The notes under the pieces: generated by a model
Databases searched by the model: none
The model's input: only the letters and a program-made list of their open reading frames with translations
Told to the model about the DNA's origin: nothing
Translations under genes and position numbers: made by a program
From: Tolypothrix bouteillei VB521301
Lineage (GTDB): Bacteria > Cyanobacteriota > Cyanobacteriia > Cyanobacteriales > Nostocaceae
Reading direction: 5' to 3'
NCBI RefSeq assembly: GCF_000760695.4
Contig: NZ_JHEG04000001.1
Location: 9,248,935 to 9,312,934 of the forward strand
Length of the DNA stretch: 64,000 nucleotides
Shown here: positions 1 to 64,000 of the stretch, piece after piece
How the letters are laid out: each line of letters opens with the position of its first letter
How positions within the stretch are numbered: the first letter of the stretch is position 1

Positions 1-46
1 CAGCACACTTCACGTTCACCACTATAGGAATAAATAAAAATTTTTA

Positions 47-1093
47 CTATTTTACAGCAACAGTCTCTTGCGCTTCGCTAATTTGTAGAAGCTGCTGTAA
101 CTGGCTATTTTCTGTGTCTAACTGTTTGAATAAATCAGTGGTATTCTTAATATCTAAATTAGGATTTGTATCGGAAGTCGATTTTATCGAGATAGAGCCA
201 CCGCTTTCATCTAAAGAATACTTATGTTGGGTTAGCACAAAGTTTTCAAATTTTACCTTACCATAGCCTCGTGAACCATGCCCACCTAAAGCATCATCTT
301 CAAGCATTGCAAGGGTAAGTGCAATATTTATTAAATCTGTTTTGACTTCATTTTTATTTTCAACTTCTACACTATAGATCATTTCTAAATCAAATCTCGC
401 TCCTTTTGGAACTCGTTCAAATTGTCTAGGAGTTGCAGCAGCTGTAATTCTATCTAAACCATTCTCGAATTTGCGTTCGGTCATAAATAAACCTGTATCA
501 ATTTTTTCAAGTTTTTTAATAGACTCTTGTAGTAGATGAGAATCTCGAACAATCAAGCGTGCAGGTGTATTTCTTCCTTTAACCTTTACATATTCTTCTC
601 CACTTTCATCAAACTCACCATAATTGGTACTGTTCTTTTTAATTTTTCTAGGTTTTTCTAAATAAGGTAATCCATCAGCATCAGCATCAGATATTTTTAA
701 CCAGCAATCTTTACCAGTTGCACCAAACAAACGACTGAGTTCACAGCTTTGAGAACCTTGATACAAAACTAAGATATTATCTTTATTCTCTTTCTGTGTA
801 ATTTCTGTATATCCATCTAGGATGTCATCACTTTCATAGCGCCAAACTCCAGCAGAATCGCGATTCAAAGGTTTATTTAAAAAACGTTCTAGAATTGAAC
901 GCAACTTACCTTTAATAGATGAACCAGGTAAGTAAGGATGTTTTGTGATCGGTTCACGAACAACAAGTTTATCAATTCCACCGATATCGAGTTTACCCTC
1001 ACCCCCACCAATGTGCAGCCCTGTTTCCACAACTAAGGTGGCTTTAATATACACTTTGCCTAATAATCTTTTTTGTGCTAATGGTACAGTCAT
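47..1093 (-). CDS. csm3: Csm3-like RAMP protein, type III CRISPR backbone subunit
   Basis: Csm3 (Cas7 family) lines the crRNA in the type III-A effector and cuts target RNA at 6-nt steps. The 348-residue product has the Csm3 N-terminal signature: a glycine-rich loop (HIGGGEG, about residues 27-33), then DIGGID with D41 at the position of the catalytic Asp in Csm3 families, then LPGSSIKGKLRS (about 54-66). A late Gly-rich loop (GGHGSRGYGKV) is the second RAMP signature. It follows the csm2 gene by 2 nt, so it is translated from the same transcript. At 348 aa it is longer than a minimal Csm3 (about 220 aa), which suggests insertions or a C-terminal tail. csm4 and csm5 would be expected just left of the window. 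Confidence 0.88.
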   Translation of the reverse strand: MTVPLAQKRLLGKVYIKATLVVETGLHIGGGEGKLDIGGIDKLVVREPITKHPYLPGSSIKGKLRSILERFLNKPLNRDSAGVWRYESDDILDGYTEITQKENKDNILVLYQGSQSCELSRLFGATGKDCWLKISDADADGLPYLEKPRKIKKNSTNYGEFDESGEEYVKVKGRNTPARLIVRDSHLLQESIKKLEKIDTGLFMTERKFENGLDRITAAATPRQFERVPKGARFDLEMIYSVEVENKNEVKTDLINIALTLAMLEDDALGGHGSRGYGKVKFENFVLTQHKYSLDESGGSISIKSTSDTNPNLDIKNTTDLFKQLDTENSQLQQLLQISEAQETVAVK

Positions 1094-1095
1094 AA

Positions 1096-1918
1096 TTAAT
1101 CTCCTCCTCCAGCAGCTTTGTGATAAGCGATAATCGATTCAACAAGTTGAAAGAAACGCTCAAAATCATCGGTGTCATGTACTTGGTCAATTGCCACGTC
1201 CATGACTTCTTTTAAAGGTTGTACTACAGGTGCTCTAGCAGTAGCATAAGCTAGTTTTTGTTTTAGTAAGACTACTTGTGTGTCAATTTTAGGTATTTTT
1301 TGTAAGGAAATTACTCCTGAATCAGGTTCTATATCTTTGCTTTTTACAGCTATTTCTATTTTTAGACGATTAACAGTATCTAGAAATTTGCGAATTTGAT
1401 TAGTCTTTAAACCATTTGTTTTTAGATAATAGCCAAATTCTTCAGAATCTTTAACAAGTTGACGAATCGGATAATCTTTAAGACCTATATTTTTTCCTTT
1501 CTTGATAGTTCTGATAATTTTATCAGTAATTTCTGTAAATAACTCAATAAGTTGAATGAAATTTTTAAAGTCTTGTAAATCTTTCACCTTATCGCTTGCA
1601 GCATCTATAATCATTTTAATAGATTTAATCGCTTCATTGTCTTGAGCAGGCATCTGAAGACTTTGTTTAATTTTAGGTAACTCAGAACTAATTTTAGAAA
1701 AATTATTTTCTCTTTTAAGACTATCTACATTTTTTAAAAGAAGTTATTTGACTAAGTTCTAGCCCAAAAAGCCAAATGTCATCAGCAAAAGACTCAGCAT
1801 CTTGAAGCATCTGATTTTTATCATAGTCTTTTAAAGTTCCTGGCTGTCCTTTTTGGTTACGTAAGTCACGAATTCTTTTAGCAATCTTGTCACTTTTTGC
1901 GATAATGCTATTACTCAT
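1096..1918 (-). pseudogene. csm2: Tandem-duplicated csm2-like gene split by a frameshift
   Basis: Two adjacent frames encode two Csm2-like (small subunit, Cas11) units. The upstream frame (1721-1918, 65 aa) has LKDYDKNQMLQDAESF. The downstream frame (1096-1653, 185 aa, ATG at 1653) has the matching LKDYPIRQLVKDSEEF and the Csm2-type end LKQKLAYATARAP, then DFERFFQLVESIIAYH. The upstream frame hits a stop at 1721 just after an A6 run (minus-strand TTTTAAAAAATG, about 1729-1738). With one A fewer, translation continues without a stop through 1728-1654 straight into the 185-aa frame. The intact gene would encode about 270 aa made of two Csm2 copies. Possible explanations are a real mutation, a sequencing error, or +1 recoding or slippage. 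The 185-aa downstream unit may still make a functional Csm2 from its own ATG. Confidence 0.75.
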
Positions 1919-1923
1919 TTTAA

Positions 1924-4416
1924 TTACCGAGAACGATTAAGAAGTTCAATCCAAGTAGCGATCGCACGAAAATAACGTGCGTTTAGAGGATTCATTAAAG
2001 ATTGACGAATAGGAGAGAATTCTGGTTTATCGCGTACTGTTGCTGGTAGACGAGAAAAAGCATAAGCTAATTTAGGTAGATGCAAGTAGTAGCGGATCTG
2101 GTTTTCTTGTTCAGCATTTTGTTGTTCTACTTTTTTTTCGATCATTATATCTTGTGCTTCAGCAGTATCTAAAAGACTGCGAATGAAACTACGCGAGTAG
2201 TCAGAACTAGGTTCTAGTTGTTCAGTTAGTTGTTTGACAAAATTTAAAACACCAAAGATTTCTGGCTGGGTTTCTAGTCTAAGATAATATAAAGTTTTAT
2301 CTTTCTTATTAAAAACATTTGATAAATCTTCTATAACGCTTGACAAATCTTCTGTAGTTATCCATTCTTCCCATTTGAAAAACTCACCAAATAAACCTAA
2401 CCTATCTCTACCTTTTTCTTTAGCTGCTTCTTCCGCTTGTTTTGAAGCAGAAGCAGCTTGATAAAGAGGAAATTTTGGTTCATCAATACTTATTCCTCCA
2501 GATAGAGTAATATCTGGATTATGGCCTGTATATGCACGAAAGCATTGATAGATATCAAAGGCTAATTCAACTATTTCATTCCATGAACCACTGATAAATA
2601 AATCATCACCTCCAGCATATATAAAGAGTAAATTTTTTCGTTCATTCTTACTTAAAATTTTTACTTTTTCTAAAACTTTAACTTGATTATTAATAGGTAT
2701 GATAAAAGTATCTTCACGTTGAGCCGCTAAACTATTAAGATAGACTTTAAAAAAGTAACTCATTTGTCGTGATAGTCCAGCCATTCTCAGTAAGTATAAT
2801 TTTTGCCTTTCTTCATTTATACCTTCAGCAAATATCCTCCCCAGTTTATCAACATCCATTTGTAAATAACCTACTCTAGGAATACACCCTGATTCTTCTG
2901 ATTTTTTTGCCATTTCACCAGATCGAATATAGCCTGATTCACCTTCAATTTGAGTGAGTTGACCATAGTTTCCCAGAAGCAGTGGTGTTATATTTTCATG
3001 TCGGTAGTTCTTTAATTGCCAATTGTTAATTAAAAAAATATTTTCAGCATCATCAACAGTCATAGCGTTATTGATATCTTCAAATAAGAAGTAGTACACG
3101 CCCGAGACATAAAACCTGTACATCTTCTCTACCTTTACTTCTTTCTTGAAAGTGGCTCTATATGAACGAACGATTGCCTTGACTTTAAACAATTTATCTC
3201 CTAATTCAAACATTTTCCGACAGAGCCAGCAAGCAGGAGAAGAATCTAAATCTTTTAAAGGTTTGAGTTTTGGTATATCATCTCTATGACAAACTCGACA
3301 TGTTTCATAACTGGCTTTTCGCTTGAGAAAATCGCTAAGGTACATTTCAAATTTCCGATTTTTATGCACAGGTAACTGTTTAGTTGTTATCTGCTTCCAA
3401 TACGTAGCGAATTCTTTTTTATTGACATATTGAGTAGAAAAAGGTAAGTAATCAATTGCTAAAAATAGTTTTCCTTGAAAACTGTTCATTAGCCACTTGT
3501 TAAAGCTATTTCGTACAGACTTGACAACATTATCTACTTGTTTTGTATCGCCATATGCTAAAATGTAAAAATTTCCTCCACCAGCATAAATAACATTTGT
3601 GCGTGGTAAATCTAATCTATCCAATATTTGCTGTACAATTTCCTCTGTAACTAATTCCAAATAAAAACTTCTTGCCCTTAAAGATTTTAGGGCACCATCA
3701 GAAGAAATAGTATAAATAAATTTTTGAATACCTGATAAATCACCTGCAATTAAACTGAGATTGTCGGATGCAGAATTATGAGCCAGGGCAGCTGCTACTG
3801 CTGCTGTTACCCGTACCATATCAATTAGGGCTATATCATCCGCCTCACCAAAGCTGATGTAGGAGCCAAACTTCTCCAAAACCATCATCAAGAAAGAGAG
3901 ATTTTCCCAGTCATAAAGCTTTAACTGAAGCTTCTCAATCTCATCTTTAATTTGCTGTTTCAATCCCTCCAATTTATCTTGTCCCGGCTTCTGATTTTGA
4001 GGATAGAATTGAGGATAGGGAATAATGGGATACTTATCTTTATTTTCAATCGCTTGTGCTTCCCAATAATGATGTTTGTCTTGACCTTTATCCAGTTTCA
4101 CATGGTCAAATAACAAACGCAAAGGCTTAAAAATATTATCAGGCGGCTTTTGCAGTATGGTATTGTCGCACCAATTTAGCTGTTCTTCAGCTTTAGCTTT
4201 CTTAGTAGCATGACAATCTTCAGGAAAGTAACAATCACTTGGTAAATTAGCATCAGCCCATTTTGCCATAGCCCACATAGCTTGTTGGGCAATGATTAAG
4301 GCGACATTTTTGGCAGAAGTTGGTAAATTTGTCATAACATCCTTGTGCTGGCTAAGCCAGTCTTCATCATTGGGCAGAATGCTGTAGCAGCTTTTTGACT
4401 TGCTTAAGCAACACAT
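1924..4416 (-). CDS. cas10: Cas10/Csm1 large subunit, type III CRISPR, no HD motif seen
   Basis: Cas10 is the signature subunit of type III effectors; its palm domain makes cyclic oligoadenylate when target RNA is bound. Visible parts (numbered from a GTG at 4425): SLIAGDLSGIQKFIYTIS (about 224-241) and a first degenerate palm (YAGGGNFYILAYGD, about 280); a zinc ribbon with CxxC pairs near 376/379 and 399/402; and the second palm with an intact GGDD at about 605-608 (YAGGDDLFISGSW). I see no HD or HDxxK motif in the first 150 residues, so the DNase domain appears lost. The start is uncertain: the frame extends to GTG 4425, with ATG at 4416 (chosen) and 4335. The first two overlap the end of the upstream Csx3 fusion gene, so expression is probably translationally coupled. 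The csm2 locus begins 5 nt downstream. Confidence 0.88.
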   Translation of the reverse strand: MCCLSKSKSCYSILPNDEDWLSQHKDVMTNLPTSAKNVALIIAQQAMWAMAKWADANLPSDCYFPEDCHATKKAKAEEQLNWCDNTILQKPPDNIFKPLRLLFDHVKLDKGQDKHHYWEAQAIENKDKYPIIPYPQFYPQNQKPGQDKLEGLKQQIKDEIEKLQLKLYDWENLSFLMMVLEKFGSYISFGEADDIALIDMVRVTAAVAAALAHNSASDNLSLIAGDLSGIQKFIYTISSDGALKSLRARSFYLELVTEEIVQQILDRLDLPRTNVIYAGGGNFYILAYGDTKQVDNVVKSVRNSFNKWLMNSFQGKLFLAIDYLPFSTQYVNKKEFATYWKQITTKQLPVHKNRKFEMYLSDFLKRKASYETCRVCHRDDIPKLKPLKDLDSSPACWLCRKMFELGDKLFKVKAIVRSYRATFKKEVKVEKMYRFYVSGVYYFLFEDINNAMTVDDAENIFLINNWQLKNYRHENITPLLLGNYGQLTQIEGESGYIRSGEMAKKSEESGCIPRVGYLQMDVDKLGRIFAEGINEERQKLYLLRMAGLSRQMSYFFKVYLNSLAAQREDTFIIPINNQVKVLEKVKILSKNERKNLLFIYAGGDDLFISGSWNEIVELAFDIYQCFRAYTGHNPDITLSGGISIDEPKFPLYQAASASKQAEEAAKEKGRDRLGLFGEFFKWEEWITTEDLSSVIEDLSNVFNKKDKTLYYLRLETQPEIFGVLNFVKQLTEQLEPSSDYSRSFIRSLLDTAEAQDIMIEKKVEQQNAEQENQIRYYLHLPKLAYAFSRLPATVRDKPEFSPIRQSLMNPLNARYFRAIATWIELLNRSR

Positions 4417-5365
4417 CCGAAACACTTTTCACCTGTCCCCTTACCCAAGGACCGCAAGTTATTTCCAAATATGGCTCCTGTTTGTGAACCTCTTCTATCT
4501 CCTCCAAACGACTGTGAATCACTGCTACAGGCTTTAAATTTCCCCTGTCCCGACAAAACTCATGCCAAGCATCCACTTCTTCTGACTTGGAGCTAATAAT
4601 CAAGTAGTGAGTACAAGCTTCTAAAATAGGCAGTTTCTCTGGCTGTACCATCCCCCCAACATCTACAATCACCAAAGACTTTTGCTTCCGCAGTTGTAAT
4701 ATTGCTTGAGCATGATAGGGAAAAAACCGTTCTGTCAAAGCCCCCTTATTAAGTTTCTTGAAGGCTTCGATCTCATCATGAGTCGCCTCTGCACTTAATT
4801 CCAAAATGTAGTTCCCTTCTCCATCCCAGTGAGCGCGTTGTAAGTAAATCTCAGGATGGTCAGATAATAAAGCTTGAAACAAAGCATGGGAGAGTACGCT
4901 TTTACCGCTATCTGGCGGTCCTACTATCATCAACGCCGGACATAGCCCAGCTTCCATGTTTCTTTTTTCCTTACCAAATGGATGATTTTGGCTTCCATTT
5001 GGTGGACTCATAGGAATAACTTGACCGATACGGACTTGATGAGAGTGCGTGACAGACACGACTGCTCCCAAACGAGGGTCATAGCAAGCCACCCAATCGG
5101 TACTATCCAGTTTATGAGTGAGGTAAGAATAAAGCCACATCGGGGCGCGACCGGAGATCGCCACGCCACCAGTGGTATCAATCCCAGGAGGCAATTCTAG
5201 ATTTTGTATATCTTGCGGTTCTATCAAACGATCGTTTTTCGTTAACTCAATCGATAGCACTTGGTATTTAAAACCTTGTGCTACCACTGATTCACTCAGG
5301 TGCAGGCGCAAAGCTGGGATAGTAGCCTCACTCATACTGATTGGTAACTTTTGTTTCTCTGACAT
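4367..5365 (-). CDS. csx3: Csx3 domain fused to a P-loop NTPase
   Basis: Csx3 (Crn3) is a ring nuclease that degrades cyclic tetra-adenylate and so switches off type III CRISPR signalling. The product starts best at ATG 5365 (MSEKQKL); a longer frame to 5494 exists but its extra 43 residues look non-native. The N-terminal part, about 110 residues, has Csx3-like features (GIDTTGGVAISGRAPMWLY, then DPRLGAVVSVTHSHQVRIGQ). The C-terminal part is a P-loop NTPase with Walker A GPPDSGKS and a hydrophobic strand ending in Asp (KSLVIVDVGGM). Csx3 fusions to ATPase or kinase-like domains are known in cyanobacterial type III loci; what the NTPase does is not settled. The gene overlaps the start of cas10 and leads this part of the operon. 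Confidence 0.82.
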   Translation of the reverse strand: MSEKQKLPISMSEATIPALRLHLSESVVAQGFKYQVLSIELTKNDRLIEPQDIQNLELPPGIDTTGGVAISGRAPMWLYSYLTHKLDSTDWVACYDPRLGAVVSVTHSHQVRIGQVIPMSPPNGSQNHPFGKEKRNMEAGLCPALMIVGPPDSGKSVLSHALFQALLSDHPEIYLQRAHWDGEGNYILELSAEATHDEIEAFKKLNKGALTERFFPYHAQAILQLRKQKSLVIVDVGGMVQPEKLPILEACTHYLIISSKSEEVDAWHEFCRDRGNLKPVAVIHSRLEEIEEVHKQEPYLEITCGPWVRGQVKSVSDVLLKQVKKLLQHSAQ

Positions 5366-5605
5366 TATTGCATATTCAGTAGAAGAGGGGTCTTCTATTA
5401 AACATATTATTGTTACAATTCTATTCATCAAAATGCCGATACTTTCAGAACTAGTTGGGAAAACTATTGCTGCACAAGGCTTTACAGGAGACAATTAAGT
5501 TTTATGTAAATGATAATCTTTTGTTTAAGTATTATTAAATACTTTAAATTGCCGAAAAGGATAATACAAATTGTGACGATCTCATATTATAGATAGGTTG
5601 TAAAA

Positions 5606-7066
5606 TTGACTGAAAATTCGTTTCTCCCACCTACCCCAGAAATTTTGCAATGGCTGGCTGCAGGACAACTTGCTAACCGACTACAACGATCGCTGCGATT
5701 GTGGGTGCTCATCAACAAACTCTACAGCAGTCAAACCAACTGGGTAAACAAACTCCCAACACCATTTACATACTCACAGTTGCGGGACTGCTTATTTGCC
5801 TACCGTCATCCCAAAAGCGATCGCATAAACGCTCAAGACATCACCGCCCAATGTAGCGATCGCAATTGCATTTGCCATCAAACTTTTTCAGAAATAGTCT
5901 TCGAGCAAAACTTCCATCTGAGCGTTGACAAATGGCAGCAATCCATAATTCAACTGACAGGAATGAGCGAAGAGGAATTACAAAAGGCTCTACAACAACA
6001 TCCTTTTGCCACCGTGCATCGTTCTTTAAGGGACGATCTCAAACAACTAGTCCGCCTGGGTTGGTTGCAAATTACAGAAATACAAAAGTATCGTTCTGTT
6101 TTAATAAAAGATTTACCAACGCCCCCAACTCAAACAACCCCAGAACTGAGTCTGTTTTCTCTAGACCTAGCACAGACGTGGGAACTCCTGCAAATCTTGG
6201 AATCCATCGCCTTTGTACAGCCAAACTTATCGTTAATTATAGGAAAGTTATGGGAGCAAATAGCCAGTTCTTCCGCCTCTAGAGGACTTTATGCCAAAGA
6301 CCCGCACCAAAGAATATTCCTACACCTAGACTATATCCTTTCTCCACAAATGCAAGACCGAGTTGATAATTACCAGGAACAGCTAGAACAGCTTTGGCGC
6401 AAATCCTCTGGTAGCGTAGTGCAGTTCGAGTATTGGATAGCAGCAACTGAAAGCAAAGTCAAAGTGACTGTTTACCCAGTTTGCCTGCATTATCGACGCC
6501 GTGCTAAATACCTCAGTGCATATGGCACAGATCCCGATAATAATGTAGCATGGCACAACTACCGCCTAGACCGCATTGCTTGCGATCGCCTGCAACTGCT
6601 GGCATGGAACGATCCCCTCATTCCTACCATCTTAAAGCAGATGTGGCAAACAGGAAATTTACCAATCCCATCGGATGTCGATCGAGAGTTGAAAGATGCT
6701 TGGGGGCTCAATTTCTATCTTAAAAAAGAATGGCTCATTCTCCGTTTCCCAAAAGAATTTGCCAAGTGGTACGTAGAAAACACAATAAGACATCCTACTT
6801 TTTGTGAAGTTTCCTATAACCAACTCCCTAAATTAATTGCTCAAAATATTTCAAACGAGCAAGAACGCCAACAGTTGTTAGAAATTATCAGTCAACGTTC
6901 TAAAGACGATGCTTATTACAACGCCTGGATACGAGACGGCGATATCAACGTCCTGATGCGCCTGCGAGAATGGCGACCGAAAGGCGAAGTTATTGCTCCC
7001 TTATCGATTCGGAGACAAATGATAGCAGAAGTAGCACAAGAATTAGCGAATTATTCTGAAAAATAA
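5606..7066 (+). CDS. WYL-type CRISPR-associated transcriptional regulator (TIGR03985-like)
   Basis: A 486-aa protein divergent from the csx3-cas10 operon. It resembles the cyanobacterial CRISPR-associated family TIGR03985: an N-terminal segment (PPTPEILQWLAAGQL), a helix-rich DNA-binding-like region with VHRSLRDDLKQLVRLGWL (about 140-160), and a C-terminal WYL-like ligand-binding region (VTVYPVCLHYRRRAKYLSAYG, then HNYRLDRI). WYL proteins are common regulators of CRISPR and other defence loci and may sense nucleotide ligands. The start is a TTG at 5606; I accept it because the next residues match the conserved family N-terminus. The 240-nt divergent intergenic region is the likely operator. 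The assignment is from memory of the family, not a search. Confidence 0.7.
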   Translation: MTENSFLPPTPEILQWLAAGQLANRLQRSLRLWVLINKLYSSQTNWVNKLPTPFTYSQLRDCLFAYRHPKSDRINAQDITAQCSDRNCICHQTFSEIVFEQNFHLSVDKWQQSIIQLTGMSEEELQKALQQHPFATVHRSLRDDLKQLVRLGWLQITEIQKYRSVLIKDLPTPPTQTTPELSLFSLDLAQTWELLQILESIAFVQPNLSLIIGKLWEQIASSSASRGLYAKDPHQRIFLHLDYILSPQMQDRVDNYQEQLEQLWRKSSGSVVQFEYWIAATESKVKVTVYPVCLHYRRRAKYLSAYGTDPDNNVAWHNYRLDRIACDRLQLLAWNDPLIPTILKQMWQTGNLPIPSDVDRELKDAWGLNFYLKKEWLILRFPKEFAKWYVENTIRHPTFCEVSYNQLPKLIAQNISNEQERQQLLEIISQRSKDDAYYNAWIRDGDINVLMRLREWRPKGEVIAPLSIRRQMIAEVAQELANYSEK

Positions 7067-7391
7067 CAACTCCACTCTCTAAACAGAAAAAGCAAACGAA
7101 CTGAGCAAATATATTTCCCCTCGTTCTCCACAAGATTTTTGGGGTTTTGCCTTAGTTAGAGTTATTATCAATTTGCACTCGGGCGGTAATCCCATTGGAT
7201 TTGTGAAAGTAGGAATTTTGTTTATTTATTGATGGTGGTTGGAGCGCGATCGCACAAAGAAATTATCTCAACAATTAGGGTTTTCGGTGAAACCTAAGTC
7301 CATTTGCACACACTTAAGATGAAGTCCACGTAGGTGGACTTTGCTTGTATAGACGCGATTTCCAATCGCCTCAATCTTTTCATTTCTCTTC
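7067..7391. other. Intergenic region with a short hairpin repeat
   Basis: No gene is seen between two convergent genes. It contains AAGTCCAC (7322-7329) and GTGGACTT (7334-7341) around a 4-nt loop, a palindrome commonly dispersed in cyanobacterial genomes. It may act as a bidirectional transcription terminator. No CRISPR repeat-spacer pattern is present despite the adjacent cas genes. Confidence 0.6.
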
Positions 7392-8210
7392 TTAATCTGG
7401 AATAACAATTTTATCCAAGCCCGTTTCTGCTGGCGGATATTGTGGATTCATCGATTCCAGGGTATCAGCAATTGTACGTGCAATAACTAAATTTCGATAC
7501 CACTTCTTGTTAGCAGGAACTACGTACCACGGAGCATGAGCGGTTGAGCAATAATTAATTGCGTCTTCAAAGGCTGCTTGGTAGTCATCCCAAAGCAAAC
7601 GCTCTTTAAGATCGTTATGGGAAAATTTCCAATGCTTGTTGGGATTTTGCAACCGACTTTCCAACCGTCGTTTCTGTTCGTCTTTAGAAATATGTAGAAA
7701 AAATTTAATTATCTTAATCTTGTTAAGAGTCAGCATATGCTCGAACTCATTAATAACTTGATAGCGTTTTTCCCAAACTTCTTGAGGGACTAGCTGCTTG
7801 ACTCTAACAATCAAAACATCTTCATAGTGAGAGCGGTTAAAGATAGAAATCATTCCTTGCTGTGGGACTCGGTGATGATAACGCCAGAGAAAATCATGAC
7901 TTAACTCCTCTTGAGAGGGTGTTTTAAACGACCACACCTGACAGCCTTGGGGGTTAACTCCGCTAAAAACGTGTTTGATTGTGCCATCTTTGCCACCTGT
8001 GTCCATGGCTTGCAACACAATCAGTAGACTGCGTTGATGTTCTGCGTACAATCTCTCTTGTAAAGTTTGAAGACGCTGGCGCTGGTATTCTAGCTCCTCT
8101 TCAACGTCTTTTTTGTTTTTGTAATTTTCAGAGGCATTGGGATCGATCTTAGCTAAGACAATTGGTTTGTTTGGTCGAACTTGATAGCTAACATTACTTG
8201 GTGTATTCAT
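7392..8210 (-). CDS. ppk2: Polyphosphate kinase 2 family protein
   Basis: PPK2 enzymes move phosphate between polyphosphate and nucleotides. The 272-residue product has the family Walker A motif MDTGGKDGT (about 69-77), the following GVNPQGCQVWSFKTPSQEE, the lid-type segment FLWRYHHRVPQQG, then FNRSHYEDVLIVRV, and the C-terminal WYVVPANKKWYRNLVI. The length fits single-domain PPK2 of the class I/III type; which nucleotide it prefers cannot be read from sequence. It is monocistronic and convergent with the CRISPR regulator. A HIP1-type site lies just upstream of the start. Confidence 0.92.
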   Translation of the reverse strand: MNTPSNVSYQVRPNKPIVLAKIDPNASENYKNKKDVEEELEYQRQRLQTLQERLYAEHQRSLLIVLQAMDTGGKDGTIKHVFSGVNPQGCQVWSFKTPSQEELSHDFLWRYHHRVPQQGMISIFNRSHYEDVLIVRVKQLVPQEVWEKRYQVINEFEHMLTLNKIKIIKFFLHISKDEQKRRLESRLQNPNKHWKFSHNDLKERLLWDDYQAAFEDAINYCSTAHAPWYVVPANKKWYRNLVIARTIADTLESMNPQYPPAETGLDKIVIPD

Positions 8211-8448
8211 AGTAATTTTCTGTATGCTGGAAGTGCGATCGCATTATTTCTTACCCTAAAGAATCTCAGCGTTTGCGACCTCTGTCATTAGTTACTGGTC
8301 ACTGCTTGCTGTTAAAATTTAGGAACTCAGTTGTTAATTATTCCGTCATTATACATAGATCGGCAAACCTGTTATTAACCCTCTTTCAGTAGTGGTTCTT
8401 AAGTAGGTCTCAGTTTAAAAAGCAAGCAAATATCATCACCATACGAAA

Positions 8449-9210
8449 ATGTATCTCTATCAAACTTCTGCTTTATCTGTGGCTTTGTTAATCTCTGCGA
8501 CAACCGTAGGAATGCATGCACCTATTGTCTCCGCAGAGGAAGTAAAAGCTTTTGATTCTCCCTTAGTAATCTCTCAGAGGTATAGGGACAAACGCACAAT
8601 CCGAGCGGTATCGGGACCGGATGACCAAGGACGGTGGCGGTTCAACAAACCCAGTAATGTCTCTAGTGACGAAATGCGAGCACAGGGTTGCGTTGATGTT
8701 GGTTCGAGAAATGCACAACGTTGGCGCTGTCCTCGCGACACAATTCGGGTAGAAATTGAAAGTCGGGATGATAACGATCGCTATGATGACCGATACGATC
8801 GCGGAGGTTCCTATAGCCAAACTCTGCGTGCGGTATCTGGTCCTGACGACCAAGGACGGTGGCGCTTTTACAAGCCAAACGATGTTTCCGATGACGCTAT
8901 GAGAGCAGAAGGCTGCGTTAATGTTGGAACGCAAATCCCTTGGCGCTGTCCGAGTCGGAGAATTTCGGTGCAAGTTTCTGATAGAAATTATGGCGATCGC
9001 TACGACGACCGATACGACAGGCGATCCTATGAAAGACGCACAATCCGAGCAGTATCGGGACCGGATGACCAAGGACGCTGGCGTTTCTATAAACCAGATG
9101 GTGTCTCTGATGATGCTATGCGATCGCAAGGTTGTGTCTATGTTGGGACAAGAAATGCTCAACCTTGGCGCTGTCCCCGCGAGAAAATACGGGTTGACGT
9201 CGATCGTTAA
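8449..9210 (+). CDS. Secreted protein with three near-identical cysteine-containing repeats
   Basis: A 253-aa protein of unknown function. An N-terminal signal peptide (about 1-29, ending VSA-EE) predicts export. Three repeats of about 55 residues follow, each running from RAVSGPDDQGRWRF through xKPxxVSxDxMRxxGCVxVG to xWRCPxxxIxVxV. Each repeat has two conserved cysteines (GCV and WRCP), which could form an internal disulfide. Repeats are joined by Asp/Tyr/Arg-rich linkers (DRYDDRYDR). The DNA of the repeats is also very similar, pointing to recent internal duplication. It stands alone between PPK2 (divergent) and a small membrane protein. The function is not recognised. Confidence 0.85.
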   Translation: MYLYQTSALSVALLISATTVGMHAPIVSAEEVKAFDSPLVISQRYRDKRTIRAVSGPDDQGRWRFNKPSNVSSDEMRAQGCVDVGSRNAQRWRCPRDTIRVEIESRDDNDRYDDRYDRGGSYSQTLRAVSGPDDQGRWRFYKPNDVSDDAMRAEGCVNVGTQIPWRCPSRRISVQVSDRNYGDRYDDRYDRRSYERRTIRAVSGPDDQGRWRFYKPDGVSDDAMRSQGCVYVGTRNAQPWRCPREKIRVDVDR

Positions 9211-9298
9211 TAAAATTTATTAAGTGATTTTTACTAAATATATGCGAAGGCATATATTTTTTTATTGCTTTAGTGGGAAAAAAGAAGATCGTAAGCTT

Positions 9299-9490
9299 TT
9301 AATGATAAAATGCGCCAATGATAAGCGCAACGACGATGGGGATAACAATCGGGATGGCAACAATCAACCCCCATTTCCCAAATCGAATTTCTTCTCCTTC
9401 TGACTTTAGGAAAGCTATTAAAGCCGCTCCTCCCATTAAGATCCATATACACCCGAAAGCAATAAATATAACAAATACAGAGTCTTGCAT
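9299..9490 (-). CDS. Small two-helix membrane protein
   Basis: A 63-aa hydrophobic protein with two predicted membrane segments: residues about 5-27 (FVIFIAFGCIWILMGGAALI) and about 44-62 (LIVAIPIVIPIVVALIIGAF), joined by a short charged loop with KSEGEEIRFGKWG. The composition and ATG start are plausible, but no clear ribosome-binding site is seen. An overlapping frame exists but is less protein-like. Function unknown. Confidence 0.5.
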   Translation of the reverse strand: MQDSVFVIFIAFGCIWILMGGAALIAFLKSEGEEIRFGKWGLIVAIPIVIPIVVALIIGAFYH

Positions 9491-9561
9491 ATACTTAAAC
9501 CATTAAGACAAAAATGTCTCAAAATTTTTTGCTGTACTGGCATCTTAGCAAATAATAGCTA

Positions 9562-9585
9562 GGGATGGGCAAGGACGCCCATCCC
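9562..9585. repeat. Dispersed palindromic repeat
   Basis: GGGATGGGC (9562-9570) and GCCCATCCC (9577-9585) form a perfect 9-bp stem around AAGGAC. This is a cyanobacterial small dispersed repeat; a related one (GGTGGGCA/TGCCCACC) lies at 43621-43638. It sits 3' of both neighbouring minus-strand genes' coding regions and could stop transcripts. Confidence 0.7.
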
Positions 9586-9647
9586 ACATTCCGGGAGTAA
9601 TTTATTTTCTGCTGTTCCCTTAAACTGATAACTTTATGTAAGGAGTC

Positions 9648-9884
9648 CTAGTTACCACCAGAGGTAACAGCTTTGTAGTGCTGAGCAGTGACTTCACCCT
9701 TCGCATACCAATTACCATTTTTGTCTTGACCGTACTGGTTGCGAACGCTGTTCCAAGCAATTTGACGCGCACCGTCTTCGCTAATACCGTCGCTTTGAGC
9801 AGCATTGAAAGCTGCAACGAAAATCTGCTGGGCTTCTTGGGGTAATTGCTCTCTGAGGTCTTGTGCTAATTCATCAACTTTCAT
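9648..9884 (-). CDS. ChaB family protein
   Basis: A 78-aa protein matching the ChaB domain: LPQEAQQIFVAAFNAAQ, then ARQIAWNSVRNQYGQDKNGNWYAKG. ChaB was named as a regulator of cation transport in E. coli, but its role is not firmly known. The start is ATG 9884, preceded by AGGAG at a 7-nt spacing; the TTG just upstream in frame is unlikely. Monocistronic. Confidence 0.85.
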   Translation of the reverse strand: MKVDELAQDLREQLPQEAQQIFVAAFNAAQSDGISEDGARQIAWNSVRNQYGQDKNGNWYAKGEVTAQHYKAVTSGGN

Positions 9885-10127
9885 CAATGTTCTCCTATTC
9901 TCTAGCTTTGGTTTTATCCTAGAAAGTGAGAAGATAAATTTTCCTCTTTCTCAAAGTAGAGATAAATCACAACCTTCCTTTTGATAGAGAGTTAGAGAGT
10001 TAGTGGTTGATAGGTAGGATTATGACACACAAATGCTTTATATAGCGGGTAATGCACACCCTACCAACCACTAAACGCTAACTAATATAGCAGTCCTAAA
10101 TAAAATATAAGAATAAGAGTGAAGACT

Positions 10128-10186
10128 GCTAATGGCTAATGGCTAATAAAAAACTGGCAATTAACTATTAGCTATTAGCTATTAGC
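10128..10186. repeat. Inverted pair of short tandem repeats
   Basis: GCTAATG-type heptamers (about 10128-10147) are followed after about 18 nt by the inverted series TATTAGC x3 (10166-10186). The two blocks can pair into an imperfect hairpin. Short tandemly repeated heptamers are typical of heterocystous cyanobacteria. The rest of 9885-10198 holds no gene that I can see. Confidence 0.6.
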
Positions 10187-10198
10187 AATCCAAATTTT

Positions 10199-11596
10199 TT
10201 ACAATTGATTTAGGATTGATATAATACTACATTTCCGTGCAGATGGTAGAGTTTTTAGTCCCAACTCTGCTGTTTCATATAGCCGATTAAATTCTCTTTC
10301 ATAATGTGCGGCAACAATGGAATTTTTAATGAATACTAAAGTCTCGTCGTTTAAGTAATTTCCTGAATTAGACCAATTATGACTTCCCGCGATCGCTAAT
10401 ACCCCATCTAAAACAGCCATCTTACTGTGTACTCCGCGATCGCCCATCAGTCCTGTAGGAAAACCCACAGTTGTTATAGGACGCTTCCAAGGTTTCACTT
10501 TGATAAACCGACTGCTTTTGCTTGGGTGCGGACAAACACCCATAGCATCATATGCTTTGGAGTAAGGTTGTCTAAAAAAATCAGGATCTATCAACACTTT
10601 GATGTCTTCAATTCCGCGATCGCGAACTTCTCCAAGAGTATCGCTAATTTTTTGATCGGAATACACAAACACGGCAATGTGTATGCTCTTTTGGGCTTGT
10701 TGTATGTAAGAAGCAATAATTCCATTACTCGTAGTTGCAATATTGTCTTTTTTGCGATTTGGAGAGAAGTTAACTGCGATCGTCCCACGTCCAACCGGAA
10801 TTTCAACCAGATTTCTTTTTGGTTTATAGGATTTAAATAATCCCTGCCACATATAATTGAATTCTTGAGTAAAAACGCTAGCAATTTGTTTGTTGTCTGG
10901 AATTACAATAGTGTTATTGGGATTTCCCCGACTGTCTAAATTGCTAAAGTCCCCATGTAAGTCAGAATTTGTCAAATTGCCGCTAGATATAATCGTTGTC
11001 TTTCCATCTACAACCACAAATTTGTGATGCATAAGCCCACTGCCTTTGGGCGCACGGCTCGATGTGTCGTCTTTTATCTCAATTCCACTAGCACGTAATA
11101 TAGCCAGAGCATCAACAGGATATCGCTTTAATTCTTCATAAGCTCGCTTGTCATGTTGATTCATTTTGGCGATTTCTTCTGGTGTATAATCAGCTATTGT
11201 CTTATTATATTTGCTGTCTATTAATACCCTGACTTTTACTCCACGTTTGTGGGCAAGAGTTAAGGCTTCCACAACTTTTGGAAGTCTTAATTCCATCACA
11301 GCTATGTCTACAGTGAATCGTGCTTGACTAATAGTGTCAATAATTTGCTGTTCTAAATTATCCCCTTTCCGAGTAAAGTTTCTGTAAGGATCTTTATAAA
11401 AGGAAATTGGATTGTGGTTAAAATAAACTTTAATAGCAGGGTCTTGAGGAAGTGGTTTAAGAAGCGTTTCCTTTGAGGATTGCTGAAAATTATTAAATAA
11501 TGTTATTCCACCAATCAGCAGTAACAAGAGAAAAAGGATGCTTTTGTAGGGAATTTTATCTTTTTTAAGAGCTATAAGATTCAGGATAAATTTCAT
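10199..11596 (-). CDS. Phospholipase D family protein, membrane-anchored
   Basis: A 465-aa protein with one N-terminal membrane segment (about 18-34, ILFLLLLLIGGITLF) and two PLD catalytic motifs: HKxxxxD at H191/K192/D197 (MHHKFVVVDG) and a second H390/K392/D397 (VHSKMAVLDG) followed by GSHNWS. Two such motifs form one active site in phosphatidyltransferases, cardiolipin synthases and PLD nucleases. The topology (short cytoplasmic N-terminus, bulk outside) suggests action in the periplasm. The substrate cannot be told from sequence; exported nuclease or lipid hydrolase are both possible. Confidence 0.85.
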   Translation of the reverse strand: MKFILNLIALKKDKIPYKSILFLLLLLIGGITLFNNFQQSSKETLLKPLPQDPAIKVYFNHNPISFYKDPYRNFTRKGDNLEQQIIDTISQARFTVDIAVMELRLPKVVEALTLAHKRGVKVRVLIDSKYNKTIADYTPEEIAKMNQHDKRAYEELKRYPVDALAILRASGIEIKDDTSSRAPKGSGLMHHKFVVVDGKTTIISSGNLTNSDLHGDFSNLDSRGNPNNTIVIPDNKQIASVFTQEFNYMWQGLFKSYKPKRNLVEIPVGRGTIAVNFSPNRKKDNIATTSNGIIASYIQQAQKSIHIAVFVYSDQKISDTLGEVRDRGIEDIKVLIDPDFFRQPYSKAYDAMGVCPHPSKSSRFIKVKPWKRPITTVGFPTGLMGDRGVHSKMAVLDGVLAIAGSHNWSNSGNYLNDETLVFIKNSIVAAHYEREFNRLYETAELGLKTLPSARKCSIISILNQL

Positions 11597-12142
11597 GATA
11601 GTAAGAGAATAAAAATGACATGAATTTCACCCTGTTAACAAACATTTATAAACTAATTCATTAAAATTAGAGTAGGTAATTCTCTCCAATTAATAGTTGT
11701 TGATATTTTATAAATTTAGTGTGGAAATATCAAAGAAAACGGTTCATTTAACAATATCTACTCCTTAAAGAAATCCCCAATTCCCATTTTTAAGGGGGAC
11801 TAGGGGAGAGCGAGTCAGATCTGAAACGGATTGAATTATCAACTATAAATTATTGTGAATAAGACCTCTACTAGTATTGTTTTAAATAACAAGAATAACA
11901 AGATGGCAATTGCGGAAGTTAATTTAGTGTTATTGCGATCGCCATCAGTAGTTTCACGACAGCGATCGGTAAGCGGTAACCAGCGCTCGTTATACCTGTT
12001 ACCGCATCCGTTACCAAAAATCCATCTGTACGCTTACGAATTGATGCCCAGAGGTGGTAATAATTGGGCAAATGAAATATATAAGCTCAAAATAAAAAGA
12101 ACTAGCTGCCCAGTTATGTGTGTTCTCGCCTAATTTAAAATT
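11597..12142. other. Intergenic region with a degenerate dispersed repeat
   Basis: No convincing gene. Around 11772-11817 there is a copy of the CCCC-TTTTTAAGGGGG-CTAGGGG repeat also found near 46505 and 59060. A 92-codon plus-strand frame (11855-12133) lacks family-like features and is not called. Confidence 0.5.
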
Positions 12143-13300
12143 ATGCAAATTTACCTTGACTACAGTGCAACAACTCCCATTCGCTCAGAAGCTATAGCTG
12201 CCATGCAAGCAGCCCTTACCCAACAGTGGGGTAATCCTTCTAGTTTGCATGAATGGGGACAACGGGCAGCAACAGTTGTGGAACAAGCAAGAATGCAGGT
12301 TGCTGGTTTGATTAACGCTTGTCAGCCCGAATCTATTGTTTTTACTTCTGGAGGTACTGAATCAGATAATCTCGCTATTATGGGTGTTGCCCGTTTGTAC
12401 ACTCGACCCCAACACATCATTATTTCTAGTGTTGAGCATTCTGCTGTTGCTGAACCAGCCAGATTGTTAGAGGTATGGGGTTGGCAAGTGACTCGTTTGG
12501 GGGTCGATTCTAAAGGAAGAGTCAACCCAAAAGATTTGCAGGCAGCGTTACAAGACAATACTGTATTGGTATCAGTTGTTTGCGGTCAAAGTGAAGTTGG
12601 TACCATACAACCAATTGAGGAATTAGCGACTATTGCTCGCAGTGCTGGTGTTTTGTTCCATACCGACGCAGTGCAAGCTGTGGGACGCTTGCCAATAGAT
12701 GTACAAAGTTTACCTGTGGATTTATTAAGCCTTTCAAGTCACAAAATTTACGGACCTCAAGGGGCTGGAGCATTGTATGTAGGTTCTGGTGTGGAGTTAG
12801 TACCCATGTTGGGAGGTGGGGGACAAGAACATCGGCTGCGTTCCGGTACTCACGCAGTACCTGCAATTGCAGGATTTGGAGTGGCTGCAGAATTAGCAGC
12901 CCAAGAAATGGCTGTGGAAATACCTCGGTTGATTGCATTGCGCGATCGCTTGTTTGCCCAACTTGCCGACATTCCTGGTTTAATCCCTACAGGCGATCTG
13001 ACAAACCGATTGCCTCACCACGTGAGTTTTTGCCTGGAATATGCAGATGGGGAAAAGCTGAGTGGAAAAACGCTCGTGAGACAAATGAATTTAGCTGGTA
13101 TTGGTATTAGTGCGGGTGCTGCTTGTCATAGTGGCAAACTCAATCCCAGCCCCATATTATTAGCAATGGGATATGCAGAAAATGTTGCTTTAGGCGCTAT
13201 TCGTATGACCTTAGGACGTGAGACAACTGAACTTGATGTCGATTGGACGGCAATGGTACTGAAGCAAATTTTAGAAAGATTGACACTGAGCTTCTCTTGA
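12143..13300 (+). CDS. Cysteine desulfurase (NifS/IscS family)
   Basis: A PLP enzyme that takes sulfur from cysteine for Fe-S clusters and thio-modified tRNA. The 385-aa product starts MQIYLDYSATTP, has FTSGGTESDNLA, the PLP-binding HTDAVQAVG region, the Schiff-base lysine in SLSSHKIYGPQGAG (K201) and the active-site cysteine in SAGAACHSGK (C328). The length is normal for the family. The short loop around the Cys and its context do not decide between nifS and iscS. It is a single gene, convergent with the response regulator downstream. Confidence 0.92.
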   Translation: MQIYLDYSATTPIRSEAIAAMQAALTQQWGNPSSLHEWGQRAATVVEQARMQVAGLINACQPESIVFTSGGTESDNLAIMGVARLYTRPQHIIISSVEHSAVAEPARLLEVWGWQVTRLGVDSKGRVNPKDLQAALQDNTVLVSVVCGQSEVGTIQPIEELATIARSAGVLFHTDAVQAVGRLPIDVQSLPVDLLSLSSHKIYGPQGAGALYVGSGVELVPMLGGGGQEHRLRSGTHAVPAIAGFGVAAELAAQEMAVEIPRLIALRDRLFAQLADIPGLIPTGDLTNRLPHHVSFCLEYADGEKLSGKTLVRQMNLAGIGISAGAACHSGKLNPSPILLAMGYAENVALGAIRMTLGRETTELDVDWTAMVLKQILERLTLSFS

Positions 13301-13398
13301 AAAAAGCAGTTATAAAGTCAACTGCACCACCCACAAGAGACGGGGTTTTACACGCGTTTAATAAAGCTGCTCGATCGGCGATCGATAACCAGTGACAT

Positions 13399-14211
13399 TT
13401 AAAAGTTGGGAAGTTTTTGGACGGTGGCACAATGGTATCCTTCGCCGTTAAATTCTATATAATTAACAGTAACTTCTACTTTAATAAGTTGACCGTCTTT
13501 TGCTTGATGGAGAGTTTCAAAAGTTGAACAGCGCTTCTGTTTCCAGCTTTGCCAGTAGGATTGCCAAAGATCTATTGAAAAATTGGGATCTAGATCGGGA
13601 ACTGTCATGGTTAATAGTTCTTCGCGAGTATAGCCCAAATGTTGAGTCGCTGCTTCATTAACATAAATAAGTCGCGCATTGGAATTTACAAAATAGATAG
13701 CATCTTTATAATTGTCTAAATAAAACTGGGAAAGGTACAGCGCTAATTCTGCTTTTTGGCGATCGCAAATTTCTTGTTGCAGGCGCATATTTTGAGCCGT
13801 GAGTTGCTTTTGCAGCCTTCTAATAGTCAAACTATTTTCCACACGAGCAAAAACTTCTTCTTCACTAAATGGTTTGGTAATGTAATCAACACCCCCCACA
13901 GCAAAAGCTTTTACCTTATCAAGAACCTCATCTAAAGCACTAATAAAAATCACTGGAATCTCGCGAGTCAGGGGTGATGTCTTAAGACGTTGGCAAACCT
14001 CATAACCGTTCATGTCAGGCATCATAATATCCAGTAAAATCAAATCTGGGGGCGCTGCTTGTGCTGTCTTTAAAGCTGTTTGTCCGTTAATCACTCGGCG
14101 AACTTCATACCCAAGTTGAGTGAGCATGGCGGATAAAAGTCGCAGATTGTCCGGTGTATCATCTACAACTAAAATATTTGCTTTTGGCGGTTGCTCTTGA
14201 CGGTTGTTCAT
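13399..14211 (-). CDS. Response regulator with REC and PAS domains
   Basis: A 270-aa protein: an N-terminal receiver domain (about 13-128) with VVDDTPDN, the phospho-acceptor Asp in LILLDIMMPDMNGYEV, and the switch lysine in DYITKPF; a short coiled coil (about 130-155); then a PAS domain (about 160-265) with AIYFVNSNARLIYVNEAA. There is no DNA-binding or enzymatic output domain, so it probably relays signals by protein contact. It starts 1 nt after the stop of the hybrid kinase gene, so the two are co-transcribed and presumably act as a pair. Confidence 0.88.
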   Translation of the reverse strand: MNNRQEQPPKANILVVDDTPDNLRLLSAMLTQLGYEVRRVINGQTALKTAQAAPPDLILLDIMMPDMNGYEVCQRLKTSPLTREIPVIFISALDEVLDKVKAFAVGGVDYITKPFSEEEVFARVENSLTIRRLQKQLTAQNMRLQQEICDRQKAELALYLSQFYLDNYKDAIYFVNSNARLIYVNEAATQHLGYTREELLTMTVPDLDPNFSIDLWQSYWQSWKQKRCSTFETLHQAKDGQLIKVEVTVNYIEFNGEGYHCATVQKLPNF

Positions 14212-14212
14212 C

Positions 14213-16699
14213 TCAATTGGGTTGTGTTAAATCTATGATTTTATCAATCCGGAAATTTTCAACTAAATCAATTAAGGAATTTGCAAGAGTTGCATATTCT
14301 TCTGGTATTTCTTCGATCAAGCTAAAAATTTGCTTCTCATCAGTGCAAAGCGCGGCTTGATGAAGTTGTGTTATCCATTCAGGAGACATAACTCCCAAGG
14401 ATGAGGGTTCTAGGGTAAAGGACGAAGGCGTTGTTTCATCCTTGCTGCTTTTAACTTCATCCTTGACATCATAGACATAACGAACTCCTAAAAACTGAGC
14501 CATTTTTTCTAGAATGACTTCTTCCCGGAAGGGCTTGCGTACAAAATCATCGCATCCCGCAGACAAAACGACAGCTCTTTCCTCATCAAATGCACTTGCT
14601 GTCAAAGCAATGATGGTCGTCGCTTGACCTCTTAAATGACCTTTGATGCGTTTAGTTGCTTCATACCCATCCATGACTGGCATCCGCATATCCATTAAAA
14701 TTAGATGCGGTTCCCAAGTTTCCCACAAACGAATCCCTTCTAAACCATTTTCTGCTCCCCGGACCTCAAAGCCCAGAGATGTCAGCATTTGGAGCAAGAG
14801 GTAGCGATTCTCCCATTTATCCTCAACTATCAAAATGCGGTATTTGGGCTGATTTGGAGCGACAGCAAGAACGCGCCGTCGTTTTTGCTGAATTTGAGTT
14901 TCCAGCCTTTCCATCGGGACAACTCGTATGTCAAAAGAAAAAATGGTCCCATGACCCAATGTACTGCTTACAGTAATCTCACCTCCCATCAGATGCACGA
15001 ATTGTTGGCTGATGGTTAAACCCAAACCTGTCCCTTGCTGAGATTTCCGACCAGTTTCTGTCTGAACAAAAGGTCTAAACAATCTCTCCATCTCAGAGGG
15101 TGCAATTCCGGAACCAGTATCTTCTACTTCAAAATGAAGTTTACGAGTTGTCGAGATCTTGTATCGTGAGTCTGTATCTAATTGGGGAGCCTGCTGGTTT
15201 GTTTGTTCGTTCCCCATTTTCACGCGAACCGCCACACCGCCTTCTTCTGTAAATTTAATCGCATTACCAATTAAGTTGATTAAAACCTGGCGCAATTTGC
15301 TTTCATCTGTTTGCACATATCTGGGAACTTCAGGGTAACGCTCAAATATCAGTTTTAAACCTTTAGATTCTCCTTTTTGTCGGAACATCTCCTCTAAGGA
15401 GTCCAGCATACCATACATATCAAAACCATTTTCATTCAGTGTTGTTCTGCCCGCCTCAATTTTTGACATGGAAAGCACATCGTTAATTAAGGTTAACAAA
15501 TGCTCGCCACTGCGACTGATAATTTCAAGTTGTTCGATTTGGGAAGATTGGAAAGATGGATCGCGAGTCAAGAGTTGGGTAAAGCCGAGGATTGTATTGA
15601 GGGGAGTCCGGAGTTCGTGGCTCATATTCGCTAAAAATTCACTTTTAGCGCGGTTAGCTGCTTCTGCTTCATGAGCTTTTTGTTCTAATTTGGAACTGTA
15701 ATTCTCTAGTTGCTGTCGGGAAATTTTTAATTGTCGTGTCAGCCAATAAACTCCAACCAAGAGGAATCCCACCGATACTAGCCCTACTAACACAATTGTT
15801 CCTGCTAGTTGACGTGCGGGCAAAAAAGCTTCTTCTTGATGCATTTCTATTAAAAGAGCAAGGTCTTGATCGTTTAGCCAACGGTAAACTCCAATCACTG
15901 GTATATTGGCATAGTTTTTATATAAATCTTCTCCACTGATGCCATTCATCGCATCATCTATACCTTTGCTGCTTACACCCTCAGGATATTCTTGAATATT
16001 GGAAGATTCTTTAGAGATAAAAGTGTTTTGCGTGATGAGGGAACCAACTAAATAAGTTTCACCGCTTTTTCCCAAACCTTTTCGTTCTCGAACAATTCGA
16101 TCGATTCTTTCTAAATTGAGATGAGCTAAAATGACTCCCTGGCGAGTCCCTTTAGCATCGCGAAGAGGCGCTGCTAAGGTGACTGATGGTTTATTTGTCT
16201 CAGGAGAAACATAAAAAATTGGATCGAAAGAACTGCCCGGTTCTACTGTTTCAATATACGTAATACTGGCTAAAATTTCGTACTCATTTTCACGTCCTTT
16301 GTTTGTGGATAAAATGACTTTGTTTGTGCGATCGATAATAAAAATTTCTTTAAAATTTAGTTTGAGTTTAACAACGTTCTTTAAATATTCAGAGAGAATC
16401 TCGTGAGAAGTTTTATATTTTGGGTCAGTTATTGGGTTATTTAAGAGTACCTTGACGTTTGCTTGTACATCAGGAAACTGAGTGACAAGCAAAAAATCTC
16501 GCTGTTGATCCTCAAACCAACGAGTAATTTCTCCTTCCTTGAGGGTTGCAGTCACGCGCAACTGATTGAAAGCAGACGTTTTTAGCGCCTCCCTCGCTTT
16601 AAAAAAGGCGACGCCTCCCACAACACCGACAGTAAATAAAGATAAAATGAGAAATGAACTGGCGACTTTGGTGGTTAAGTGCTGATTCCAAGAATTCAT
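14213..16699 (-). CDS. Hybrid sensor histidine kinase (Cache-like sensor, HisKA, HATPase, REC)
   Basis: An 828-aa membrane kinase. Membrane segments lie at about 12-30 and 298-320, enclosing a roughly 260-residue periplasmic Cache-like sensor (with WFEDQQRDFLLVTQFPDV). The HisKA box FLANMSHELRTPLNTILGF follows a coiled coil, then the ATPase N box (NLIGNAIKFTEEGG), G1 (DTGSGI) and G2 (QGTGLGLTISQQFV). A C-terminal receiver has DKWENRYLLL, the acceptor Asp in LILMDMRMPVMDGYEA and the KPF lysine. A helical tail (WITQLHQAA) is common in cyanobacterial hybrid kinases. The ligand is unknown. It forms a tight operon with the downstream PAS response regulator. Confidence 0.9.
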   Translation of the reverse strand: MNSWNQHLTTKVASSFLILSLFTVGVVGGVAFFKAREALKTSAFNQLRVTATLKEGEITRWFEDQQRDFLLVTQFPDVQANVKVLLNNPITDPKYKTSHEILSEYLKNVVKLKLNFKEIFIIDRTNKVILSTNKGRENEYEILASITYIETVEPGSSFDPIFYVSPETNKPSVTLAAPLRDAKGTRQGVILAHLNLERIDRIVRERKGLGKSGETYLVGSLITQNTFISKESSNIQEYPEGVSSKGIDDAMNGISGEDLYKNYANIPVIGVYRWLNDQDLALLIEMHQEEAFLPARQLAGTIVLVGLVSVGFLLVGVYWLTRQLKISRQQLENYSSKLEQKAHEAEAANRAKSEFLANMSHELRTPLNTILGFTQLLTRDPSFQSSQIEQLEIISRSGEHLLTLINDVLSMSKIEAGRTTLNENGFDMYGMLDSLEEMFRQKGESKGLKLIFERYPEVPRYVQTDESKLRQVLINLIGNAIKFTEEGGVAVRVKMGNEQTNQQAPQLDTDSRYKISTTRKLHFEVEDTGSGIAPSEMERLFRPFVQTETGRKSQQGTGLGLTISQQFVHLMGGEITVSSTLGHGTIFSFDIRVVPMERLETQIQQKRRRVLAVAPNQPKYRILIVEDKWENRYLLLQMLTSLGFEVRGAENGLEGIRLWETWEPHLILMDMRMPVMDGYEATKRIKGHLRGQATTIIALTASAFDEERAVVLSAGCDDFVRKPFREEVILEKMAQFLGVRYVYDVKDEVKSSKDETTPSSFTLEPSSLGVMSPEWITQLHQAALCTDEKQIFSLIEEIPEEYATLANSLIDLVENFRIDKIIDLTQPN

Positions 16700-17026
16700 A
16701 AATTTACGGATGCTTTTGTCGATCGTGCTGCCTTAATAAGTAAGTTGGTGTTTGTAATTATCATTGGTTTGTAGTTGCGCTTTGCCACGCTAAAGCAAAA
16801 CTCAGAGCAAAATATAAAGATTTTACTTTTCGTTATAGAGTTTGGTTTTTTGCCGACCTACTTGGGTAAAAATCAATCTTTATTATAAAAGGTATTTCCC
16901 AACCATCTTTCCTAGCGTCTAAAGATTGGGAAAATCAAGCTCCACTTATTTTTGGTTCAATACGCACCATCAGGAGCAACTAGCCCAAAAGAAACGTCAT
17001 ACTGTTTTGGATGTTAAACTTAACAG
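16700..17026. other. Intergenic region without recognisable features
   Basis: It separates the hybrid kinase start from the end of pstB. AT-rich stretches upstream of the kinase may hold its promoter; no clear boxes, repeats or genes were found. Confidence 0.5.
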
Positions 17027-17821
17027 TTAACCCCTTGCACCCGTTATATAAGCAGCTGTCAGGGGATGTTGGGGAGAATTAAAAATTTGCTCCACCTTTC
17101 CCGACTCAACGAGCTGTCCAACGCCGCCCTGAACCCAAAATAAGGCAACTTTGTCTGCAATGCGCTTGGCTTGGGCTAAGTTGTGCGTCACAATTATTAA
17201 GGTATAGCGCTGACGCAAACTAGTAATTAAATCTTCGACAATCCCACTGGAAATGGGATCGAGGGCGCTACAAGGTTCATCCAAAAGCAGGGCTTCTGGT
17301 TGCAAACCCAAAGCTCTCGCTATACACAAACGCTGTTGCTGTCCGCCTGAAAGTGCTAAAGCAGAAGTATGCAATCGGTCTTTGACTTCATCCCACAATC
17401 CCACATCCAGTAGGCTTGTTTCTACAATCCTATCAATTTCCTCGCGGTTGCGGATACCGTGTTCTCGCAGTGGTAATTCCATATTCTTCCAAATGGATAA
17501 AGGAAAGGGATTGGGTTTTTGAAAAATCATCCCGACTTGACGCCGCAGTGCGGTCGCGTTAATTTTAGGGTTGAGTACCTCTACAGAACCAATCCGAATT
17601 GCGCCTTTGACTTGACAGTTTGGAATCATATCTGTCAAACGGTTCAAGCAACTGAGAAAACTTGTTTTCCCACAACCTGAAGGGCCAACTAATGCCAATA
17701 TTTCCCCTGCATTTACACTCAAGTTAACATTAGCGAAGGCTGTTTTTTGCCCGTATTGTAGAGTTAAATTTTCTGTTTGAATGAATGTTTCAGTCGTTCT
17801 ATTGCTGGCATTTACTATCAT
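17027..17821 (-). CDS. pstB: Phosphate ABC transporter ATP-binding protein PstB
   Basis: The ATPase of the high-affinity phosphate importer. From ATG 17821 (MIVNASNRT) the product is 264 aa, normal for PstB; the frame stays open to 17899 but that extension overlaps pstA. Motifs: Walker A GPSGCGKTS, the PstB-type CLNRLTDMIPNCQVKG, Q loop MIFQKPNPFPLSIWKN, signature LSGGQQQRLCIARAL, Walker B LLLDEPCSALDP and the H loop in IIVTHN. It is the last gene of the arsR-pstSCAB operon, 19 nt after pstA. Confidence 0.94.
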   Translation of the reverse strand: MIVNASNRTTETFIQTENLTLQYGQKTAFANVNLSVNAGEILALVGPSGCGKTSFLSCLNRLTDMIPNCQVKGAIRIGSVEVLNPKINATALRRQVGMIFQKPNPFPLSIWKNMELPLREHGIRNREEIDRIVETSLLDVGLWDEVKDRLHTSALALSGGQQQRLCIARALGLQPEALLLDEPCSALDPISSGIVEDLITSLRQRYTLIIVTHNLAQAKRIADKVALFWVQGGVGQLVESGKVEQIFNSPQHPLTAAYITGARG

Positions 17822-17840
17822 CGGCTTATTGTCGTTCTTT

Positions 17841-18695
17841 TTATATAGAAAAAAATCTTTTATGCAACCAACGTTCTGCAATCCATGCTGCTGTACCATT
17901 AATCAATAGCAATACTAACAGTAATACTAATGCTGAAGCGTAGGCATTAGCATCTCCTCCAGAGATATTCATTGATAAATCAAAAATATGAACCGAAAGA
18001 GCACGCCCGGAGTCTAGCAGCGATTCTGGCATCCTATCTACGTATCCACTTGTAAAAATTAGAGCAGCAGTTTCTGCGATCGCCCGACCAATACCAAGCA
18101 CCAATCCCACAAGCAATCCAGGAACCGCAGCAGGTAACAACAATTGAAATAGAGTGGTCGTGCGGGAGAAGCCAAGGGCTGCGGCTCCCAATCTATATTC
18201 ATTTGGAACAGCGCGAAATCCTTCTTCTGTAGAACGAATTAAGATTGGTAGCACCATACACGCCAAGGTCAATCCTCCCGACAATATGGAAAACCCCAGC
18301 CCTAAAACTTTACAAAAAAAGACATTGCCAAACAATCCAAAGACGATAGAAGGGACCCCAGCCAGTACATCTAAACTACGCCGCACCATAGCACCAAACC
18401 AGTTTTGTGTTGGGGTAAACTCGGCTAGCAAAACAGCCGTACCAATACCAATGGGAATGGAAACTGCCATACAAACTCCCATAATCAAGAAAGTAGAAAC
18501 AAGAATGCTCGCAATTCCCCCCTCTCTACCCGCGTTTTCCGGTTCGGTCGTTAGAAATTTCCACGACACATGCCCCATACCATGCCAAAGAAGATCGCTG
18601 AGTATCCAAAAAAACAGAGCAGTCACCAAAACAGCAGTTGTCCAAACAACAATTGCAGGGAGCCAATCTTTGGAGCGTAAAATGGGTTTAGTCAT
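17841..18695 (-). CDS. pstA: Phosphate ABC transporter permease PstA
   Basis: Inner-membrane permease of the Pst importer. ATG 18695 (MTKPILRSKDWLP) overlaps the end of pstC by 8 nt, typical of translational coupling; a frame to 18743 is longer but less likely. About six membrane segments are visible, with the PstA-type stretches VLAGVPSIVFGLFGNVF and the EAA-like coupling loop YRLGAAALGFSRTTTLFQ. The C-terminus (WIAERWLHKRF) is typical. Confidence 0.92.
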   Translation of the reverse strand: MTKPILRSKDWLPAIVVWTTAVLVTALFFWILSDLLWHGMGHVSWKFLTTEPENAGREGGIASILVSTFLIMGVCMAVSIPIGIGTAVLLAEFTPTQNWFGAMVRRSLDVLAGVPSIVFGLFGNVFFCKVLGLGFSILSGGLTLACMVLPILIRSTEEGFRAVPNEYRLGAAALGFSRTTTLFQLLLPAAVPGLLVGLVLGIGRAIAETAALIFTSGYVDRMPESLLDSGRALSVHIFDLSMNISGGDANAYASALVLLLVLLLINGTAAWIAERWLHKRFFSI

Positions 18696-19566
18696 AAATT
18701 TTTCCCTGACTGATAACTTCTGCAACAGCAACCAGTAATACAATCGCTCCCATTAGCACCAACCCGCTCACAAACAATGCAGAACGGTGATCCCCTGTAG
18801 CGTATGCCATTTCCAAGGCAATATTAGCTGTTAGTGTTCGTATGGGGTCAAACAGACTTTTTGGAACTTGTACGACATTACCGCACACCATTAAAATTGC
18901 CATTGTTTCTCCAATCGCACGACCAGTTTCAAGAATTAAACCTGTGAATAATCCCGATCTGGCAGATGGAAATACAACTTTGCGAATGGTAGCCCAACGG
19001 GATAATCCCAAGGCTGTAGCTCCTTGAAGGTAAGAGGTTGGGACTTTTGCCAAACTTGCATCAGCAACAAGTGCAATGGTTGGCAGTATCATCACTGTCA
19101 GAATAGCAATGCCAGCAATAAGGCTGGGTCCTGGTGGATGTATCTTGCTAATGGAAGGAACGAGCACTACCAGTCCCCAGAAACCATAAACTACAGAAGG
19201 AATTCCCGCTAATAGTTCTATTAAGCGGCGATAGAGCTTTGCGACTGCTTTTGGAGCGTAAAATTGGCAAAAAACAGCAGACAAAATTCCAACTGGTGTA
19301 GCAATTAGCACAGACCCAAGCATCGCCAAGAGTGTACCCAAAAGCATGGGGAAGAGATTATACAGCCCTACAGTTGGGTTCCAAGAAGAGTCGGTAAAAA
19401 ATCGAGTGAGCCCTATATGGTTGAGGACTGGTAACGACTCCAAAATCAAAAAGACGATAATTAAAAGTGCGATCGCTCCTGCTATTACGGTGAGGAAGCG
19501 GAGTATCCAAACTAACCATAGGTCATTTGGAAACGACAACAAAGTTTTGCTTTTTAACAATGTCAC
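18688..19566 (-). CDS. pstC: Phosphate ABC transporter permease PstC
   Basis: Partner permease of PstA; 292 aa. Membrane segments with IELLAGIPSVVYGFWGLVVL and the coupling loop YLQGATALGLSRWATIRKVVFP, then GRAIGETMAILMVCGN, all PstC hallmarks. The start is a GTG at 19566, inside the end of pstS (44-nt overlap); no better internal start is seen. It is transcribed with pstS, pstA and pstB. Confidence 0.92.
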   Translation of the reverse strand: MTLLKSKTLLSFPNDLWLVWILRFLTVIAGAIALLIIVFLILESLPVLNHIGLTRFFTDSSWNPTVGLYNLFPMLLGTLLAMLGSVLIATPVGILSAVFCQFYAPKAVAKLYRRLIELLAGIPSVVYGFWGLVVLVPSISKIHPPGPSLIAGIAILTVMILPTIALVADASLAKVPTSYLQGATALGLSRWATIRKVVFPSARSGLFTGLILETGRAIGETMAILMVCGNVVQVPKSLFDPIRTLTANIALEMAYATGDHRSALFVSGLVLMGAIVLLVAVAEVISQGKIYD

Positions 19567-20368
19567 TTACCTGTTGCGATTGTGCGAAATTAATAAATTC
19601 TTTTGCCAGTCCTTGAGGTTCAGTTTTGGTTACAAAGTTAAGAGGGCGGGAAATAGGAAAAGTACTATTTTGCACGTTGGCTGTTGTCGCCGTCACACCA
19701 CCAACAGGTAGCAGTTTAATCGAGCTTCCACCAGCCACGCTATTTTCAGCCGACCCAATAGAAACATAGCCAATTGCATTGGGGTTTCCTGCTACAGTCT
19801 TAATTCCCTGCTCGTTATCACCAATGACCACTTGCGCTTTGATATCGGTATTTTTTAGTTTGAAGTAGTGGGTAAACAATTCTAGGGTAGAACGCCCTTC
19901 TGCTTTATTCACAACCGCAATCACCCCATCCTTACCTCCCACCTGCTTCCAGTTTGTCAATTTACCAGTGTAAATATTTACGACTTGCGCGTCAGTTAGA
20001 GATGACACCGGATTGTCTTTGTGAAGAATTATCGTCACTCCATCACTGGCTATTGGGAATGCTTTTAAATCTTGTTCTTCTGATTTCAAAGCACGGGAAA
20101 CCATACCAATATCAGCTACTCCCTGACGAGTATCGGAAATACCGCGAGAAGACCCCCCCGATTGGACATCAATTCGTACACCTGGATGTTTGGATTCAAA
20201 CTGCTTGCCAATTTCTGCTGCTAACGGTGCTACCGTGCTGGAACCAGTCAGTACAAGTTTGTCTTGAACCTTACTTGCTGTTTGGTTTGCTGAAGAACAG
20301 CTTTGGAGCCAAACACAGCTCAGCAGCCCCATTCCAACAGAAACCAAAAATTGCGATCTTTTTAGCAT
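19523..20368 (-). CDS. pstS: Phosphate-binding lipoprotein PstS
   Basis: Periplasmic phosphate-binding protein. ATG 20368 (MLKRSQFLVS) is preferred over the in-frame TTG at 20374. The signal peptide ends in a lipobox (LQSC), so it should be a lipoprotein. The phosphate-binding signatures are TGSSTVAPLAAEIGKQF and SGGSSRGISDTRQGVADIGMVSR, followed by IYTGKLTNWKQVGGKDG and GRSTLELFTHYF. It starts 13 nt after the arsR stop, and its end overlaps pstC. Confidence 0.93.
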   Translation of the reverse strand: MLKRSQFLVSVGMGLLSCVWLQSCSSANQTASKVQDKLVLTGSSTVAPLAAEIGKQFESKHPGVRIDVQSGGSSRGISDTRQGVADIGMVSRALKSEEQDLKAFPIASDGVTIILHKDNPVSSLTDAQVVNIYTGKLTNWKQVGGKDGVIAVVNKAEGRSTLELFTHYFKLKNTDIKAQVVIGDNEQGIKTVAGNPNAIGYVSIGSAENSVAGGSSIKLLPVGGVTATTANVQNSTFPISRPLNFVTKTEPQGLAKEFINFAQSQQVSDIVKKQNFVVVSK

Positions 20369-20380
20369 AATCAAATCGAA

Positions 20381-20689
20381 CTACAAATTTTCTTGAAAAT
20401 AGAGAACACAACAACCAAGGTTTAAAGCTTTGCTTGCAGTCAATTCCACTTCTGGAGCCAAGCGGTAAAGAACCGCTTTTCCATCACGCTCTTGCACAAC
20501 CAACTTTGCCCGACGCAAAACTTGCAAATGATGGGAGAGCAGGCTTTGTTCCAAACCCAAAATTGCGTTCATCTCCCCCACATACCTCGGACTGTTCATG
20601 AGGAGTTGTAAAACTGACAGACGGGTGTCATCTCCCAGTATCTTGAGCTTTTCTACACAGTCAATTTGCTTCTTTGTTCTGTTTTTCAT
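20381..20689 (-). CDS. ArsR/SmtB family repressor
   Basis: A 102-aa winged-helix regulator: DDTRLSVLQLLMNSPRYVG, recognition helix region LEQSLLSHHLQVLRRAKLV and wing RDGKAVLYRL. A C-terminal CC pair (LGCCVLYF, about 92-93) could bind a metal or metalloid such as arsenite; the ELCVCD metal motif of classical ArsR is not seen. It is the first gene of the operon with pstSCAB, so it most likely autoregulates phosphate-type uptake. A palindrome about 100 nt upstream is a candidate operator. Confidence 0.88.
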   Translation of the reverse strand: MKNRTKKQIDCVEKLKILGDDTRLSVLQLLMNSPRYVGEMNAILGLEQSLLSHHLQVLRRAKLVVQERDGKAVLYRLAPEVELTASKALNLGCCVLYFQENL

Positions 20690-20790
20690 ATTGTCTCCAT
20701 ACCGTTTGTTTTTCTAGTTTTCAGCTAACAGAACATCTCTTGCAGAGGTATTAGCCAAAAATTAAAAATTGCGATCGCAATTCAAGAACG

Positions 20791-20802
20791 ATTCATATGA
20801 AT
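20791..20802. promoter_or_regulatory. Candidate ArsR operator palindrome
   Basis: ATTCATATGAAT is a perfect 12-nt palindrome about 100 nt upstream of arsR, in the intergenic region after the phosphatase gene. ArsR/SmtB proteins bind AT-rich inverted repeats of this kind. It is inferred from position and symmetry only. Confidence 0.35.
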
Positions 20803-20908
20803 TTTCATTCATTTTTTACATACAAAAGGCTACCTTGATGAATTCTAGTTAATGTGAGGTCTGTCAATCTCACGTTTAATGAATCTTTGGAATACCTGAA
20901 TTTAATAA

Positions 20909-21460
20909 CTAGTACATATCATTAGCACGACAATTATCTAAAAGTGCGTTCAGTTGTGCTACAACTTTCCAAGGATTGCGACCTTTAAGTAAAGCAACAA
21001 TTGCCGCTTCATACGGATTTCTTCCCGTCCGCTTTACGGATGCAATTGCCTCTGAGTTGGATAATCCTCGTCTACTCACTAACCAAGCCGCTAGAACATG
21101 TCCCGTTCGACCAATCCCGCCAGAACAGTGGACGACGACCTTCTCCCCAAGCTGGTCTGCTGCTGCTAGGAACGGCAGAATCTTTTGGAGCAAGGTTTCA
21201 CTGTTAACAAGTTGAAAGTCTTCAATCGGTGCCCAACAAACTCGTTCTACCCCAAATACCTGTTGGTAGGTTCCTAAGAGATCTGAGTAACGCGCTAGCT
21301 GGAGATCGGGAAGCAAGCAGCAAACCCGTTGTATACCATGACACTTTACAAAGTGAATCCAGTCGGATACGTTTTGGGCAGAATACCCCGGTCTTGAGGC
21401 ACCAAAAACGATTGGTTCGAGGTCACTTGCAGCCGCAAAGTTATATCTCCTTTTAACCAT
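20909..21460 (-). CDS. Dual-specificity/tyrosine-type protein phosphatase
   Basis: A cysteine phosphatase with the CX5R loop in VVVHCSGGIGRTGHVLAAW and a general-acid Asp candidate in APIEDFQLV. From ATG 21460 (MVKRRYNF) it is 183 aa; a TTG at 21493 would add 11 residues. The early motif DLEPIVFGASRPGY is shared with small cyanobacterial phosphatases. It lies upstream of, and on the same strand as, the arsR-pst operon, separated by 220 nt. A link to phosphate or arsenate metabolism is possible but only inferred from location. Confidence 0.85.
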   Translation of the reverse strand: MVKRRYNFAAASDLEPIVFGASRPGYSAQNVSDWIHFVKCHGIQRVCCLLPDLQLARYSDLLGTYQQVFGVERVCWAPIEDFQLVNSETLLQKILPFLAAADQLGEKVVVHCSGGIGRTGHVLAAWLVSRRGLSNSEAIASVKRTGRNPYEAAIVALLKGRNPWKVVAQLNALLDNCRANDMY

Positions 21461-21742
21461 TTCTTTGAAACTGACTCCAGATAATACCGACAATGTTTAA
21501 GGTGCTTTCAATAAACCTCACACTTCTTCGCGATCGCGCTCAATGTTTGAGGTGAGGTCTATTTTGACTTCCTCGAACTTATCTATGTTTACAGTTTCCG
21601 TTCCCTCCTATCTCAGTTAATCAGTGCTTGGCAGTCTGATTTCTTAAATTAACAATAATTTATGTTTAACTTTTACTTAACTTATACTAAAGGAGTAAGC
21701 TGCTATTTTAGAAGCCATTCTGGCGGTACGAGCGATTCATAT

Positions 21743-22735
21743 ATGTCTATGCCCCAAAAGTCCGAAACCACTGTTCTCATTTTGGCTCTGCTTATTACAG
21801 TGGGATTAGTAGGAGGTGGTGTTTGGTGGTTCATGAAGCACTCAGGTCTTGATATAGGTGGTTTAGCCAACAATCAATCGCAACCACTAGGGCAGTCCAA
21901 AGTTGAAAGTTTTTCCTCCGTACAGAACGTACCATCTGGAGTGTTTAACTACGGTGGTAGCACGAGTTGGGTCTCTATCCGCAAAACAGTAGATCCGGTT
22001 ATTGAAAACGTATGGCCTCAGTTTCGCTTGCGCTATACCGATCCCGATCGCAGTGCTCCTAGTTCTCAGACAGGTATCCAGATGTTGTTAGACAATCAAC
22101 TCTCGTTTTCTCAATCTTCTGTTCCGATTCCCAATGAAGCATACGAGCAAGCGCGACAGCGGGGTTTTTCGCTTCAAGAAATACCTGTGGCAATTGATGG
22201 CGTTGCGATCGCTGTTAACCCAAGCTTGAATATCAAAGGTTTAACTGTAGCCCAATTTAATGATATTTACGCAGGCAAAATCACCAACTGGAACCAAGTG
22301 GGTGGTCCAAACCTAAAAATTATACCCTACGGTAAGAAAGACCGAGATTCTGGGAGTCATATTGTATTTATGCCAACGACAACAGAGGCTTTGCGTCAAG
22401 TAGCGGTCAATCCTGGGGGGATTTATTACACCTCTGCGCCCTTGGTAATATCGCAGTGTAACGTTAAGCCTTTGCCAGTGGGTCGTAACTCCAATGAACT
22501 CGTTTCTCCTTACAAGCTACCTTTTATTCCCCTGTCTCAATGTCCGCAACAACGCAACCAAGTCAACGTAGAAGCCTTTTTAAGCGGTCAGTATCCCCTA
22601 AGTCGGCGATTATTAGTGGTGATTAAACAGAACAATCAGCTTGACCAACAAGCAGGTGAAGCTTATGCTCGCTTACTACTGACCGCTCAAGGACAGGAAT
22701 TAATTACAAAAGCTGGGTTTGTCAGCATCCGCTAG
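21743..22735 (+). CDS. Membrane-anchored PstS-like substrate-binding protein
   Basis: A PBP-like protein with an N-terminal membrane anchor (about 8-27, TVLILALLITVGLVGGGVWWF) rather than a lipobox. Start ATG 21743 (or 21749); the frame extends to 21662 without good start context. It has PstS-like parts: FNYGGSTSWVSIRK, LLDNQLSFSQSSVPI, VAVNPSLNIKGLTVAQFNDIYAGKITNWNQVGG, and a C-terminal LLTAQGQELITKAGFV. It diverges from the phosphatase gene, so it is not in the pst operon. The ligand may be phosphate or another anion. Confidence 0.85.
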   Translation: MSMPQKSETTVLILALLITVGLVGGGVWWFMKHSGLDIGGLANNQSQPLGQSKVESFSSVQNVPSGVFNYGGSTSWVSIRKTVDPVIENVWPQFRLRYTDPDRSAPSSQTGIQMLLDNQLSFSQSSVPIPNEAYEQARQRGFSLQEIPVAIDGVAIAVNPSLNIKGLTVAQFNDIYAGKITNWNQVGGPNLKIIPYGKKDRDSGSHIVFMPTTTEALRQVAVNPGGIYYTSAPLVISQCNVKPLPVGRNSNELVSPYKLPFIPLSQCPQQRNQVNVEAFLSGQYPLSRRLLVVIKQNNQLDQQAGEAYARLLLTAQGQELITKAGFVSIR

Positions 22736-22751
22736 TGAGTTTGCTCCTGTA

Positions 22752-23870
22752 CTACCGTTGCAAACTACGGGGATCGAGGGCATCCCTCAGCCCATCACCC
22801 AGTAAGTTGAAAGACAGCACTGTCAGAATAATTAAAATAGCTGGCGGCCAGATAAGCCAAGGTTGCAAGACTAGAATAGAAGCGTTGGTTGCTAGAGATA
22901 ACATATTGCCCCAAGAAGGATCTGGCTGCTGAATTCCCAATCCAATCAGACTGAGTACGGCTTCTGCGCCGATGAAACCGGGAATAGCGAGAGTCGCAGA
23001 AATAATGATGTAAGTGGCGGTTTGTGGCAGTACGTGACGAAGGATAATGTAAAGCGGTTTGCCTCCCATCGCTTTAGCGGCTTGGACATATTCTCTCTCT
23101 TTAATGGAAAGCACTTGTCCGCGTATAACCCGTGCTAATCCTGCCCAACTGATAAAGGAAGTAATGACAATAATCAGTAAGAAGCGCTGGGTGTTAGATA
23201 TACCCGGTGGTAAGACTGCTCCTAAAGTGACCAAAAGATAAATGCTGGGGAAAGTCATCAGCACTTCAGATAAGCGCATGATAATACTATCTGTCCAGCT
23301 ACCAAAATATCCAGAGATTCCACCTATAATCAGTCCCAGGGGAAAAGTAAGTAAGACTCCTATAAGACCGATAAACAAGCTGATTCGACCACCAACAAGC
23401 AAGCGACTTAATTGATCGCGTCCTTGGTCATCCGTACCGACAAGGTTAAACTTTGCTTCACCATCAGCACCAAATAGATGCCAATTTAACGGAATACCGG
23501 GAATGATATCGACTTCTTCCCATTTAGGCGGGAGGGGTAGGCTTAACTGAAATAAACGGTAAGTAGAGCCTTGTACGAAAAGTCTTAAGGGTGAAGGCTT
23601 TTTGAAGTTGACAATCAGTTCGCGATCGCCTGTTTCTAAATTGGTTTCGCCCTGAGTTGTGGGATAAACGTGAGGACCAATAAATTGTTTTGATTCTTGA
23701 GAAACCCAATAAACGCGAGTTGGTGGCAGTAGAGAACCGTTTGGTTGAGAGGCATAGGGGTCATAAGGGGCGACAAAGTCAGCTGCAATGACCAGTGTGT
23801 AGAAAATCAAGAGCACAATTGCCCCAAATTTTGCTAAAGGATTTTTTTTAAGTCTGTGCCACCAATTCAT
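22752..23870 (-). CDS. ABC transporter permease (OppC/DppC type)
   Basis: A 372-aa permease of the peptide/nickel class. The N-terminus MNWWHRLKKNPLAKFGAIV and FVAPYDPYASQ are typical. A large periplasmic loop holds WHLFGADGEAKFNLVGTDDQGRDQLSRLL, followed by about five membrane segments and the coupling loop YVQAAKAMGGKPLYIILRH. The last part (LLGDGLRDALDPR) is the OppC end motif. No partner genes lie beside it; in cyanobacteria such transporter genes are often scattered. It is convergent with the PstS-like gene, 16 nt apart. Confidence 0.9.
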   Translation of the reverse strand: MNWWHRLKKNPLAKFGAIVLLIFYTLVIAADFVAPYDPYASQPNGSLLPPTRVYWVSQESKQFIGPHVYPTTQGETNLETGDRELIVNFKKPSPLRLFVQGSTYRLFQLSLPLPPKWEEVDIIPGIPLNWHLFGADGEAKFNLVGTDDQGRDQLSRLLVGGRISLFIGLIGVLLTFPLGLIIGGISGYFGSWTDSIIMRLSEVLMTFPSIYLLVTLGAVLPPGISNTQRFLLIIVITSFISWAGLARVIRGQVLSIKEREYVQAAKAMGGKPLYIILRHVLPQTATYIIISATLAIPGFIGAEAVLSLIGLGIQQPDPSWGNMLSLATNASILVLQPWLIWPPAILIILTVLSFNLLGDGLRDALDPRSLQR

Positions 23871-23872
23871 AG

Positions 23873-23949
23873 GAATTATGAATTATAAATTATGAATTAT
23901 GAAATTATATAGTAATATTCATAATTCAGCATTCTTAATTCATAATTCC
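23873..23949. repeat. AT-rich short tandem repeat
   Basis: Repeats of AATTATGA / AATTATAA with a later inverted series (TTCATAATTC), giving a potential AT-rich hairpin between two minus-strand genes. It is a common cyanobacterial spacer repeat type. Confidence 0.55.
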
Positions 23950-24825
23950 TTATGCACGCAGTTTCTCCATCAGCAAGAGGTTATCTTCTTGAGATTTTTC
24001 GTGTTCTACAACGAACACGTTAGAGTAAAGATTGGCAATAATTTGTTTGCCTTGTTGGGTGAGAGAAAGGTAACGTAACGCATCGTGAATGTATTGATAG
24101 ACGACATTCCAATAAAACTTGGCGTAGTTTTTGCGTAAGTCAGCCGGGTTTTGATAACCCAATACCTTATTCATCCCAGTCTCTTCAAACTCATAAAATA
24201 AGGAAGTAATCTTTTTTAAATAACGGGGGTCGCTTAACTGACCGATTAAATCAGCCGCACGCACCAACCCTGCAAAGCTATGCGTATCTTGGTGGTCATC
24301 GACAGCTGGTACTGGGAAGCGAGTTAATTCAATATTTCTCTTAATTACCTCAGAATCGATCAGTTTATGACCGCCAAAACGTTCATCTATAAAGAGTTTA
24401 GCTCTATCAACGTGATAAGGCGTGAGGCTGGCATCAGACGCACCTGGTGACAGACTAATCATTTTTCCGTCTTTACCCGTACCATACAACCCTTCTTCTT
24501 CTCGGTCTTGACGGCATACCCCTTTCACATAACCAATGTCATGGCAAAGTAAGGAAATAATAAAATGCAACCAGTCTTCACTGGAAACCCCCCCTTCACG
24601 TATATGTTTCCCACGCAAAATTTCTTGCCCAACTAAAGTGACTAAGATGGAATGTTCTACGTTATGATACAAAGCATCACTGTTGGCAATATTTTCCAAA
24701 GCCATGTTACCTGCCCAAGCTATGATATCTTGGTAATCATGCTTGTAACAGCCATAGGTACGAGTGTATCCTTCACGAATTTGCTGGACAAAATTATCTA
24801 TTAAAATCTCAGTTGCATTAAACAT
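23950..24825 (-). CDS. HD-domain metal-dependent phosphohydrolase
   Basis: A 291-aa protein with an HD-domain metal site: HNVEHSILV (about 57-65) and the HD pair in LLCHDIGYVKG (about 93-103), followed by HVDRAKLFIDERFG. HD hydrolases cleave phosphate esters of nucleotides or second messengers. No sensor or catalytic partner domain is attached. Conserved in cyanobacteria; the substrate is unknown. Monocistronic. Confidence 0.82.
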   Translation of the reverse strand: MFNATEILIDNFVQQIREGYTRTYGCYKHDYQDIIAWAGNMALENIANSDALYHNVEHSILVTLVGQEILRGKHIREGGVSSEDWLHFIISLLCHDIGYVKGVCRQDREEEGLYGTGKDGKMISLSPGASDASLTPYHVDRAKLFIDERFGGHKLIDSEVIKRNIELTRFPVPAVDDHQDTHSFAGLVRAADLIGQLSDPRYLKKITSLFYEFEETGMNKVLGYQNPADLRKNYAKFYWNVVYQYIHDALRYLSLTQQGKQIIANLYSNVFVVEHEKSQEDNLLLMEKLRA

Positions 24826-25196
24826 AGTAATAACTCAAGTGATAAGATTTTTTTATCGATTCTCTTAATTTTTCATAATTAGATGATAAATCCGGAGTAG
24901 ACAAGTATCCCCTTGAACGCTTTTATGGAACAGATTCCCTGGTGACTTGGCAAACAACCAATTCACTAGTAAATCTTTCTGACTTTAGCACAGCAATAAA
25001 GCAGTGACCAGTGACCCGACGGCTTACTGTTTACCAGCCACTGCTAAAGATATGACTTTTGTCATGGGTATATTCCGGGGAATCACACAACCGGAAGCAG
25101 GAGAAATACGTCATATTTAATGTACAGCAATCATTTTTAAACTTTCTTAAGCAAAGCTGCTTATCGAGGTTTGCTAGAAAGCGGAGGCATCATACT

Positions 25197-26705
25197 GTGG
25201 GTGAAGAGAGTTTATCGAAACTAGAACTAGAAGAGTCAGTGGTGGTAAAAGACGCCATTAGGGAAGAGGAAATAACGGTTCCAAAGCAAGGTAACCCTTG
25301 GCTAATACCGTTGTTAGTAGGTACGGGTCTGGGTGTTGCTCTCTCCTTTGGAGGAATGCGCCTTTTCAGTAATCTTTCGGTGAACCAACAACCAGTTGCA
25401 ACTAAATCGGTGGCAATAGCACCAAACATGACTGTCACTGTTGCACTAGTGGAAACAACCCGTGTTGCTCGTACATTGTATGCAACGGGAAGTGTAGCAG
25501 CACGCGATCTAACTCCAGTTTTACCCCAAGCAAATGGTTTGCAAATCAAACAAATTCTTGTGAAGGAAGGAGAAAAAGTCAAAGTCGGTCAAGTGATGGC
25601 TATCTTAGACGATTCTCTTCTTAAAGACCAAATTCGGCAAGCACAAGCGGAAGTAGAGGCAAAACAGGCGGATGTTGCTTCCAAACAAGCTGATTTGATA
25701 TCGAAACAAGCAGCAGTATCATCGAGCGAAGCAGTTGTTGCTTCCAATCAAGCAATTGTCCAGCAAAAATTAGCTGACTTAGCTCAAGCTAAAGCAAAAT
25801 TGAGAGAAGCACAACTCAATTTCGATCGCAATCAAAAATTATCGAATGAAGGAGCAATTAGCCTCCAACAATTTGATACTGCTACAACAAATTTGGCAAC
25901 GGCAAGAGAGGCAGTACGCCTTGCAGAAGCCAATATAAAAAGCGCTCAAGCCAATGTTAAGAACGCTCAAGCGAACATTGGCGGTGCATTGGCAGGTGTC
26001 AATATTGCTCGAGCTAATATTAATAGCGCCCAAGCGAATGTCAGGAGTAGTGCGGCTAAAATAGGACAACTCAAAACTCAACTCGGACAAACTGTGGTTC
26101 GCGCCCCTGTCTCAGGAGTTGTGGCAGAAAAATTGGCACGAGTTGGAGATGTGACAGGCGTACCGCCACAAACTCAAGTTGGAACTGTAGTTGGTGGAAC
26201 ACAAAAATTGTTCTCAATTATTCAAGATGGCGAGTTGGAGTTACTTGCACGAGTCCCAGAAATTCAATTGCCACAAGTCCGAATTGATGCACCCGTGCAA
26301 GTCACTTCCGCTTTGGATAGTCGGGTGAAATTGGAAGGAAAAGTGAGAGAAATAGAACCTGTTGTCAATCAGCAAAGGCGCGAAGCAACGGTAAAAATTA
26401 ATTTACCTGCTACGACTTCTTTGAAACCAGGTATGTTTGCTCGTGCTGCTATTACTAGCACAACAACAACAGGTATTGGTGTACCGCAAAAAGCCGTATT
26501 ACCACAATCTGATGGCAGTGTCATCGTATTCATGCTATCGGGTGAAGACACCGTTCGCGCCCAAAAAGTAGAACTAGGAGAGGTTCTTATTGGTGGCAGA
26601 GTGGAAGTTAAAAAAGGATTGCAACGTGGCGATCGCATCGTTGTTCAAGGTGCTGGTTATCTCAAAGATGGTGACAAAGTACGAGTCGTTAATGCTGATA
26701 GTTAA
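25197..26705 (+). CDS. RND efflux periplasmic adaptor (HlyD/AcrA family)
   Basis: The membrane fusion protein that links an RND pump to an outer-membrane channel. GTG 25197 is preferred because GGAGG lies 9 nt upstream (25183-25187); a TTG at 25059 would add 46 unlikely residues. The 502-aa product has a membrane anchor (LIPLLVGTGLGVALSFGG), a lipoyl-like half (GLQIKQILVKEGEKVKVGQ), a long Gln/Ala-rich coiled-coil hairpin, the second lipoyl half (TVVRAPVSGVVAEKL), and beta-barrel and membrane-proximal domains. It forms an operon with the RND pump gene downstream. Confidence 0.9.
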   Translation: MGEESLSKLELEESVVVKDAIREEEITVPKQGNPWLIPLLVGTGLGVALSFGGMRLFSNLSVNQQPVATKSVAIAPNMTVTVALVETTRVARTLYATGSVAARDLTPVLPQANGLQIKQILVKEGEKVKVGQVMAILDDSLLKDQIRQAQAEVEAKQADVASKQADLISKQAAVSSSEAVVASNQAIVQQKLADLAQAKAKLREAQLNFDRNQKLSNEGAISLQQFDTATTNLATAREAVRLAEANIKSAQANVKNAQANIGGALAGVNIARANINSAQANVRSSAAKIGQLKTQLGQTVVRAPVSGVVAEKLARVGDVTGVPPQTQVGTVVGGTQKLFSIIQDGELELLARVPEIQLPQVRIDAPVQVTSALDSRVKLEGKVREIEPVVNQQRREATVKINLPATTSLKPGMFARAAITSTTTTGIGVPQKAVLPQSDGSVIVFMLSGEDTVRAQKVELGEVLIGGRVEVKKGLQRGDRIVVQGAGYLKDGDKVRVVNADS

Positions 26706-26754
26706 TTTCTCACTCATAAATAAATGGGCCTAAGGCATTGCATAACAGCTGTAC

Positions 26755-26775
26755 GGGCGCAAGGTCGCCGCGCCC
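26755..26775. repeat. Small palindromic repeat
   Basis: GGGCGC (26755-26760) and GCGCCC (26770-26775) flank AAGGTCGCC. The core matches the larger hairpin at 41055-41103, so both belong to one dispersed family. It lies between the adaptor and pump genes and could form a hairpin in the operon mRNA. Confidence 0.65.
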
Positions 26776-26806
26776 CCACTAACAACCTACTACTCACAAA
26801 ACTTCC

Positions 26807-29800
26807 ATGTCTTTCAATGTTTCAGCTTGGTCGATAAAAAAGCCAGTTCCAACAATAGTATTATTCTTGATTTTGACGATAGTGGGTTGGTTTTCTTTCC
26901 AATCTTTAGGGATTGATACTAACCCTAATATTGATGTTCCAACAGTACAGGTAAAAGTCACGCAACCGGGGGCGGGACCTGCGGAATTGGAATTTCAAGT
27001 TACTAAAAAAATTGAAGACGCTGTGGCGGGGCTGGGTAACATTGACGAATTGCGATCGACAGTCACCGATGGCGTTTCTACAACGACCATTAATTTTGTG
27101 TTGGGGACAAACACAGACCGCGCTACAAATGATGTTCGCAATGCTGTCTCCCAAATTCGTCAAAACCTTCCCCAAGACATTAATGACCCTATCGTGCAAC
27201 GCGTAGACTTTGCTGGGGGTGCTATTCTAACCTATGCAGTCAGATCTGATAAGCGTTCTGTAGAGGAATTAAGCAATCTGGTTGACCAAACTATCAGCCG
27301 TGCGTTGCTAGCGGTGCGAGGGGTAGCACAAGTGAATCGGATAGGTGGAGTGAACCGAGAAATTCGGATTAACTTAGATCCGGCTCGCTTGCAATCTTTA
27401 GGTATTACTGCTACTCAAGTCAACGAGCAGATCCGGGCTTTTAACATTAACTTACCAGGTGGGCGTGCAGAACTCGGTGGTAGCGAACAAAATATTCGTA
27501 CTCTCGGTAGTGCTGCTAGCGTACAAGTTTTACGAAACTACGAAATTGTTTTACCTGGAGGTGGTTCTGTACCTTTGTCTAGCTTGGGAACGGTAGAAGA
27601 TAGCTACGGTGATGTGCGACAATCTGCAAGCTTGAATAACAAACCTGTGGTTGCGTTCCAAGTCCTGCGAAGTACGGGTAGTGTTATGGTGACAGTGGAA
27701 GAAGGTGTCAAAGCATCTGTCGAAAAACTGCAAAAGACCCTTCCCCCTGATGTTAAGTTGGACTTAATTTTTACAAGGGCTGCTTTTGTTAGGGACTCTT
27801 ACCAAAGTACAATTGATGAATTAATCCAAGCTTCAATACTGGCAGTCATTGTTATCATGGCATTTTTACGTGACTGGCGAGCAACATTAATTACGGCTGT
27901 AGCATTGCCACTCTCCATGATTCCGACCTTTGCCGTGCAGTATGCTTTGGGTTATACTCTTAACAACATGACCTTACTGGCACTTGCCCTAGCAGTGGGT
28001 AACCTAGTAGATGATGCTGTCGTAGAAATTGAAAACATGGAACGGCACATGTCAATGGGTAAGTCAGCAAGGCAAGCAGCTTTTGACTCATCTGATGAAG
28101 TGGGTTTGGCTGTGATAGCAAGTGCAGCAACAATTATTGCCGTATTTCTACCTGTTGCTTTTATGGGTGGTATTCCCGGTCAATTTTTCCAACCCTTTGG
28201 TCTGACTGTTGCTGTTTCTACCATCTTCTCAACTTTGGTAGCCAGGATGATTACGCCAATGATGGGGGCGTATTTGATGAAGGATAAGCATCCGAACAGA
28301 GAAGGTGAGAATGGCAAGTTCTCCCATTCCCCCACTCCACACCTTTCCTCCTCCCGTCAGCGTTTCCGACCCTACAAATCCCTGCTCAGATTCGCATTGC
28401 GTCACAGGTTAACTACGATGGGGATTGCGATCGCATTCTTCATTGCTAGTTTGATGCTTGTTCCTCTCATTCCCAAGGGATTGGTGGATGGTGGTGATAT
28501 AGGAATTTCTATTATCTCCGCAGAACTCCCCCCCGGTTCTTCTTTGGAAGATAGCAAACAGGTCGCAACCCAAATCACCAACCTTGTTAAGGACAATCCC
28601 AATGTTTTGAGTGTGCTGTCTGTAGAAGATATAAATACTGCAACACTTACACTTCGGTTGAAGCCTAAAGAAGAAGGGCGAAAAGTTTCTCAAGTAGAGT
28701 TTGAGAAATCCGTGCGTCCTCTGCTAGAACAAGTTCCGGGTGCAAGAATTGGTTTCCAAAGTGCTGGTTCTGTTGGTGGTCGCAAGGATTTAACTTTACT
28801 CTTACGCAGTGAAAATCCCGAAGCCTTAATCCAAGCCGCAAATGCGATCGAAAAACAAATGCGGGGAATACCGGGATTGGTAGAGATATCTTCGAGTGCA
28901 AGTTTGGTGAAACCAGAGATTTTGGTTGTTCCCGATCCGCAACGGGCGGCTGATTTAGGAGTCTCGGTGCAATCTATTGCCCGCACTGCATCTCTTGCTA
29001 CGATTGGAGATAATGATGCTAGCTTGGCAAAATACAATTTACCCGATCGCCAAATCCCCATCCGCATCCAAATTGACCCCAAAGCCCGTGAGGATCTCAC
29101 GACTCTCAAAAATCTTCAAGTTCCCACTTCTAACGGAGGTGTCGTTCCCTTAGTGGCGGTTGCAGATATCCGCTTTGGCAGCGGACCCGCAAGTATAAAC
29201 CGTTTCGATCGCACCCGTCAAGTTTCTTTAGAAGCGAACTTAGAAGGAATTTCCTTGGGAGATGGTTTGAAAGCAGTCAATCAACTACCTGCTATGCAGA
29301 AGCTACCTCCAGGAGTCACGTTGCAAAACTCTGGTGATGCCAAAATTATGTCTGACATCTTCGGTCGTTTTGGCGGTGCATTGGGGCTTGCTTTAATGTG
29401 TATCTATGCAATTCTCGTTTTGTTGTATAATAACTTCCTCCACCCCATAACAATTATGGCTGCGTTACCTTTCTGTTTGGGTGGCGCGTTGGTAGGTTTG
29501 ATGCTCGCACAAAAAGCCTTGGGAATCTATGCTTTGATTGGTATTGTGTTGTTGATGGGGATTGTCACAAAAAATTCAATTCTATTAGTTGACTACACGA
29601 TTATCAACATGGAGGAAGGAAAAACCCAACGTCAAGCACTGATAGAAGCAGGAGTATCCCGTTTGCGCCCAATTATGATGACTTCACTAGCAACCATCGC
29701 AGGTACTGTTCCCCTAGCATTGGGAATTGGTGCTGGTGCAGAAGTCCGTCAATCAATGGGTGTTGCTATCTTGGGAGGTTTTACCACTTCTACTTTGCTA

Positions 29801-29956
29801 ACCTTGGTAGTCGTACCCGTGTTGTTCTCATATATTGATGATTTCCAAAACTGGATGCTGAATATAGTTAAACACGGTTTTGGGATGAAGAAAAAGCAAC
29901 GGCGAAATGTTGCTGAAGGGAACAACGTGGTAAGGGATTTGCCGCCTGCTAACTGA
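26807..29956 (+). CDS. RND multidrug-type efflux pump (HAE1/AcrB family)
   Basis: A 1049-aa inner-membrane proton-driven exporter. It begins NVSAWSIKKPVPTIVLFLIL, with the large periplasmic loop and the family motif LPGGRAELGGSEQNIRTLG. The TM4 proton-relay aspartates are in AVGNLVDDAVVEIENMERH, and the second half has MGIVTKNSILLVDYT and VSRLRPIMMTSLATIAGTVPLALG. A slightly longer cytoplasmic linker (about 500-520, rich in Ser/His/Pro) separates the two halves. It is coupled to the adaptor gene upstream. The substrate range is unknown; no regulator is beside it. Confidence 0.93.
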   Translation: MSFNVSAWSIKKPVPTIVLFLILTIVGWFSFQSLGIDTNPNIDVPTVQVKVTQPGAGPAELEFQVTKKIEDAVAGLGNIDELRSTVTDGVSTTTINFVLGTNTDRATNDVRNAVSQIRQNLPQDINDPIVQRVDFAGGAILTYAVRSDKRSVEELSNLVDQTISRALLAVRGVAQVNRIGGVNREIRINLDPARLQSLGITATQVNEQIRAFNINLPGGRAELGGSEQNIRTLGSAASVQVLRNYEIVLPGGGSVPLSSLGTVEDSYGDVRQSASLNNKPVVAFQVLRSTGSVMVTVEEGVKASVEKLQKTLPPDVKLDLIFTRAAFVRDSYQSTIDELIQASILAVIVIMAFLRDWRATLITAVALPLSMIPTFAVQYALGYTLNNMTLLALALAVGNLVDDAVVEIENMERHMSMGKSARQAAFDSSDEVGLAVIASAATIIAVFLPVAFMGGIPGQFFQPFGLTVAVSTIFSTLVARMITPMMGAYLMKDKHPNREGENGKFSHSPTPHLSSSRQRFRPYKSLLRFALRHRLTTMGIAIAFFIASLMLVPLIPKGLVDGGDIGISIISAELPPGSSLEDSKQVATQITNLVKDNPNVLSVLSVEDINTATLTLRLKPKEEGRKVSQVEFEKSVRPLLEQVPGARIGFQSAGSVGGRKDLTLLLRSENPEALIQAANAIEKQMRGIPGLVEISSSASLVKPEILVVPDPQRAADLGVSVQSIARTASLATIGDNDASLAKYNLPDRQIPIRIQIDPKAREDLTTLKNLQVPTSNGGVVPLVAVADIRFGSGPASINRFDRTRQVSLEANLEGISLGDGLKAVNQLPAMQKLPPGVTLQNSGDAKIMSDIFGRFGGALGLALMCIYAILVLLYNNFLHPITIMAALPFCLGGALVGLMLAQKALGIYALIGIVLLMGIVTKNSILLVDYTIINMEEGKTQRQALIEAGVSRLRPIMMTSLATIAGTVPLALGIGAGAEVRQSMGVAILGGFTTSTLLTLVVVPVLFSYIDDFQNWMLNIVKHGFGMKKKQRRNVAEGNNVVRDLPPAN

Positions 29957-30077
29957 AATGAGATATTTTGCTTCGGCTTAGATCTCTAACTTCCGTAAGG
30001 GTCTTGTTGGCAAATTAATGAATCAGAACGAGCAACTTTTTCCCAGGTTCCGCCTGGGAAAGTCCTTTGCAATTTCA

Positions 30078-30701
30078 TTATTCAATAATTCCAATCAATA
30101 TTTGCATTAAAACATCTAAATCATCAGGCACGCGATACAAACTAATGTCCTGAGTAATATGGAGATGTTGTTGTTCTAATAAACCAAAACGCCAAGTATC
30201 ACCTACTGTAACTGCACCATAAAGAATATCTTGTTCTTCTGCTATTGCCAAAGCAATTAACTCTGCTGATAGTTGAGTAAAACCTCTTGATAAATCGTCG
30301 TTTTTAGCTTCAACTACCAGAAAACTTTTACCTCTTTCATCTGCGTTCATATTTCGCAGTAAATAATCTAGATTACCTTTGAGTCGAGAATTTACCTGGA
30401 GAGGATATTCTAAACGCATTTGACACTTACAAAAACGCGCTAGTTCCGAAAGTACTGGTGCTACCATAATTTCTCGACGTGCAGTTTCGCTCGATAAAGT
30501 AACTAGTGGTAACAACTCCTCAATTTGCTGACGTAATTCAGGTAAACGTTGTGGTATGCGTTGAGAAGAAGGTAAAGTAATACGCGCTCGTGAAAAGCTA
30601 TAACCTAATTCAGCTAAAATATCTTCTGTTTCATAAGGTAACTCGAAGTAAGAACGAAAAGTGTAACTAGTTCCTTCTTGTAAAATTTTTGGTTTAGACA
30701 T
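30078..30701 (-). CDS. PD-(D/E)XK-like nuclease-fold protein
   Basis: A 207-aa protein of a cyanobacterium-rich hypothetical family. The region LKGNLDYLLR (about 109-118) followed by SFLVVEAKNDDLSRGFTQL (about 125-143) gives the D...ExK pattern of the PD-(D/E)XK nuclease fold, the same core as in restriction enzymes. No helicase, methylase or antitoxin gene is adjacent, so a restriction role is not supported. Function unknown. Confidence 0.6.
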   Translation of the reverse strand: MSKPKILQEGTSYTFRSYFELPYETEDILAELGYSFSRARITLPSSQRIPQRLPELRQQIEELLPLVTLSSETARREIMVAPVLSELARFCKCQMRLEYPLQVNSRLKGNLDYLLRNMNADERGKSFLVVEAKNDDLSRGFTQLSAELIALAIAEEQDILYGAVTVGDTWRFGLLEQQHLHITQDISLYRVPDDLDVLMQILIGIIE

Positions 30702-31112
30702 AACAAATCCGACATCCAGCTAATAAGAAAGCGTCCTAACTGTTTTACACAGTAGAGCCAACTTAGCTTAATTATAAGTATATTGATTCGTTTTCTCCTT
30801 GGTCAAATTCAGCCTGTGCCTCACGTCTAAAGACAATGAGCTTCTTCATTGACGCAACTTTTTAACATAACTTTACATTGTGTCCCATTTTGCATTCGCT
30901 ACTTTTACCCGTGTAGCGAACAAAAAATACTGAGAAGTTAAATTCGTTTTTCTTATATCAATTTATGATAAATGTGGCAAGATGACAAAAGTTCAAGCCC
31001 TGTATCAAGCACAACTAAAATTATTGATATCTTGTAAAGAAGTTTACCACACGCTAGCCGAGATTAAAAAATTGTGCTACAATACTAAATTAAATAACAA
31101 TACTAACTATTT
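30702..31112. other. Intergenic region, nothing recognised
   Basis: An AT-rich region upstream of tRNA-Gly and of the PD-(D/E)XK gene. It presumably holds both promoters. No repeat or ORF stands out. Confidence 0.5.
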
Positions 31113-31184
31113 GCGGGTGTAATTCAGTGGTAGAATGTCACCTTCCCAAGGTGAACGTCGTGGGTTCGAGTCCCATCGCCCGCT
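31113..31184 (+). tRNA. trnG: tRNA-Gly (anticodon CCC)
   Basis: A standard cloverleaf of 72 nt: acceptor GCGGGTG/CGCCCGC with discriminator T, D-arm TAATTCAGTGGTAGAA, anticodon stem TCACC/GGTGA with loop TTCCCAA (anticodon CCC), and T-arm GTGGG TTCGAGT CCCAT. CCA is not encoded. It is an isolated housekeeping gene, unlike the array at 54-56.6 kb. Confidence 0.95.
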
Positions 31185-31199
31185 TTTAATATTTGTTCT

Positions 31200-31245
31200 A
31201 GAGCGACAAATAATTCGTCGTCACGGACAAATAATTTGTCGCTCT
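31200..31245. repeat. Inverted repeat just after tRNA-Gly
   Basis: AGAGCGACAAAT (31200-31211) and ATTTGTCGCTCT (31234-31245) are perfect 12-nt inverted arms; the inner part repeats GACAAATAATT. It could form a hairpin at the 3' end of the tRNA transcript or be a miniature mobile repeat. The remainder to 31799 has a small dispersed repeat (GATGCCTTCGGCAAGCTGCG, about 31645-31664) and no gene. Confidence 0.7.
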
Positions 31246-31799
31246 ACACGTCTGCTAATTTTCTTCATAAGAAAGTTGTTTCAGTTAATAAAGCGCACAG
31301 ATTTGGCTACCTTAAGAAATAGTCTGTTTTCCGCACAATATATTTCCCAAAACAAATATAACAGCAGTTTTTCAATACGTTTTTAACCCGATATAAACTT
31401 ATTTAAAATTTACATAAAAGACAAGTTTTAATAAACAACATATTGCTTCATTGTGACGAAACCATGGCGACATCAACACATAAATTACTCAGTGCTACGT
31501 AGAAAATTTATTAAATATTAAAACTGACGCAAAGCCCCTCTTAAAAAGTATGGCTGTTTCATTCCCTATAAGGACTGAATTTACAAGCGTATGAACCAAA
31601 AAAATCAGGTAGTTCAAAAATTTTGTTTGCTCATGAGAAGAGCGATGCCTTCGGCAAGCTGCGCTAACGCACTTAAATTTAGTGATTGAATTTGTCATTT
31701 TTCGCTCACCGACTGCCGAAAATTTCTGGCTAATACTCTTGACAAAATCCTTAAGAGAGTGAATGAAACAGCCCTGCCCTTAAAAAGGGGGGTCATTGG

Positions 31800-33161
31800 T
31801 CATTGGTCACTGTTAAACTCTGTCCGGAACTGACTGACAACTTTATCTAATCCTATGGAGTGTGCTGCTTTAAAAAGAATTCGATCGCCCTCTTGTACAA
31901 ATGTCTTTAACCTATCGACCAACTCTCCGTGAGTTGAAAAGCATTCACAGGGTACGCCTTCTGCACTTTCAGCTATAGCTTGGGCATCATTTCCATCCAC
32001 CAAAACTAACAAAGCGTCTAGGTTTAATTTTCGCACTGTTTCTCCTACTTTTTGGTGAATGTGATGCGATCGCTCTCCCAATTCTTTCATTGCACCAAGT
32101 ACGGCTATCCGTCGATGACCGGGTGTTTCTGCTAGTAAGTTTAATGCTGCTTGCATTGCTTCTGGTGCAGCATTATAGGTTTCGTCTAAAATAACCACAT
32201 CATTGGATAAAGTAAAACGCTGCGATCGTCCTCCTGGCATTTCGACCATCACACCCAATTCTAAAAACGACCAATCTATATCCAGCACTTGCGCGACTGC
32301 TAAAGCTGCTAGAAAGTTGGTTGCATTGTGGCGTCCGGGTAAAGGTAAGGGTAACTGTATCCCACCAACTTCAATGGTTTCACTATCAACGAGTCTGCCT
32401 TGGATATCACCACCCGACAAACCGTAGGTTAAAACTTTTCCCTGCCACACTTTCGCTGCTGTTTCAATTAATAACGGACAATCATGGTTGAGAATTGCTA
32501 CACTATCTTTAGGCATTTCTGCAAGCAACTCACATTTTGCTCGAGCGATCGCTTCCTCTGAACCCAAAAGCTCAATGTGTGCCGTGCCAACGTTAGTAAT
32601 CACTCCGATAGTGGGATTCGCTATGTGAGTGAGTTCGGCTATTTGTCCTGTTCCGCGCATCGCCATTTCAATGACTGCAAAATCGTGTTCCGGAGCCAAT
32701 TGCAGCAGAGTTTTTGGCACTCCAATTTCATTGTTGTAATTGCCATAGGTTTTCAGGGCTTTTCCTTTTGTCGCCAAAACAGCAGCAATAAGTTCCTTAG
32801 TAGTGGTTTTACCTACAGAACCCGTGACCCCAATAACTGGAATCTGAAACTGCTCCCGCCACCATCTACCAATTTTCTGATAAGCTAAGAGCGTATCGTT
32901 GACTTGCAAGATAGGAAATTCAGCATTCTCATATTCAAAATCGACAACAGCCGCCAAAGCACCCTTGTCTATTGCCTTTTGAATAAATTCATGTCCGTCA
33001 AATTTTTCACCGCGTAAAGCTACAAATATTTCACCAGGCTTGATAATACGGCTGTCTGTTTGTATACCGATGCTCGATTTTGCTAGCTCATTTTCAGATA
33101 AATTGGCCGAGCGGGCAGAAAGAATTTTAACTAGTTGGCTGAGAGTGATAGAAAAAGACAT
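31800..33161 (-). CDS. murF: UDP-MurNAc-tripeptide--D-Ala-D-Ala ligase MurF
   Basis: Adds D-Ala-D-Ala to the peptidoglycan precursor. The 453-aa product has the Mur N-terminal domain (IGIQTDSRIIKPGEIFVALRG, about 30-50), the ATP P-loop GVTGSVGKTTTKELIA, the central ligase motifs (YGNYNNEIGVPKTLLQL, VIEMAMRGTGQIAELT), and a C-terminal domain with LDETYNAAPEAMQAAL and VLGAMKELGERS. Length and order are typical. It is a single gene; other mur genes are not in the window. Confidence 0.95.
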   Translation of the reverse strand: MSFSITLSQLVKILSARSANLSENELAKSSIGIQTDSRIIKPGEIFVALRGEKFDGHEFIQKAIDKGALAAVVDFEYENAEFPILQVNDTLLAYQKIGRWWREQFQIPVIGVTGSVGKTTTKELIAAVLATKGKALKTYGNYNNEIGVPKTLLQLAPEHDFAVIEMAMRGTGQIAELTHIANPTIGVITNVGTAHIELLGSEEAIARAKCELLAEMPKDSVAILNHDCPLLIETAAKVWQGKVLTYGLSGGDIQGRLVDSETIEVGGIQLPLPLPGRHNATNFLAALAVAQVLDIDWSFLELGVMVEMPGGRSQRFTLSNDVVILDETYNAAPEAMQAALNLLAETPGHRRIAVLGAMKELGERSHHIHQKVGETVRKLNLDALLVLVDGNDAQAIAESAEGVPCECFSTHGELVDRLKTFVQEGDRILFKAAHSIGLDKVVSQFRTEFNSDQ

Positions 33162-33456
33162 ATTTTCTAAATTTTAATCTTCGTGACTTCACTTAGGGCG
33201 TACCCCGCCCATAAGTAGGACAAGATTCCTTAAATGTTAATACTGTTCTAAGTTTTCCGGAACAGCCCGGAAATTTTAACAGCGATCGCATGACTCTCTG
33301 ACCAGCCATGTATGTAGAGCCAAAAGAGATAAAACTCCTTTGGCAAGCCTAATGTATAAAAATCTCTTGAACTGAGTCTATATGAGTTTTGGCTGTTATG
33401 AAAATCTCTCTTCCCGATTTCCGCTCCCTATTCTCTATTTTCAAAATAGAAAAGCA

Positions 33457-33903
33457 TTAGCCCCTGTTTTTAATTACCATCACTTCCACAATTTGGGTAG
33501 CAATGTTACGAGAAATATCCAAAGCATGACACAAGTCGTTCAAGAAATCCTGCTCTTCTCGAGTCACGATACCGTCAGCTAGCACCAAATCCGAAGCGAC
33601 TGCGAAAGCTGCTTCCCTCAAGTCGTAAGGTAAAGATTCCTTTGCTAAGTTAAACAAAGCGTCTAAACCGTCTCTTCTTAGAATACCAAGAAGCTTGTCG
33701 AACATTCTGTTGATGACATCATTGGAATAACTTCTGAAGAGCTTCATCCGAGACAGCGTAGCAGAAATACTACGAGCCTCCTCATCAGAAAGATATCCGT
33801 CTGAGGCAGTTGCAGCCAAGGTGATAGCAGCAAATGCTTCTGCTGGCGTAAGGATGTCGTAGACTTGGCTGTGTGCGCCAAACACTTTGTCAAATAGACC
33901 CAT
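33457..33903 (-). CDS. TerB family tellurite-resistance-like protein
   Basis: A 148-aa helical protein with the TerB pattern: two repeats in which acidic residues follow a helix (ATASDGYLSDEEARSI, about 30-45, and ASDLVLADGIVTREEQDFL, about 104-122). TerB domains bind divalent metal and occur in stress and phage-resistance contexts, but no other ter genes are near. The start ATG 33903 has GGGAG at 9 nt. Confidence 0.82.
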   Translation of the reverse strand: MGLFDKVFGAHSQVYDILTPAEAFAAITLAATASDGYLSDEEARSISATLSRMKLFRSYSNDVINRMFDKLLGILRRDGLDALFNLAKESLPYDLREAAFAVASDLVLADGIVTREEQDFLNDLCHALDISRNIATQIVEVMVIKNRG

Positions 33904-34134
33904 TGTTGTTTACTCCCTAATTGGTGTCTCATCAGCAGTGCCTCTACCCGTGCTTGGATCGCTGTTGGTGGATAGTGCAGCGCTATGAGACTCTTATGCT
34001 TTAGTGTTCCCAAGATTTTTCACAAACGAACACTTCTGCTTTATGGTTCTTGACAAAAAACACACTTTTCGCTAAAGGGAGTAAAACTTCTGGTATACGT
34101 AAAATTTATTAGTATCAAATTAGGTAAGTAGATC

Positions 34135-34293
34135 CTAATTCAATCGCTTTGTGTCTACCCGATCGCCCGATTTTTCAATGGTTTCGATGATTGCCAAACC
34201 TATGCCAGAAACAGCAATAAGTAAGAAAACCGAAGCCAGGAAGGCGTTTACAAGTATCCGAAGGGCATCGTCGAAGAAAATGTAGCTGCTCAT
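34135..34293 (-). CDS. Small single-helix membrane protein
   Basis: A 52-residue reading frame with one strong membrane segment: MSSYIFFDDALRILVNAF, then LASVFLLIAVSGIGLAII, and a charged C-terminus (ETIEKSGDRVDTKRLN). This layout resembles small cyanobacterial photosystem or thylakoid proteins, but I do not recognise it. The Shine-Dalgarno is weak. It is called because of its protein-like hydrophobic/charged pattern. Confidence 0.5.
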   Translation of the reverse strand: MSSYIFFDDALRILVNAFLASVFLLIAVSGIGLAIIETIEKSGDRVDTKRLN

Positions 34294-35097
34294 TGTCCGA
34301 TCTTTTTAACTCAATGGTGCTAGTACTTACAGATTTCTTCACACCTTGATAAGCGTTTTTCGTGATGAAATACTAGCATAAGCATCTTAACAAAACTTTA
34401 GCTCTTTCATAACGATGTTTATACTTTTTCTTGTTCGTGCTTGGCTCGATTTTTGTTACCAGAGTTTGGGGTAAGTAAAAAGCTTGTCTTGCAGTTTCCT
34501 GTATTTTTACTGAGCTTCATCTTAAACCTTCTAGTACTTTTAGATAATCATTATTACATCTAGAAAAGAAGCAACTAGCTAAAGGTAGTTGTTATCACTT
34601 GTATCTATAAGTCAAATGATAGATAACACCTCTTCTACCTTTTGACAGATGAGTCTGGTATTAGTATGGTTTCACCTTGGCAAACTCCTCTCCCGCAGTA
34701 TGAGTACGCAACGAGCCGCGTCGTTGTCTACTTTTACAGCAGCAGATTGTGCTTGTGGACTCCAATTATGTTTTCCCCCTTGGTAGAAGCTATCTCGCTT
34801 TACCATAAGGGATGCCTCTATGGGTTAGAATTTTTCATCTTTCCTGCTGATTTAAATCCTTTGGTTTTCCCGAGCAATTTACTCAATGAGACTCAACTTT
34901 TTAGATCGAAGAACTGTTTTGCTAAGCCTTATGAGCTATGTTCTTTGCCTATTCCCTAGAAAAGTTATGCCGAGTTTGATAAGTTGGCTTGTGCAGTAGA
35001 ATCCGAGGTTAATTCCTACGATAGAAGCACGTATTTCCGCGCAATTGTAGAATTTCTGAGTTGATTGGCAATAAAACCGCGATCGCGCTTTCCAGGA
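34294..35097. other. Intergenic region, nothing certain
   Basis: About 800 nt of moderately AT-rich sequence. A 105-codon plus-strand frame (34642-34959) has no family-like pattern and is not called. No repeat or RNA motif was recognised. Confidence 0.5.
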
Positions 35098-36003
35098 ATG
35101 ACAATTACCCTGAAAAATTCTGAAATTCAACTTTCCATTAGACCAGACCTTGGCGGTCGCATCGACCAGTTGCAAGATTTGAAAACAGGACACGAGTGGC
35201 TGTGGCATCCTTCAGATTACGATCCACAGCTATCCCGCAACCTTGAAGTGGGTGCATCTTTTGATGGCAATTGGACTGGTGGTTGGGATGAAATTTTTCC
35301 CAATGATGCGGCGGGTGTTTTCCAGAATCGGCACTTGGTCGATCACGGTGAATTGTGGTCGCAAGCTTGGGAATTGTTGGAAAAGTCTGATTTAAGTGTC
35401 AAGATGGCACTTGCTTGTCAAACAGTACCAGTGCAGGTAGAAAAAACCATTACTCTTGATGAAAAGCAAGCAAAAGCGACTATAAAGTATTTGTTTAAAA
35501 ATCAGTCGGAAGAAACCATTCCGTTTTTATTTAAGCAACATACAGCTGTAGCTATTGAAGAAGGAGATGAAGTTCTCCTTCCAGACTGCACTATTGAGCC
35601 TGCTGTTCTGGAATTCAGTAAAATTATTGGTCGCCAGGAAAAAACTCCCTTTCCCAAAGCTTTTGCAGCCGATGGCAGTGAAGTCAACGTACAGCGTATT
35701 CCACCGCGATCGTCACAACTACAGGAATTTTATTATAGTTCTCAGTTGGCTGTAGGGCAATGCGGAATTCGCAATCAGCGCTCGGCTTCTACTTTGCTCA
35801 TGAGTTTTGATACTGCTGATTTTCCATATGTTTGGGTGTTTGCTAGTTTTGGCGGTTGGCAGAATCATTACGTACTCGTGCTAGAACCTTGTACCAATAT
35901 TCCTTACGATCTGGAAATCGCTTGTCGTAATGGAACTTCGGCGCTACTACCTCCCCACTCATCACAACTCCGGAGTTTAACTGTTGAGTTACAGCGTTTG
36001 TAA
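35098..36003 (+). CDS. Aldose 1-epimerase-like protein
   Basis: A 301-aa protein of the galactose-mutarotase fold: N-terminal IQLSIRPDLGGRIDQLQDL, GWDEIFPNDAAG (acidic loop), DHGELWSQAWEL, FLFKQHTAVAIEEGDEV and a late VWVFASFGGWQNHYVLVLEP. The enzymes interconvert sugar anomers; many paralogues have unknown substrates. ATG 35098 is chosen (MTITLKNSE); an in-frame TTG at 35065 adds 11 residues with poor composition. Monocistronic, upstream of the psbA terminator. Confidence 0.8.
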   Translation: MTITLKNSEIQLSIRPDLGGRIDQLQDLKTGHEWLWHPSDYDPQLSRNLEVGASFDGNWTGGWDEIFPNDAAGVFQNRHLVDHGELWSQAWELLEKSDLSVKMALACQTVPVQVEKTITLDEKQAKATIKYLFKNQSEETIPFLFKQHTAVAIEEGDEVLLPDCTIEPAVLEFSKIIGRQEKTPFPKAFAADGSEVNVQRIPPRSSQLQEFYYSSQLAVGQCGIRNQRSASTLLMSFDTADFPYVWVFASFGGWQNHYVLVLEPCTNIPYDLEIACRNGTSALLPPHSSQLRSLTVELQRL

Positions 36004-36099
36004 GTTCGATAATCTCTCAATTTCTCGTTTCCAAGCTCAGCCTGAAAATGAGGAGATTATCCGACGCCAACAGCATCCTAATAGGAGAAATACAAGATC

Positions 36100-36131
36100 A
36101 AAAAGCGCCCCTCTCATGAGGAGCGCTTTTT
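36100..36131. terminator. Bidirectional terminator between psbA and the epimerase-like gene
   Basis: AAAAAGCGCCCCTC pairs with GAGGAGCGCTTTTT around a TCAT loop. The A run before and T run after the stem make it a good rho-independent terminator for both convergent genes; psbA ends 42 nt away. Confidence 0.85.
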
Positions 36132-36172
36132 CTCTTCTGAAGACGCGGTGAACCGCGCCTCTGAATTAATGA

Positions 36173-37255
36173 TTAACCGTTGATAGCAGGAGCGCTGATT
36201 GCGACAGGAGCAACTTCAGTTGCAGCCAAGTCGAGAGGGAAGTTGTGAGCGTTGCGCTCGTGCATGACTTCCATACCGAGGTTAGCGCGGTTGAGGATGT
36301 CTGCCCAGGTTCCGATAGCGCGACCTTGGGAGTCAATCACGGATTGGTTGAAGTTGAAGCCGTTGAGGTTGAACGCCATGGTGCTGATGCCCAGTGCGGT
36401 GAACCAGATGCCTACTACTGGCCATGCTGCCAAGAAGAAGTGCAAACTGCGGCTGTTGTTGAATGATGCGTATTGGAAGATCAAGCGACCGAAGTAGCCG
36501 TGTGCTGCGACGATGTTGTAGGTCTCTTCTTCTTGTCCGAACTTGTAACCGTAGTTCTGTGACTCGGTTTCGGTTGTTTCACGTACCAAGGAAGAGGTGA
36601 CTAGAGAACCGTGCATTGCGCTGAACAGAGAACCACCGAATACACCTGCTACACCTAACTGGTGGAAGGGGTGCATGAGGATGTTGTGCTCTGCTTGGAA
36701 CACCAACATGAAGTTGAAGGTTCCAGAGATTCCCAAAGGCATACCGTCGGAGAAAGAACCTTGTCCGATGGGGTAGATCAAGAACACTGCGGTAGCTGCT
36801 GCTACAGGTGCGCTGAATGCTACACAGATCCAAGGACGCATACCCAAGCGGTAGGACAATTCCCACTCACGACCCAAGTAGCAGAATACGCCAATCAGGA
36901 AGTGGAAAATTACCAACTGGTATGGACCACCGTTGTACAACCACTCATCTAAGGAAGCCGCTTCCCAGATGGGGTAGAAGTGAAGACCGATGGCGTTAGA
37001 AGAAGGAACAACTGCACCGGAGATGATGTTGTTGCCGTAGAGCAAGGAACCTGCAACGGGTTCGCGGATACCATCGATGTCTACAGGAGGAGCAGCGATG
37101 AATGCGATAATGAAGCAGATAGCTGCGGAGAGCAGTGTAGGGATCATCAACACGCCGAACCAGCCGACATAAAGGCGGTTTTCGGTGGAGGTGATCCAGT
37201 TACAGAACTGCTCCCATACGTTGGCGCTTTGGCGCTGTTGTAAGGTTGCTGTCAT
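36173..37255 (-). CDS. psbA: Photosystem II D1 protein, high-light (E130) form
   Basis: A PSII reaction-centre core subunit, 360 aa, five membrane helices. All key ligands are present: Y161 (TyrZ), D170, H190, H198 (P680 chlorophyll), H215 (non-haem iron), S264 (QB/herbicide site), H332, E333, H337, D342, A344 (C-terminus after processing), then a cleaved tail (ATEVAP...). Residue 130 is Glu (GREWELS), the mark of high-light D1 forms; low-light forms have Gln. Cyanobacteria usually carry several psbA copies, so this is probably one of a set. A promoter and a terminator flank it, so it is monocistronic. Confidence 0.98.
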
Positions 37256-37310
37256 GTTTCTATATATTGCGATGACTTTAATAAATCGGGCAATTGCTTA
37301 CCCTACTGAT

Positions 37311-37339
37311 AATTTACATTTCTTTACTTTGCTTGGCAA
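37311..37339 (-). promoter_or_regulatory. Candidate psbA promoter
   Basis: On the minus strand TTGCCA (37334-37339) lies 17 nt from TAAATT (37311-37316). That would place transcription start near 37304, giving a leader of about 50 nt, as is usual for cyanobacterial psbA. No experimental support. Confidence 0.5.
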
Positions 37340-37404
37340 TATGGTTAAGTTTAGTAAAGTTTATATCATTTATTATTTCTACTTATTAGAGGGCAAAGCC
37401 TAAA

Positions 37405-40400
37405 ATGATGGGGCGATGGATAATTGGTTGGAAACTTACTGGAAAAGGCAGAGGGCAGGAGGCAGGAGGCAGAAGGAATGGTTCCTGCCCTCTGCCTACT
37501 GCCTTCTTGAACTTGGGAATTTGGTTAGTCCTAGAAGGCATAATTGCTGTCTTTGCAAATTCCACTCTTGCTCAAGAACTCAGACCTTTAGCTGATAATA
37601 CCTTGGGTGAAGAGAATTCTGTAGTCACACCTGTAAACGCACAAGTTGACCGAATTGACGGTGGAGCAATTCGCGGAACTAATTTGTTTCACAGTTTTTC
37701 GCAATTCAACATCGGTGAAGGACGAGAGGTCTATTTTGCTAACCCATCTCAAGTTCAAAACATTTTGAGTCGCGTCACGGGGGCGGATGCATCTCAACTT
37801 TTGGGAAAACTGAGTGTTTTAGGTAATGCTAATCTGTTTCTTATCAATCCCAATGGCATTATATTTGGTAAAAATGCCAGTTTGGACATCCGTGGTTCAT
37901 TTCTAGCAAGTACGGCAAGTCAAATCAAATTTGCTGATGCTTTTGAGTTTACTACAAACGCACTTCAAACAAAACCACTCTTGACTGTTAGCGTTCCTAC
38001 TGGTCTGCAATTCGGGGGGAAGGTTGGGAGTATCCAAAATCAATCTACAGTAACCAATAGCAATGGGACTGCTGTTGGTCTTCAAGTTCAACCAGAAAGA
38101 ACATTGGCACTTGTTGGTGGATTCATAGCGTTGGATGGCGGTTCGGTACAAGCAGCAAATGGTCGGATTGAGTTGGCGGCGGTTGCGGAACGGGGAACGG
38201 TGGGACTATCAGTGAGTGGTAGCGATCTTTCCTTGGATATTCCACCAACTGTGGAGAGAGCAGATATATCTCTTATCAATGCAAAGATAGATGTGAGCGA
38301 TCGCAGTCGGGGTAGTATAGAGATGATTGCGAAAAACATAAATATTTCGGGTGAAAGCCTCATTTCTGCTGGTATTGGGGAAAATTTGACAGCAACGGGC
38401 TTGTCTTCGGGAAATATTACCCTGAATGCAACAGATTTAATTGGCATCAACTACCCAAGCCGGGTCGTAAATGTTGTTTCTGAAAATGCGATTGGTAATG
38501 CAGGCGATATTAATATCAATGCGGGTACAATAAAAATCAACAATCGAGCGAGTGATTCAACACCGGAGTCTGGCTCATCCATTCCTGCGGCGTTGAACAC
38601 GGGTTCGTTAGGAACTGGGCGTGCTGGAAACGTATCACTGTTCGCTACGGGCTCAATGGAGTTACTCGGACAAGATACTAACTCCTTGGATGAAGTCATT
38701 TCCACTTATAACTATCTTGGCAAGCAGATAGGAGGTGGAGATATTAGGCTTGAAGCAAATCGTGTCTATTTAAATAACGCCTATCTAAATGCTACTGGTG
38801 GCTACGGAGGACTTATCTCAGTTGTGGGCAAAGATTCGGTGTCAATAACTGAAAACAGTTTCCTCAATGGTGGTACTGGTTCGGGGGATGCTAAAGACAT
38901 TACAGTCGAGTCGAACGGGATCGTCACTATCGATCGCAGCTGGCTTGGTAATAACGTTGGCGGCGAACAATCCGGTAATGCAGGTAATATCAAGATTGCT
39001 GGCCAAGCGGTTTATATAATCAAGGGGTCTTTGTTAGAGACGAGATCCGAAGCGAATGGTGGTAACTCTGGTAACATTCAGATCGATGCCACGGGAAGAG
39101 TAGAAATATCAGGTATCGATCCAACGCATGGTGGTTCAGGCGATCGCACGCCAAACGCTCCCAACAGCTTGCTGAGTGTGATTGCTGACTCAGATACCAG
39201 AGGAAATCCAGGTGATATTACTATTAAAGCAGGAGAAATTTACATAACCAATCGTAATATAAATGGTGGTGTTTTTCCAGCCTTAAATGCTGGTAGCAGT
39301 GCAGACAGACCGTCTGGAAAAGTTTCGCTTTCTGCCACAACTGGCTCTATAGCTTTAATAGGGCAGGATAAACTCTTTCCCGATGCTATCATCTCTACCT
39401 ACGGTCTTCAAACATCATCTGGTGGTGGAGACATTTCTCTAACAGCCAAGGGCTCTATTTTTTTGCAGTCTGCGTATGTTGTCAGTGCAAGAGCAAATGG
39501 CGGAAATATATCGCTTATTGGAAATGATGCGGTCTCTATAACTGAAAATAGCTTTCTGAATGCTGGAACCACTCAAGGCAATTCTGGTTCCATCACAATC
39601 CAATCTAATGGTCCTGTGATTATCCAACGGAGTCTCGTTGGTAACAATGTTGGTTTGAGCGAGCGATCGGGTAATGTAGGTAACACCAAAATCAGTGGGA
39701 AATCTGTTTCCATAATTGATGGGTCACTCATAGAAGCTAGCTCGGAAAGGAGTGGTGGCAACTCTGGTAGTATTGATATCGATGCTGTAGAAACAGTCGA
39801 AATATCGGGCATCGATCCATTGCATGACCCTAACGTTGACAGTAGCGATTTTACCAAAATTTTTCCGTATACTGTTGTAACAGCAACTAGTAATTACGAA
39901 TCAATCGGTCAGGCAGGTAATATTAATATTACAGCTCGTACATTACGGGTATCAAATGGGGCAAGTATAAGAGCACAAAGTCAAAACGCCCGTAACAGTG
40001 GGAATATTAATATTGATGCCAAGATTGTTGAACTCACAAGTGGCGGACAACTGCTAACTAATGCTGCAGGTAGTGGCAATGCTGGTAACATTAGCATAAA
40101 AAACAGCGATCGCATCCTGATTTCAGGGAGTAACTCTAACTACGATGCAGTCTTTGAGCAAATAAAACAAACTTATAACAACAGTTATCCTCAGATTGTA
40201 CTGGGTGCTGGTGTTTCACCCACAGATGGTTACAAGTATATACTTGGTTACGCTGGTCCTAACAGTGGGATATTTGCCAGTACAGAATTAACTGATGGTG
40301 GCAACATTACATTAAATGTAGGGAAAGTTTTGCAACTACGCCATAACGGGCAAATCTCTGCCAAAGCCGGAGAAAGAGGCAAAGGAGGTAACATTACTAT

Positions 40401-40998
40401 TAATGCATCTAATGGTTTTATTGTAGCTGTCTTAAAAGAAAATAGCGATATCATCGCCCAAGCCGTCGAAGGTAGTGGGGGTCGTATTACAATTAACGCT
40501 GCGGGTATTTATGGATTGGAAAATCGTACCCAGTTGTCATCGGATGATACCATCAGTGAAATTAACGCCAGCTCGGAGTTTGGCACAGACGGCTCCGTAG
40601 AACTGAACACTTTTGAATTTGAGCCAAATATTGATTCAGTTAACCTACCAACAGTACCTGTTGATACTCAAATATCCCAAAACTGCAATCATTCAAATCT
40701 GACTCAAAGTAAATTCACTATAACTGGACGTGGTGGCTTACCTCCCAATCCCAATGAAAATCTCACTTCTGATGCAGTATTGGTGAATTGGATAACGCCT
40801 GCATCTAGTGAAACAAACAACTCCAACTTACACGGTATGACTGTATCAAAAACTACTATACAACAGAGCGTTACAGAAGCAACTGGGTGGACAGTCAATC
40901 AAAAGGGAGAGATTTTTCTAACAGCTCGCCCAGCCTCAGTCACGTCTCACAGTCCTTGGTCAGCACCAATCCTTTGCAGTTCTGGAATTTCCAAATAA
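37405..40998 (+). CDS. Filamentous-haemagglutinin-type two-partner-secretion exoprotein
   Basis: A 1197-aa predicted exoprotein. After a signal-like N-terminus (hydrophobic segment about 36-52, ending STLAQ) it has the TPS domain that docks with a TpsB/Omp85 transporter: VNAQVDRIDGGAIRGTNLFHSF, then EVYFANPSQVQNILSRVTG, LFLINPNGIIFGKNASLDI. The body is a repetitive beta-helix, with NGGNSGNIQIDATG-type repeats (GNxxI pattern). Two long near-duplicate blocks around residues 440-620 and 680-820 indicate internal duplication. No TpsB gene is adjacent. The N-terminus contains an in-frame dispersed repeat (37446-37497). Confidence 0.88.
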   Translation: MMGRWIIGWKLTGKGRGQEAGGRRNGSCPLPTAFLNLGIWLVLEGIIAVFANSTLAQELRPLADNTLGEENSVVTPVNAQVDRIDGGAIRGTNLFHSFSQFNIGEGREVYFANPSQVQNILSRVTGADASQLLGKLSVLGNANLFLINPNGIIFGKNASLDIRGSFLASTASQIKFADAFEFTTNALQTKPLLTVSVPTGLQFGGKVGSIQNQSTVTNSNGTAVGLQVQPERTLALVGGFIALDGGSVQAANGRIELAAVAERGTVGLSVSGSDLSLDIPPTVERADISLINAKIDVSDRSRGSIEMIAKNINISGESLISAGIGENLTATGLSSGNITLNATDLIGINYPSRVVNVVSENAIGNAGDININAGTIKINNRASDSTPESGSSIPAALNTGSLGTGRAGNVSLFATGSMELLGQDTNSLDEVISTYNYLGKQIGGGDIRLEANRVYLNNAYLNATGGYGGLISVVGKDSVSITENSFLNGGTGSGDAKDITVESNGIVTIDRSWLGNNVGGEQSGNAGNIKIAGQAVYIIKGSLLETRSEANGGNSGNIQIDATGRVEISGIDPTHGGSGDRTPNAPNSLLSVIADSDTRGNPGDITIKAGEIYITNRNINGGVFPALNAGSSADRPSGKVSLSATTGSIALIGQDKLFPDAIISTYGLQTSSGGGDISLTAKGSIFLQSAYVVSARANGGNISLIGNDAVSITENSFLNAGTTQGNSGSITIQSNGPVIIQRSLVGNNVGLSERSGNVGNTKISGKSVSIIDGSLIEASSERSGGNSGSIDIDAVETVEISGIDPLHDPNVDSSDFTKIFPYTVVTATSNYESIGQAGNINITARTLRVSNGASIRAQSQNARNSGNINIDAKIVELTSGGQLLTNAAGSGNAGNISIKNSDRILISGSNSNYDAVFEQIKQTYNNSYPQIVLGAGVSPTDGYKYILGYAGPNSGIFASTELTDGGNITLNVGKVLQLRHNGQISAKAGERGKGGNITINASNGFIVAVLKENSDIIAQAVEGSGGRITINAAGIYGLENRTQLSSDDTISEINASSEFGTDGSVELNTFEFEPNIDSVNLPTVPVDTQISQNCNHSNLTQSKFTITGRGGLPPNPNENLTSDAVLVNWITPASSETNNSNLHGMTVSKTTIQQSVTEATGWTVNQKGEIFLTARPASVTSHSPWSAPILCSSGISK
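37446..37497 (+). repeat. Palindromic dispersed repeat inside the signal peptide
   Basis: AGGCAGAGGGCAGGA (37446-37460) and TCCTGCCCTCTGCCT (37483-37497) are perfect 15-nt inverted arms. This repeat type is common between genes in Nostocales, but here it lies within the coding sequence and adds about 17 residues (GRGQEAGGRRNGSCPLP) without a stop. Confidence 0.8.
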
Positions 40999-41054
40999 AA
41001 ACTTACCTCACAGCGCATTCATCTATGCAAATTACAGTAGTTTTCACCTAAATG

Positions 41055-41103
41055 AACCACAGTAGTAAGGGCGCAAGACCGCCGCGCCCTTACTACTGTG
41101 GTT
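41055..41103. repeat. Perfect 20-bp stem hairpin repeat
   Basis: AACCACAGTAGTAAGGGCGC (41055-41074) and its exact reverse complement (41084-41103) flank a 9-nt loop (AAGACCGCC). The central GGGCGC-loop-GCGCCC core recurs at 26755-26775. It lies between two convergent genes, so it may work as a terminator; its sequence suggests a recently inserted mobile repeat. Confidence 0.85.
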
Positions 41104-41137
41104 TATTTACCTTGAAAATGGCTGTAAAACTATGCTT

Positions 41138-41389
41138 TTATGCTTGCAATGCGACCTCACTTTCTACCGATTCTGAGGAAATACGAGTAGGAACTGCTTC
41201 TATCTCCACTCGCACCCATTCGGAGTAGACATCTTCCAAAAATCTGCTGCGATCGGGGCTTTCGTTAGCAATCTCTCTTACTTTGAGAGTCGTTACATAA
41301 ACTCCTTGTACGACTTCATGACCGTACCCAACAACTTGACCAATTAGCCCGGTCACTTGATGGCGTGCATAGTCACCAATCTCTAACAT
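41138..41389 (-). CDS. Conserved small hypothetical protein
   Basis: An 83-aa soluble protein: MLEIGDYARHQVTGLIGQVV, then GYGHEVVQGVYVTTLKVR and SRFLEDVYSEWVRVE. The beta-rich start suggests an SH3-like barrel, but I cannot name a family. The second ATG (41389) has AAGGAG at 8 nt and is preferred over ATG 41395 (2-nt spacing). Monocistronic. Confidence 0.65.
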   Translation of the reverse strand: MLEIGDYARHQVTGLIGQVVGYGHEVVQGVYVTTLKVREIANESPDRSRFLEDVYSEWVRVEIEAVPTRISSESVESEVALQA

Positions 41390-41552
41390 TGTCATAACTC
41401 CTTGACTAGATAGACGGAACGGTTTGTTTTTTACGTTTGCTACAGAATATTGACAATTGGTTGAACGGGGATCGCTTGAGGCGGTGAAATGATTGCAACT
41501 TCCTTGATAGAGCGATGGAAGAATGCGAATTCAAGCCTTCGCCGACCGCTTG

Positions 41553-42836
41553 TCAAGCCACAACCTGAGGTTTTCTCTCTTGTTCTTGTGTGGTGACAAC
41601 TTCTGGTAACAAATGAGTGTAAAGATGAGTTAATCTGGAGGCAACACTTTGCCAGCTGAAAGCAATTTCTACACGCTGTCTACCTGCTTCACCAAGGCGA
41701 TCCCGCCATTCTGGATTGATTAGAATGCGGTCAATAGCTAAGGCAAAAGCATCTTCATCCTTGGGAGGAGCAAGCAATCCTGTTACCTCAGGTACTACTG
41801 TAAATCGCAAACCACCAACATCACTGGCAACAACTGGAGTTCGGCTCGCCATCGCTTCAATGGCAACCAAACCAAAAGGTTCGTAGTGACTGGGGACAAC
41901 ACACACATCAGCCGCTGCATAGTATAAAGGCAGAACAGCCTCATCTAGACGACCTGGAAAGGCTGTGTAATTCTCCAGTCCAAGTTCAGACACAATACCA
42001 GAGATGCGATCGCGCTCGATTCCATCACTATAACCGGGACGACTGCCACCTCCAATAATTAATTGTAGGTTAGCGACAGAGTGCAAACTTGACTTTGCAA
42101 AAGCTCTCACAAGTGTCTCAATACCCTTGCGTTTATCAAAGCGACCAACGTAGAGTACAACCTTTGCATCAGGAGCAATACCCAATGTTTGACGTGCTTG
42201 AGAGCGTTCAACCGAGCCAAATTTCTCAATATCGGTACCGCAAGGAATAACTTCTATGCGTCCAAGAGAAGAAACTAGCTTTCGCATATGTTCCTGTTCT
42301 TGGGGGCTAGTCGCAACAACTCGATCGACACACTCCAGACAATTTTTTTCTACAGCTAGTCTGATACTAGCTATTGCTGGTACGTCAGAAACAGTGCTGT
42401 ATTTCACTGCTCCTAATGAATGGTATGTATGCACTTGAATCAATGGTTGCCGCTTTTTTAGTTCCATACCCACCCAAGAAGACAACCAATAGTGAGTGTG
42501 AACCAGAGAATACTGAAAACCTTGATTTTGCTGGAATGATTGAAACTCTGCGATAAATTCAGGTAGATAATCTAGCAGGCTATCCCGACCTATAAACTCT
42601 ATCGGACCAGCTTTTAGCCGAATTGTTCGACAGTTAGTTCCATGTTGGATAATAGCTGCTTGCTCGGGACTGCTGAGGCGAGTGAACATATCCACCTGCC
42701 AACCTTTTTGAGCTAGTGCGTAACCTATCTGACGGACATACACGTTTTGTCCACCAGCCTCTTCTTGTCCTATTTCTGCAGCAGGATCTCCATCCACAGA
42801 AATCAAAGCGATACGATGCTTTTTTGTCAGTAGCAT
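41553..42836 (-). CDS. Glycosyltransferase family 4 (GT-B fold)
   Basis: A 427-aa sugar transferase. The N-terminal domain has EEAGGQNVYVRQIGYALAQKG and LVHTHYWLSSWVG, as in sucrose-phosphate-synthase-like and inositol-phosphate GT4 enzymes. The C-terminal domain has VLYVGRFDKRKGIETLVRAF and the E-x7-E donor-binding motif in HYEPFGLVAIEAMASRTPVV. The acceptor is unknown; a compatible-solute or polysaccharide role is possible. About 150 nt upstream lies a c-di-AMP-type riboswitch on the same strand, so expression may respond to c-di-AMP, an osmotic/potassium signal. Confidence 0.85.
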   Translation of the reverse strand: MLLTKKHRIALISVDGDPAAEIGQEEAGGQNVYVRQIGYALAQKGWQVDMFTRLSSPEQAAIIQHGTNCRTIRLKAGPIEFIGRDSLLDYLPEFIAEFQSFQQNQGFQYSLVHTHYWLSSWVGMELKKRQPLIQVHTYHSLGAVKYSTVSDVPAIASIRLAVEKNCLECVDRVVATSPQEQEHMRKLVSSLGRIEVIPCGTDIEKFGSVERSQARQTLGIAPDAKVVLYVGRFDKRKGIETLVRAFAKSSLHSVANLQLIIGGGSRPGYSDGIERDRISGIVSELGLENYTAFPGRLDEAVLPLYYAAADVCVVPSHYEPFGLVAIEAMASRTPVVASDVGGLRFTVVPEVTGLLAPPKDEDAFALAIDRILINPEWRDRLGEAGRQRVEIAFSWQSVASRLTHLYTHLLPEVVTTQEQERKPQVVA

Positions 42837-42989
42837 AGTTAAACTTCACCACATGGCAATCTTTCCTGCCTCAGATATCTGAGTGGAGGTAATATGACCC
42901 CTTACCCAAAGCTAAGGGCAGGTACAACGAAGCGCACAGATACCAGCCAAGGATACCGACGAGAACAAGGCATTACTTGTTAAGAATGC

Positions 42990-43210
42990 TGTTCGCTCAG
43001 TCTCCTCTCAATGCCGACGAAGTTAGCTGACGGGCTAGGACTGAGAGATGTCCCTCTTTAACAAGGATGAAATATAAAGTTTAAAGGATGATGTGAGAAA
43101 AAGGACCTCTTATTTATCCTTTATACTTAAGTCTCTATCCTTTTTAAAGATTAGCCCCAACGGTGGTTCCTCCGCTTCAAGTTTACCTACGGGAACACTG
43201 TGTCTAAGGC
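42990..43210 (-). ncRNA. c-di-AMP riboswitch (ydaO-yuaA type)
   Basis: On the minus strand, the leader upstream of the GT4 gene shows the ydaO-yuaA core: AAGCGGAGGAACCACC (GGAGGAACC at 43165-43173), then TTGGGGCTAATC (43149-43160), and after a variable stem region (about 43045-43145) the second conserved part AGCCCGTCAGCTAAC-TTCGTCGGC (43013-43036) with the flanking stem CTCTCAGTC ... GAGAGGAGACTGAG. These are the conserved c-di-AMP-binding blocks of this class. An expression platform between 42990 and 42837 is not obvious. Confidence 0.75.
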
Positions 43211-43681
43211 AAACCAAGAATTAGGCAGACCGAATCTATATTGTTAAGAATTTAACGCGTAACCTTCACATAAGTCAACCTTCTTCAAGGAAGACTTCTT
43301 TTAGCAACAAGCATTGCTACTCTCCATTACGTTTTACTGCGAGTTGTGTAATTCTGAACGTAACCGTTTAACAAAGCCAGCTTGGTCTAACAAGTTATGG
43401 ATAAACAATTATGAAGTACGACCTCCATCCAACATATATCCTTCATCGAAATAAATTTCAAATGCTTAACATAAGTTATCATAATTATATGAATTTTCTT
43501 TAAAGAAAATTATATGCATTACTTTTTTATCTGAATATTTTGTTGCAAATATTAAATCAATTTTATGTCTAGCGAGAGATGACAAAATATCATTTTCTTT
43601 TTTTAATTTTTCGGCTAGTTGGGTGGGCAATGCCCACCGATATCGAATAGTTTGGGAGCATGAGGGCTCACGTCCCAATCC
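43211..43681. other. Intergenic region upstream of the riboswitch
   Basis: It holds no clear gene; a 70-codon minus-strand frame (43466-43678) is partly made of dispersed repeat (GGTGGGCAATGCCCACC, 43621-43638) and is not called. The riboswitch promoter probably lies here. Confidence 0.5.
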
Positions 43682-46132
43682 CTAGCCTTGGATGCGAACC
43701 TGATGGAAGCGATCGCTGACATCACCCCCCTCTAAGTTTGGGAACTCCAATATCTGTCCGGTGCAAGTCACCTCTTCTCCATCAACCCACACTTGTTGCA
43801 GTTTGATTCCATGTACGTGTAGGCTCATCGATTTATAGGGGAAAGGATATTTCCCTTCTTCTGTCCAAGTGATTTCCAGACCGTTCTCGGAACGTGTCAT
43901 CCCAAACTTATCTACTCTTGATTCTCCATAGCCATCACCTGCATCAGTGTAGAGAACGGTTTCACGGCTGTCTTCTTCTACAGGAGGGTAAATATGGAGA
44001 ATTAATTGCTTTTTCTCCTCCATTGGTAAAATACTTCCAGCCAAAACGAACAGGGGAATTTGTTCTAGCGGTGCTTCGATTGTGATTTGTTGGGAACCTT
44101 CTAAAGCTGTATCATCCCAAAAATTATACCAGAAACCTTTAGGTAAAATCACTTGTCGCGATCGCGCTCCTTCTTGTACGATCGGACAAACAAGTAACGC
44201 CTCACCCAACAAGAAAGCATCTTCCACAGACCAGAGTTCGGGTTCATCCGTTGCAGACCAGAAAAGAGGACGCACGGGAGGATAACCTTTTTGTGTTGCT
44301 TCCCAAGACAAGGTATAGAAATAGGGAAGCAATCGGTAACGGAGTTCTAAATATTGCCGAATGATACTTAAATAAGGTTCTCCATAAGTCCAAGGCGTGC
44401 GGTGTTCCACATTATTAGAAGAGTGGGTGCGGTAAAACGTAAAAAAGGTTGCCATTTGGAACCACCGCAAGTAAAGCTCAGCACTAGGATTTCCCTGAAA
44501 ACCACCGATATCGGGACCGCTATAAGGAATGCCAGAAAGCCCCAAACCTACGACTGTTGCTATAGTTGTACGCAACGCAATCCAGGTACACTCTACATCA
44601 CCCGTCCAAGTCCAAGCGTAGCGCTGAAGACCAGCCCAGCCCGCACGGGAAACAATAAAAGGGCGTTGCTGGGGATGGTATTGGCACAAACTTTCATATG
44701 CTGCTTTTGCCTGTAGTAACCCGTAGACATTGTGTGCTTCGCGATGATCCCCGCCCCTACCTTCCATATAATGTTGCGTTACTTTGGGAAGCGAGCGATC
44801 GCCCCAAGCAATAAAAGCAGCCGGTTCATTCATATCGTGCCAGAAACCGGCGACACCCACATCCAGCAGATACTGATATTGCCGACTCCACCATGCACGA
44901 ACTTTGGGGTTAGTAAAATCTGGAAATACACACCACCCAGGCCAAACAGGTGCAACAACAAGTTTTCCGTTAGGGAGTTTGCAAAAGCCGTCCAGTATTT
45001 GACCTTCTAAAAATAAATTACTGTGACGGCTGTACTTAATACCGGGATTGAGAATAGCAATAAATTGCACCCCAAGTTCTTTGAGTTCTTGTGTAAAACT
45101 TCCTAATTTAGGAAAGCGATCGGGATCGATCGTAAAAGCTCTGTTGCCAACTTGACAATCGATATCCAAATGAATCGCACTTAAAGGCAAATTGCGTTCT
45201 TGAAATGCTCGGGCTTCTTCTCGGATTTTTTCTTCTGTACGGTATCCCCATTTAGATTGGTGATACCCCAAAGCCCACAAGGGAGGTAAAGCAGCACGCC
45301 CTGTTAACTCTGTGTAGCGTTCTAAAAGTTGAGCGGGTGTACCATAAGTAAAGTAGTAACGCAGCGATCCCCCTTCAAAATTAGCAACAGCAGTTTCCCC
45401 AAAGGTAAAATAAGCGTCAAAAGAATTTTCATAAAAGATGAGATAACTGCCAGAGGAATGCAAACTCAAATACACGGGAATACACAGATACATTGGATCT
45501 GAACCGGGACCATACATACCTGCAGCATCATAGTTCCACATCCGGTATGTTTTTGGTTGTTGCTTCTCATCTTTGGCAGCACGTAAGTTAAGAGAAGAAA
45601 ATCGTTCCCCAAGACCGTATATTTGTTCTTCTTGTCGCAATTGTGCTTGATGCAACCATCCTTCATTTTTACAAGAAGGGGCAAATTCTTCACGTAATAT
45701 TTGTCCTGAGGAATCACAAAACTTTAAACTACCATCTTCTTTGACAATAACTTTTAGCTTGGCACTAGAGATGGAGACACCGTTTTCTATTTCTTCTACG
45801 TGAGTTTTCACATCCTGCCAATCTTTGCGGGCAATGCCATAAGGAATAGGTGGTATACCAGGTTTCCAATCGACTCGAATTAACTCTTCAGTCAGAAAAG
45901 AAATTTGTAATTCTGCAAGTTCAAAATAGAAATTAGCACCTTTTTCTGTAAGTTCGGTATGAGTCAGTTTTCCAGGCTTATTAAAACCTTTTTCTGTAGA
46001 ATACTTGAAAAATTTGCGTTCTATGTTATCTCTCAAGCGAGAATAAAGAAGTGCATGAGGCGTGTACTTGAAGTAAAAGAGAGAACCCCAAAAGAACTTT
46101 AGCTTTAGTTGAATTTCTTTAAGCCTATTCAT
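43682..46132 (-). CDS. Glycoside hydrolase family 31 alpha-glucosidase
   Basis: An 816-aa enzyme cleaving alpha-glucosidic (or related alpha-xylosidic) bonds. The (beta/alpha)8 barrel shows LWALGYHQSKWGYRTEE (about 285-301), AIHLDIDC (about 319-326), the catalytic nucleophile D433 in GFWHDMNEPAAF and acid/base D512 in WTWTGDVECTW, then GIPYSGPDIGGFQGNPS. An N-terminal galactose-mutarotase-like domain (about 60-260, ending in LRYYFTYG) and C-terminal beta domains complete the usual layout. No signal peptide is seen, so it probably acts in the cytoplasm, e.g. on storage or osmolyte glucosides. Single gene. Confidence 0.93.
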   Translation of the reverse strand: MNRLKEIQLKLKFFWGSLFYFKYTPHALLYSRLRDNIERKFFKYSTEKGFNKPGKLTHTELTEKGANFYFELAELQISFLTEELIRVDWKPGIPPIPYGIARKDWQDVKTHVEEIENGVSISSAKLKVIVKEDGSLKFCDSSGQILREEFAPSCKNEGWLHQAQLRQEEQIYGLGERFSSLNLRAAKDEKQQPKTYRMWNYDAAGMYGPGSDPMYLCIPVYLSLHSSGSYLIFYENSFDAYFTFGETAVANFEGGSLRYYFTYGTPAQLLERYTELTGRAALPPLWALGYHQSKWGYRTEEKIREEARAFQERNLPLSAIHLDIDCQVGNRAFTIDPDRFPKLGSFTQELKELGVQFIAILNPGIKYSRHSNLFLEGQILDGFCKLPNGKLVVAPVWPGWCVFPDFTNPKVRAWWSRQYQYLLDVGVAGFWHDMNEPAAFIAWGDRSLPKVTQHYMEGRGGDHREAHNVYGLLQAKAAYESLCQYHPQQRPFIVSRAGWAGLQRYAWTWTGDVECTWIALRTTIATVVGLGLSGIPYSGPDIGGFQGNPSAELYLRWFQMATFFTFYRTHSSNNVEHRTPWTYGEPYLSIIRQYLELRYRLLPYFYTLSWEATQKGYPPVRPLFWSATDEPELWSVEDAFLLGEALLVCPIVQEGARSRQVILPKGFWYNFWDDTALEGSQQITIEAPLEQIPLFVLAGSILPMEEKKQLILHIYPPVEEDSRETVLYTDAGDGYGESRVDKFGMTRSENGLEITWTEEGKYPFPYKSMSLHVHGIKLQQVWVDGEEVTCTGQILEFPNLEGGDVSDRFHQVRIQG

Positions 46133-46319
46133 AATATAATATGTGTAATTGGTTAGTTGTTAGATTATTGCGATCCTGCTAAAGTCTCAAGCACAAACCA
46201 GATAATAACTACTGGTGTAAGTTCCATAGATAAGGAATTTTGTCATTCTTCTTAGGTTCTGAATTAAAAATTTAAAGATAACAAGAATTCTTTGTCAGAA
46301 GTATCTACTTGAGGAGGGA

Positions 46320-46620
46320 AATGAAAATAAAAGGCTTAGGGTGTATAGCCGAGGCAGCGCTTTGCCGAGAGCAGTAAGTTGCGGGGTTTCCCCCCGTTTA
46401 GGCGACTGCTCTGAGTTCCCCCCGTTGTTCGCCTCTACGGTGGTGTACACATCTTTAGAGATCTCCCTAAAACTCCCAATAAATTGGGAGACTTGAACAA
46501 TTTTCCCCCTTAAAAAGGGGGGCTAGGGGGGATCGAAACTGTCAAAAGGGATTTTAGGAGACTTGTGTGTAAACCGTAGGTTGTTCGCCTAGGTCTCCAC
46601 TCCTGAGATAGCGCCTACCG
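46320..46620. repeat. Composite non-coding repeat block
   Basis: Several dispersed repeats lie together: GGGGTTTCCCCCC (about 46383), CTCCCAATAAATTGGGAG (about 46471), CCCCCTTAAAAAGGGGGGCT (46505-46524) followed by AGGGGGGATCGAAACTG and GGAGACTTGTGTGTAAACCG. The same succession, diverged, is found at about 58956-59135. The rest of 46133-46815 shows no gene. Confidence 0.65.
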
Positions 46621-46815
46621 TCGGTGAATTCTACTCTAAGGGCAATATAGTAAATTTGGGATGCTCCCAATAAAAACTTCAAAAGATTGATAGCCTTCTC
46701 AGTTCTTTCCTCTGCGATCTAGCGTCTGTTGCGGATTAAAAGTATTTTATTTAACAGCAGAAGCCAATAGTACGCAGAGGAAAAAGATAAGGGATGACTG
46801 CCTGATTTTATCAAG

Positions 46816-47013
46816 CTATGCCATCATGCCCATTGCTTGGCTCACATCCGTAGCTGTTTCGTATTGCTGATTTGGTAAATGCCTTAAAGCCCGAAGGACT
46901 CTTTCATCAACACCTTTCTCCTCAGCATAAAAAATTAAGTCTTTCTTACTGACCGGATATTGAACTTCATTCAAGTTTTTCTGTAGCTGTACGCGGTTTA
47001 CTCTAAACATCAT
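46816..47013 (-). CDS. DUF2795 domain protein
   Basis: A 65-aa protein matching DUF2795: a short helical domain with NLNEVQYPVSKKDLIFYAEE, then VLRALRHLPNQQYETATDVS. The function is unknown. The start is supported by AGGAGG 5 nt before the first of two consecutive ATGs. Monocistronic. Confidence 0.82.
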   Translation of the reverse strand: MMFRVNRVQLQKNLNEVQYPVSKKDLIFYAEEKGVDERVLRALRHLPNQQYETATDVSQAMGMMA

Positions 47014-47364
47014 GACAACCTCCTACAAATGGACTGGGACTCACACTACTTTTTCCGATGGTGCAAAAAATGCTCTTGCACTCAGTTTATAAATTCACAA
47101 TCTATTCTGAAGCGGTAAAAGACGATTGTGAAAATATCAACTGTTCATCAGACCAGCTTGGTGTTGAGCTTCACTCGTTAATTAAGGTACAAATTTTAGA
47201 TAATATGAACTTCCTGCTATTGGAGGAAAAAAATCAAAATTTTGACTGAAAATTTTTCCTAACATCCACCTGAGGAGAGAAATTATTATTTGAATGTTTT
47301 GATGAAGTTCGATATGGCTGTCTTCCGTTAAGCTTCGCTTATCGCTTTCAGAATATACACTCGA
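47014..47364. other. Intergenic region, nothing recognised
   Basis: No repeat or RNA motif was identified. A 63-codon plus-strand frame (47058-47249) has no supporting feature. Confidence 0.45.
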
Positions 47365-47799
47365 TTAGTGCGGATTCTGAGATAGTAACGACACAACTTC
47401 CCTTAAAATTTCTTCAAAACCCCGTACAGACATAGGCTTGACAAAATATAAGTTAATGCCAACGGCTGTAAAGCGATCCGCATTATCTGTATCCGTAGAA
47501 CTGCTCATAACAACAATCGGTAAATCCTTAAAATCATTTTGTTCCCTAATCCACGTTACTAGCTCTAACCCTCCCATACGAGGCATTCTTGTATCTGTTA
47601 AAATAATGTTTGGAAATGGGTAAATCTCTCTATTTGCATAAGAACCTTCACCGAGCAAATAGCTCACAGCCTCGTTCCCGTTTGTCACGTTTTTTAGGAT
47701 CATCTGTAAGTTGGTTCTTACAGCAGCACGTTGAATAAAAAGTAAATCATCAGGGCTATCCTCAACCACCAGAACAATAGGTAACTTGGTATCACTCAT
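47365..47799 (-). CDS. Single-domain response regulator (Rcp1-like)
   Basis: A 144-aa receiver domain: acidic pair in VVEDSPDDLLF, acceptor Asp in NIILTDTRMPRMGGLELV, Ser/Thr of VVMSSSTD and Lys of YFVKPMS. This type (with the LGEG segment) works with phytochrome-type or other kinases in cyanobacteria. No kinase is adjacent. Confidence 0.9.
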   Translation of the reverse strand: MSDTKLPIVLVVEDSPDDLLFIQRAAVRTNLQMILKNVTNGNEAVSYLLGEGSYANREIYPFPNIILTDTRMPRMGGLELVTWIREQNDFKDLPIVVMSSSTDTDNADRFTAVGINLYFVKPMSVRGFEEILREVVSLLSQNPH

Positions 47800-48019
47800 T
47801 TCTATAAGTGGAATAATCTAAAAAATTATACAAAATTCTAAAGTCATGAGGCTAACTGATTTCTACCCCGGTTATATAGCAATCCTATTTGAGATCTAAA
47901 CAGAAGACAAGGAAGAGGTGTTTGTAAATCATTTAGGACAGCGATCGCTTATCGCAGAAGGCTTAAGCTTGGTCGATCGTGCTTCACATCAGTGGTAAGA
48001 TTTACCAAGTTCCAACTAC

Positions 48020-48649
48020 GTGAATCAAAAAATGGACGATCTTTTATCAAGACTTATTATAGATTTGCAGGAAAAATACAAGCCACATACCATCATTCTT
48101 TATGGTTCGCGTGCTAGAAAGGATTGTACTCCTTCAAGTGATATTGATGTTGTTTGCTTTGTAGATGGTGCTACACCAATTCAGGATGCGCGTGAGTTTG
48201 AAGGACTTTATCTTGATGCATGGGTATATGGTTCCGATGCAATGTCAGCCTCTAGTGATGAGTTATTACGGATTGCAGATGGCTATTGTCTCTACGATTC
48301 ACAAGGGCATGGAGAAGCTTTTTTAAAACAGTTACAGCAGCGTATTGAGCAAGGTCCAAAGCCACTTTCTTCTTCTGAAAGACAGCACACAAAGCAGTGG
48401 GTGGACAAAATGCTGGAGCGAGCGAAGAGTTCAGACGTTGAGTCTTTATATCGGCGCTATTGGCTTGCTATTGATTTATTACAGATATACTTCGAGTTAC
48501 GCGGACAATGGTATTTCGGACCAAAGAAAAGCTTAATATGGCTAAGAGAACATGATTCTACTGGTCATCATCTTTTTTCACAGGTTTACGAGCGCGGTAT
48601 TAGATTTGACGATCTTGGTAAGTTGTCTGAATACGTTACAAATACTTAG
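48020..48649 (+). CDS. Nucleotidyltransferase-domain protein with helical C-terminus
   Basis: A 209-aa protein with a minimal nucleotidyltransferase core GSRARKDCTPSSDIDVV (about 30-46) followed by a third acidic strand (LYLDAWVYG). The C-terminal 100 residues are helical (KQWVDKMLERAKSSDVESLY, then YRRYWLAIDLLQIYFELRG) and resemble a HEPN-like or substrate-binding helical bundle. Such MNT-type proteins can be antitoxins or nucleotide-adding enzymes. GTG 48020 and ATG 48032 are possible starts. It lies in an accessory stretch next to EAD-like and XRE/GIY-YIG genes. Confidence 0.72.
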   Translation: MNQKMDDLLSRLIIDLQEKYKPHTIILYGSRARKDCTPSSDIDVVCFVDGATPIQDAREFEGLYLDAWVYGSDAMSASSDELLRIADGYCLYDSQGHGEAFLKQLQQRIEQGPKPLSSSERQHTKQWVDKMLERAKSSDVESLYRRYWLAIDLLQIYFELRGQWYFGPKKSLIWLREHDSTGHHLFSQVYERGIRFDDLGKLSEYVTNT

Positions 48650-48852
48650 AAAATAATTGTTGTTAACTCAACAAACACTGTTGACTGGGTATAGGTGAGA
48701 GCTTGTGAGTGCGATAAAGAAGCGATTACAGCGCTTACTGCCGTATCGTGTAGTGGCATCTTCGAGCATCGCACCTCCAGATAAAATTTAGTAGGAAAGG
48801 CATCAATTAAAGCATTTTGTAGTTTTCTTAATTGCTGACTTGATAGCTCCAT
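48646..48852 (-). pseudogene. Truncated EAD1-like ORF interrupted by a dispersed repeat
   Basis: The first 24 residues (MELSSQQLRKLQNALIDAFP, then TKFY) match the start of effector-associated domain 1 (EAD1), which recruits effectors in conflict and signalling systems. After that the sequence is not EAD-like; the DNA there is a repeat with GATGCCACTACACGATACGG-type palindromic elements. I read this as an EAD1 gene cut by repeat insertion, leaving a 68-codon frame that overlaps the nucleotidyltransferase gene end by 4 nt. Confidence 0.45.
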
Positions 48853-48926
48853 ATTTTATAATAAGAGTTAAGTACAGGATTCAGTCAATATTGAGATATA
48901 AGGATATTGAATCCAACCCATGACAA

Positions 48927-49727
48927 CTACCAGTCTTTCTGAGAAAGGAGAAATACGTATGCATCTCTTCTATCCCACCAGAAACCCGCAACACCCCAAC
49001 CCAAGCCACCGAGCCTGACAGCAGTAGCGGGTAAATGCCCAACCGGGGATGAAAGATGAAAGGTCAATTCATGCACTTGCAACCACTTCTGATGCACCCG
49101 CCATCCAACAAGATTGCCAAATGCTTCATAAATCTTATCATCAGGTTTTATCTTTCCACCTACATTTTGCCAAATCTGTTGTTGAATGCTAAACCCAAAG
49201 CGATCCTTGGAAGCTTCTACCCAAAGCCGGTCTATAGCACGTAAATCTTGCTGTGGAAAGTTTTGTATGGATGTTACATCCAGCCAACCCTCTTGTTCTC
49301 GATTTGCTAGTTGGAGCATAATCTTTAGTGTTTCTCGGTCAGCTTCTTCCCATCTTTGAGCCACTAAAAGTTCTTGGAGTGTTATAGTTAACGTTAATTT
49401 TGTTTCCTCTTGTCCGAGATCCTCTTTAGAAAACATCTGCGAGCGCGAATTTGTAACACTTGTCCTATTTTGGCTGACATCTAATTTCTGGAGATCTCCA
49501 CTGCTGTTTTCTGATTTTCTTGCTTGTTGAAGCTGGTGTGTTTCCTGGTTTAACACAGTTAAAATGCGATCGCTTTTATAGGTGGCGATCGCAGAGGAGC
49601 CTCGCTGTTTCCGTTGAAACCGCAGTCGGATGAGAAGGAATACTGTGACAAATATTACAATAATACTGAAAACAAGCCAATTGATTGACATGGAAGGGCG
49701 ATTAGGTGTGCCATACAACCCCTCCAA
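48927..49727 (-). CDS. Membrane-anchored GUN4-domain protein
   Basis: A 266-aa protein with one membrane segment (about 17-35, NWLVFSIIVIFVTVFLL), a polar linker, and a C-terminal GUN4 domain: WEEADRETLKIMLQLANRE, FPQQDLRAIDRLWVEASKDRFGFSIQQQIW and GWRVHQKWLQVHELTF. Canonical GUN4 binds porphyrins and activates Mg-chelatase; membrane or effector-linked GUN4 paralogues occur in cyanobacteria with unknown ligands. It starts 2 nt after the GIY-YIG gene, in an operon with it and an XRE regulator. Confidence 0.85.
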   Translation of the reverse strand: MEGLYGTPNRPSMSINWLVFSIIVIFVTVFLLIRLRFQRKQRGSSAIATYKSDRILTVLNQETHQLQQARKSENSSGDLQKLDVSQNRTSVTNSRSQMFSKEDLGQEETKLTLTITLQELLVAQRWEEADRETLKIMLQLANREQEGWLDVTSIQNFPQQDLRAIDRLWVEASKDRFGFSIQQQIWQNVGGKIKPDDKIYEAFGNLVGWRVHQKWLQVHELTFHLSSPVGHLPATAVRLGGLGWGVAGFWWDRRDAYVFLLSQKDW

Positions 49728-49729
49728 TT

Positions 49730-50077
49730 TTAGCGACAGAGCGATAAATCGCTGCTTCTTCTGAAGATGGCTCTGATTTGGTGCGCTTTCTGGTTCTTAA
49801 AATACTCAATCAATCTAGTTTCCGCTTTTCTCAATAATATTTCATCATTTATCTCTATCCAAGCAAGTCTAAGGTTCTTAAGTTTCTCTAACTCTTGTTG
49901 CTTGTGATGTTGCAACCACCTTTGTGACAAGTTTATCGAACTGCCAATATAAAGAACTTCACTGTGTTGAGATAGCACGAAATAGACAGCAGAGCATTCT
50001 GGAAATGCTTTACTCCACTCAATTGGTAATGACGGTAGCTGCTTCGGATCGATTTTATTAAACGCAATCAAATCCAT
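49730..50077 (-). CDS. GIY-YIG nuclease-domain protein
   Basis: A 115-aa protein with the GIY-YIG core: AVYFVLSQHSEVLYIGSS (about 30-47), then the catalytic-type Arg in LSQRWLQHH and the metal-binding Glu in AETRLIEYF. It is one isolated nuclease module, as in homing-like or UvrC-like small proteins. It lies between an XRE regulator and a GUN4 gene with 2-3 nt gaps, so all three are co-expressed. Confidence 0.85.
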   Translation of the reverse strand: MDLIAFNKIDPKQLPSLPIEWSKAFPECSAVYFVLSQHSEVLYIGSSINLSQRWLQHHKQQELEKLKNLRLAWIEINDEILLRKAETRLIEYFKNQKAHQIRAIFRRSSDLSLCR

Positions 50078-50080
50078 AAA

Positions 50081-50383
50081 CTAACTCTCCTTGCCCTCCT
50101 TTGGAACAACTTCAAACAACTCACCCATTCCACACCCAAAAAAATCACATAAAACTGCTAAAGTATCGGCATCATAGCGCTTTGCAATGTTCTCGCACAG
50201 TCCTCGAATAGCTGCATTTGTAAGTCCTGTTGCCTGAGCCAATGCAGATCTCGTCATGCCTTGAGCATCAATTAAATCTTGCAAGCGGCAACGAATTTTT
50301 ACTTTAGACTGCTGCACGGCTCTTCTTTCGTCTCTTTTTGTAAATTTGGGCGGAACGGGAGGGTTCATTAGTACTGCTGTCAT
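50081..50383 (-). CDS. XRE family transcriptional regulator
   Basis: A 100-aa helix-turn-helix protein: LQDLIDAQGMTRSALAQATG, then LTNAAIRGLCENIAKRYDADTLAVLC and FFGCGMGELFEVVP, the Cro/C1-type domain seen in many antitoxins and regulators. It is the first gene of a three-gene operon with GIY-YIG and GUN4 genes and probably autoregulates it. Confidence 0.88.
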   Translation of the reverse strand: MTAVLMNPPVPPKFTKRDERRAVQQSKVKIRCRLQDLIDAQGMTRSALAQATGLTNAAIRGLCENIAKRYDADTLAVLCDFFGCGMGELFEVVPKEGKES

Positions 50384-50554
50384 ACAAAAATCCTTCGTTC
50401 CTATTGTCGATTACTAATTGAGCATTTTTTTCGATTAATAGTTAAACTGTTTTAGCGATTAATCGGTAAAATAAAAGAAATGACAAAGGCGATCGCGCAG
50501 ATTCATAAAGAATTTTTGCAATCGCCTTCCAAAAACATATAACTATTACTTATC

Positions 50555-51712
50555 ATGCCACAACTTCAAGCTCTTGCACCGAACGAACAGATTCTTGCTC
50601 AACGAGAACTTAACCAATATATCGAAGCCCAAGCTAACGCTATAGCGCCGGAAACCCCCGAAAATTCTTTCGGTAACCTTGCTCTTGCCAGCCAAAACAT
50701 CCTGACCCACGCCATGATGCTTGCCCAACAGAAAGATCACTTATCCAAAAGTGAGTATAAAAAGCGGCTATTGCAGCACGGCTGGAAGAATGAAGACCGC
50801 AAGTACTTAAAAGTGGCGATCGCGTTCGGGCACTTTGCAAGCCAAGATTTAGCAAAAATCGAGCCAGCTACTCTCTTCCGTTTGGCTAACAATCCCAAAA
50901 AGTACCAAAGCGTTATCGACCAACTGCGTTCTTTAACAGAAATTAACCAATCTGCCGTGCGGGACCTCATTGCCCAACAGCAACAACCCAGAGAACCAAA
51001 GCAAGAACAAGCAAGCATCTGGCGGCGGACGAAGAATGGGGGACGGTATTGCCAAATTCCACCCATTCACGAGGAGGGCGAACAGACTGGTACTACCTTG
51101 CAAAAAATGATGGATGAGGAGGGGTTGACGGCACAGCGTATTGTGGCTGAGGCTATAGCATTGCGGCAGGCTTACAAGGAAGGTCGATTGGTGTTGGTAG
51201 AAAGCTCCTCCTCACCGAGTGAAGAAGAAGTTTGGGTTAGGGACTCAAACGCGGATACAGATACTGAGAGGACTGAAGAAACAACGGAGGGTGAATGGAC
51301 TTTCGAGCCTGCACCGGAAAAAGATGATTGTATGGAAGACGATGATGCTGTTGTTAAATCCAAACCAGAGCACTACACTCAATCTCCTGTTGAGTTGTTA
51401 ATTGAGACGTTTCAGAATGCTACAACTTGGGAGGAAATCAGAATGGCTGTAGCCGTTCGCGAAGACTGCAAGCAAGAGGCATGGCAGGTGCTGACACCTG
51501 TTGAGAAGAAGCGAGTCAGAGCGTTAATGCCGATTGAAGTGAAGAAATTAAAAGAGGCGAAGAAGGCTGGCTTGATTGTTGATTTTCAAGAACTCAGAGA
51601 AGGTGTTTACCAGGTCCGGAGAATAGGAAATGTGTTGGGTGAAGTTGTAAGTGCATCGAGGTTGGATACTTTTTTGGCACAGTTACGGGGAGGCGGGCAA
51701 AGTTTTGCCTGA
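50555..51712 (+). CDS. Hypothetical protein of a cyanobacterial accessory family
   Basis: A 385-aa soluble protein I cannot name. Its N-terminal half is helical and Gln-rich (LAPNEQILAQRELNQYI, then KSEYKKRLLQHGWKNEDRKYLKVAIAFG, about 67-95). The middle is acidic and low-complexity (about 215-265, SSSSPSEEEVW...). The C-terminus has LIETFQNATTWEEIRMAVAV and VYQVRRIGNVLGEVVSASRL. The layout (helical, disordered, small folded end) is often found in plasmid- or mobile-element-encoded cyanobacterial proteins. It diverges from the XRE gene, with an AT-rich promoter region between. Confidence 0.6.
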   Translation: MPQLQALAPNEQILAQRELNQYIEAQANAIAPETPENSFGNLALASQNILTHAMMLAQQKDHLSKSEYKKRLLQHGWKNEDRKYLKVAIAFGHFASQDLAKIEPATLFRLANNPKKYQSVIDQLRSLTEINQSAVRDLIAQQQQPREPKQEQASIWRRTKNGGRYCQIPPIHEEGEQTGTTLQKMMDEEGLTAQRIVAEAIALRQAYKEGRLVLVESSSSPSEEEVWVRDSNADTDTERTEETTEGEWTFEPAPEKDDCMEDDDAVVKSKPEHYTQSPVELLIETFQNATTWEEIRMAVAVREDCKQEAWQVLTPVEKKRVRALMPIEVKKLKEAKKAGLIVDFQELREGVYQVRRIGNVLGEVVSASRLDTFLAQLRGGGQSFA

Positions 51713-51734
51713 GGTGGAATGGTTTTGGATGAGT

Positions 51735-51842
51735 GCGATAAGCCGGATACGGCTTGCGCCGAAGCGATAAGCACTATGAACGACTTGCGCCAAGGGCGAT
51801 CGCTCTGAACCCCAAAAGCGATAAGCTGAGTACAGCTTGCGC
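51735..51842. repeat. Two copies of a GCGATAAGC...GCTTGCGC repeat
   Basis: Copies at 51735-51759 (GCGATAAGCCGGATAC then GGCTTGCGC) and 51818-51842 (GCGATAAGCTGAGTAC then AGCTTGCGC). A third close copy is at 53015-53039. They lie between genes in an accessory stretch and look like mobile short repeats. Confidence 0.7.
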
Positions 51843-51888
51843 TGCGCGATCGAACAAACGACTGACCAACTCAACCATACCCTTTAAA

Positions 51889-52668
51889 TCAAGCCATCTT
51901 CAGCCCAATATCAAAGGTGGCTGTATAACCTTGTCCATTTTCGTCGAGTTCGAGCAACATTTGGTTGCCTCCATCAGTAAAAATTCCGTCAAGAGCGTTC
52001 TTCAACGTGCGCTGTCCTTTGCTAGAGTAGGGTGAGAGCGCATACACGCGATCGCTAATCGAGTCATCAAAGTATAGCTGTGAGGTAAACTCATAACTCT
52101 GCCCTGAGTTCGCATTTGTACGGACTTTCAAGTGGATATGGGTCGTTCTGCCTGGATACCACCCAGGATAGATAGTTGTAAACCGGACAGTTCCATTCGC
52201 GTCTGTCATTTGGTAGCCACGCAAAAACTTTTGACCAGCCGTATTGAAACTCCGATCTGTCACATCTGAATAAACTCCTTGCGCGTCACAGTGCCAAATA
52301 TCCACCATTGCACCTGCAATTGGCGTACAGCTGCTACTGCCAACAAGAGAAACCCGCAGTGTCAATTGGAGTGGTACGCCAATTTTCACCCAACCGTCCG
52401 TTGGATCGGAGCGGATGTCAGAGCGGTTGAGCTTTTCTTCCACAAAATAAGGTCCTTCAGTCTGCTCTGGACTCACAACACATCCGTGTTTGGTAGCAGA
52501 GGCGGCGGTTAATGATGCCGGGATGCCTACACTCGATTGTACCTGTGTGGAATTGGACTTTTTAGGTATCCATCCAACCACAAGTATTGCAGTTCCGACT
52601 GCTCTAAATAGAGCTAGTGCCTCTCTCCGATTTAAAACTTGACCTAATAAGAGCTTGTTATTTTTCAT
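51889..52668 (-). CDS. Intradiol ring-cleavage dioxygenase family protein, exported
   Basis: A 259-aa protein of the catechol/protocatechuate dioxygenase fold. It starts with a twin-arginine-like leader (LNRREALALFRAVGTAILVV). The core has CVVSPEQTEGPYFVEEKLNR, MVDIWHCDAQGVYSDV and FTTIYPGWYPGRTTHIHLKV, which give the two Tyr and two His ligands of the non-haem Fe(III). Exported members occur in many bacteria and act on unknown aromatic compounds. Its presence near a homogentisate-type cluster (59.7 kb) may be coincidence. Confidence 0.82.
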   Translation of the reverse strand: MKNNKLLLGQVLNRREALALFRAVGTAILVVGWIPKKSNSTQVQSSVGIPASLTAASATKHGCVVSPEQTEGPYFVEEKLNRSDIRSDPTDGWVKIGVPLQLTLRVSLVGSSSCTPIAGAMVDIWHCDAQGVYSDVTDRSFNTAGQKFLRGYQMTDANGTVRFTTIYPGWYPGRTTHIHLKVRTNANSGQSYEFTSQLYFDDSISDRVYALSPYSSKGQRTLKNALDGIFTDGGNQMLLELDENGQGYTATFDIGLKMA

Positions 52669-53212
52669 ATTAAGTAATTATCGATACAATGAAATGGCGT
52701 TCCAATCAGCGTGTAAATTATCCCTGCCCTGCTTCTAAAAGTGCTGTAGTCCGAGAGATTGAAATTAACAAATATTGCTTTTATTTAAGTTGATAGACTT
52801 AACTATCTTCAAATTCTTCACATTTCTAATAAAGCCAAATAAAAATGACAGTTTACATACAAACTAAATTACAGTTTTGTTATTTGTCCCGACGAGCAGT
52901 CTCGCTCTTATCAAACCATCAACTCTTGAAGTAGGGTATCATTCATCTCTTGAATGCAATCTACCGCTATACAGAGCGCGAAGCGATAAGCGCTCTTTCA
53001 ACTGGCGCGGCTGGGCGATAAACTGAGTACAGCTTGCGCGATCGAGCGATCGCTTTACGATCGAGTGATTTTTGTCTTACTAAATCCTGACTTTATAGGA
53101 CTTTTTCAGACTGCATAAATCCTATAAAGTTATTTAAATATAGAAATGAAATTTATCAGATTTAATATATGTTGCTCAACGATAACGATGCATTGGTTAT
53201 GGGAGGTTCGCC
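52669..53212. other. Intergenic region with a dispersed repeat
   Basis: It contains the third copy of the GCGATAAACTGAGTAC-type repeat (53015-53039) followed by a cluster of GATCGAGCGATCGC sites. Otherwise no gene or RNA was recognised. Confidence 0.5.
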
Positions 53213-53869
53213 TTGACAACGGAAGGATTTGAAGACGTTCTTCAGTTTTGGTTTCCCAACCGACGCACAAGCAATCTAGCGGTCATGGTTCGTCAGTGGG
53301 AATGGTGGTTTTGCTCTTGTGCGGATGCTCATATAATTAAGTATTTTTCACCACTGTTAGAACGAGCTCGGCAAGGTGAACTTGATGCTTGGTCTAATGA
53401 ACCCCGCTCGCGGCTCGCACTTATCATCGTCCTCGATCAGTTCTCCCGAACGATTCATCGAGGAACTGCTCGAGCATTTGCACAAGACCTTTATGCTTGC
53501 ACCCTAACTCTTGAAGGGATAGACCTCGGTCACTACACTGCTCTGTTAACACCCTGGGAAAAGACTTTCTTCTTCCTGCCTCTAGGGCATTCTGAGGATC
53601 TTAAAAATTTAGATCTGGCAGTTAAGCTAGCTTCAGATCTAGTTCTCTTGGCACCAGAGGAGTATCGCCCATTGCTAGAGTTCTCCGCCGCGCAAGCACG
53701 CGGACATCGGGACGTAATTGCAAGGTTTGGTCGTCATCCCCATCGCAATGCGGTTCTGGGACGCCGCTCGACCCCTGAAGAGCTTGAGTACCTCGCGAAC
53801 GGTCATTTCGTACATACACGTTCGATGCCCCCTAACTTGTCGCAATTCCTCTCCAACACTAGTTGTTGA
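53213..53869 (+). CDS. DUF924 family protein
   Basis: A 218-aa protein of DUF924: VLQFWFPN at the N-terminus, LALIIVLDQFSRTIHRGTAR (about 64-83), FFFLPLGHSEDL and FGRHPHRNAVLGRRSTPEELEYL (about 167-189). The structural family is a tetratricopeptide-like helical fold with unknown function. The TTG start is supported by GGGAGG at 6 nt. Monocistronic. Confidence 0.85.
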   Translation: MTTEGFEDVLQFWFPNRRTSNLAVMVRQWEWWFCSCADAHIIKYFSPLLERARQGELDAWSNEPRSRLALIIVLDQFSRTIHRGTARAFAQDLYACTLTLEGIDLGHYTALLTPWEKTFFFLPLGHSEDLKNLDLAVKLASDLVLLAPEEYRPLLEFSAAQARGHRDVIARFGRHPHRNAVLGRRSTPEELEYLANGHFVHTRSMPPNLSQFLSNTSC

Positions 53870-54109
53870 ATTCGGGAAGCGATCGCACTCTTGTTCAAAT
53901 TATCAATTCTTACAACAGCCCATTAAAAATCTATTACACTCTATATTCCATTGTAGTATCATGTAGAGAAACTTGATTACAAATACTACAAGAGTGCTGA
54001 TAGGTCGATTATCTTCAACTGACAAGAGCGCGATGCATTGCCGATGGCTATTAGTTCGCTAAGCGCCCTCTCACTTCTCAAAAAAATCAAAAAATTTTGT
54101 AGTACACCC

Positions 54110-54138
54110 TTGACACTCTGTAATATAATATGTAGTAT
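54110..54138 (+). promoter_or_regulatory. Candidate promoter of the tRNA array / intron region
   Basis: TTGACA (54110-54115) lies 17 nt before TAGTAT (54133-54138). TGTAGTA occurs several times around it (about 54099, 54131, 54142) and once inverted near 53986, which could be a binding site for a regulator. The position fits a single promoter for the long tRNA transcript. Confidence 0.4.
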
Positions 54139-54153
54139 GTATGTAGTAAAGCA

Positions 54154-55215
54154 GTGCGATTCGTTCTCTCAAAACCTAACTTTGTAAAGTGGAGTTCTCC
54201 ATATCAAAGAATTAGGGGGAGAGAGGGAAAGGTTACATAACCTTTTACAACTTAGTACTCTTGTAGGTTCAATTCCTACCACCCAAACCCAAGGGTTGAA
54301 TTCATAGCCCAGATTTAACAGGTTGGCAACTGTTACTTTCGGTGCATGGGTTAAATGCGGATAATGGGTAGTCACCTCCCCAAATCTCTGCAAGAGTTGG
54401 TAGACATGGATAACGTACAGTGAATGCAGTACAACTCGTCGTAATACTACGGGAAACGAAAGTGACTGAGAATAGTCCTCGGATGACTCTATTGGACTAA
54501 CCAGAGTGGGGAGAGTCTAGGGAATTATCACCCCAATGCGCCCTACCTAAGAGTTGCACGTCCCCGATACCAGAGTTAGGTTATACAGACTGTGGCTAAG
54601 TGCTTCGTAGCCATGTATGGGTGTCTAAACCTCGGCGGAGACTGCAATCCTAAATTTACCGCGAAAGGAGTGCTAGGAACGAAGTAACTTGTTCAATGCT
54701 ATCGGATACATGTTAATTACTGCTAACCGACAATTGAATAGGAACAACCTTTGAGGCAAATTGCTTCCATAGCAGTAATCCTAACTGAAAACGATAAGGT
54801 GAGCCAAACCGCACGGTTGAACAACAGGGATATCCTGAGAAGCCAATGCCCTAAGTAATGTTAGGGATATGCTGACGCAGGATAAGCGGTTGTGGAAGCT
54901 TCCAGAATAGTAACTCCTGATAAGCCTAATACATACTTTCGGGTAATGTGGGATGAATTCTATGCGTACAGGGTAAACGATTGACTATACCGTAATTGTC
55001 CGGTAGTAAAGGCGACCACAAAACGTCGAACGGTCTAATAGCCCCAAGGCGGTACAAGGAAAGGGTGAAATAGTAGAAGCCAAGGTCAAATTGCGAGTAA
55101 TCCATACGACTATCTTTGACACAAGACCACACGCAGGAGCCGAATGAGATTGGAAACTCTCATGTTCGGTTCTGAATGAGAGGTGAAGGAAAGCGATTTC
55201 CTCATCGACTCTAAC
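54154..55215 (+). ncRNA. ORF-less group II intron at the head of the tRNA array (5' end uncertain)
   Basis: Domain V is clear: GAGCCGAATGAG ... CTCATGTTCGGTTC (55137-55172), the GAGCCG...CGGTTC stem with a GAAA-type loop. A domain VI-like hairpin follows and the 3' end probably lies at CTCTAAC (about 55215). Upstream, motifs common in bacterial group II domain I are seen (GGTGCATGGGTTAAATGCGG, then GTAGTCACCTCCCC, about 54341-54380). The 5' end may be the GTGCG at 54154, but a tRNA-like piece lies between, so it could be nearer 54320. There is no reverse transcriptase ORF, so the intron would need a maturase from elsewhere. Confidence 0.65.
54219..54292 (+). tRNA. tRNA-like remnant before or inside the intron
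   Basis: A good T-arm (GTAGG TTCAATT CCTAC) and a CACCCAA acceptor-like end are visible, with a stem AAAGG/CCTTT enclosing an 8-nt loop containing CAT. The 5' acceptor strand and D-arm are poor. It is probably a decayed tRNA gene of the array. Confidence 0.3.
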
Positions 55216-55284
55216 CAGACAACCTCTCAAAAAGGCAAAGTGCAAACACTTCCGTTCCTTGAAAAGTTAATAACTGCCACATTT

Positions 55285-55383
55285 GGGGATGTAGCTCAGT
55301 TGGTCAAGAGTGCCTGTCTGTCGAACAGGAAGTCGCGAGTATCTCCTTCGGAGACGCTTCGCGAACAAATCTCGTCATCCCCG
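55285..55383 (+). tRNA. tRNA-Asp (GTC) with a repeat inserted in the T-loop
   Basis: Acceptor GGGGATG/CATCCCC and discriminator G; D-arm GTAGCTCAGTTGGTCAAGAG; anticodon stem CCTGT/ACAGG, loop CTGTCGA (anticodon GTC). T-stem GCGAG (55335-55339)/CTCGT (55371-55375) encloses 31 nt instead of 7. The extra sequence is the dispersed repeat ATCTCCTTCGGAGACGCTTC followed by GCGAACA. Without it, a normal T-loop would remain. Whether the tRNA works depends on removal or tolerance of the insert. Confidence 0.8.
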
Positions 55384-55386
55384 TGT

Positions 55387-55460
55387 AGCCTTGTGGACGA
55401 ACAGACAAGTCGTTGTGCCTCTCAAGCACTAAGAAGCGGGTGCAACTCCCGTCAAGGCTT
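55387..55460 (+). tRNA. tRNA-Glu-like (CTC), somewhat degenerate
   Basis: Acceptor AGCCTTG/CAAGGCT, T-arm GCGGG TGCAACT CCCGT and encoded CCA (55461-55463). The anticodon stem GTGC/GCAC with loop CTCTCAA gives CTC. The D-stem is only GAC/GTC and the outer anticodon pair is mismatched; T54 is G. It may be a decaying gene. Confidence 0.55.
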
Positions 55461-55468
55461 CCAAATAT

Positions 55469-55539
55469 GTCCAGGTTGCCTAACGGTAGGGCGTTGGTCT
55501 GCAAAACCGACTGTGCGAGTTCAATTCTCGCCCTGGACT
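55469..55539 (+). tRNA. tRNA-Cys (GCA)
   Basis: Acceptor GTCCAGG/CCTGGAC, discriminator T, encoded CCA following; anticodon stem TTGGT/ACCGA with loop CTGCAAA (GCA); T-arm GCGAG TTCAATT CTCGC. It has an intact cloverleaf without insertion. Confidence 0.85.
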
Positions 55540-55547
55540 CCAAATAT

Positions 55548-55837
55548 TGCAGCGCAGTTTAATAGCTAGTGCCCCAAGCTCATAACTTGGCGGCAGTTGC
55601 TACAACGCTTGGAACCCCCCTTCGGGTTCACCAGTCCCCAGGGCGCGGGAAACCCTTTTATAGCAATGAGCGTGCCACGCTGCGCTATCAGGGCTGGATT
55701 CACTGCAAAGCACTGCCTTGTCGCGGGTCCTTACGGAGACGCTATATGCAAGGCACACGCAAAGCGCACGCGCACGCTTCGCAATGCTGCAGGCTATGCC
55801 CGTAAGGGCTATACGCGAACAACTCCCGTCGCTGCGA
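55548..55837 (+). tRNA. tRNA-Met-type (CAT) split by large repeat insertions
   Basis: The 5' half TGCAGCG...CCAAG CTCATAA CTTGG (anticodon CAT) and the 3' half GCGGG T [insert] ...AACTCCCGT CGCTGCG A + CCA fit one tRNA: T1-G72 plus six acceptor pairs. Between the anticodon arm and the T-arm, and within the T-loop (55728-55824, about 97 nt), lie several dispersed repeats (CCCCCTTCGGGTTCACCAGT, CCTTACGGAGACGC, CGTAAGGGCTATACGCGAAC). The T-loop insertion point is the same as in tRNA-Asp. Confidence 0.5.
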
Positions 55838-55841
55838 CCAA

Positions 55842-55941
55842 TGCACAAATGGTGTAACGGAAGCATTAAGGTCTCTAAAACCTTTGGTCAAGGTATCTCC
55901 TTACGGAGACGCACTTGCGTTCAAATCCAAGTCTTTTGCGT
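55842..55941 (+). tRNA. tRNA with anticodon CTA (amber-reading), repeat in the variable loop
   Basis: Acceptor TGCACAA/TTTTGCG (one mismatch, one wobble); D-arm GGTGTAACGGAAGC; anticodon stem AAGGT/ACCTT with loop CTCTAAA, so the anticodon is CTA (codon UAG). The body resembles tRNA-Gln. The variable region carries TATCTCCTTACGGAGACGC; the T-arm would be CTTGG-like TTCAAAT CCAAG with an extra C. It may be a suppressor tRNA or a mutated tRNA-Gln. Confidence 0.6.
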
Positions 55942-55945
55942 TAAT

Positions 55946-56019
55946 GGTGCCGTAGGCAAATTGGTAAAGCCACCTGTCTTTCAAGCAGGAGATTGCGGGT
56001 TCGACCCCCGTCGGCACTG
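55946..56019 (+). tRNA. tRNA-Glu (TTC)
   Basis: Acceptor GGTGCCG/CGGCACT, D-arm GGCAAATTGGTAAAGCC, anticodon stem CCTGT/GCAGG with loop CTTTCAA (TTC), T-arm GCGGG TTCGACC CCCGT. No insertion. Confidence 0.85.
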
Positions 56020-56112
56020 CTGACTTGAGTTGGAATGACAGAGAGCAGGAAAACTGGTCTCTTCATTCCTTTATTTCACCCAGAAATCTCAAGTAATGAC
56101 TCCAAGATGTAT

Positions 56113-56196
56113 AGGTCGGCTTGCAAGCTTGGTCTAGGAAACGGTCTGTAAAACCGCCGAGAAAGAGCATTGCTAGTTTAATTCTAGCCCGACCCA
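56113..56196 (+). tRNA. tRNA-Tyr (GTA), long variable arm
   Basis: A class II tRNA: acceptor AGGTCGG/CCGACCC (first pair A-C mismatched), anticodon loop CTGTAAA (GTA) on stem CGGT/ACCG, a long variable arm after CGAGAAAGAG, and T-arm GCTAG TTTAATT CTAGC. It is slightly degenerate but recognisable. Confidence 0.7.
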
Positions 56197-56202
56197 TTAC
56201 GG

Positions 56203-56287
56203 AGAGATTGCTATTGGCAGAGCAAGCTGTTTGCGGTGCCTTCGGCGGGCGTAAGCGCTAACGCAGTCGTGTATGCAAGTTCATAAT
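56203..56287 (+). tRNA. Decayed tRNA-like element (Asn-like) with repeat
   Basis: GCTATTGGCAGAGC resembles a D-arm and CTGTTTG an anticodon loop (GTT), but the 3' half is broken by a repeat (GGTGCCTTCGGCGGGCGTAA then GCGCTAACGCA). No matching acceptor or T-stem was found. Probably a pseudo-tRNA. Confidence 0.3.
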
Positions 56288-56383
56288 GAGAACGTGGTGT
56301 AACGGGATAACACGTCAGTCTACGAAACTGTTCGCGTAGCGTGGCGTAGCCATGAAGTGAAGGTTCAAGTCCTTCCGTTCCGC
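56288..56383 (+). tRNA. tRNA-Arg (ACG) with repeat in the variable loop
   Basis: Anticodon stem CAGT/ACTG with loop CTACGAA (ACG); T-arm GAAGG TTCAAGT CCTTC is perfect; acceptor GAGAACG/CGTTCCG has five good pairs. Between the anticodon and T-arms lies TTCGCGTAGCGTGGCGTAGC then CATG, the reverse-complement end of the same repeat family as in tRNA-Asp. Confidence 0.65.
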
Positions 56384-56387
56384 CTTA

Positions 56388-56465
56388 TCCCCTGGTAGCT
56401 CAGTTTTGGTAGAGAGCGCTGGTCTGAAAAACCAGAGGTCGTCGGTTCGATTCCGACCTGGGGGA
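56388..56465 (+). tRNA. tRNA-Phe (GAA)
   Basis: Acceptor TCCCCTG/CTGGGGG (one mismatch, one wobble) with discriminator A; D-arm GCTCAGTTTTGGTAGAGAGC; anticodon stem CTGGT/ACCAG with loop CTGAAAA (GAA); T-arm GTCGG TTCGATT CCGAC. No insertion. Confidence 0.82.
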
Positions 56466-56474
56466 CTGGCACAT

Positions 56475-56547
56475 TGCCCTGTAGTGTAACTGGCAACATC
56501 CTTCGCTTTGAACGAGGAGATTCCAGGTTCAAACCCTGGCAGGGCAG
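56475..56547 (+). tRNA. tRNA-Gln (TTG)
   Basis: Acceptor TGCCCTG/CAGGGCA with discriminator G; anticodon stem CTTCG/CGAGG with loop CTTTGAA (TTG); T-arm CCAGG TTCAAAC CCTGG. It is the last clear tRNA of the array; all members are on the plus strand. Confidence 0.88.
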
Positions 56548-56649
56548 TCACATTATTCTCCTGTAACCCAACTGATAGCTTGGGGCAACCTAAGAAAGCG
56601 ATCGCGGCTATACTGCTGTATCACCAGCTAATTCCGCTCTTTGTTCGGT

Positions 56650-56862
56650 TTAGACTTTGTTGCTCAAGCGCATGACCATAAGTAGACACCTACCGTAGCC
56701 CGGTGGATCGTACTCTCGCAAATCCCTAAAACCTGCTTTGCTGTACGCTCGTTGTGCCTTGTGGTTGTCGATGGAGGTGGTAAGCTCTAATATTTGAAGT
56801 GTAGAAATATTTGAGGAACAACCTAAATTTTGACTCTGTCGTTGATAACCAAAATTTAGCAT
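56650..56862 (-). pseudogene. Fragment of a GNAT acetyltransferase gene
   Basis: The last about 45 codons encode a GNAT C-terminal part: LELTTSIDNHKAQRAYSKAGF then GYGRCLLMVMRL. The acetyl-CoA-binding motif and the N-terminal half are missing, and the first 25 codons look like non-protein sequence. It is probably the remnant of a gene cut by rearrangement beside the tRNA array. Confidence 0.6.
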
Positions 56863-56877
56863 TTAGCGCGATCGCAT

Positions 56878-57357
56878 TCAAGCTTTTTTTGTAAGTACCA
56901 CGAAAGCTTTACTATCAAAATCTCGTTGGAATTTTTGTACTGGTTGAAATCCAGCTTTTTCGCAGATCCGCAATGCTTGTAAATTAAACTCAGCTACAGT
57001 AACGCGAAATAAAGCAGGTGCAAATGTGCTTTTACCATAGTTGAGAACAGCATCAATGACACGAAGAGTCACTCCCCGTCGCGTTAGGCTAGGACACATA
57101 CCAAACCCAACATCAAGTGCGGCAATAGTGTAATCTCCTCCACTGACCCGTGCATCCCGACCAAAGCAACAGTAAGCGGTAAGATCGCCACCACTATTGG
57201 TAATGGTGTAGTATGCATTCGTTGAATCTAAAAATTGCCGTACATTCTCTTCAATTCCAGTAGGGTTTGGATTGTAAAAGTCATATGGCTCGTCATAACG
57301 CCATGTCAGAATAATACGTGCGTTTGCTTCGTTCATTGGCGAGAAAATGAAAGTCAT
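56878..57357 (-). CDS. GNAT family N-acetyltransferase
   Basis: A 159-aa GNAT protein: ILTWRYDEPYDFYNP near the N-terminus, DVGFGMCPSLTRRGVTLRVI carrying the acetyl-CoA pyrophosphate loop region (Q/RxxGxG/A-like), then VTVAEFNLQALRICEKAGFQ. The substrate is unknown. It follows (on the minus strand) no near gene, so it is transcribed alone, with the GNAT fragment downstream. Confidence 0.82.
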   Translation of the reverse strand: MTFIFSPMNEANARIILTWRYDEPYDFYNPNPTGIEENVRQFLDSTNAYYTITNSGGDLTAYCCFGRDARVSGGDYTIAALDVGFGMCPSLTRRGVTLRVIDAVLNYGKSTFAPALFRVTVAEFNLQALRICEKAGFQPVQKFQRDFDSKAFVVLTKKA

Positions 57358-57626
57358 ATATCTTACGATTTTCTATAAGAACAAATATACTAATAAAAGT
57401 AGCTATTGGATTATCGGCTAAAGGGTCTGAGTCCGCTACTGAATCGGCTTAGTTTGTTAGAGTATCTCATTCAACTGTTTGCTAGAGATAGCATTGTACC
57501 TAATACAAGCTCAAAAAAACCAATTCTTACTTCTCGAGAGAATGACGTTTTTAAAATTCTAAGGTTAATAACATACTGCTTAAAATTAATTGACTATTTC
57601 TAACTAAAAGCGTGTCTGATAGGATC

Positions 57627-58550
57627 TCACCTGCAAGGTGAAAAAGAAATATCTTCAGGCACGATCGTCATCATCATTTCTTTACTGACTCTAGAAGATT
57701 TTACAAGTCTGTTTGCCTGTCTCTCGATTGTTTTTTCAAAGATATTTCTCACCAGCCTTCCATTTCCAAACTTTTTATCTCTATTAACGTATAAATCAGT
57801 TAATCGATCGAGCAATACTGTTTTCGATTTCTCCGTTAACTTGAAATGGTTCTGCTCGCAAATTTTTTCAAAAATAGTCAATAACTCGGTAGGACTACAA
57901 TCATCAAAGTAGAAATACTTATTAAATCTTGACTTGAGCCCAGGGTTGGCATCAATGAATCTTGACATTTCTTCACTGTAGCCAGCAACAATAACTACTA
58001 GCCTATCTCTGTAATCCTCCATTCGTTTTAGTAGAGTATCTATAGCTTCTTGTCCAAAATCATTCTTAGCATCTTCTGGTTTTAGTGCATAGGCTTCATC
58101 AATAAACAACACACCGTCTAATGCCTCTGAGATAATTGTGTCTGTCTTGATTGCAGTTTGTCCAACGTATCCTGCAACTAACCCCGCTCTATCGGTTTCA
58201 ATCACGTGCCCAGATGAAAGTATTCCTAAGTATTTGTATATTTGACCCATTAGACGAGCAACTGTCGTTTTCCCTGTTCCGGGGGGACCACAAAATACCG
58301 AGTGTAGTGTTACAGAAATGCTAGCAAGTCCCTGTTCCTGGCGAAGCTTCTGTATATTAAGGAAATTGATTAGAGTATGTACCTCATCTTTGACATTTTG
58401 CATACCTACAAGATTATTTAGCTGCTCAAGAACAGTTTCCAGATTTGTAGACTCATCAGACTGCTGAATAAAACTCTTATTACCAGAGCGTTTTAGCTCT
58501 GCTTTCATTTGCTGTAACTCCGCTTCAATCTCATCTTTCCAAAAAGACAT
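57627..58550 (-). CDS. AAA ATPase, CbbX/SpoVK-like
   Basis: A 307-aa AAA ATPase: Walker A FCGPPGTGKTTVARLMG, pore-loop area VAGYVGQTAIKTDTII, Walker B GVLFIDEAYAL, then sensor/arginine-finger region VIVAGYSEEMSRFIDANPGLKSRF (split here as VIVAGYSEEM and FIDANPGLKSRF) and FGNGRLVRNIFEKTIERQANR. This subfamily includes CbbX (Rubisco activase) and SpoVK. In cyanobacteria there are several copies, often in accessory loci; the N-terminal 45 residues are charged and helical. The partner is unknown; no rbc genes are nearby. Confidence 0.85.
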   Translation of the reverse strand: MSFWKDEIEAELQQMKAELKRSGNKSFIQQSDESTNLETVLEQLNNLVGMQNVKDEVHTLINFLNIQKLRQEQGLASISVTLHSVFCGPPGTGKTTVARLMGQIYKYLGILSSGHVIETDRAGLVAGYVGQTAIKTDTIISEALDGVLFIDEAYALKPEDAKNDFGQEAIDTLLKRMEDYRDRLVVIVAGYSEEMSRFIDANPGLKSRFNKYFYFDDCSPTELLTIFEKICEQNHFKLTEKSKTVLLDRLTDLYVNRDKKFGNGRLVRNIFEKTIERQANRLVKSSRVSKEMMMTIVPEDISFSPCR

Positions 58551-59697
58551 ACTCCATACCCTTTACAACTTACTAACTACTTGAACACTATGTTGCAGCA
58601 ATTCGCTATTGAGGTTTTTATTTAATCATGCCTCAAAATTGGTTGGGTTCATGTTTAGTATTCCCCGTCACCTGTTTAATGTGCCACATTAAATAGAAAA
58701 AAATACAAAGCTACAGAGAAGAAAACGTGAAATGATTGCGATCTACCGGAGGTAGTAACAAAGTTATTGCCTCGAAGTGCTTTGTATTTCAAGGATTACA
58801 GTGGTTTTTTCAAGTTATTTGATGAATGAGATTTTTTGTCAATGCGTAACTCCTAGTACTGTAGGGTGGGCATTGTCTGCTATATAACAATACCGTTCAG
58901 ATAAAACTCGAGCCCCCCTAGGGCGTGTTTTCACGCGTATTGGTTTAGTCTCTTAATTTTCTAGATACTCCTAAATCTCCCGATGAATTGGGGGATTTGT
59001 GTACAGATCTCTAGAAAAGAGATGAAACATTGTGAGAAAGGAAAATTGGAATTAAGTTCCTCCCCTTTTTAAGGCTAGAGGGGGATCGAAACCGCAAGAG
59101 TGCTCTTTAGAAGACTTGTGTACACCACCGTAGCTTCTGACGGGGGATTGGGGGAATCTCCAAGGATTAGATATTGTTAACTGAACCGTATAGCCCTACA
59201 CAAGGTTTTTGGTTGACCGTATCCACCCCATCCGTAATTCAAAAATCAAATAGGAGTCCTATATCGGTTAAGCACATAAGTTAACAAAAGATACCCTGGC
59301 AAAAGAAAAAGTTAATTTTATAATCGGATTAGAGGGTATACCAATTTAAAAAAAGAATGCGGCACGGAAATAAAACCCCTTCCCTTGGTAAGGGAGATAT
59401 GCGTCTTTGTCGCCAACATTTTGTGAATTGGTACTATACCATTTCACAAAAAGGACAATACAAAGCGATCGTGTAGAGACCCACCAGAGTGCGTCTTTAC
59501 AGAATTTAGGTGTATTGCGATTTATGTGAAGTGGTATGACTGACTAAACGCGGATTTTTTGAAGAAGATAATGCTTTGCTTTGATTCCCAAAGTTGCATT
59601 ACTTGTATTCAAAATTACTTATTTCATCTCATATAATAAATATAATACTTGTGAAAAATTTATTTCCAGTATTTCCTCTGAACTGGGAGGAATTCAG
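58551..59697. other. Long intergenic region with composite dispersed repeats
   Basis: About 1.1 kb without a gene. Between about 58956 and 59135 it holds CTCCCGATGAATTGGGGGAT, CTCCCCTTTTTAAGGCTAGA, GGGGGATCGAAACCGCAAGA and AGACTTGTGTACACCACCGT, the same order as the block near 46440-46600. The 3' part is AT-rich and should contain the promoter of the HPPD operon. Confidence 0.6.
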
Positions 59698-60789
59698 ATG
59701 ATTGATTTCTGCCCTATTAAGGGCTTTGACCACCTTGAGTTTTATGTTGGGAATGCAAGGCAAGCGGCGCTTTTCTATTCCAAGTTTTTTGGGTTTACTA
59801 ATATAGCTTATCGGGGTTTAGAAACTGGCAGCCGTGAAATAACATCTTATGTTATGCAGCAAGGGGAGACTCGCTTTGTTTTAAGTGCAGCGCTCTTTTC
59901 CAACCATCCCATCTCGCAAAGCGTGTTAAAGCACGGTGACGGAGTTGCGATCGTAGCTTTTGAAGTGCCAGATGCTACAATGGCATACAAGGAAACCACC
60001 AGACGGGGCGCTGTAGGAGCGATCGCACCCACTGAAGAAGAAGACGGATATGGCGTGTTGCGTTATGCGGCTATCCACGCCTACGGTGATGTGTTAATTA
60101 AGTTTGTGGAAAGGAGCGATTATTCTGGCGTCTTTGCTCCTGGCTTTATACCTCGATACCCTGCTAACAGTACTAACTCTGTAGGTTTATGCACTATCGA
60201 TCACATCGTAGGAAACGTCGAGTTAGGAGCAATGAACAAATGGGTACAGTTTTTCACCGATACACTGGGCTTTAGCCTACTGGTGCATTTTGACGATGAG
60301 GCAATTTCCACAGAGTACTCTGCCTTAATGTCTAAAGTGATGCAGAACGGTACGGGTAAGATTAAATTACCAATTAACGAACCAGCCAAAGGAAAACGCA
60401 AATCTCAGATTGAAGAATACCTGGAATATAATAACGGTCCGGGAGTACAACACATTGCCTGCGCGACCAATAACATTATCGAAACAGTCTCTCAATTAAA
60501 AAAAGCAGGGTTGGAGTTTCTACACGTACCGAAAACTTATTACGAAAACTTGAAAGAACGAGTCGGTGACATTGATGAGCCTATCGAGCAACTCGCAGAT
60601 TTAGGGATTTTAGTGGATAGGGATGAAGATGGGTATTTACTCCAGATTTTCACCCAGCCCGTGCAAGATAGACCAACGCTTTTCTTTGAAGTGATTCAGC
60701 GTCATGGAGCGCAAGGTTTTGGTGAAGGGAACTTCAAAGCCCTGTTTGAAGCGATAGAACGCGAACAAGCGATGCGGGGTAATTTATGA
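59698..60789 (+). CDS. hppD: 4-Hydroxyphenylpyruvate dioxygenase
   Basis: Turns 4-hydroxyphenylpyruvate into homogentisate (tyrosine catabolism; tocopherol and plastoquinone precursors). ATG 59698 has GGGAGG at 7 nt; an upstream TTG at 59581 adds a non-native leader. The 363-aa product has the two vicinal-oxygen-chelate repeats: FDHLEFYVGNARQ at the start, IDHIVGNVELG (first Fe-binding His), VQHIACATNNI (second His) and the Glu in RPTLFFEVIQRHG, followed by GFGEGNFKALFEAIE. First gene of an operon with homogentisate dioxygenase (34 nt). Confidence 0.94.
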   Translation: MIDFCPIKGFDHLEFYVGNARQAALFYSKFFGFTNIAYRGLETGSREITSYVMQQGETRFVLSAALFSNHPISQSVLKHGDGVAIVAFEVPDATMAYKETTRRGAVGAIAPTEEEDGYGVLRYAAIHAYGDVLIKFVERSDYSGVFAPGFIPRYPANSTNSVGLCTIDHIVGNVELGAMNKWVQFFTDTLGFSLLVHFDDEAISTEYSALMSKVMQNGTGKIKLPINEPAKGKRKSQIEEYLEYNNGPGVQHIACATNNIIETVSQLKKAGLEFLHVPKTYYENLKERVGDIDEPIEQLADLGILVDRDEDGYLLQIFTQPVQDRPTLFFEVIQRHGAQGFGEGNFKALFEAIEREQAMRGNL

Positions 60790-60823
60790 TGCACCAAATA
60801 CAGGAAGCTAAGGGGATACGAAC

Positions 60824-61981
60824 ATGAGTTACTACTATAAATTAGGAAAACTTCCCCACAAGCGACACATTCAATTTCGTCAACCTGATGGTTCTCTATA
60901 TCATGAAGAATTAATGGGGCTGCGAGGGTTTTCGGGTGTTCAATCCTTGCTTTATCATTTACGTCCACCTACACAAATACAGAAGATTTTGTTAGAGAGG
61001 ACAGTCAATCTGTCCTATGAAGAATCCAGTCCCCTGTGTCATCGCCATCTACGAACGGGAACCGTAGAATTGGGAACAAATGCTGTAGAGGCGCGTGTTC
61101 CGTTAATGGCAAATGCAGATGTCTGCATCTCCATCGCTCGTCCCCAATCGCCGATGTTGTACTGGTATCGATGCGCTCATGGTGATGAAGTGATATTCAT
61201 CCATGATGGCACTGGTGTATTGGAGAGCCAGTACGGTATTCTACACTATCAAGTAGGAGATTATTTAGTAATTCCTTCTGGAGTGCTGTGGCGTATTATA
61301 CCTGACGCGGGGGTAGAGCAGCGCATGCTTGTGATTGAGGCTAGCGGACATATAGAACCACCAGCAAGATATCTCAATCGCTACGGGCAATTTCTCGAAC
61401 ACTCTCCCTACAATGAACGCGACATTCGTCCGCCAGAGGAGTTAGGAACTCATGACGAGGTGGGGGAATTTGAAGTGCGGGTCAAAACTAGAGATAGAAT
61501 TATTAGCTATCTCTATCACCATCATCCTCTAGATGTTGTGGGATGGGATGGGCATCTTTATCCTTTTGCGTTTAACATTGAGGATTTTGAACCCATTACC
61601 GGGAGAATTCACCAGCCCCCTCCAGTACATCAAACTTTTGAGGCTCCTGGCTTTGTTATCTGTTCCTTTGTACCACGCCTTTTTGATTATCACCCTCTGG
61701 CAATTCCAGCTCCCTATAACCATTCCAATGTTGATTCGGATGAAGTTATCTATTATGTCTCTGGAAACTTTATGTCCCGTAAGGGGATAGAGCGATCGTC
61801 AATTACCATTCATCCTAGTGGTATTCCTCACGGTCCTCATCCAGGAATGTACGAGGGTTCTATTGGCAAAGAACGCACCAATGAACTGGCTGTCATGATT
61901 GATACCTTTCGTCCATTGCAACTGACAAAACAAGCCCTGGCTTTGGAGGATAAAGACTACGCCTATAGTTGGATTGCTTGA
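60824..61981 (+). CDS. hmgA: Homogentisate 1,2-dioxygenase family protein
   Basis: Opens the homogentisate ring to maleylacetoacetate. The 385-aa product begins SYYYKLGKLPHKRHIQFR and has YRCAHGDEVIFIHDGTGVLE, a first cupin-like region, and the iron-site part PAPYNHSNVDSDEVIYYVSG and HPSGIPHGPHPGMYEGS, close to the family His/Glu/His pattern. It is somewhat shorter than eukaryotic enzymes (about 445 aa). A Fe ligand Glu is not certain (SDE). The genes for maleylacetoacetate isomerase and fumarylacetoacetase are not seen; the operon continues with an HDO-fold protein instead. Confidence 0.85.
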   Translation: MSYYYKLGKLPHKRHIQFRQPDGSLYHEELMGLRGFSGVQSLLYHLRPPTQIQKILLERTVNLSYEESSPLCHRHLRTGTVELGTNAVEARVPLMANADVCISIARPQSPMLYWYRCAHGDEVIFIHDGTGVLESQYGILHYQVGDYLVIPSGVLWRIIPDAGVEQRMLVIEASGHIEPPARYLNRYGQFLEHSPYNERDIRPPEELGTHDEVGEFEVRVKTRDRIISYLYHHHPLDVVGWDGHLYPFAFNIEDFEPITGRIHQPPPVHQTFEAPGFVICSFVPRLFDYHPLAIPAPYNHSNVDSDEVIYYVSGNFMSRKGIERSSITIHPSGIPHGPHPGMYEGSIGKERTNELAVMIDTFRPLQLTKQALALEDKDYAYSWIA

Positions 61982-62112
61982 TATTCTAAGTTTTCCAGAT
62001 TGGTTGAAAGTATGAACTACCTTCGTTTCCAGCCCTATACTCCTCGTTTCCTCCCCTTGGAAAGGTTCGGGTTAAAGTTAGGTAAAACTGACACGAAAAT
62101 CATGTAAATATT

Positions 62113-63033
62113 ATGACTCATACTAACGTGAATACCTCAGGTTCTTTAACTATCTCCTCTCGCATCGAAAAGCGATCGCATCAAGGCGAATTAACCCAAA
62201 AACAAGTAGAAAACTTTCAAGATTTCCTCACGAGGATCGATAGAGAATTTTTACAACACCGCATCATCACCAACAACGCCTATACTCGTTGGTTTTCTTG
62301 CGGTACCGCTACAGACAAAGAATTGCGTTATTTCATTCAGCAATTCTCGGTATTCTCCAATCAGTTCCTCATAGCAGCACTGTTAAAAGCCATTAACTCA
62401 CCCACCCTCGATCGATCGCGCAAGAGTCGCGAGATATTGCTGAACGAACTGGGCGTAATTTATCGCAAGCCAGACCAAACCATTAGCACTAACCTGGGTC
62501 AGACAGAAGATGATAAGGATAAAGAAGGAGATCCCGAATTAGTCAGTACCGAAGGTACGGTGGACGGTGGTATTTGTCGTTTCCGCGCCGCACATTTTGA
62601 ATGGCTGGTCAATTTAGCTGAGGGCTTGGGGTTACATTATGAAGACATTGGCAAGCGCAAGCACGGAAGTTCAACCACTTTACACTTCTGCGATGAACTG
62701 CAACGTCTTTATGGAAGTGATGACCCACATATTGCTGAGGGTGCTAGCTTTGCAGTGGAAAATTGGGCAGCAGCAGGCTTTTGGCAAGAATTGGAGGAAG
62801 GGCTTACGCGCATCAAACAAGCACGATACCCGCATCTGCGTTTGGCATTCTTTAGTTGGCACAATCGTGTTGAGATGCAACACGCCGGACACACTCTAGA
62901 GGAACTCGAAGCAGTTTATTTTCAAGCTGACTTTGACCAAGCCAAGTTTATTCAGGGAGGACGAGAAATTCTGGATGCTATTACTGTTTTTTGGGATGGA
63001 TTGGAGGCGGATCGTCTTGGAATGAGGGGATAA
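62113..63033 (+). CDS. Haem-oxygenase-like diiron-fold (HDO/PqqC-TenA-like) protein
   Basis: A 306-aa helical protein: RWFSCGTATDKELRYFIQQF (about 60-79), FRAAHFEWLVNLAEGLGLHY (about 156-175), SFAVENWAAAGFWQELEEG and a late HNRVEMQHAGHTLEELE (about 249-265). The spaced Glu/His residues (HFE, VEN, HNxVExxH) resemble metal ligands of the haem-oxygenase-like diiron oxidase fold, which hydroxylates or cleaves small molecules or fatty acids. Its own reaction is unknown. It is 131 nt from the HGD gene and 13 nt from the acyl-activating enzyme gene, so it is probably part of one pathway. Confidence 0.65.
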   Translation: MTHTNVNTSGSLTISSRIEKRSHQGELTQKQVENFQDFLTRIDREFLQHRIITNNAYTRWFSCGTATDKELRYFIQQFSVFSNQFLIAALLKAINSPTLDRSRKSREILLNELGVIYRKPDQTISTNLGQTEDDKDKEGDPELVSTEGTVDGGICRFRAAHFEWLVNLAEGLGLHYEDIGKRKHGSSTTLHFCDELQRLYGSDDPHIAEGASFAVENWAAAGFWQELEEGLTRIKQARYPHLRLAFFSWHNRVEMQHAGHTLEELEAVYFQADFDQAKFIQGGREILDAITVFWDGLEADRLGMRG

Positions 63034-63046
63034 GGGAGATAAGGCG

Positions 63047-64000
63047 ATGAGGGAGCAATTGTCACTGGAAGAAATCACTGCTTGTGGTGTCGAAGTCAGT
63101 ACTGCGATCGCTATTCTGTCACAGATCGATGAGTGGCTGGCTTCATTACAACCTGCTGATTGCTGGCAGCATTTAGTGCAATATATTCTTAAACCCGATC
63201 TCCCCTTTGCACTACACGAACTCCTCTACAAAACTACCTTCTCTGATTGGGATAGCACTCAAGGATCGCCTCCTGCTTGGTTTCCTTCCAAAGAGCAAAT
63301 TCAGAAAACCAATATCGCTGCTTTAATGAAATCTCTGGAATTAGATTCTTATCCAGAACTTCATGCTTGGTCAGCACAAAATCGGTCTGAGTTTTGGGAA
63401 ATAATGATTCAGCGTTTGGGCATTCATTTCTCAGAAAAGTACAGCCAAATTATTGATTTGAGCAATGGAGTAGAGTCTCCCCAATGGCTGGTAGGTGCTC
63501 GATTTAACATCATTGAAAGTTGCTTTTTAGCACCAGCTGATGCACTGGCTATTCTCTTCCAATCGGATCGTGGTTCAATCTCTACCATGACTTATGGCGA
63601 ACTCCAAGCTTTAACTAACCGAGTTGCCAGTGGATTGGTGGAGGCTGGCTTTCTTCCTGGAGATACTATTGCCATTGTGATGCCCATGATAGCTGAATCT
63701 GTGGCAATTTACTTGGGAATTATCAAAGCTGGTTGCGTGGTTGTTTCCATAGCTGACAGTTTTTCTGCGACAGAAATTGCCATGCGCTTGCGCTTATCTA
63801 ACGCTCAAGCCATCTTTACCCAAAGCTATATTTTGCGTGGTAGCAAGCAGTTGCCTTTGTATGAGAAAGTGATAGCAGCCAATTCACCGAGAGCAATTGT
63901 TTTAGGAACTAAAATGAACAATGAGGATAATGAAAGTGTTTCCTTGTTGGCATCTTTAAAACTGCGTCGTGGTGATTTGGCTTGGGAAGATTTTCTCAGT
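63047..64000 (+). CDS. AMP-forming acyl-CoA synthetase (AAE17/18-like), 5' part
   Basis: The reading frame is open from ATG 63047 to the window end (318 codons), so only the N-terminal part is present. It has a long N-terminal extension with PFALHELLYKTTFSDWDST and PPAWFPSKEQIQK, FWEIMIQRLGIHF and WLVGARFNIIESC, then the start of the adenylate-forming domain (MTYGELQALTNRVASGLVEA, AIVMPMIAESVAIYLGIIKA). This arrangement resembles plant acyl-activating enzymes 17/18 and their cyanobacterial relatives. The AMP-binding motif lies outside the window. It is coupled to the HDO-fold gene. Confidence 0.8.
   Translation, partial: MREQLSLEEITACGVEVSTAIAILSQIDEWLASLQPADCWQHLVQYILKPDLPFALHELLYKTTFSDWDSTQGSPPAWFPSKEQIQKTNIAALMKSLELDSYPELHAWSAQNRSEFWEIMIQRLGIHFSEKYSQIIDLSNGVESPQWLVGARFNIIESCFLAPADALAILFQSDRGSISTMTYGELQALTNRVASGLVEAGFLPGDTIAIVMPMIAESVAIYLGIIKAGCVVVSIADSFSATEIAMRLRLSNAQAIFTQSYILRGSKQLPLYEKVIAANSPRAIVLGTKMNNEDNESVSLLASLKLRRGDLAWEDFLS

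Follow-up and report, generated by a model that had tools for sequence, protein, structure and literature searches.

The trn array and its interrupted genes

The window, a stretch of 64,000 nucleotides from Tolypothrix bouteillei VB521301, contained a tRNA array at 55285–56549 (Table 1). The genome comprised 9.95 Mb in two contigs, and the array was located in the large contig. Intact array tRNAs of related genomes were aligned to the window with long insertions made cheap, and this alignment together with a reading of the sequence gave the slot order Asp, CTC, Cys, Met, Trp-slot (CTA), Glu, Tyr, Arg, Phe, and Gln. ARAGORN called six of the at least ten tRNA genes present, which indicated that a tRNA finder can miss insert-bearing genes. 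Rfam added tRNA-Asp and a match below the gathering threshold at 55843–55940. The cloverleaf stems and the slot order of the Asp and Arg genes agreed with those of related Nostocales trn arrays; the Trp-slot gene, with its weak T-stem, and the Met gene, judged by eye against intact Met genes, also belonged to their slots. The array was short, many slots being absent, and it contained diverged or multiply interrupted genes.

Table 1. Features of the trn array and its upstream region, in window positions.
Feature	Position	Strand	Basis or remark
trn-operon promoter region with two TrcR-like sites, TGTAGTAC and TGTAGTAT, 33 bp apart	54097..54138	+	loose pattern
Group II intron-like insertion, ~1.06 kb, between promoter and tRNA-Asp	54154..55220	+	ends approximate
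tRNA-Asp(GTC), T-loop interrupted	55285..55383	+	Rfam, 50.8 bits
Two-hairpin mini-element in tRNA-Asp	55341..55365	+	between T54 (55340) and C56 (55366)
Intact tRNA, anticodon CTC, T-loop TGC	55387..55463	+	ARAGORN
Intact tRNA-Cys(GCA)	55469..55542	+	ARAGORN and Rfam
Met(CAT)-slot tRNA, two interruptions	55548..55837	+	by eye against intact Met genes
Dispersed repeat, ~127 nt, variable region of Met gene	55591..55722	+	
Nested mini-repeats in Met T-loop	55729..55819	+	nesting read by eye
Trp-slot tRNA, T-arm apex interrupted	55843..55940	+	anticodon CTA at 55875–55877; 21.5 bits (below gathering)
26-nt mini-element, T-arm apex of Trp-slot gene	55894..55919	+	
Intact tRNA-Glu(TTC)	55946..56020	+	ARAGORN and Rfam
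tRNA-Tyr(GTA)-slot gene, diverged	56112..56197	+	alignment 66/83
tRNA-Arg(ACG) with variable-loop insert	56288..56384	+	ARAGORN and Rfam, 39 bits
22-nt mini-element, reverse orientation, after anticodon stem of tRNA-Arg	56331..56352	-	
Intact tRNA-Phe(GAA)	56389..56466	+	ARAGORN and Rfam
Intact tRNA-Gln(TTG)	56474..56549	+	ARAGORN and Rfam

According to the excerpt of PMC10272220, the trn operon of Anabaena sp. PCC 7120 comprises 26 genes on the delta plasmid, is repressed by TrcR and is induced by translation stress. None of the loci compared bore the name of that array. As far as the excerpt describes it, the window array resembles the Anabaena array in being a long tRNA array that starts with Asp, has relatives on Nostocales plasmids and carries TrcR-like sites upstream; it differs in its position in the large contig, its six ARAGORN tRNAs, a group II intron-like insertion in the leader and four interrupted genes. 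With a loose pattern, derived from the TrcR motif TGTAGTAT in the same excerpt (PMC10272220) and used without a chance control, 21 of 55 other array loci had a pair of sites 33–34 bp apart, at −121 to −129 and −88 to −96 relative to their first tRNA. In the window the intron-like insertion had shifted the sites to −1188 and −1155 of tRNA-Asp, the 33-bp spacing being preserved. The insertion matched RF00029 at 55135–55215 (52.1 bits, gathering 40) and had GTGCG at 54154, and the leader of a related array (L125) aligned on both sides of it. If this element splices, the trn leader would be restored. Judged from the sites upstream of tRNA-Asp, the array is a putative TrcR-regulated trn operon.

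The T-loop of tRNA-Asp spanned 55340–55370 (31 nt), and in the Rfam T-loop model it measured 30 nt instead of 6, i.e., 24 extra. The insert was matched at 7.2e-9 by R1, a covariance model built on insert-bearing T-arms and trained partly on this very sequence, and the body of the gene was 0.99 identical to the L125 gene. The Met T-loop spanned 55728–55824 and was 97 nt long in a separate measurement; the automatic assignment had given this gene no T-stem. A sequence-only reading of this DNA had given T-loops of 31 and about 97 nt, interrupted directly after the first T-loop base, and both were confirmed. Its common end GCGAACA was present in the two genes, where the T-loops read T54...GCGAAC followed by AAAT or AACT, but it is not one unit: GCGAA is the end of the repeat and CA.. 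belongs to the tRNA. The same reading had placed repeats in the variable loops of tRNA-Arg and of a "tRNA-CTA." This was correct for tRNA-Arg, and inserts at or near the same place were found in L009, L013, L131, and L134. The best alignment of the CTA gene was with the Trp slot in related arrays (69/73 to L125), and a paralogous Trp gene in the second array of this genome (L045) had a clean T54[..]C56 insert; the two together put the CTA-gene insert at the T-arm apex, and the variable-loop placement was rejected. Thus the T-arm apex was hit in three genes, Asp and Met as proposed and also the Trp-slot gene. The latter is atypical, since TTC was retained after the insert, unlike the strict cases below. 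Its T-stem (CAAGG/CCAAG) had three standard pairs by eye, and its body scored 0.83 with four broken pairs in a comparison that placed the T-stem elsewhere. The second Met insert of ~127 nt, in the variable region, was absent from the earlier list; its part at 55602–55722 matched G000:C1:4578865-4578984 at 87%.

The CTC tRNA at 55387–55463 and its counterparts in the same slot elsewhere usually had an insert-free TGC T-loop, with G replacing U55, as seen in 27 of the 34 CTC genes with a recognised loop.

Recurrence, structure and target of the inserts

Array homology yielded 56 loci with 1,058 ARAGORN-called tRNAs: 14 of 18 matching plasmid records, stretches from genome searches (40, of which L130 was removed because it duplicated L003), another two arrays of the same genome and the window. 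One of the genome searches had the window array including its inserts as its query. Some of the 56 loci shared a genome; these were grouped in the conservation comparisons but entered the plain counts singly. L004 was near-identical to L005. Another 32 arrays were picked by matches to R1 (40 stretches minus eight, namely four duplicates, one piece of 300 bases and three with two or no tRNAs).

The strict form of the insertion was defined as T-stem, T54, A...A, and C56. It was found in 61 tRNA genes in 27 of the 56 homology-chosen loci and, when the 32 R1-chosen arrays were added, in 136 genes, which represent 31 anticodon types and lie in 57 of 88 arrays. The 71 T-loop candidates of the 56 loci comprised the 61 strict cases, five deviating T-loop inserts, one misplaced case and four miscalls; ten of the 71 lay outside the strict set, and five were left out of the conservation comparison of tRNA bodies. 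TTC followed the insert in two of the five deviating genes, the window Trp-slot gene and Leu-TAG of L045. At E ≤ 0.01, R1 matched 76 of 243 genomes within the order and 125 of 192 within the family, counts that include some weak partial matches other than whole T-arms and stem from a model containing part of what it finds. Among 59 loci from the R1 searches (L239–L297), 47 had five or more called tRNAs in a span of 1.5 kb, and a tRNA-family match was found in all 11 that were scanned of the remaining 12. A motif written from the inserts had 70 matches in 144 kb of array DNA (one in one shuffle) and nine in 179 kb of flanks (four in one shuffle). This enrichment (Fisher P = 2e-13) occurred at similar TTCR counts of 2,972 and 3,099, and six of the nine flank matches were tRNAs at array tails. 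T-loop inserts are not peculiar to the window array.

Two further partial arrays of the same genome carried inserts (L045 7700–10060 and L046 7363–7956), and a nested insert start was common to both in Leu(GAG) by eye.

The insert length was 19–27 nt in 125 of the 136 strict genes, and most of the longer ones looked nested. The insert classes were built alike, from an A, a first hairpin whose loop is TNC, a second hairpin and a closing A. The T-stem and hairpins paired in 93.3% of cells vs. 73.1% in shuffles, T-stem pairing being a selection criterion, and the covariation score was 0.611 vs. 0.243. In hairpin helices 2 and 3, 90.4 and 84.0% of the cells were paired, respectively, and every pair showed changes on both sides. 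Two of five whole-structure measures were not above shuffles, namely pairs changed on both sides (54/500) and further pair types (260/500).

Dispersed copies, 41 matches of class A and 90 of class B, were found in 16 genomes; at least 18 of these 131 matches lay in the fetched arrays and the genomes were partly array-selected, which makes the count no neutral estimate. None of the 131 lay in the genome of the window, where a relaxed class D pattern (at most two mismatches) gave 14 matches, three of them in three tRNA arrays. The exact Asp pattern occurred there once, so a high-copy repeat in this genome was rejected, and the elements reach their greatest abundance in genomes other than that of the window. 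The Asp slot was interrupted in eight arrays by six element classes (by eye). That one slot can hold different classes from array to array indicated independent events.

The insertions followed the rule TTCR to T[insert]CR, in which the middle T (U55 in T-loops) was nearly always lost. Fifty-five class A and B sites were read, 14 in array tRNAs and 41 outside; at the latter, T preceded in 35 and R followed the C position in 37, the C being part of the search pattern and several sites sharing one repeated context. By eye, the empty site was TTC both in tandem units (L203, L211, and L219), where the interrupted unit was one T short, and in a CAATTCATGAATTG-type hairpin (L215 and L225), where one T was gone after insertion. 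Nested copies obeyed T[..]C inside the hairpin loops of older copies (L009 Tyr, L011 His, and L145 Cys). The same loss of T at tandem repeats, T-loops and nested copies shows that the rule belongs to the element and not to the tRNA. Inserts of opposite orientation were seen by eye in 13 array tRNA genes (Arg-ACG variable loop, five; His D-loop, four; Phe anticodon, three; Arg-TCT, one), and those in Phe anticodons, the Arg variable loop and the His D-loop lay at YGAA, the complement of the target, which argues that DNA is the target. The site preference that the sequence-only reading had suspected from two genes is therefore strongly supported and general, since the rule held in the T-loops of more than half of the arrays (57/88) and at non-tRNA sites.

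Intact array tRNAs offered 952 TTCR sites in T-loops and 751 TTCR/YGAA sites elsewhere (234 + 517), and the inserts were distributed as 61 strict cases at T-loop sites vs. some 13–20 (by eye) at the others. As a simple ratio, the T-loop was about two to four times richer per site than the rest of the array tRNAs. This excess could be explained by a preference of the element, by tolerance of the site or by both. A hairpin loop as a general target requirement was weak outside tRNAs: a flanking stem of at least 5 was present at 7 of 27 non-tRNA sites vs. 14% of controls, and one of at least 6 at 5 of 27 vs. 5%.

Deletion of an insert would leave a T54-A55-C56 loop. Such a loop was found in 2 of 1,515 full-length tRNAs (L134 1539–1615 and L313 856), both of the Glu slot with the T-loop TACAAGT or TACGAAT. 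They are possibly footprints of a deleted insert; the L313 case (CTC slot) comes from an array chosen for inserts, and the loop of that slot is usually TGC. This loop was rejected as a frequent scar, because nine of the first ten cases were misread Gly variable loops and two remained.

Origin and fate of the inserts

Nostoc is said to contain SDR elements (small dispersed repeats) of 21–27 nt; as reportedly described by Elhai et al. in Genome Res in 2008, they are palindromic with compensatory changes, nested in their own copies and present in heptamer-like tandem repeats. Compared by description and not by sequence, the inserts resemble them in size, host group, palindromic make-up, nesting and occurrence in tandem repeats: they were ~20–27 nt, dispersed and multicopy, with a common secondary structure and compensatory changes apart from the two measures of five given above. 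The hot spot in T-loops and the change of TTCR to T[..]CR were derived in the present analysis. Introns in tRNA genes are of group I in bacteria and of the bulge-helix-bulge type in archaea. The inserts are similar to them in lying within tRNA genes, three in the Phe anticodon, but in the strict cases the canonical sequence is not restorable, and copies exist outside tRNAs. Because they are mostly 19–27 nt, the inserts are too short for a catalytic core. The 2008 paper of Elhai et al. is cited in the excerpts of PMC3733652, PMC3116915, and PMC2884548, of which the first two also describe REPIN/REP elements as very short, non-coding palindromic mobile DNA linked to RAYT transposases. As far as these excerpts go, the inserts are alike in being very short and palindromic and in having no coding capacity; they differ in that no GTAG or CGTC tag was seen and in the loss of one target T. 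No prior report of T-loop insertions in tRNA genes was found in the literature searched, to which the original SDR description did not belong.

The best explanation, to which we give a probability of about 0.65, is the recurrent insertion of SDR-like mini-elements, at the DNA level, into a T-loop hot spot of redundant arrays. The inserts would be copies of very small mobile elements, mostly 19–27 nt with two tandem hairpins, which are dispersed in Nostocales and related genomes and probably moved by an enzyme. They would enter DNA at TTCR and leave T[insert]CR with the middle T lost. Since the T-loop of nearly every tRNA gene offers a GTTCR target, arrays of ~25 spare tRNA genes would be hot spots, and redundancy with housekeeping tRNAs would keep the hits from being purged. 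Some hit genes, such as Met here, would take nested insertions and then degrade, and a few may shed the insert again and keep U55A. Insert-bearing genes would presumably yield no normal tRNA. Intact Asp, Trp, Arg, and Met genes are present elsewhere in the genome. The sequence-only reading had named such duplicates as a sign of plain pseudogenes; they discriminate poorly, because such arrays as a rule duplicate housekeeping tRNAs, as the excerpt on Anabaena indicates (PMC10272220).

The main alternative is that array tRNAs with inserts are still made and used, which we consider unlikely. In one variant the pair of hairpins would be extruded from between U54 and C56 with the other elbow contacts kept; in the other the insert would be excised and its flanks joined again, which leaves U54-A55-C56 or U54-C56. 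The exact placement of the inserts would suit them, and so would the conservation of the tRNA bodies, whose median identity to the nearest other genome was 0.955 in insert-bearing and 0.961 in intact genes. Within 27 arrays, insert-bearing genes differed from intact ones by −0.013 in identity (P = 0.07) and by +0.13 in broken pairs (P = 0.66); the extra broken pairs of some bodies speak for inactivation. R57, A58, and Y60 were retained in 136 of 136 strict genes, A58 being favoured by the caller, and TrcR-like sites were kept in arrays with four to five strict inserts (L009, L010, L129, L134, and L140). Related arrays also carried similar inserts in one slot, where the divergence was 0.148 vs. 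0.163 expected for intact genes (66 comparisons, P = 0.23); as the pairs are not independent and similar inserts may be separate events, this is no proof of age. Bodies about as conserved as intact ones leave room for tolerance or processing in some genes; if the insert-bearing genes are dead, their youth or turnover is needed. Against use of these tRNAs, inserts also occurred in the Phe anticodon and other loops, and the same rule held outside tRNAs. Splicing back to a normal T-loop, which the sequence-only reading had considered, was not supported: 61 of 71 candidates fit T54-A...A-C56, with an A before C56 and U55 lost, so that excision leaves at best UAC or UC, cannot restore UUC and, in contrast to that of a tRNA intron, does not give back a canonical tRNA. 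Folding as support for extruded inserts was rejected, as the T-stem was absent in all three predicted folds (Asp and two other genes), and in that of tRNA-Asp the insert paired with the 5′ T-stem strand; a fourth sequence came from the wrong strand and was set aside. We judged inactivation with turnover to be more likely than function. The specific proposal that these are functional, stress-induced tRNAs, in which a two-hairpin module replacing U55 is carried or lost by RNA processing, is a shade less probable than the general one. If it holds, some of the smallest mobile elements known would have given bacteria a class of tRNAs, and of tRNA-like RNAs, whose T-loops are extended or reprocessed.

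It seems quite improbable that the elements entered transcripts of tRNAs or tRNA mimics as RNA and returned to DNA through reverse transcription. Array motif matches were mostly on the sense strand (67/70), inserts were also found in clusters of tRNA-like RNAs, and Elhai et al. in 2008 reportedly suggested an RNA intermediate for SDR elements; but the orientation is fixed by the target itself, TTC being on the sense strand of the T-loop, and the antisense inserts in 13 array tRNA genes and the insertions in tandem repeats and other hairpins speak for DNA. Plain decay of the arrays, with T-loop clustering from chance short words and no mobile element, is highly improbable. The window array, with its many missing slots and its diverged or multiply interrupted genes, would fit it, and decay as proposed by the sequence-only reading finds partial support in this array and in the intact Asp, Trp, Arg, and Met copies elsewhere; order-wide, insert-bearing tRNAs were not clearly more degraded. 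The same element families elsewhere in genomes under one insertion rule, 136 strict cases in 31 anticodon types and 70 motif matches vs. 1 in a shuffle are at odds with chance, and recurrence in other genomes speaks against decay as the full account.

With these inserts a precise target rule can be assigned to a very small, mobile-looking element, and the arrays offer a natural assay system with many similar, presumably dispensable targets and empty sites readable in related arrays. It becomes testable how gene-less elements of 20 nt move, and whether a tRNA survives a structured T-loop insert.

Unusual anticodons and tRNA-like clusters

The Trp-slot gene of the window had CTA in place of CCA. 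This amber anticodon recurred in a separate 72-nt gene after Trp in L006, L008, L009, L141, and L145, and CTT was found in others. The CTA genes might act as suppressors in stressed cells. In L280, a tRNA gene with a T-loop insert had by eye the apparent anticodon TTA (ochre-like).

T-loop inserts were also present in clusters of tRNA-like RNAs (L271 1450–1600, L257, L246, L243, L277, and L282), for which Rfam gave no Y-RNA match. By eye these RNAs were permuted, in the order anticodon-like arm, T-arm, closed acceptor stem and D-arm, and they recall the tRNA mimics of bacterial Y RNAs. Matches to YrlA (Y-RNA-like) in L256 and L297 were far below gathering. In L285 (1207–1724) and L256, clustered tRNA bodies of 121–138 nt in all carried a long module replacing the anticodon arm (by eye).
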